Source: a virus. From it: a stretch of DNA of 21,954 nt. A model generated the notes under the pieces. That model was not told the origin of the DNA. It was given only the letters and a program-made list of their open reading frames with translations, and searched no databases. The stretch covers positions 1-21,954 of IMG/VR virus record IMGVR_UViG_3300044641_003538; one strand, 5' to 3'. Positions 1 through 21,954 of this stretch are shown here, one piece after another (the first letter of the stretch is position 1; every line of letters begins with the position of its first letter). The position numbers and the translations under genes are program-made.

Positions 1-155
1 CGGCAGTAGCGCACATTCTCGGCATTCTCGACACGGGCGAAGACGCCGTAGTCGGTGGCCGAGCGCCGCAGCTCCTCGGTCAGTGCGCTGACATTGGGCT
101 CGTCGCCGACCCGTGCCATCACGTCGGTTGCCTGCTTGTAGGAATCTCCTTGCAT
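1..155 (-). CDS. Probable phage portal protein, N-terminal fragment (cut by window edge)
   Basis: An open frame begins with ATG at 155 and runs off the left edge, giving 51 residues. It starts MQGDSYKQATDVMARVGDEP and continues through an acidic helical stretch to VFARVENAENVRYC. It lies 11 bases after the large-terminase stop, where tailed phages usually place the portal. The N-terminus, with a helical lead and an aromatic patch (VRYC), is compatible with podovirus-type portals. No Shine-Dalgarno sequence precedes the ATG. An AAGGAG occurs just inside the gene, but too far from the next in-frame ATG (codon 13) to settle the start. The portal call rests mainly on gene order. The reading frame is fairly secure and the product moderately so. 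Confidence 0.5.
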   Translation of the reverse strand, partial: MQGDSYKQATDVMARVGDEPNVSALTEELRRSATDYGVFARVENAENVRYC

Positions 156-166
156 AGTGTCTTTTG

Positions 167-1873
167 TTAGTATCCACCGCCGCCGCGGCAATCAAAGCCC
201 CCATGGCCTACGAAGGCAAGACCGGAGACCAAGAGCATCCCCAGGCAGTCGATGGGGTCCTTGGTCGCGCCCTTCTGCCCGTCGCGCCCGGTGTGCTCGG
301 AAAGTGCGTAGGTAAGGTTGACGCAGTCGTCGGTGATGTAGAGCGAGGGCTCGTTGAGCGGGGTGAGCGGCTGGGTGGCATCGTAGGAGAGGAGGCTGTT
401 GATGGCGCTGGTGCGCTGGTCGACGGGCACGCCGGGTGCCGGTACGAATGCCATGGGCTCGTCCTGGGGGTTGTCGGACTCGGCCAGGAGGTCGATCAGG
501 GTTGTGCCGCCGGCCTCGGATAGTGCGGGCGAACCGCCGGCCTTGGGGTCGATCAGACGCATCACAGGCTCGCCGTAGCCGAGGTCGGCCTCAATGGTCC
601 TGAATAGGTTACGGTACTCGGATATCGACCGCCCGGCATCCAGGGTCTGAGCGGGGCCGAGCTTGCCGTCGGGCTTCTCGGAGGGCAGGGCCCACTCGCC
701 GTAGTTGCTGAAGTCCGGGAACTCGCGGACCACGATGCGCTTGCCGTCCTCGTAGACCAGGAGCCAGAGGCAGAACCAATTCCGGGCGCCGGCGGGGTCG
801 CAGACCATGTACAGGGTGCCGCCGGGGGGCACTTTGGAGGCCGGGATGCAGTGGATATCCGGGCGGAAACGGGCGAAGGCCTTGCCGATGTTGTCCGAGG
901 CCCAGCCGTAGGCCCGGGTCAGGATCTGCCCCATAGGCGAGGTGACCAGCTTGGACTTCATCTCGTCGAAGGGGTTGTACGGGTTGTCTTCACTGAAAAA
1001 GAACACGGTACGCCGGTTGGTTTGGGGCTGCACCATGGTGCGGGCGGCCTTGCCGAGGGGCCAGGTCGGTAGGGCTTGCTTGCCCTTGATGAGCTCGGCG
1101 TCGTGGAAAGCGGAGATTGAGGAGCCGGCGGTGAACTCCTTGTAGACACTGGCCACGCCCTCGAGGGGTGTCTGGGTGACCAGGAGCTTGCCGCGGCGGG
1201 TGATCAGGCGGTAGCGGAGTGTGTCCACCCAGGATTGCGGGACCAGCTCGTCGCACCAGATCAGGTCGGCCTCGCGGCCTTCGATGGTGTTCTCGGATTG
1301 CGTGTAGTTCAGGAAGTCACAGCGTGATCCGTTGGGTAGGATGAATGAGCCGTCGGTGAAGCCATTCTTGCGGCTGTAGTTCAGGTAGTGAATACGGCCC
1401 TTCTTGGTGGCCCGGAGTGCGACGGGCAGGTAGTTGTAGATTGCGGGCTGCTGCACGGTGACTGAGGTGGCGTGGCTTGTGTGGCAGCAGAGGACGCTGG
1501 CGTTTTCCTTCTCGAGGAGGGTTTGCACCACGCGGCGTGCGGCCCAGAGGGTTTTACCGGCGCGGTTGCCGCCGGAGATCAGCAGCTCCTGGGTGGCTGC
1601 GTACTCGGTGTTGGCGATCTCCCAGTGGTCAGGGATGAAACCGTAGGTGTAGGGGTCGGCCTTTTCGAGCAGCACGAGCTGGGTGCGCTTCTGCTTCAGC
1701 TCGAGTGCCCGGGGGTGCGAGGCGTCTACCCGGGGGATGACGGGGTGCAACGGCTGCTCGTTCCACCAGGCGGTGTTGCAGGCCTCGGTGCAGAAGCGCT
1801 TCTGCTTGGGGCCTTCGCGCTGCTTGATGATCTCGAAGGGCTTGGAGCAGGTGAGGCAGAGGGGGTGTGACAT
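167..1873 (-). CDS. terL: Terminase large subunit (packaging ATPase-nuclease)
   Basis: This is the motor that pumps phage DNA into the prohead and cuts it. Numbering is from an in-frame GTG at 1891. The Walker A motif is GGNRAGKT at about 107-114. Walker B is DLIWCDE at about 209-215, ending in the catalytic Glu. The coupling motif TQTP lies at about 239-242. The C-terminal RNase H-like nuclease begins with VCDPAG at about 373-378, whose Asp is the likely first metal ligand. Total length (568-574 residues) is normal for the family. The N-terminus adds a small zinc-binding module (CLTC near 12-15, CTEAC near 34-38), a less common extra. I prefer ATG 1873 because it directly precedes the zinc module, but GTG 1891 is possible. 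The gene ends 11 bases before the portal-like start. Confidence 0.95.
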   Translation of the reverse strand: MSHPLCLTCSKPFEIIKQREGPKQKRFCTEACNTAWWNEQPLHPVIPRVDASHPRALELKQKRTQLVLLEKADPYTYGFIPDHWEIANTEYAATQELLISGGNRAGKTLWAARRVVQTLLEKENASVLCCHTSHATSVTVQQPAIYNYLPVALRATKKGRIHYLNYSRKNGFTDGSFILPNGSRCDFLNYTQSENTIEGREADLIWCDELVPQSWVDTLRYRLITRRGKLLVTQTPLEGVASVYKEFTAGSSISAFHDAELIKGKQALPTWPLGKAARTMVQPQTNRRTVFFFSEDNPYNPFDEMKSKLVTSPMGQILTRAYGWASDNIGKAFARFRPDIHCIPASKVPPGGTLYMVCDPAGARNWFCLWLLVYEDGKRIVVREFPDFSNYGEWALPSEKPDGKLGPAQTLDAGRSISEYRNLFRTIEADLGYGEPVMRLIDPKAGGSPALSEAGGTTLIDLLAESDNPQDEPMAFVPAPGVPVDQRTSAINSLLSYDATQPLTPLNEPSLYITDDCVNLTYALSEHTGRDGQKGATKDPIDCLGMLLVSGLAFVGHGGFDCRGGGGY

Positions 1874-1907
1874 AGGGGGGATTCCACTCACTTTACAGAA
1901 GAGGACA

Positions 1908-1927
1908 GAGGATGACTGAGGATGACT
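1908..1927. repeat. Tandem 10-base direct repeat just upstream of terL
   Basis: The unit GAGGATGACT occurs twice head to tail on the plus strand (1908-1917 and 1918-1927). It is followed by a further GA and preceded by a degenerate GAGGACA. It lies 17-35 bases upstream of the possible terL start codons. It could be a terminase-binding iteron or simply a slippage repeat. Confidence 0.7.
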
Positions 1928-2055
1928 GAAGGCTGTGTGGGGTGTGTTTGTTTATATTTTTCGTTTTAGAGAACCCGTCGACTTTTAGCGTCGCCGCGGA
2001 TTGCCCGACCCCCTCCCCCGGGGGCCTGGGCGGCCTGGTGTCTGCCTTGTGTAAC

Positions 2056-2232
2056 GGGGTAGGACATTGGGTCTGCCGAGGGGTGCTAAAGTGCGTTTCA
2101 ATCAATGTTTGCAGGGGTTTGCTGCGTGTTTGAGTGTCGAAGTGAATATAACTGCTATTGTAGGCATGAGTGCCCAAAACAGGCCTAAATGCGTGGTTTT
2201 TGGTGGTGCTGCCGCGGTAGGGGTAGGACATT
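2056..2232. repeat. Pair of 13-base direct repeats (GGGGTAGGACATT)
   Basis: The sequence GGGGTAGGACATT occurs at 2056-2068 and again at 2220-2232, 164 bases apart in the same orientation. Its 11-base core GGGTAGGACAT appears a third time inside the upstream HTH gene at 3908-3918. Three copies of an 11-mer in 22 kb are unlikely by chance, so a protein-binding site is plausible. The bound protein is unknown. Confidence 0.6.
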
Positions 2233-2244
2233 TTGGGCCACTAC

Positions 2245-2862
2245 CTAAACCAGGTCGGGCGTCTGCTCGTCGTTCACGGGCGTCACGTCGCGTTCTTTCA
2301 GGTCCTTCATCAGGTCGCGATGGCTCACAGAGGCCGTCATGGCGAGGTGAATTGAGGTGGGTTGCCCCTTAATTACAGCGAGTTTGTCGGTCAGCACGGC
2401 GACCGCTACGGGAAGTCCACGATCATCGATCAAGTTAATAGAGGATTCGGCCAGTCGCTTGGTGCCCTTCCAGATCGCAACCTCCAGAAAACCCGTCACA
2501 TCCTTGCGCCAGTCCTCCTCGTTTTCAGGGTAATCGACTGGGACCTTAACGCCTCGGATCAGCTTAAACGCAGTCGTAGGGCTTAGTCCGGTATCTTCCG
2601 CTATCTTCTCAAGCGACTTGTTCTCAAGGATACCAGCGACGACAGCGTCCGCTTTCTCTTGGGTCAGCTTGTTGTTGAAGTGTTGATTGGGGTGGTGGCT
2701 TTTGACGTACCCGAGCTCTTTGACCGCGTTGAAGACCTTCTCTTGCGTTGCCTGGGGGATCTCGGTGTTACCTGCCAACACGCGCTGGGTGTACAGGTAA
2801 TTGACTCCGGCTGCCTTGGCGACGTCCTCGATGCTCGGCTTCTTGTCCTTCTTACCCGGCAT
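2245..2862 (-). CDS. LacI-type HTH protein, probable small-terminase-like DNA-binding subunit
   Basis: This 205-residue protein begins with a clear LacI-family headpiece at about 9-53: SIEDVAKAAGV, then RVLAGN, then a hinge-like ELGYV. Where LacI repressors carry a sugar-binding domain, it instead has a second HTH-like stretch (about 63-103, with LEKIAEDTGLSPTTAFKLI). Its C-terminal part contains GLPVAVAVLTDKLAVIKGQPT. That last pattern, roughly an LTDK..L..G.PT motif, recurs in phage proteins encoded just before the large terminase. The likely role is DNA recognition for packaging, possibly with autoregulation. I chose ATG 2862 because it overlaps the upstream stop by 11 bases; an in-frame TTG at 2871 is less likely. 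The DNA-binding role is confident and the terminase role is inferred from position and the C-terminal motif. Confidence 0.7.
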   Translation of the reverse strand: MPGKKDKKPSIEDVAKAAGVNYLYTQRVLAGNTEIPQATQEKVFNAVKELGYVKSHHPNQHFNNKLTQEKADAVVAGILENKSLEKIAEDTGLSPTTAFKLIRGVKVPVDYPENEEDWRKDVTGFLEVAIWKGTKRLAESSINLIDDRGLPVAVAVLTDKLAVIKGQPTSIHLAMTASVSHRDLMKDLKERDVTPVNDEQTPDLV

Positions 2863-3661
2863 AAGGCGCAAAGCTAAAGGGAAACTCTCCCCAGTGGTTG
2901 AGCTGTTTCTTGGGCTTCATGGAGTAGTGCTTCACTCCGGCCAGGGTCATCCTGACCGCGGCGGCGTAATCCTCACTGAGATACTCAAGTTTACCGGGCA
3001 TGGATTCCATGGCCAGGGGCATCCACAGGGTCGGGAAGCGCTCGACCCTCACATCGTCGCACCAGTCGATCCGATAGGGGTTCTGCACTCCTGACCCTCC
3101 CAAGCAATCAAGTGCGCTCATAAGGCAACCTCGAGTGATTGCGAGGCATCCCGATGCGAACATCGTGACAGGAACAAGCTCGGAGGCGCACTCAGCGTCA
3201 TTCACCTGGTGCTTCAGGGCCTGCAGGTGCTCCACCTTTGGGCGCAGGGCTGGTCGGGCCGGGAGCGACCGGCAGGAGTAGGGGATGCATACCGTTGCCT
3301 GGTGTTCATGGGCTAGCTCGGCCATGCGGACTATATCGGCTGCAGTGAACTCGATGTCGTGGTCCAATTGGACCCACACATCTTTGCCGGAGTCCAGGAA
3401 CCACTTGGTGGCGCGGCAACGGGAGCGGCTGATCAGTGCATCCTCCCGGATGGTGCGCAGATCGGTCTGCCTGTCTGAGCGGGCGAACGTGGCCGTCAGG
3501 TCGACCCAGGACATCATGCAGGCAGCACTTATGCCACCGTAGGCGTACATTGAGACATGGATGGATGGGCGGGTGCCTGCCTTGGTTGGCTCCTGCACCA
3601 CCGAGTTGGGCTGTTGCGCGTGGATGAATGGATCTTTTATCAGATCCTCTGTGTTATTCAT
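2852..3661 (-). CDS. GT-A-fold glycosyltransferase-like protein
   Basis: This is a 269-residue protein with the order of a GT-A nucleotide-sugar transferase. A strand ending in VWVQLDHDIEF places a DxD-type motif (DHD, residues 100-102), the usual metal and sugar-nucleotide ligand. A later SEDYA (about 229-233) resembles the ED catalytic-base region of family-2-like enzymes, and GVKHYSM and NHWGE follow near the end. No signal peptide or membrane segment is visible. If active it would move a sugar onto DNA, protein or host polysaccharide; the acceptor is unknown. It starts with an ATGA overlap after the HTH gene and overlaps the terminase-like gene downstream, an odd location for a sugar enzyme. 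Confidence 0.65.
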   Translation of the reverse strand: MNNTEDLIKDPFIHAQQPNSVVQEPTKAGTRPSIHVSMYAYGGISAACMMSWVDLTATFARSDRQTDLRTIREDALISRSRCRATKWFLDSGKDVWVQLDHDIEFTAADIVRMAELAHEHQATVCIPYSCRSLPARPALRPKVEHLQALKHQVNDAECASELVPVTMFASGCLAITRGCLMSALDCLGGSGVQNPYRIDWCDDVRVERFPTLWMPLAMESMPGKLEYLSEDYAAAVRMTLAGVKHYSMKPKKQLNHWGEFPFSFAPYAG

Positions 3662-4002
3662 TCTGATTTAGAGTTGTGTTTGATTCGTTCTGATTCAAGG
3701 AAAGCCTCGTGACCCTTTGCCAATATATACGGCACCGATCCGCGGGATACTCCAATTGCTTTTGCCAAGTCATTGAGTGTCATTCCGAGCTCCCGGAGAT
3801 CGTAGGCACGCCGGCAGAACTGCGGGGTGTACTTGTCCGGGTGGACGTACTCGGTCGACTCGATGTTTGGGTCGGGCGAACCGTCCGCTAGAAACTTCTG
3901 GCTCAGCGGGTAGGACATCAGGCCATTGTTGATGGCCCACTGCACCAGCCTCGGGCTGTCGTGCAGCAATTTGGTCCTGTCTAGGTCGTACTTGGTTTTC
4001 AT
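3658..4002 (-). CDS. Small helix-turn-helix protein
   Basis: This 114-residue protein has a C-terminal HTH at about 69-96: LRELGMTLNDLAKAIGVSRGSVPYIL, an alert turn of AKAIGVSRGSV. The N-terminal half (DRTKLLHDSPRLVQWAINNG) looks helical and has no recognised domain. The start is fixed by translational coupling: the helicase stop and this ATG share one base (TGATG at 4004-4000). Its own stop overlaps the next start as ATGA. A longer reading from upstream would run through the helicase C-terminus and gives Pro/Arg-rich nonsense. The likely role is a phage transcription or replication regulator. Its gene also carries a copy of the GGGTAGGACAT repeat found near terL. Confidence 0.7.
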   Translation of the reverse strand: MKTKYDLDRTKLLHDSPRLVQWAINNGLMSYPLSQKFLADGSPDPNIESTEYVHPDKYTPQFCRRAYDLRELGMTLNDLAKAIGVSRGSVPYILAKGHEAFLESERIKHNSKSE

Positions 4003-5297
4003 CAGTAGATCGGGGGCGGGTCGGAGAAGCGGCAGTACTGGCCGTCGTACCACAGAGGAACCAGGCCGCACTCACCGTCTCGTTGTTTGGCAATGGCGAT
4101 CACAGCCTCACCTTGGGCCTCATGGCGTTCACGGTTGAGCAGTAGCACAAGGTCAGCGTCCCTTTCAATCTGCCCGGAGTCGGCCAAGTCGGTCAAACGG
4201 GGCACTCGGCCTTTGTCCTTCTCGTTCTCTCGATTGAGCTGGGCCAGGGCAACCACGGCTGTCTTGGTATCAGAGGCCACGCCTTTGAGTCTGCCCGAAA
4301 CTTCTGCAATCTCATACGTTTTCTTCTCTGCAGCCCTACTGCCGTGGATCTTTTGCAGGTAGTCGACCAGGACCAGCTTCACGCCCCACTTGCGAACAGA
4401 ACGACGGATTACCGCGGTGATGGTTGCGATGTTAGATACAGATGAACCAGACACAAAATGAATGGGGCTGCCTGCGATTTTGGCCGAGGCAGTCGACATT
4501 GCCTTCATGCCTCCTTGGTCGAGCTGGCCGGTCTTGATGTCCTGCATCGGTATGGTGCCGATAGTCGAGACCATACGGCGCACAATAGATTCATCGGACA
4601 TCTCCAGGCTGATGAACAGGGTGGGTATCCTGGCGTCTATGCCGGCTGCCTTGGCAATGGCAATGGCGATGGCTGTCTTTCCGATGCTGGGTCGGGCTGC
4701 AATGATGGCCAGCTCACCGTATTGGAATCCATCGGTCATCTGGTCGAGCCTATGGAAGCCCGAGGTGATCCCGGAAAGCTGGCCCTGCCTCGAGAATCTT
4801 TCCTGCGTCGAGTCGATGAAACGGCTGACAACGGACTTGGAAGATTGCACCTCTTCCTTGGAGGCCTCAACGGTGAGCCCTGCCTCGGCATTAGAGACGA
4901 TTTGATCGACGGAGAGGGTGGATACAGCGGACTCACGTATCAGACGGTCTCCAGCGGTTCTGAGCTGGCGTCTGTGGTAGGCCTCCAGGACAGCCTGAGA
5001 GAATGCCGGATGGTTGGCCGGGCTGGGACACAGCTCGTCGCAGCGGTTGAGAGCCTCGAATGGTGGAGTGACCTGAGGCATCGAGCGCTTCCATTCCTTG
5101 ACCACCGTTGTCAGGTTGACCGGCTCAGTCTTGGCGACCAGACCTTTGGTAATCTCGTACAGGTGCCGGAGGCTGTCGGTCTCGATGGCATGGGTCGGGA
5201 TCTTGGCGAACACCTCGTGACAGACATCGGAGCCACCGGAAAGACAGGCGCCGATCAGGCCGTACTCGTCGTCCTGGGCAAAGTAGGGGTCATTCAT
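4002..5297 (-). CDS. dnaB: Replicative DNA helicase, DnaB family
   Basis: This 431-residue protein is a hexameric 5'-3' replicative helicase. The N-terminal DnaB-like domain covers about 1-110 (YGLIGACLSGG, then SLRHLYEITKGL). A linker helix leads to the RecA-like core, opening with SGITSGFHRLDQMTDGFQYGEL. Walker A is ARPSIGKT (201-208). Walker B is LVLVDYLQ (308-315). The glutamine sensor is ALAQLNRE (350-357), and the late basic motif KQRDGECG (404-411) includes the probable arginine finger. DLADSGQIERDADLV is the typical DnaB run before it. All key residues are present. The length is slightly short of bacterial DnaB, as usual in phages. It starts with an ATGA overlap after the replisome organiser, the expected loader. 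Confidence 0.95.
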   Translation of the reverse strand: MNDPYFAQDDEYGLIGACLSGGSDVCHEVFAKIPTHAIETDSLRHLYEITKGLVAKTEPVNLTTVVKEWKRSMPQVTPPFEALNRCDELCPSPANHPAFSQAVLEAYHRRQLRTAGDRLIRESAVSTLSVDQIVSNAEAGLTVEASKEEVQSSKSVVSRFIDSTQERFSRQGQLSGITSGFHRLDQMTDGFQYGELAIIAARPSIGKTAIAIAIAKAAGIDARIPTLFISLEMSDESIVRRMVSTIGTIPMQDIKTGQLDQGGMKAMSTASAKIAGSPIHFVSGSSVSNIATITAVIRRSVRKWGVKLVLVDYLQKIHGSRAAEKKTYEIAEVSGRLKGVASDTKTAVVALAQLNRENEKDKGRVPRLTDLADSGQIERDADLVLLLNRERHEAQGEAVIAIAKQRDGECGLVPLWYDGQYCRFSDPPPIY

Positions 5298-6034
5298 TGG
5301 TAGGCGGAGATGTCGGTGGAGAAGGTGCCGGACTGAGATGATCCGGATGCCAGAAGGGCTTTGGATGCAAAGATGCCTTGGTAATTGTTTGCCATGGAAT
5401 GCGTCACCGCATCCGGGAAGGTCTGAGCATTGAACTCTTTGGCCCAGGCATTCAGGGCAGCCGAAAGGCCAATGCGTTTGTAACCCTGCTTTCTTTCAGC
5501 CTTGTAGGCCAACCAGGTCTCGACAGCAGCAAGGCATTGGTCGGTCTGGAGATTCTCAGGCAGTGTTAAGCCGAACTTAACTCCCCAAAGAGGTTGCACG
5601 GTAATCTCGGGCACGACGGCAGTCGTCGACTCCTCTCCCTGTTCCCTTTCCCTGTTCCCTGTTCCAAGGCTATTTTTCTCGAATCCTCGCGAATCCTCGC
5701 GAACATCGTCGAATGATGGCAGCTTGGAGGCTGAAGGTTTGTCGATTTTCTGGTGATTCTGCCATTTTGGGATGTCGAGGTAGGCCTCGCCGTCGACCTG
5801 GTACAGTCGAATGCAGCCCTGCTTCTCAAGTTCAGAGATCCAGCCTGGGAGCTTCTTAAAAGCATCGTCGTCGTAAGGGTAGAGACGGCTCGCGAGGAGT
5901 CGCGAGGATGCGCGAGCCCTCCCGACATCATCACAGCAGGAGAACAGCCCGATGAAAAGAAGCCGTGCCTCTCTCGAAACCCTACCAAGGCTTTCGGACT
6001 CCCAGAACTCTGGTTTGATCGACCGGATTCTCAT
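5294..6034 (-). CDS. Phage replisome organiser / replication initiator
   Basis: This 246-residue protein begins MRIRSIKPEFWESE, a widespread phage replication-protein N-terminus followed by a winged-helix domain (about 1-95, with LSREARLLFIGL-type and RASSRLLASRLYPYDDD runs). A low-complexity charged linker (about 108-140) leads to a C-terminal helical domain whose HSMANNYQGIF resembles the DnaD/DnaT-like ends of replisome organisers. The role is origin recognition and loading of the helicase encoded next. ATG 6034 was chosen because it forms an ATGA overlap with the HNH gene's stop; a longer frame exists but adds a non-conserved tail. The gene contains short repeats in its linker and N-terminal region that may be the origin itself, as in lambda O. 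Confidence 0.85.
   Translation of the reverse strand: MRIRSIKPEFWESESLGRVSREARLLFIGLFSCCDDVGRARASSRLLASRLYPYDDDAFKKLPGWISELEKQGCIRLYQVDGEAYLDIPKWQNHQKIDKPSASKLPSFDDVREDSRGFEKNSLGTGNREREQGEESTTAVVPEITVQPLWGVKFGLTLPENLQTDQCLAAVETWLAYKAERKQGYKRIGLSAALNAWAKEFNAQTFPDAVTHSMANNYQGIFASKALLASGSSQSGTFSTDISAYQ
5636..5916. repeat. Iteron-like repeats inside the initiator gene; candidate replication origin
   Basis: The plus strand carries GAATCCTCGC twice in tandem (5681-5700). About 190 bases away the complementary orientation, CGCGAGGA plus two bases, occurs twice and then as a partial CGCGAG, with exact 10-base spacing (5891-5916). The 8-mer CGCGAGGA therefore occurs four times in two inverted clusters. 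Beside them, 5636-5666 holds three TGTTCCC-type direct repeats. All fall in the replisome-organiser gene, the first cluster and TGTTCCC copies within its low-complexity linker. That matches lambdoid origins in position, but binding is not shown. Confidence 0.55.
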
Positions 6035-6519
6035 TGGGTGATTTCCTTTTTGGCCTGGGCCAATGTAACCTGATTCCTCAGTCCCAGCAGCCACTCTTTA
6101 GTCATGATTCCTGTCTCTGCTGCATCTTTGATAAGATGGCTTATCTCATGAGGCGGCCATCCAGCCTCATGCCCAGCTCGCTCAATGAAAAAAAGGCACC
6201 CCTCATCTGCATCCATGCCTTGCTGCATCATGGAAATCTGCCGATCGATCTCAAAGCAGGCCGAAACTTCCCACAGGTGGAAGTAGGAAGGCCTTGGGCA
6301 TGAGTCGTCATTGCCTTCAACGTGACACTGCCGGCAAAGCGTCACCATTGATTGGTTTGGGTATTCCCAGGGCATCCTTCCTGAGATGTAGTAAAAGTGG
6401 TGAACGGTTAGCGTGTTGGTTTCGGACTCGCACTTGATGCACCGGAAACCGTCTCTCGACATGATTTCAAGGCGCTTCTTCTGCCACCGCGGATCTTGGA
6501 GTTTTTCGGAGTAGGTCAT
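6031..6519 (-). CDS. HNH endonuclease-like protein
   Basis: This 162-residue protein starts with the standard HNH opening LQDPRWQKKRLEIMSRDGFRC. Two zinc knuckles follow: C27/C30 and C62/C65. Between them LTVHH supplies the catalytic-pair histidines (40-41), and N55 and H66 complete a plausible HNH set. The C-terminal half (about 90-160) is helical and unrecognised. HNH proteins in phages act in packaging, recombination or homing; the position before the initiator suggests nicking or replication, but this is a guess. The start has no clear Shine-Dalgarno sequence. The stop overlaps the initiator's ATG as ATGA. Confidence 0.85.
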   Translation of the reverse strand: MTYSEKLQDPRWQKKRLEIMSRDGFRCIKCESETNTLTVHHFYYISGRMPWEYPNQSMVTLCRQCHVEGNDDSCPRPSYFHLWEVSACFEIDRQISMMQQGMDADEGCLFFIERAGHEAGWPPHEISHLIKDAAETGIMTKEWLLGLRNQVTLAQAKKEITQ

Positions 6520-6522
6520 GAT

Positions 6523-6615
6523 TCAAACGGAAAACCCCGTCACACATCGAGGTGAGGAATCGCGGAGAAACAACGCGACGTGCACGATGCGGACGGGGTA
6601 AAATTGATTGGTCAT
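6523..6615 (-). CDS. Possible 30-residue leader peptide ORF
   Basis: ATG at 6615 opens a frame MTNQFYPVRIVHVALFLRDS and ends at a TGA five bases before the HNH start codon. The position suits a leader peptide coupled to the HNH gene. The same bases form nested inverted repeats, however, so the open frame may be incidental. No clear ribosome-binding site is seen. Confidence 0.2.
   Translation of the reverse strand: MTNQFYPVRIVHVALFLRDSSPRCVTGFSV
6534..6599 (-). promoter_or_regulatory. Nested inverted repeats: possible structured RNA or attenuator before the HNH gene
   Basis: Three nested stems can be drawn. The outer is 8 perfect pairs (ACCCCGTC 6534-6541 with GACGGGGT 6592-6599). The middle is CATCG 6545-6549 with CGATG 6585-6589. 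The inner is TCGCG 6560-6564 with CGCGA 6574-6578 around a 9-base loop. In the minus-strand transcript the outer stem is followed by UUU, so it could act as a weak terminator or attenuator. The surrounding gap (6520-6702, 183 bases) is otherwise empty apart from a tentative leader ORF. It resembles no riboswitch class I know. Confidence 0.45.
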
Positions 6616-6702
6616 GGTTTCTCTGAAGGTTTCGACGCTCACCTCTCACAGCTCACGTCGACGGGCTGCTCCCTAGCTGACAGCCGGGGCGGTGTCCAGC
6701 GC

Positions 6703-7362
6703 TCAATAGGCCGGTATCAGGATGTCCGCCACCTGCTGGGTGAGCTGCACGTCCCGCAGGCAATAGTCGATGGCTGCCTGGCGGTCGGTGTTCCACAGTA
6801 ATGAGAACTCGGCGCCGCTGCCCGACTTCTCACCGAGGCCTAGGTGCCGGCAGATGGCTCCGAGGCTGCCGTGGGCTCGATTGTCCCCGAGCTGCCACAC
6901 CTCGCGCAGGTCCACAATCAAGTCGTTCCAATAGCGTCCCTGGCGCAGCCAGTAGGGCACCGTGATGCGATGCTTCCAGGAGCGCTTGATGAGGAAGGGC
7001 AGGTCGAAGGCTTTGACATTGAAGCCGATGAGTTTTGGCTGCCGTTCATAATAATTGAGCATGGTCCACCATTCCCGGAGCATGGCGGCCTCATTGTCCT
7101 CGTTCTTGAGCACGCCGAGGTGCTGGTGCTCGAAACGGTAGCCGATGCACAGGATCTGGCCTGAGAGGGCATCCAGGGCGGCGTTGCGGATGTAGTCGCT
7201 GACGTGGTTCTCCTCGGCCCTCTGCAATTTCTCGGCGATGATGTCCGGGTTCTTGATGTTTCCGAGTTTGACCAGGCTCGGGTCGAAGGGCGGGATGTGG
7301 AGTTGGTCGAGCGGCAGAGGCCCGGTCTCGATGTCGAATACAATTGTTGGATTGGCAGGCAT
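6703..7362 (-). CDS. Predicted 3'-5' exonuclease, DEDDy / PolB-exonuclease-like
   Basis: This 219-residue protein is a stand-alone RNase H-fold exonuclease. Exo I is VFDIET (D10, E12). Exo II is GFNVKAFDLPFL (D120). Exo III is YCLRD (Y200 and D204), the Tyr marking the DEDDy subclass. The full catalytic set is present. It resembles the predicted 3'-5' exonucleases related to the PolB proofreading domain that phages encode separately. Likely work is proofreading or trimming 3' ends during replication or recombination. No DNA polymerase gene is in the window. The gene follows the alpha-CTD-like regulator after a 99-base gap and precedes the structured region upstream of the HNH gene. Confidence 0.85.
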   Translation of the reverse strand: MPANPTIVFDIETGPLPLDQLHIPPFDPSLVKLGNIKNPDIIAEKLQRAEENHVSDYIRNAALDALSGQILCIGYRFEHQHLGVLKNEDNEAAMLREWWTMLNYYERQPKLIGFNVKAFDLPFLIKRSWKHRITVPYWLRQGRYWNDLIVDLREVWQLGDNRAHGSLGAICRHLGLGEKSGSGAEFSLLWNTDRQAAIDYCLRDVQLTQQVADILIPAY

Positions 7363-7461
7363 TGTTCTAAAGCGATTTGAGTTGGTAGATTTGTGCGTTT
7401 GTCCCGATGCGCACCCCCGGTTGCACCACGAGTCCCAGCAGCAACAGGCTGCCGGAGAGTA

Positions 7462-7863
7462 TCAGAAGCGTTTGCCGCAGTGCGGGCAGCAGTGCTTCGT
7501 TAGGAACGGAGGCTTCTCGAGCATCGGCACCTCGAGCCACTCGCAGATTTCTGCGTAGCTCTTGAGCCCAAAGCCCGATACAGCCTGCGGGTGGAGGTGC
7601 CCGCTACGGTAGAGGTCCATGGCGTCCTCCTTGGACTTGATCGCCAGGCGCTCGATGATGTTGTAGGTCCGCACGCTGAAGGGCCAGCCCCACTGGTGCA
7701 GGATTCCCTCCTGACGCTTGGCAGCCTGTATCACCTGGCTGATGCGTTGTTTCGAGAGACCCAGATGATGCCCGATAGATTGCAGGGTCTCTCCCTCGGC
7801 CCGCATCCGCACCACGTCGGGCACCAGATGGGCGAGCTTCATGTATGACTTTCGGGTGCTCAT
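7462..7863 (-). CDS. Fusion of sigma-region-4-like HTH, RpoA alpha-CTD-like domain and zinc knuckle
   Basis: This 133-residue protein has three parts. Residues 22-48 (RAEGETLQSIGHHLGLSKQRISQVI) are an HTH of the sigma-70 region 4 type. Residues about 61-110 read like the RNA polymerase alpha C-terminal domain: PFSVRTYNIIERLAI, then SGHLHPQAVSGFGLKSYAEI, matching the family's S.R.YN.L....I and G.KS..EI signatures. The end (HCCPHCGKRF) is a half zinc ribbon that might pair with another chain. It is probably a transcription regulator contacting host polymerase or promoter DNA. It begins one base after the SSB-like stop (TAACATG), so it is translationally coupled. Domain calls are by eye; the HTH is sure and the alpha-CTD is likely. 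Confidence 0.75.
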   Translation of the reverse strand: MSTRKSYMKLAHLVPDVVRMRAEGETLQSIGHHLGLSKQRISQVIQAAKRQEGILHQWGWPFSVRTYNIIERLAIKSKEDAMDLYRSGHLHPQAVSGFGLKSYAEICEWLEVPMLEKPPFLTKHCCPHCGKRF

Positions 7864-7864
7864 G

Positions 7865-8596
7865 TTAGAACGGGACGTCGTCGGTGTTGGGTTCTTCCTG
7901 GGCGGAGATCTCCTCGAGGCGCTTGGTCAGCGCGGCGATGAGCACGATGTCCTCCGGGCTCTTGCCGGGGCTCACCTTAGCCTTGGGCAGCCAGTGCTCG
8001 CCCAGGCCGCGCACGGCGTCTGCGGTCAGCTCGGAGAGCGGAGTGCCGCGGAACTTACCGACGTGGACCTTGACCTCGGCGATCTTAACTGGCGCCGCGG
8101 TGGCCGGCGTCACCGTCTTCACCTTGTCGTCCTCCCGGGGCGGCCTGTCCTGCAAGCGTACCCACAGGCCCGAGGGCTTCAGCTCGCCGTTCTTCAGCGG
8201 CATGATGAGCTTGATGTTGGCGTAGGTACGGGTGCCGTCCTGCGATTCCTCGTGAGCGATCACGATGCTGCAGGACTTGCCGATGAGGCTCTCCAGGTCG
8301 AGCGCCTTGTTTTCCTGCTCGCTGAGTTTCCGGCCAAACCAGTCCTTGAGGAACTTGGTGAGTGCTGCCTTTTCATGCAGGCTCGGAACCATGGGCTTGG
8401 TAAACACCACCCAGGGCTGCACCGGGTCCCGGCTGTCGTCGATCAAGTCGATCTCGAAGGCGAGCTTGAACTTCTTTTTCACCCCGTATTCGGTCTCGTA
8501 CTCCTTGAGCGGAGTCACGTCCACACACACTGCCTTGCCCGTGTATTCGGGGCATGGTGCGTACTCTTTCTTACCGCCTGTTGCACTGATTATCAT
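7865..8596 (-). CDS. Phage single-stranded-DNA-binding-like replication protein with ExoX-C-like module
   Basis: In this 243-residue protein, residues about 15-135 contain the pattern VVFTKPMVPSLHEKAALTKFL, GRKLSEQE, LIGKSC and TYANIKLIMPL, seen in widespread phage ssDNA-binding or replication proteins. After a linker, residues about 175-205 (HVGKFRGTPLSELTADAV) resemble the small C-terminal domain found after ExoX-type exonucleases. The protein ends TDDVPF, very like the acidic DDDIPF tip with which bacterial SSB recruits repair and replication enzymes. The probable role is protecting ssDNA and recruiting partners at the phage fork. The upstream leader has an unstructured AAC-repeat stretch (about 8605-8620). 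The next gene starts one base after its stop. Confidence 0.7.
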   Translation of the reverse strand: MIISATGGKKEYAPCPEYTGKAVCVDVTPLKEYETEYGVKKKFKLAFEIDLIDDSRDPVQPWVVFTKPMVPSLHEKAALTKFLKDWFGRKLSEQENKALDLESLIGKSCSIVIAHEESQDGTRTYANIKLIMPLKNGELKPSGLWVRLQDRPPREDDKVKTVTPATAAPVKIAEVKVHVGKFRGTPLSELTADAVRGLGEHWLPKAKVSPGKSPEDIVLIAALTKRLEEISAQEEPNTDDVPF

Positions 8597-8624
8597 ATCG
8601 TCTTACGTGTTGTTGTTGTTGTGT

Positions 8625-8816
8625 TTATTTCGAGGCTTGTTTTTCGACCTCGGAAAGTTGTTGTGCCATCCGGGCGTACTGCGCCCAGTAGTCAGGCCAG
8701 GTTGCCTTGATCTTCGCCAGGTTGTCTGAGTCGGCCACTAGGGCCGCGGCGCCTAACTTGCGAACAAAAGAGCCTCCGTATTCAATCATGGTGCGTGCTA
8801 CGTCGAAGTCCTTCAC
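8625..8816 (-). CDS. Small conserved phage protein (FDVARTMIEYGGSFVRKLG type)
   Basis: This 63-residue protein has the pattern VARTMIEYGGSFVRKLGAAA, then AKIKATWPDYWAQYARMA. I recognise this as a common small phage protein of unknown function, often among replication or recombination genes. It looks all-helical. I chose GTG 8816 because it overlaps the upstream stop as GTGA. A longer in-frame reading to 9137 exists but merely translates two upstream genes out of frame. It is followed by a 28-base gap to the SSB-like gene. Confidence 0.75.
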   Translation of the reverse strand: MKDFDVARTMIEYGGSFVRKLGAAALVADSDNLAKIKATWPDYWAQYARMAQQLSEVEKQASK

Positions 8817-8962
8817 TTGGAGCCTTTCCCGCGCTTCCTGGTAAAGAAGCTGGTGAACTCGACCTTGACCTTCCGGGCAGTCCTGAAGGCCTCGCCGGCG
8901 TCCTTCTTGGTCAGGTGGTAGGGGCCGGTGCCCTCCTGTTGGATTTGTAGGGCTGTTTTCAT
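8813..8962 (-). CDS. Small basic hypothetical protein, 49 residues
   Basis: The frame starts with ATG 8962 and reads MKTALQIQQEGTGPYHLTKK, then EAFRTARKVKVEFTSFFTRK, ending in a Lys/Arg/Gly tail. It is strongly basic and may bind nucleic acid. Both ends carry coupling overlaps: ATGA with the gene before and GTGA with the gene after, which is the main evidence that it is real. No family recognised. Confidence 0.6.
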   Translation of the reverse strand: MKTALQIQQEGTGPYHLTKKDAGEAFRTARKVKVEFTSFFTRKRGKGSK

Positions 8963-9174
8963 GTGTTTGGTTCAACGGATATGTAGTAACCGGATTCGTA
9001 CAATGGGCTTCCAAAGTCACAGTGGGCGACTCGATGGTTGGCATCTGAATCTGCTGCGTTTGTTTCCCATCCATGGTTGTGGTGCCGTTTACAATATGGG
9101 CACCATACTTTGATTGTGTTTCCTGTTCGTTTTCCAACTAACAGTGGCGAAGCCTTTTTGTTCCAGCGTTTCAT
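8959..9174 (-). CDS. Small zinc-binding-like protein, 71 residues
   Basis: It begins MKRWNKKASPLLVGKRTGN and contains VWCPYCKRHHNHGW (about 24-37), a CxxC plus HHxH cluster that could bind one zinc. The start is fixed by an ATGA overlap with the preceding gene, and the stop overlaps the next ATG as ATGA. The sequence is visibly more AT-rich than its neighbours. Function unknown; a DNA- or RNA-binding accessory is the simplest guess. A longer frame to 9282 reads through the upstream gene in the wrong frame. Confidence 0.65.
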   Translation of the reverse strand: MKRWNKKASPLLVGKRTGNTIKVWCPYCKRHHNHGWETNAADSDANHRVAHCDFGSPLYESGYYISVEPNT

Positions 9175-9362
9175 TGCAGTATGAAGTCGAAGTTGATGTG
9201 CCAGGTGTCTGACAAACGGTTGTAGGTGTCTCCCTTGATGCGCCAGGTGCGCGGGTCCCGGGTGGTCCCGCTGTGCCGGCACTTGATCCGCACGTCGATG
9301 TGTTGGATGGCGGTGTTGCGCAGGTGATGATCTGGCGGCAGTTCGTGCAGTTTAGTGATCAT
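9171..9362 (-). CDS. Hypothetical protein, 63 residues
   Basis: It reads MITKLHELPPDHHLRNTAIQ, then HIDVRIKCRHSGTTRD and a mixed strand-rich end (DTWHINFDFILQ). It has several histidines and two basic patches but no motif I recognise. ATGA overlaps at both ends place it firmly in the coupled gene string. The translated frame has normal composition. Confidence 0.6.
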   Translation of the reverse strand: MITKLHELPPDHHLRNTAIQHIDVRIKCRHSGTTRDPRTWRIKGDTYNRLSDTWHINFDFILQ

Positions 9363-9562
9363 AGTTGCTCCGCCAGTTGTTTGATGTACTTGTTCCGATG
9401 TCTCGGCGTTAAACCGATGATGTAGCTGAGAGTTTCGACCGCGTTGACCGAGTGGATGAGTTGCCAGTACGGCCTCGCTGCGTCGAGTTCCTTAGCTCGT
9501 TCCATGTCCACCACGAGCACTTCGCCGGTCATGGTGTGTCGGTAAATAAATGCTACGTTCAT
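9359..9562 (-). CDS. Hypothetical protein, 67 residues
   Basis: It starts MNVAFIYRHTMTGEVLVVDM and contains helices ERAKELDAARPYWQLI and LTPRHRNKYIKQLAEQL. ATG 9562 is preferred to the in-frame start 15 bases upstream because it forms an ATGA overlap with the previous stop. The stop overlaps the next ATG in the same way. No domain recognised. Confidence 0.6.
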   Translation of the reverse strand: MNVAFIYRHTMTGEVLVVDMERAKELDAARPYWQLIHSVNAVETLSYIIGLTPRHRNKYIKQLAEQL

Positions 9563-9762
9563 CGTCCCTCTAGCCATTTCTCCAAGTCATGGAGTTCATC
9601 CACTTTGGCTTCGAGTTCTTTGATGTGGTCGTTGAGACGATTGAGTTCCATCACAATGCCCCGTGGACGTATGTCGCTTAGGAAATTGCCTTCTGGAGTC
9701 TTGATGCTGAATCCATTCAGTGGAGGCATTCGTCGCAACACGATGTGGGTGTAGCGTTTCAC
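9559..9762 (-). CDS. Hypothetical protein with C-terminal coiled coil, 67 residues
   Basis: The start is GTG 9762 (VKRYTHIVLRRMPPLNGF). It is backed by an AAGGAGG ribosome-binding site about seven bases upstream and a GTGA overlap with the membrane-peptide gene. The N-terminal half is strand-like (GFSIKTPEGNFLSDIRP). Residues about 36-66 (MELNRLNDHIKELEAKVDEL) form a heptad-patterned coiled coil, so it probably oligomerises. A longer frame to 9819 runs over the upstream gene out of frame. Function unknown. Confidence 0.65.
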   Translation of the reverse strand: MKRYTHIVLRRMPPLNGFSIKTPEGNFLSDIRPRGIVMELNRLNDHIKELEAKVDELHDLEKWLEGR

Positions 9763-9887
9763 CGATTTACCTCCTTCAGTATGAAGTAAGCCGAACCAGC
9801 AATCACAAGTGCAAGCCACAGTTCTGGATGTCGTTTGTGAAACTCCAGCTCATCTTTAACTAATTCAATAACTTCTTTGAGTTTCAT
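9759..9887 (-). CDS. Small single-pass membrane protein, 42 residues
   Basis: ATG 9887 is preceded by AAAGGAG at good spacing. The peptide has a charged helix (MKLKEVIELVKDELEFHKRH) followed by a hydrophobic segment LWLALVIAGSAYFIL (about 23-37) and a short polar end. One membrane span is likely. It overlaps both neighbours (ATGA before, GTGA after). Candidates include a lysis or exclusion peptide, but it is well separated from the lysozyme gene, so no role is assigned. Confidence 0.65.
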   Translation of the reverse strand: MKLKEVIELVKDELEFHKRHPELWLALVIAGSAYFILKEVNR

Positions 9888-10117
9888 AGCTTCTCCTTTC
9901 CATCGCCAGACTCCACTCGTTCACGCCCCAGAGCCTCACGCGCATCGTCGCGGACATAGTTGTTCACGGCGTAGCCCAAGTCTTCAGGATCTAGGAATCG
10001 GTTGATGAATGACTCCATTCGCTTGATCTTCTCATTGGCCGCATCCAACTCTGCTTGGAACTCAGCATCACAATGATCTTGCCAAGCCTGTTCGGCTGCA
10101 TGGTCGGCGTTGCTCAT
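9884..10117 (-). CDS. Helical hypothetical protein, 77 residues
   Basis: It reads MSNADHAAEQAWQDHCDAEF, then a helix AELDAANEKIKRMESFINRF and DPEDLGYAVNNYVRDDAREA. It is acidic and probably all-helical, with a coiled-coil-like centre. ATGA overlaps at both ends. No family recognised. Confidence 0.65.
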   Translation of the reverse strand: MSNADHAAEQAWQDHCDAEFQAELDAANEKIKRMESFINRFLDPEDLGYAVNNYVRDDAREALGRERVESGDGKEKL

Positions 10118-10374
10118 CGCTTGTTATTTTTGTATTTGTTCCATTGAAGGATTGCTTTGTATTCTTCATCGTCATTCTCAGCGTTCAGCATCGCATCCCC
10201 CGCCTCCTCCAGCCGCTTGATGCGGTCGTGAAGCCGCAGGTTTGCTTCATCCAGCAATTGCTGCTGCCGGATGATTGTATTGGACGCGGTGAGTTCGCGT
10301 TCCAACCTCCTGCACAGCAGCCCCAACTCGGCTACGTTGTGAGGTGTTGAGTCTGATATCGGTGTATCGCTCAT
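10114..10374 (-). CDS. Coiled-coil hypothetical protein, 86 residues
   Basis: It starts MSDTPISDSTPHNVAELGLL and continues into long helices (LCRRLERELTASNTIIRQQQ and LHDRIKRLEEAGDAML), then a basic end. This layout is common in small phage proteins of the type found in accessory gene strings. ATGA overlaps at both ends. Function unknown. Confidence 0.65.
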   Translation of the reverse strand: MSDTPISDSTPHNVAELGLLCRRLERELTASNTIIRQQQLLDEANLRLHDRIKRLEEAGDAMLNAENDDEEYKAILQWNKYKNNKR

Positions 10375-10562
10375 TTACCCTCCCTCGCTTTGAGCATCGC
10401 GTCGGCTATTTCGTAAGCCATGATCGCGCTCTGGTTTATGTTGTTGTACCATCCCACTTCGTTGATTGCCTTCGCCGCGAAGTAGTCGCGGAGACTAACC
10501 TGAAGCCCTACGTTCACGCTGCTGCCTGTTGATTGAATCTCTGTTGTTTGTTGTCCACTCAT
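10371..10562 (-). CDS. LRDYFAAKA-type small phage protein, C-terminal half of a split gene
   Basis: The conserved part is SLRDYFAAKAINEVGW, then SAIMAYEIADAMLKAREGK. I know this as the C-terminal part of a widespread small phage protein whose N-terminus carries INDGGPAF. Here that N-terminus lies about 500 bases upstream in another frame, on the far side of an HNH/zinc-ribbon gene. ATG 10562, with AAAAAGG upstream, gives 63 residues and overlaps the 3' end of that HNH gene by 68 bases. The first 20 residues are then a new leader translated from HNH coding sequence. The stop overlaps the next ATG as ATGA. The fragment may still be expressed and functional. Confidence 0.65.
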   Translation of the reverse strand: MSGQQTTEIQSTGSSVNVGLQVSLRDYFAAKAINEVGWYNNINQSAIMAYEIADAMLKAREGK

Positions 10563-11010
10563 AATGCCTTTTTGTGCTGCACTTTTTGCAGTAAGATTTA
10601 ATCCCAAGAGGTCTGCTTCTATCTTTAAAGAACTCATTCAGCTCCAAAGTTTGATTGCAGTCTCGACATACATGAAACTGTTTGTTGAGGCAGTAAAACG
10701 AGTCTCCGGTGAACGTTGCGTGCCTTGTGTTGCAACCTCTGCAAAGCAGCTCCATTGATCCATCTCGATTGTGCTGCAATGATGCGACCGTCGATTTTCC
10801 GTCTTTTGACAGCCAATTCATCTTTCGGCTGCACCCCCTGCAAACCATTTTTGACTTTTCCACCATTTCGGCCAAATCCATCCTGGTTGGGACAGTTTTT
10901 CCGCAAGTTTTCGCCTTCGCCCTCATCTGTCCAAATCGATAGTGAACGACGCAGAGCCACTGGTTTCCTTGCTTGATGTAAGCGCAGGTACCGCATATTG
11001 AACAAGTCAT
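10495..11010 (-). CDS. HNH / zinc-ribbon protein, probable free-standing homing endonuclease
   Basis: This 171-residue protein is rich in zinc-binding pairs. An N-terminal CSICGTC is followed by a central module with C57/C60, LQHNRDG (H80) and CRGCNTRH (C90/C93/H97), an HNH-like treble-clef layout. A C-terminal module has C115/C118 and C141/C144 (VCRDCNQTLELNEFF, SYCKKC) and a basic tail, common in phage homing-type nucleases. The gene is more AT-rich than its surroundings and breaks the otherwise continuous chain of 4-base overlaps. It sits exactly between the two conserved halves of a small phage gene. I infer a mobile insertion. Nuclease activity is likely but unproven. Confidence 0.7.
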   Translation of the reverse strand: MTCSICGTCAYIKQGNQWLCVVHYRFGQMRAKAKTCGKTVPTRMDLAEMVEKSKMVCRGCSRKMNWLSKDGKSTVASLQHNRDGSMELLCRGCNTRHATFTGDSFYCLNKQFHVCRDCNQTLELNEFFKDRSRPLGIKSYCKKCSTKRHYEWTTNNRDSINRQQRERRASG

Positions 11011-11086
11011 GGCTCAATATGACATCGGGGACTACCTTGTCAACAGCAAACGCCGGTCCTCCGTCGTTGATTGGTTGGTTGCTCAT
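10634..11086 (-). pseudogene. NDGGPAF-type N-terminal half of a split small phage gene
   Basis: ATG 11086 has GGAGG seven bases upstream and an ATGA overlap with the previous gene. It opens MSNQPINDGGPAFAVDKVVP, the classic N-terminus of the NDGGPAF...LRDYFAAKA small phage family. After about residue 25 the frame enters the HNH gene and translates it out of frame (Arg/Gln-rich, no conservation) until 10634. So only about 11011-11086 is ancestral. The matching C-terminal half lies at 10371-10562. Confidence 0.65.
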
Positions 11087-11280
11087 TTCGATTCCTCCAC
11101 CTTTACCATCGGAACGAAGTCCAATCGGTTGCTCTCGTCGATTGCGATTCCCCAATTGTTCCTGCGGCAGGACAGTTCGGTGGCGTTGTAAACTTCCGCC
11201 ACCTTCTCGTCCGGCAGGTAAATGGACAGCAGTCCTTTGAATGTTAGTCGTACCGTCTCTGATTTGTTTTGCTCGCTCAT
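11083..11280 (-). CDS. Hypothetical protein, 65 residues
   Basis: It reads MSEQNKSETVRLTFKGLLSI, then YLPDEKVAEVYNATELSCRR and a strand-rich end (WGIAIDESNRLDFVPMVKV). A strong AAGGAGG lies five bases before the ATG. Overlaps are ATGA on both sides. The mixed alpha/beta pattern suggests a folded small domain, but no family is recognised. Confidence 0.65.
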   Translation of the reverse strand: MSEQNKSETVRLTFKGLLSIYLPDEKVAEVYNATELSCRRNNWGIAIDESNRLDFVPMVKVEESK

Positions 11281-11435
11281 TTCGCCTCCTTCCTCTGTAG
11301 GTATTCAGTCACCGCCTCATCGGCCACAAACTGGAGTTTGTAGCCCTTCTTGGTTGCGTAATCCTTCAGCCTGCGATGTGTTTCGGCGCTGACTATAAAT
11401 ACTTTCTCGGCGGGTCTCTTAGCCTTGGTGCTCAC
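11277..11435 (-). CDS. Ribbon-helix-helix-like small DNA-binding protein (copy 2)
   Basis: The start is GTG 11435, with GGAGG six bases upstream and a GTGA overlap. The 52-residue product has a basic lead, a short strand KVFIVSAETHRRL, then two helices (LKDYATKKGY and FVADEAVTEYLQRK), the ribbon-helix-helix layout. It aligns with the product of 12072-12209 along nearly its whole length (TH..L.DY....G.KLQ..AD.A). Probably a dimeric repressor or DNA-organising protein. Confidence 0.65.
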   Translation of the reverse strand: MSTKAKRPAEKVFIVSAETHRRLKDYATKKGYKLQFVADEAVTEYLQRKEAK

Positions 11436-11623
11436 TTGAGTCCCTCCAGTTTTTGAATACGTTCCTGCATTTCACGGATCACGTCGCACAGGCCGATCAG
11501 TATCGTCCCGGTGCCTTCGACTCGGATTCCTGTTTTGCTGGTGATCTCTAAACCGCGGCGCTCGGCATCCAGTGCGATGGTTCGCCACGGGTCATTGATG
11601 AAGTTTGAGATCTTCACGCTCAT
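11432..11623 (-). CDS. Hypothetical protein with C-terminal helix, 63 residues
   Basis: ATG 11623 has GGAGG seven bases upstream and an ATGA overlap with the RuvC-like gene. It reads MSVKISNFINDPWRTIALDA, then RRGLEITSKTGIRVEGTGT and a terminal helix LCDVIREMQERIQKLEGL. A longer frame to 11812 only translates the RuvC gene out of frame. The stop overlaps the next start as GTGA. No family recognised. Confidence 0.65.
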   Translation of the reverse strand: MSVKISNFINDPWRTIALDAERRGLEITSKTGIRVEGTGTILIGLCDVIREMQERIQKLEGLK

Positions 11624-12075
11624 TTCAATCCCTCCGCAATCATTGCGTGCTCCAGGATCAGCACAGCGTCCGCGGTTTTCAGCGTGATCACCTGCCTGGG
11701 CTGCCGCTGCTGGGCGATGCCCTTTAGGTGGGCCTTCCATTTGGTGCCATGGGTCGCCTTGTTTCCGACCCCCAGTGTCTTCTGCCAGCGCTGTGGGGGA
11801 ACCTCGATGCACCTGGTCTTCGAGGCTGCAATCAGGCCGTGCAGGAAGCCGACGTTGTACCCGAAGTTGAACATGAAGCTGCCCGGGGCGCCCTTGCCGC
11901 CGACGTACCCGCCGACCTTCTCGATGTAGACCACGTCGCTGATCGCCAGCCTGTCGCTCACCAGGACACTGATGTCCTGGTCGGTCTCCGGCATGGAGTT
12001 CAGGATGATCCCGGATGGCCCGAGGTAGGCCAGGCCGCCGCTCATGCCTGGGTCGATGGCTAGGATGCGAGTCAC
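11620..12075 (-). CDS. RuvC-like Holliday junction resolvase
   Basis: This 151-residue RNase H-fold protein starts at GTG 12075 (GTGA overlap). The first strand ILAIDPGMSGGLAYL holds catalytic D8. VVYIEKV supplies E52. The last helix LKTADAVLILEHAM supplies D136, with an upstream basic region (RWQKTLGVGNKATHGTKWK) for DNA contact. It resolves branched DNA arising in replication and recombination and clears junctions before packaging. The length is typical of phage RuvC-like enzymes. It lies in the small-gene string between a ribbon-helix-helix protein and a small unknown. Confidence 0.85.
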   Translation of the reverse strand: MTRILAIDPGMSGGLAYLGPSGIILNSMPETDQDISVLVSDRLAISDVVYIEKVGGYVGGKGAPGSFMFNFGYNVGFLHGLIAASKTRCIEVPPQRWQKTLGVGNKATHGTKWKAHLKGIAQQRQPRQVITLKTADAVLILEHAMIAEGLK

Positions 12076-12209
12076 TTGGCAGCCTTTCTGAGCCAGGACA
12101 GGATGGCCTTGTCGGCGATAGCCTGCAGCTTAGAGCCGGTCTGCAGGCAGTAGTCCCGCAAGGCCTTGTGTGTGGTGGGTGTCACGTTGATGGTTTTCGG
12201 TTTGGTCAT
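12072..12209 (-). CDS. Ribbon-helix-helix-like small DNA-binding protein (copy 1)
   Basis: ATG 12209 overlaps the lysozyme stop as ATGA. The 45-residue product reads MTKPKTINVTPTTHKALRDY, then LQTGSKLQAIADKAILSWLR. One strand (KTINVTP) and two helices match the ribbon-helix-helix fold. It is clearly related to the product of 11277-11435, so the operon carries a duplicated regulator pair. The stop overlaps the RuvC GTG as GTGA. Confidence 0.65.
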   Translation of the reverse strand: MTKPKTINVTPTTHKALRDYCLQTGSKLQAIADKAILSWLRKAAK

Positions 12210-12613
12210 TTCAGGTGCTTCTTGACCTTGGCCCAGTAGGCCTCGGTCGCAGATTTGCGATCACCAGTCGGGCCCCCGTTCCAACGGCGGGCCAACTGCT
12301 CGGTGCTGGCGCCTTTGCCGTAGGCCTTTAAGTAGGCCTCGCACACCGCCCTGGCTGCCACGCGGTTGGTCATCTCGGAGTGCTTGTAGTGAGAGCCGGT
12401 AATCCGGTTCACGTCCAGAACCACCCCACGGTGGATCTGTAGTGGCCCTATGGCGCGTCCGTTGTCGCCGATGGCTTGATCGTTCCCGGAGGACTCCACG
12501 ATGATTAGGGCCGAGATTAGGTTGGAGAGAGTGGTCATGGTTTGGAGAGTGTTGCGCGTTGGCCAGTCGCGCCCCTGGTTGGATGGTATTCGCCCCACCC
12601 GGGCGTAAATCAT
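12206..12613 (-). CDS. Lytic transglycosylase / lysozyme-like endolysin
   Basis: This 135-residue protein cuts host peptidoglycan, probably at lysis. The core is LISALIIVESSGND with the catalytic Glu at about residue 40. It is followed by NGRAIGPLQIHRGVV, the SLT/GEWL-type 'GxxQ' loop, and by RRWNGGP near the end, which matches the family's aromatic-NGG motif. No signal peptide or membrane segment is evident, so it would need a holin, which I do not see. ATG 12613 gives an ATGA overlap with the previous gene and was kept for that reason. The conserved domain begins nearer ATG 12538, so the shorter start is possible. Confidence 0.8.
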   Translation of the reverse strand: MIYARVGRIPSNQGRDWPTRNTLQTMTTLSNLISALIIVESSGNDQAIGDNGRAIGPLQIHRGVVLDVNRITGSHYKHSEMTNRVAARAVCEAYLKAYGKGASTEQLARRWNGGPTGDRKSATEAYWAKVKKHLK

Positions 12614-12951
12614 GCAGGTTGGATCACGCTGTAGTTGTAGTCGCCAGAATCGTATGCCGAGAGCTTGCTGTAGAGCTTCTGGATCTTCTCTTCGGCAGCC
12701 TCACGGCTCGGGAAGGCGCAAACGAAGGTGTTGTAGCATCCGACTAAAGCGTCAGTCGAACGGCAGAAGTAAGGGATCTCAAGAACCACCACGAACAAGC
12801 CCAGCGCCTTGGCCTTGTTGATTGCAACGCTCTCCTTGGCGCCCAACTCAAAGGCAACCTGCTGTGCCTCGGTGAAGCAGTTTTGGAACTCGCTGGCAGC
12901 GCCAGCCTCGAACTCCCAGTGCTCTTGTTCCTGCAGTGTGGTGGATCTCAT
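12610..12951 (-). CDS. Hypothetical protein, 113 residues, first gene of the small-gene string
   Basis: It starts MRSTTLQEQEHWEFEAGAAS and has a helical N-terminal half (FQNCFTEAQQVAFELGAKES), a central strand GLFVVVLEIPYF, and a C-terminal AFPSREAAEEKIQKLYSKL helix. It looks like a compact alpha/beta domain. No family recognised. It follows the 132-base control region and couples to the lysozyme gene by ATGA, so it probably opens the middle operon. Confidence 0.65.
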   Translation of the reverse strand: MRSTTLQEQEHWEFEAGAASEFQNCFTEAQQVAFELGAKESVAINKAKALGLFVVVLEIPYFCRSTDALVGCYNTFVCAFPSREAAEEKIQKLYSKLSAYDSGDYNYSVIQPA

Positions 12952-13083
12952 GGTGTTTTGCTTTCGACTTGATTGGACCGACGGCCGTCAAGTTGCCACA
13001 AAAACACTTAACCCGTCTACAGAGAAAACTGTTTTTCTGTAGATTTTGAAGAAAGCCCAATGTTTATGCGGGTCAAATAGGGG
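12952..13083 (-). promoter_or_regulatory. Intergenic control region with hairpin and palindrome
   Basis: This is the only gap above 30 bases between 15995 and 8625. The hairpin is TCTACAGAGAAA (13016-13027) with TTTTTCTGTAGA (13032-13043), 12 pairs with one G-T around a 4-base loop. A perfect palindrome GACGGCCGTC (12980-12989) lies inside an inverted repeat ACTTGA (12967-12972) / TCAAGT (12988-12993), an operator-like design 16-41 bases before the first start codon. A TTGACC hexamer occurs on the minus strand (13071-13076), but no good -10 follows. The region likely separates structural and middle operons. Confidence 0.5.
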
Positions 13084-13257
13084 TCACTCGGGCGTGAACT
13101 TGGCGTCGAACTCGGCCTTCGAGCGCACGTAGACCGTGCCATTGTCGAGCCGGCGGTAGACCACCACGGGCCACCGCAGCTCGCCCAGGCGCAACTGGGC
13201 ATCCTGTGCCAGGATCTCGACCACCACCGACGGGTTGCTCCGGTTGCGATAGGTCAC
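13084..13257 (-). CDS. Small phage protein, 57 residues, DUF1653-like pattern
   Basis: The start is GTG 13257 (GTGA overlap). It reads VTYRNRSNPSVVVEILAQDA, then RWPVVVYRRLDNGTVYVRSK and EFDAKFTPE. The VVYRR....VYVRS..EF run recalls the DUF1653-type small beta domain. I infer a little all-beta protein. It follows the fibre gene and may accompany it. Confidence 0.6.
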   Translation of the reverse strand: MTYRNRSNPSVVVEILAQDAQLRLGELRWPVVVYRRLDNGTVYVRSKAEFDAKFTPE

Positions 13258-13514
13258 GGCCAAGCGGTGTAGACCACGGTGCCCTGGCCATTGGCGTCGA
13301 CCAGCTCGACTGCATTAACGCCCTTCAATTTGCCCAGCGCGGACAGGAGCTGCGTGTCGTTGGTCGCATTGGCGATGCAGGCCGACACGATGTCCGCGTC
13401 GTCGTAGGAGGCCGACAGGTTCTCCTTGGTACGGTCGCGCCAGACGCGCACCACGCGCCCGTTGGAGAGGTTCACGCGCCGCATTGACTCGACGCAGGGG
13501 AAGGTGTGTTTCAT
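13254..13514 (-). CDS. Hypothetical protein, 86 residues, downstream of the fibre
   Basis: It starts MKHTFPCVESMRRVNLSNGR, continues VVRVWRDRTKENLSASYDDA and ends VDANGQGTVVYTAWP. It begins 12 bases after the tail-fibre stop and is coupled to the next gene by GTGA. Possible roles include fibre assembly or attachment, inferred from position only. No motif recognised. Confidence 0.6.
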   Translation of the reverse strand: MKHTFPCVESMRRVNLSNGRVVRVWRDRTKENLSASYDDADIVSACIANATNDTQLLSALGKLKGVNAVELVDANGQGTVVYTAWP

Positions 13515-13526
13515 GGGGCCTTCAGG

Positions 13527-15995
13527 TTAGGTGAGCGCAACCGATTTCCAAGTTGTTCCGTTGTGAATGTGCAGCGTGTTGCTGTTGGTGTTGAAGAACA
13601 TCGGCACGTTGGCTCCCGTCACGTTGGTCGGAGTGCCTGTCGGATTTGACGATGAAGCAGGGATGTAAACGAACCCGTCGATCATCGAGCTGCCGCCAAT
13701 CGGCCCGATGAAGTCGCCGCCCACCTGATTGTAGCTGGCACCCTTGATCAGCTTGCCGGTGGCGCCATCGAACAGAACGAAGTTGCCGTCCGTAGCGCTG
13801 CCGGGCCCAACCACGTTGCCGGTTCCTGTGCCTGTGGCTGCGATGGTGATCGTGCCAGATCCGTTTGTGATCGTGATGTTGGTGCCCGCGGTCAGCTTGG
13901 CCCGGGCCAGCGTGCTCCCGAGGCTCTTGCCGATGAGCAGGTCGCCGTCGCTGAAGACGTTGCTCTGCCCGGTTCCGCCGTTGATCACACCGAGCGTCCC
14001 GCTGACTGCAGAGCCGCCCAGGGCAATCTGGGGCAGGTCGATGGCTTGGATGGCAGACATCTGCACCACGGTACCATTGCCCCGGAGGTACTGCCCGTTG
14101 GTGGTTGCGCCTGCCAGGAACGAGATGGCCGAGGATGCCGAGGTGCTGCTGGTGCCGCCATTGGCCACGCTCAGCACACCGTCCAGCGTGATCGTGCCGG
14201 AGGCCGTGATCGGGCTGCCGGACGTGGTCAGGCCGGTGCTGCCGCCGGACACACTGACCGAGGACACGCTCGCGCCCGACGTCATGCTGTCCAGCTTGGC
14301 CGCGTAGGTGCTGGTCATGTAGCCGTTCTGCGTGCTGCTCGCCGCGTTCTGGCTGATGACCGGCGTGGTGCTGCCCGTGGCCACGCTGATGTTCGCACCG
14401 CCCGTGGCCGACACGTTGGTCACCGTTCCGACATTGGCCGTGTAGCCCGCCGGGTTGGTGTCGGGATAGGCTCCGAGGTTGGTGAGTGCACCGCCGGCCG
14501 TGGTCGCCCCGGTTCCGCCCTTGTTGACGGGCAGCGTGCTGGTAATCGTGCCTGCAGAACCCAGCACGTCGATGTTCCACGTGCCGGTCGCCCCGGTGCC
14601 GGTGGGCGACGGGATGTCGGTGCCGATGGCCAGGCCTAGGTTGGTCCTGGCACCACTCGCAGTGGTGGCTCCGGTGCCACCGTTGTCCAGATCCAGCGTG
14701 CCTCCCAGGGTCAGCGTGCCGCTCGAGGTAATCGGGCCGCCCGAGAAGCTCATCCCCGTTGTCCCGCCGTCGGCATTGACGCTGGTCACACTGCCGGATG
14801 CCACCGCGGCATTCAGCGTAGAGCCGGCCATGGACAGGTTGGTGCCGAGCGTGATCTCGCCCAGGGCAGTGCCCGAGGCATTCGAGCCGATCAGCTTGGC
14901 CACCGCGGAGGCCGCCTGCATCTTGGCGTAGGTCACCGCGTTGTTGGCAATGGTCGCCGCGAAGGACCCTGTGCCAGTGCCTGTCACATCCCCGGTGAGC
15001 GTGATGGTCTGGTCGCCGGTGTTGCTCCCGGAAAGGTTGGAGCCTGTGACATTGCCTGACGCAGCCACCGAGGAAGGCGTGATAGCGCCCAGGGCCAGAC
15101 TGATGGCCGGGGTGGTGGTCGGGTTGGTGACCGTACCGCTGACTCCATTGGCCGTGGTGACCGAGACCGATGTGACCGTGCCGCCGTTGGACGTGTAGTT
15201 GGCCGGGTTGGACGCAGGGTAGGCCCCGAGGCTCGTCAGGGCCCCAGCCTCGGTGGTTGCACCAGTTCCGCCCGCAGACACTGCCAGAACGCCTCCTAGC
15301 GTGATTGTGCCACTACTGGTAATGGGCCCGCCCGAGGTGGTCAGGCCTGTCGTGCCGCCCGAGACGTTGACGCTTGTCACACCGCCGCCCGTAGGTCCCG
15401 GAGGACCGGCAGGCCCGGTGGGGCCGGCAGGACCCTGGGGTCCCTGCAGACCGCCGGCACCGAGTGGTTTGGTGGCTCCGGTATCGAGCCGGGTGATCTC
15501 CAGCGTGGTGTAGATCTCGGGCTGCCCGATATTGGAGGCAATGCCAAGGCCGTCTGCATGGCCGCCGCGCTCGCAGTAGTACTCGAGCCGGTAGACGTTG
15601 TCCTTGTGCGGCGTGATGCGCAGGTTCAGGGACACTTCCATGTCCACGCCGTTGTTGATGTAGAGCGATGGGCCGTACCCGATGACCACCGAGTTGGTCA
15701 CATCGTAGATCCGCAGCCGGGTCCCACGGGTGTGATGGAACGGTGCCAGCACCTTCACCTGGTAATCGCCGGCAGCCACCTTCCACTCATTGGACGCAAG
15801 GTCGATGATCAGGCCATTCGGATCGCTGCTGATGGTGTTGAGCGTCCGGGCTGTCCACACAGCAGTCACCGCGGTTCCGCCTGCGACGTTGTTGTCCTTC
15901 ACGTCCTGCAGCACCGCGATCTTCAGGGTCAGGCTGTCGACGTCCTTCCTCAGCTTGTTGATGAGGATCGTGCTGGTCTGGCTATCGTAGCTCAT
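13527..15995 (-). CDS. Tail fibre / receptor-binding protein with C1q-like domain, collagen stretch and repeats
   Basis: This 822-residue protein has a short coiled-coil start (about 8-30, INKLRKDVDSLTLKIAVLQD). Residues about 40-170 resemble the C1q/TNF-like jelly-roll domain of phage fibres: AVWTARTLNTISSDPNG, AAGDYQVKVLAP, and GIASNIGQPEIYTTLEI. Next come a collagen-like Gly-X-Y run (about 182-204, GPQGPAGPTGPAGPPGPTG) and long Gly/Thr/Ser-rich repeats. These include three copies of SGG(T/S)TG...(S/T)SGTxTLxGxL and four GGTGATT-type units, typical of beta-helical fibre shafts. Residues about 790-822 (FFNTNSNTLHIHNGTTWKSV) form the usual C-terminal fibre tip. It starts with an ATGA overlap after the LPP. 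The jelly roll is N-terminal to the collagen, the less common order. Confidence 0.85.
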   Translation of the reverse strand: MSYDSQTSTILINKLRKDVDSLTLKIAVLQDVKDNNVAGGTAVTAVWTARTLNTISSDPNGLIIDLASNEWKVAAGDYQVKVLAPFHHTRGTRLRIYDVTNSVVIGYGPSLYINNGVDMEVSLNLRITPHKDNVYRLEYYCERGGHADGLGIASNIGQPEIYTTLEITRLDTGATKPLGAGGLQGPQGPAGPTGPAGPPGPTGGGVTSVNVSGGTTGLTTSGGPITSSGTITLGGVLAVSAGGTGATTEAGALTSLGAYPASNPANYTSNGGTVTSVSVTTANGVSGTVTNPTTTPAISLALGAITPSSVAASGNVTGSNLSGSNTGDQTITLTGDVTGTGTGSFAATIANNAVTYAKMQAASAVAKLIGSNASGTALGEITLGTNLSMAGSTLNAAVASGSVTSVNADGGTTGMSFSGGPITSSGTLTLGGTLDLDNGGTGATTASGARTNLGLAIGTDIPSPTGTGATGTWNIDVLGSAGTITSTLPVNKGGTGATTAGGALTNLGAYPDTNPAGYTANVGTVTNVSATGGANISVATGSTTPVISQNAASSTQNGYMTSTYAAKLDSMTSGASVSSVSVSGGSTGLTTSGSPITASGTITLDGVLSVANGGTSSTSASSAISFLAGATTNGQYLRGNGTVVQMSAIQAIDLPQIALGGSAVSGTLGVINGGTGQSNVFSDGDLLIGKSLGSTLARAKLTAGTNITITNGSGTITIAATGTGTGNVVGPGSATDGNFVLFDGATGKLIKGASYNQVGGDFIGPIGGSSMIDGFVYIPASSSNPTGTPTNVTGANVPMFFNTNSNTLHIHNGTTWKSVALT

Positions 15996-18900
15996 TGCTT
16001 GGCTTTACGTCGGAGGATTCTCTGGGCCTCGTCAAGACTGCTGGCGATGCCTATCAGGCTGCCTGCGGGGCCGTAGAGGCGGAAGGAGCCCTTGGTCTTG
16101 CCCGGGATGGCCCGGAAGCCGCCCTGAAAGCTGTAGGCGCCGGGCATGGCTGAGTCGGGGGATGGCATCATATCCGCCGGCATATTGCGGATGGCAATTG
16201 CCGCAGCCACGCGCCTAGGAGGCACCGCCCACAGGTTCTCCGGGTCGAACCGTTCAATCTCGGTCGCCTTCTTCAGGCGGACAGGATCTTCCATGCCGTC
16301 GTACAGAGCACCGTAGAGCCGGTAGCCCTTTTCAAACAGGTCCATGGCCTCGCGGTGGTCCTTGACGCTACGCCCCGAGGCCATGTCGCCGGCGGGCATA
16401 TACCGGAAGTCCTGGGGATTGCCGTACACCGGGTTCTTCACAAACACCGTGTTGCCTACGCTGAAAGACTCGGAGCCACCAGTGACGGGTTGATCGGTGC
16501 GCTTGTCGTAGAAGTAGGAGTGCTTTTTTGGGTCCATTCCAACCGGGGTCCACGTTTCAATATCCGATGGGATCGACCTGTCTTTGATTAGCCTTCCTTC
16601 AACCGTGGCAATCGGATGCTTTGCAGACCTTCCTTCCTTGATCGCAACCGCACCCAGTTTGGATTCCTCGCTTCCTTCTTTTACGAAGAATCTTACCGGG
16701 CCAGAAAGGCGAACATTGGTGTCGTAGCCAATCCTGTCGCCCACGTTTCCGGGGGTAGCAGGTTCGTGAATCGTTTGAACATATGTGCCCCTGTTCAGGA
16801 ATGCAGGGATGTCGATGCGGACGCCAACAGGAGATCCTTCTGGAAGCGATTCGTGTTCACGCCAGAACGGTTGCTTTGATGAAGAAAGGGCAGCTTTGGC
16901 TTTTTCCTCGGTCGGCGGGTTGGCGAAGTCGATGTTGCTGCCCACCTCGCGCTGGATGGTGGCGGGCATATACCGCTGGGCGCCTACTTCGCCCTGGGGC
17001 GTGGTAGCCTCATCCGCAGCACGTCCCTCGGTCCAAGTCCATTCAGGCATGAGCCCGGTTTTCTGATCGGCGAATACGGTGTCCTCTGTCTTAGCGGTGC
17101 GGTTGCGCTCGCCGTAGGGACCGTAGTTCAGCCAACTGTTTTGACCTCGAGTCTCAGTGGTGATGGCGCCACGAGCAGGCCCCGTGAAGAGTCGAATGTG
17201 CGCCTGCCAGGCGTTCTCCTCGCCCTGAGCCCGGAAACCGGAACCCTCAATGCCGTGACCGAAAGCGTCATGCACGGCGCGGAATAGGTCGTTGGCATAA
17301 ACGGTTCTCAATTCACCGTTGGGTCCACCGAACGGCCAACGCAAACCAGTCTCGGCAAGCATTGGGTTGGAATCTGGATTGAAGTCCTCCTTGGTTCCAA
17401 ACCCAGAGTCTGTTGGGAAAACTCCCATCGACTTGTTTGCGCGGAGGTCGCGCATGGCGTTGAACGGAGATGATGCGTACTGCTGCCCCGCATCCGAATT
17501 AATATCAATAAACCAGAACTTGTATCCCGCTGAATCAAGTGCTCGATACTGATCCGTGGTTTGACGGATCAGGTCCTGGTAGGCCTCGCGCACCGCAGGA
17601 TCTTGCGGTGCATGAGGCATCTCATCGTAAGCCTGAGCAATCCTGCGGGCACGGTCCTCGTCTACCTCAACGTATTCTGATTGGCGACGGAGATTGATTC
17701 CGTTGTCCTTGGCGTACTGCTCTGCGACGCCAACCAAGCTCTGGTCTGGGCCACTAGCGCCTTTGACCTGTGGAGCGCCTGCAAGCGGCGCAAGGTTCCC
17801 AGACGAATACCGTCCTCCTCCTCGGTCTCCACGTCTTCCTGGTTGTTCTGCGGTTTGTTCATAAAGTTTTTCTCCTCCGGCAGGCATGAAATACGCTAGA
17901 CGAGAAGGTGAGTCAATTTGCCTTCTCTTCCATTTCTCACCTGCCTCCGGCGTGGTTCCATACCCGGCTGCCTTGTTGGCTTTTTGCGCTTCACCCAACT
18001 GGCGGTCGTTCAGGGCCGGTAGTTTTTCAAGACCAGGGAACATCACCTCATGCGGTTCAACACGTCCCCGAATGCGATCCCACAGGGTCCATTGAGCCGG
18101 GAAGACAGCAACACCAAGTTCGTTCGCCCGGCGCTCGTTAATCTCAAGTGCTGAACGGTAGGAATCCGACATGACCTGGAAGTCCTTGGGAGTTTCCACC
18201 CAATCGACCGATTTGATGTATTCCGGGGCATTCGGGTTGATGCCGCCCTTCTTCGCAAGAAGCGTTGCCTTGCGGCTTCCCATGGCAGCAAACACGGCCT
18301 CGTTGACGAACTTTTGAACACGGTCTGCACCGTAGATCTGTGCTTGCCCCAGGACGTCATCAATGGTTTTCGCCCGGGTTGCCGTTGGGTCTGGTAGCGA
18401 ATCCAAGGTAGATGCCATTTCAGCCTTGATGCTCTTGATGCGTTTATCGTTTTTGGCCTTTAGCTTCTTGAGTGTTTGCTCGTCGTTTTTGTTGAGCTCG
18501 ACAATCCGCTTTCCTTTTTCCTCGGCATTTTTCAGGCGGCGATTGAATGCCGACGTGGCTTCCTTGGACTTCTTGAGCATTGAGTTGAAACGGTCGACAA
18601 CAATGCCTTCAAACCGTTTGCGCAACTCCGGGTTACCCAGCAACTCCTGGCCAAAGATGCGGGCCATGTGGCGGTCCATGGCCGAGATGGATGCCTTGAG
18701 CGGATCTTGCCACACCGATCCAAAGGAGCCCGTCTTGGTGCCAAACCCTTTGACTTGAGTTGTCAGCTTGTCGACGAAGTCTGCCCAGGATTCGTTGGCC
18801 TTCTTGACGAAGAAGTCTGGGTTCTTGGTGAACAACCGAGCGGCATTTACGATGTTCGAGATGTCTGCGGTGATCGCAATACCAAGGCCGCCCTTGCCTG

Positions 18901-21900
18901 CAGAGATGAACCCCAGTTCCTTTTTGAGTCGTTGGTTCAGCTCCTTCAGGTTTTCTTTAGTCGGGTTCTCTGGGTATAGATTGGCAAACTTGCGCACATC
19001 TTCCATCGAACCAAACCGGAGTCTGGACTGCCCCATTTCATTCGGCAGCAGCGGTGCGTTTGGTGAGAGCATACCAAACACAATCGAGTTGAAACTCGAG
19101 ACCTTCTCCCCAGGTGTCGGGGCCATGGTTGACGCCAGCTTTGCCGTCAGCTTGGCGTGCGTCGTCTCAGGAAGGTTTGCTACGTCGACTGGGTTGGCTT
19201 TAAGCCAGAGGAGGTCGTAGTACGTGAACTTGCCCTCAAGGCCGCCGGGTATTCTCGCAGGATTTCCAGCCACGTCCGAGGGGATGTTTGCGATTTCTGA
19301 AAGAGGGCCAAGGTTTGGGACGCCGAATGCTTTGCCGTATTCCTCAAACTCCGTTGGAGTCCAGTCTTTCGGTTCTTTGCCTTTGAAGAATATGTTGCCG
19401 CCTTCATCTCTTGTAACTCCCTGAGCCTCAAAGGATGCACGTCGTGGCAAAGATTCTGCAACCTGTTTTCTAGCTGCGTCCTCTTCAGCCGGCATGAACC
19501 TCACATCCCCCGCTTGTCGAACCGCCCCGAGTTCTTGCCGGCCTTCTTCTCGGCCTTGCGTGCGACCGACAGCGCTATCGCCACGGCCTGCTTCTGCGGT
19601 TTGCCGGACTTCATCTCGCGCCGGATATTGCTGCTGACGGACTTCTGGCTGTAGCCTTGCTTGAGTGGCATCTGCTTTCCTTTCTGCTTGGGTTTGGGTG
19701 TCGTAGATCCCGATCAGCTTACCGTCGGGACCGTAGAGTCGGTGCTTGGCGCCGCTGATGATGCGGTAGCCTTCCTCGGAGTTGATGACCGATTTGTCGC
19801 CGAGCTTCTCGGCAGGCATCCAGCGCTGCTTTGAGAGCTGGTAGGCCTCCTCCGAAAAGCGTGCGCGGAAACCGGATGGAGCTATTGAACCAATACGGTC
19901 CAGGCGGAAGTCGCGGACAAACTTTTCACTCTGGTTGATGAAGTCCCCGAGGTACTTGGCCTTCTCCAAACCAAAGATCTCGGCAGACCGGCGGGCGCCT
20001 TCCTTCTGGTCGAGGTTGGTGAAGTACTTCGCCAGGTCGCCCATGAACCCGTCGACGTTGTCCCACAGGCCCTTGCCCACACTGCCGTTGGAGGCTGTGT
20101 CCTTCAGGATGGCATCCCGGACATAGCTGATGTCGATAGCCTTGATCAGCGGATGATCCGCTTTCGAGAAGTAGAACGCATACGGCAGCACGTCACGGTC
20201 AGTGAGGCGGATGCCGCTGCTGTACCTGTTGACCTTTTTACCAGTCAGCCGGTTGATGATCTTCTTGAGCGCTGCGCTGTAGGTGATGTTGAGGCTGTTG
20301 CCAGCGTCCATTGCAGCGTTCGCGGCCCTGATCTTGTCCTTCATCCGGCTGCTGACCGCCTGAGACTGCTCAATGGCAGACAACTGCTCCGGGCTCAATC
20401 GACCCTGAGCAACACCATCGACCATGCGGGCTGTGCCCGGTGTGTTCTCAATGATGGATCGAAGGCTTTCGCGGTCCTTGTCCTCTCGGGCCACAACCTC
20501 TTCGCTGGACATTGACCGGATCGTGCCATCGGGCATCTGTTCAGCTAAACCAAGCTCGACCAGTTGCTTAGCCGCCAGCGGGTTGGACACATCCTCGGGC
20601 TTGAGGATTAGCTTGGTCTTTTCACCTTGGATTTTGATCTTCTCATCCAGCTTGCGCCGGGCACGCAACAGGTCGCGCAGCATGGCGTTCACCTGGGGCG
20701 AGGCCTGCTTCAGATCCGGGAACAGGACAGAATCGGTCGGCTTTACACCAAACGTGCGCTCAATGGTCGCCGCGGCATCTGCCAAGGCCCGGCTGGCGTT
20801 CTGGGTCAGGGCTAGGTCGAGAAGTTGCCTGGTAAGGCCCGTGAAGCCCTTCAGCAGTGCGTCAGGCTTCTGACCGGCCAAGAGCCCAGCAAAGTGCTCT
20901 GCTGCGAGCTCTGAGGCCACGTAGTCAGCCTTTTTGTTGACGGTGTCGTACTGAGCGAGCTCGTCTGCCATCGAGGCATTACCAGCACCCAGCTTGTCGC
21001 GGTACTCGTTGAACTTGGCTTCGATCTCTGCGTCATTGAAAGCGCCCTCGGCCAGCTTGCGGATGGTGTCGCCTTCCTGAATCCATCGACCCACCAAAGC
21101 GTTCTTGATCTCGGTAGCGCCGGCCTCGAGCTGGGTGCTCTTCTCAAGAGCGTGGAAGAGCTCGTGACCGAGCGTGTAGAGCGGGCCGTCGCCGGTGCCC
21201 TTGCCGATGATGTCGGCGTTGATAACCACCGCAGGCCGGCCACCTTTGTTCTCCACCTGCACGCCCCGAGCGTTGATTTTGTAGCGTTTGGCGAAGTCTT
21301 CGCTGGAAAGATACTCCACCTCGACGTCGCCAAACTTGCCGCGGACAAGGCCCTGCAAGTCCATCAGGCTGGATGCAGCATCCACGCCATGCCTATCACG
21401 CAACTGTTGAAAGAGCGCCTTGGTCGTCGGGTCCTGCTGGGCATCAATAAACCGTCCCAGGTCGCCGGCACGGGCCTCCTTGGCAGCCTTGCCGGTGAGA
21501 CGCTGGTACATCCGACCACCGAGAGCACCTGTAGCACCCTGAACACCGCCAGAACCAAAGCCTGCAGCAGCACCTTCTTGACCACCTGACAAATATCCGA
21601 GGCCTGTACCAATTGCCGCACCTTCAATTCCTCCGGCAAGCCCCCGCAGTGAGGCATCCAAGGCAGCGTCCCCACCGTACTGCCCGACCACACCGAGCAT
21701 ACGCTGGCGCAGGTTGGCACCCGGGGCAGCACCGATGGCTTCCAATGGCCCGATGCGCGATGGCTGGGTCATCAGGTTCTCGCCGGCACGGGTCAGAGCC
21801 TCGCCCAGCTCCCGAGCAGTACGAATGCCTGCAGGGATGGCAGCAAAGGCAGCAGCCTCCGGTGCAACACCAAGAGCGCCTGCGATACCGGCGGTGGCCG

Positions 21901-21954
21901 CGGTGTTGCGGAGCGCTTCAGGCGCCATTCCGATAGCTTCCGCTGTCATGCGCT
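15992..21954 (-). CDS. Large polyvalent protein (LPP) with zincin protease motif, open at the right edge
   Basis: This is at least 1985 residues; the frame stays open to the window end, so the N-terminus is probably missing. Numbering is from ATG 21949. In order: a Gly/Ala-rich zipper-like region (about 70-145); a zincin with [11 protein letters not shown] (H262, E263, H266); a helical domain (about 530-705); the motif RWMPA (711) and a [14 protein letters not shown] module; RFMPA (819) and a domain with GFGTKTGSF...[11 protein letters not shown] (K1072, D1092); YFMPA (1355) and a domain with [11 protein letters not shown] (H1560, H1565); RYMPA (1661) and a domain with [21 protein letters not shown] (1851), an LPP-type module and a second [12 protein letters not shown] copy. 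LPPs are phage proteins thought to be injected with DNA and to act early in the host. Activities other than the peptidase motif are unproven. Confidence 0.8.
19501..19671 (-). CDS. Small conserved phage protein overprinted in another frame of the LPP gene
   Basis: ATG 19671 has AGGA six bases upstream and opens a 56-residue frame: [20 protein letters not shown], then [20 protein letters not shown] and a Lys/Gly/Arg-rich tail. I recognise [21 protein letters not shown] as a very common small phage protein (close to DUF6496-type sequences). It lies wholly inside the LPP gene in a different frame. There the LPP translation (about 760-816) is a featureless Arg/Gln/Ala/Glu-rich linker between the RLYGPDG module and RFMPA. 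The conserved frame is therefore the older one. The stop falls just before the RFMPA codons. Function of the family is unknown; the basic tail suggests nucleic-acid binding. Confidence 0.75.

Follow-up and report, generated by a model that had tools for sequence, protein, structure and literature searches.

A putative homing-type HNH gene that splits a small phage gene within its variable linker

The best-studied homing genes of phages lie in introns or beside conserved, often essential genes. Intron-less HNH genes that split phage genes have also been described: MobA is inserted in gene 60 of phage T4, and MobE splits nrdA in Aeromonas phage Aeh1, where the NrdA halves reassemble into a working enzyme (PMC2988022). 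The methylase gene (gp65) of mycobacteriophage ShiLan (JN020143) carries an insertion with an out-of-frame HNH ORF, which starts 18 bp in and stops in the last four bases, while the host frame is open throughout, the host protein continues, and there are no signs of an intron or intein (PMC11855218). The DHHRN family, represented by F-CphI and carrying the endonuclease VII (Endo VII) motif, has conserved D, H, H, R, and N residues between two CX2C pairs (D40, H43, and R54 among them; PMC6083498). The gene described here encodes about 70 aa, is found across many phages, and has been invaded by two unrelated HNH families; the arrangement of frames may reveal how such elements limit harm to the host gene.

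The DNA analyzed (the window) is the whole 21,954 bp of IMG/VR record IMGVR_UViG_3300044641_003538. It contains a minus-strand run of small genes, in which neighbors are linked via ATGA overlaps. A 151-aa ORF at 11620–12075 (minus strand) starts MTRILAIDPGMSGGLAY and is RuvC-like by eye, with no Pfam match at E ≤ 10^-2, and a 1985-aa ORF at 15992–21949 (minus strand), which reaches the window end, encodes a very long phage protein. Within the run of small genes, the original prediction placed two halves of one common small protein on either side of a 516-base HNH-like gene, in differing frames:

11048–11086, minus strand: N-half of the split small gene, starting at the ATG at 11086 (MSNQPINDGGPAF) and homologous to intact alleles up to 11046–11048
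10495–11010, minus strand: HNH-A ORF (P0001), the nuclease-like inserted gene, 516 nt, 171 aa
10371–10493, minus strand: C-half of the split small gene, LRDYFAAKA...ADAMLKAREGK, ending at 10371 and matching PHROG_2201 (9.1e-9)

N-half, HNH-A ORF, and C-half each occupy their own frame, and the linker plus insert (11047–10494) measures 554 nt, which is not divisible by 3. As predicted, the outer ends of both halves keep their ATGA overlaps, with the upstream neighbor gene (11083–11280) at 11083–11086 and with the downstream one (10114–10374) at 10371–10374, whereas the HNH ORF is not joined by such a 4-base overlap. The inserted gene was also expected to be richer in AT, which it somewhat is: its GC content is 46%, whereas the four small genes adjoining it have 51–53% and the window as a whole 58%.

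The two-halves reading is borne out by 92 fetched related loci (a few of them overlapping pieces of the same contig), in which both halves lie in one frame, at most 130 nt apart. An IMG/VR search with the joined halves gave 153 confirmed relatives, the best 80 of which were kept; the joined halves are aligned by tblastn in dozens of contigs. The intact small gene encodes about 70 aa and reads MS.QPINDGGPAF, a variable linker, and LRDYFAAKA...ADAMLKAR. Nearly all inspected relatives are continuous genes of about 68–75 aa in which a hypervariable linker separates NDGGPAF from (GM)[TS]LRDYFAAKA, the exceptions being L052–L054 (related loci carry L numbers) and a rearranged allele in L046. Uninterrupted versions, as the original prediction anticipated, are therefore available in many relatives, and the two halves are neither independent genes lacking an intact counterpart nor members of unrelated families. 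These comparisons confirmed that the small gene is broken in two by the HNH-A insertion, a real interruption and above chance.

The NDGGPAF and LRDYFAAKA modules (11048–11086 and 10460–10493 in the window), which are also present in L003–L082, are often 90–100% identical at the DNA level between phages. The genes neighboring them are 72–85% identical between the same phages. The modules may serve as recombination joints. The L046 allele (L046:3001–3285) has two different tandem C-half starts, MTLRQYAAIRL... followed by RDYFAAAAINEVG, as if two alleles had recombined.

Aligned with intact relatives, the window loses nucleotide similarity at 11046–11048 and regains it at 10493/10490, and the interval is large compared with the linker of most intact alleles (roughly 50–75 nt). 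These homology breaks bracket the ends of the insertion, the left edge being placed approximately, at or slightly past a probable remnant of the host linker:

11035–11047, minus strand: probable host linker remnant, AVDKV (PVDNV in L002), matching linker alleles PVDNVV/PVDNVI in L105, L106, and L109
10494–10525, minus strand: right end of the insert; these 32 nt persist as a scar in L116, joined there in frame to the upstream gene

Because the remnant attached to the N-half, AVDKVV (PVDNVV in L002), matches the linker family of these three loci, the insert appears to lie inside the linker. When viral and genome collections were scanned by pattern for an exact empty site with the same linker, only the related linkers of L105, L106, and L109 came up, so that linker replacement via recombination, instead of simple insertion, may apply.

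IMG/VR holds two full copies of HNH-A, one in the window and one in contig 3300021952_000084 (L002). The L002 insert is 98% identical to that of the window, with differences at 9 of the 516 ORF positions, and its flanks comprise an unrelated upstream gene, ThyX (PF02511, 1.2e-44), and a C-half of a different allele. Read in the HNH frame, seven of the nine differences are third-position changes, and the nine comprise five synonymous changes and four replacements; in the N and C frames, the corresponding counts are zero and nine each. The HNH frame therefore looks coding, although the number of changes is small (n = 9). In L116 (2599–3082), an upstream gene, MNIEQ...GKT, continues in frame into the last nine HNH-A codons (QQRERRASG and stop), followed by an open C-half. 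In other phages, the same upstream gene has GKT-WLPCGVMEE.K as its end and precedes an intact NDGGPAF gene, and L116 would therefore descend from an insert-bearing ancestor; it is most simply read as a derivative in which the N-half and the greater part of HNH-A have been lost. The distribution of the insert is thus independent of its flanks, as judged from two full copies and one scar.

The small gene is interrupted by a second element, HNH-B, in five contigs (L052–L054, L123, and L124). It is represented by the copy in L053:

2502–2996 of L053: HNH-B gene, HNH_3, 164 aa

The HNH-B ORF has a Pfam HNH_3 domain (PF13392, 1.9e-9) and is unrelated to HNH-A. Its insertion point, at NDGG/PAFP, is slightly upstream of that of HNH-A, and its last codons extend into host linker sequence; an intact allele of the linker family at this site, GGPAFPGLDYIDQHGKKNPEGMTLRDYF, is found in L119. 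The five inserts are almost identical, and their upstream sequences and C-halves differ. Among the fetched loci, a set chosen by similarity to the halves, there were no other insertions of comparable size in the small gene. Since two unrelated HNH families hit the same gene, it looks like a recurrent target, or landing site, of such elements. An assembly chimera can be rejected as having a negligible probability: all copies come from metagenomic contigs and none from an isolate, but independent assemblies contain the same block and junctions (the window and L002, with the right end also in L116), and HNH-B recurs in its five contigs.

Taken together, these data are probably best explained by a free-standing, intron-less, and intein-less homing-type HNH gene that inserted in the variable linker and split the small phage gene; homing, cleavage, and C-half expression are what we infer from sequence comparison. 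The free-standing homing-type insertion proposed originally is supported by the intact alleles, the near-identical block between different flanks, the L116 scar, and the unrelated HNH-B in the same gene. HNH-A would be translated from its own ATG within the message of the host gene. When phages co-infect, it would nick or cut alleles that lack the insert, in or close to the DNA-conserved NDGGPAF and LRDYFAAKA modules, and the insert would be transferred as the HNH-bearing copy serves as template for repair. The same modules are proposed to double as recombination ends, which would be why the insert is found with different neighbors and C-halves. Points against this explanation are the rarity of HNH-A, with two full copies in IMG/VR, the absence of a Pfam HNH match to HNH-A, and a core that lacks residues of Endo VII-type homing enzymes.

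Much of the same evidence bears on module shuffling without homing, in which the nuclease gene is another linker cassette swapped by phage recombination and its product is perhaps inactive or otherwise employed. The linker of intact alleles is hypervariable between conserved ends, the insert takes the place of part of the linker, C-halves have been exchanged between copies of HNH-A and HNH-B, and L116 is rearranged further, all of which would fit shuffling. We nevertheless consider it quite unlikely, as ordinary shuffling does not predict that the sole inserts of this size found there should be HNH-type genes of two unrelated kinds, and the substitution pattern of HNH-A is coding-like.

The protein encoded by HNH-A has an N-terminal C-x2-C...C-x2-H motif, followed by a central core (C57-x2-C60...LQH80...LLC90-x2-C93-N94-x2-H97) and a C-terminal ribbon:

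10720–10842, minus strand: putative catalytic core of HNH-A, residues 57–97, CRGC...LQHNRDGSMELLCRGCNTRH, identified by motif reading against Endo VII proteins, with no Pfam match
10579–10668, minus strand: zinc ribbon of HNH-A, residues 115–144, C-x2-C ... C-x2-C, with matches to PHROG endonuclease VII families

By motif, HNH-A looks like a zinc-finger, HNH/Endo VII-like protein. PHROG endonuclease VII/HNH families match its C-terminal ribbon only (best 2.8e-8), and searches with Pfam and NCBIfam returned no HNH model. No relatives were detected in INPHARED at 1e-5 (weak Endo VII/HNH matches appeared only at E ≤ 10) or, by peptide patterns, in GTDB genomes; 84 related virus records yielded the L002 copy and one weak ribbon match, and a PDB sequence search only an irrelevant lectin. 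The single-sequence AlphaFold model was poor and uninformative (pLDDT 41.6). We infer nuclease activity from the motifs, given the absence of a Pfam HNH match and the poor structure model. A second HNH-like ORF in the window (6031–6519, minus strand; 162 aa) lies between genes and has VHH and C-x2-C motifs; its HNH part weakly matches the NCBIfam IscB model (E 2.4e-4, far under the cut-off).

The original prediction had also allowed for an intron-like unit, while noting that little space remained for an intron core. Group I introns of phages often carry HNH ORFs, both outer halves are open, and the insert lies within one gene, so that a self-splicing intron with an HNH ORF, removed from the RNA to leave the small protein intact, had to be considered. 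Rfam, however, gives no intron family for the region even at E ≤ 10, and none at the gathering threshold in the window, L002, L053, or L116. The limited space was borne out as well: the ORF takes up 516 of at most about 540 nt and leaves no room for a core outside it, and the HNH-B ORF continues into the host linker. The intron is thus very unlikely, and this part of the prediction is not upheld.

The arrangement of reading frames around the inserted gene has two further features:

10634–11086, minus strand: N-half reading frame, open over 124 HNH-A codons and ending with the TGA at 10634–10636 (P about 0.0002)
10560–10562, minus strand: candidate restart ATG in the C-half frame, conserved in L002, with a weak Shine–Dalgarno (SD) sequence

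The open run of the N-frame inside HNH-A spans 124 codons in the window and 127 in L002. A run of this kind arises in about 0.02% of synonymous-codon permutations of HNH-A, with two alternative frames examined, and a codon-order shuffle agrees. The test was calibrated on 57 ORFs of similar GC, two of which are HNH-A itself, and is slightly liberal, since one other ORF scored ≤0.005. The amino acids of the N-frame within HNH-A are not conserved between the window and L002. In the window, the N-frame stop overlaps an ATG of the C-half frame at 10637, forming an ATGA; L002 has no such overlap and has TAA as its N-frame stop, and the ATGA relay at 10634–10637 was therefore rejected as a fixed feature. 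The restart codons available in HNH-A are weak, and an SD sequence like that of the ATG at 10562 is expected by chance (P 0.21). The N-frame of HNH-B soon meets stops, and a restart, AAAAGGAGAATAT-ATG, lies in the host C-frame (AAGGAG and ATG), from which a 104-aa protein consisting of linker and C-half would be made; an ATG with an SD as good as this one occurs in 0.6% of synonymous permutations (P 0.006).

These features suggest that the HNH elements may limit damage to the host gene through their frame arrangement. A stronger reading is dual coding as in ShiLan, in which the host frame is deliberately open and read-through, frameshift, or termination–reinitiation allows expression of the halves, so that an altered host protein is still made. 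The improbably long open N-frame, a layout as in ShiLan (PMC11855218), and the HNH-B restart with its AAGGAG speak for it, but in HNH-A the N-frame ends in a stop (TGA, or TAA in L002) with the C-half in another frame, its amino acids are not conserved, the N-frame of HNH-B stops early, and the HNH-A restart is weak and not significant; on balance, it seems rather unlikely. It is unlikely, too, that the locus represents a distinct gene-splitting design, convergent across HNH families, in which a nested HNH gene, a stop-free N-frame, and an insert-borne start re-expressing the C-half leave a usable small protein. If this damage-limiting design were true, a phage carrying the element would still make such a protein. 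As the contigs offer natural intact, interrupted, and scarred alleles, it can be tested directly how targets are recognized and what becomes of the split gene.

Among known systems, the ShiLan insertion is the closest in architecture, and the proposed free-standing homing-type insertion shares several features with it. HNH-A is intron-less and intein-less, and its out-of-frame ORF nearly fills the insert, starting no more than about 40 nt from the left edge (ATG) and stopping at the right edge (TAG); a central HNH-like core between zinc motifs, a patchy distribution, and a long open frame entering from the host gene are likewise common to both. Unlike in ShiLan, the host frame is broken, as the N-frame stops after 124 codons and the C-half is in another frame, and the host is a gene of about 70 aa instead of a methylase. 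The two HNH proteins have no sequence similarity; HNH-B and the ShiLan HNH are related in their HNH cores (E 5e-6), but stops interrupt the host frame of HNH-B. By eye, the HNH-A core resembles the DHxH...VRGLLC-x2-CN core of phage Endo VII proteins and has the C-x2-C ... H ... C-x2-C-N layout of F-CphI and the DHHRN family, and its zinc ribbon is of the kind found in phage Endo VII, although it follows the core in HNH-A and precedes it in the Endo VII proteins examined. H80 and N94 are present, whereas Q79 takes the D40 position and equivalents of H43 and R54 are missing by eye; with D, the second H, and R absent, HNH-A was rejected as a DHHRN enzyme. With MobE and MobA, the parallel lies in the splitting itself: a free-standing HNH-type gene splits a gene that is intact in relatives, both halves stay open, and the insert has its own nuclease ORF, by motif and PHROG, and no intron or intein. 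It differs from these in that MobE and MobA target essential enzymes, and in that HNH-A is of another type and overlaps a possible C-half start. Given the shared layout, the broken host frame, and the unrelated sequence, we class the element as a variant of the gene-splitting, homing-type HNH insertion and do not assign it to the ShiLan elements, introns, or DHHRN enzymes. Its arrangement is intermediate between insertions of the MobE type, which split genes, and the out-of-frame, ‘hidden’ HNH of ShiLan.
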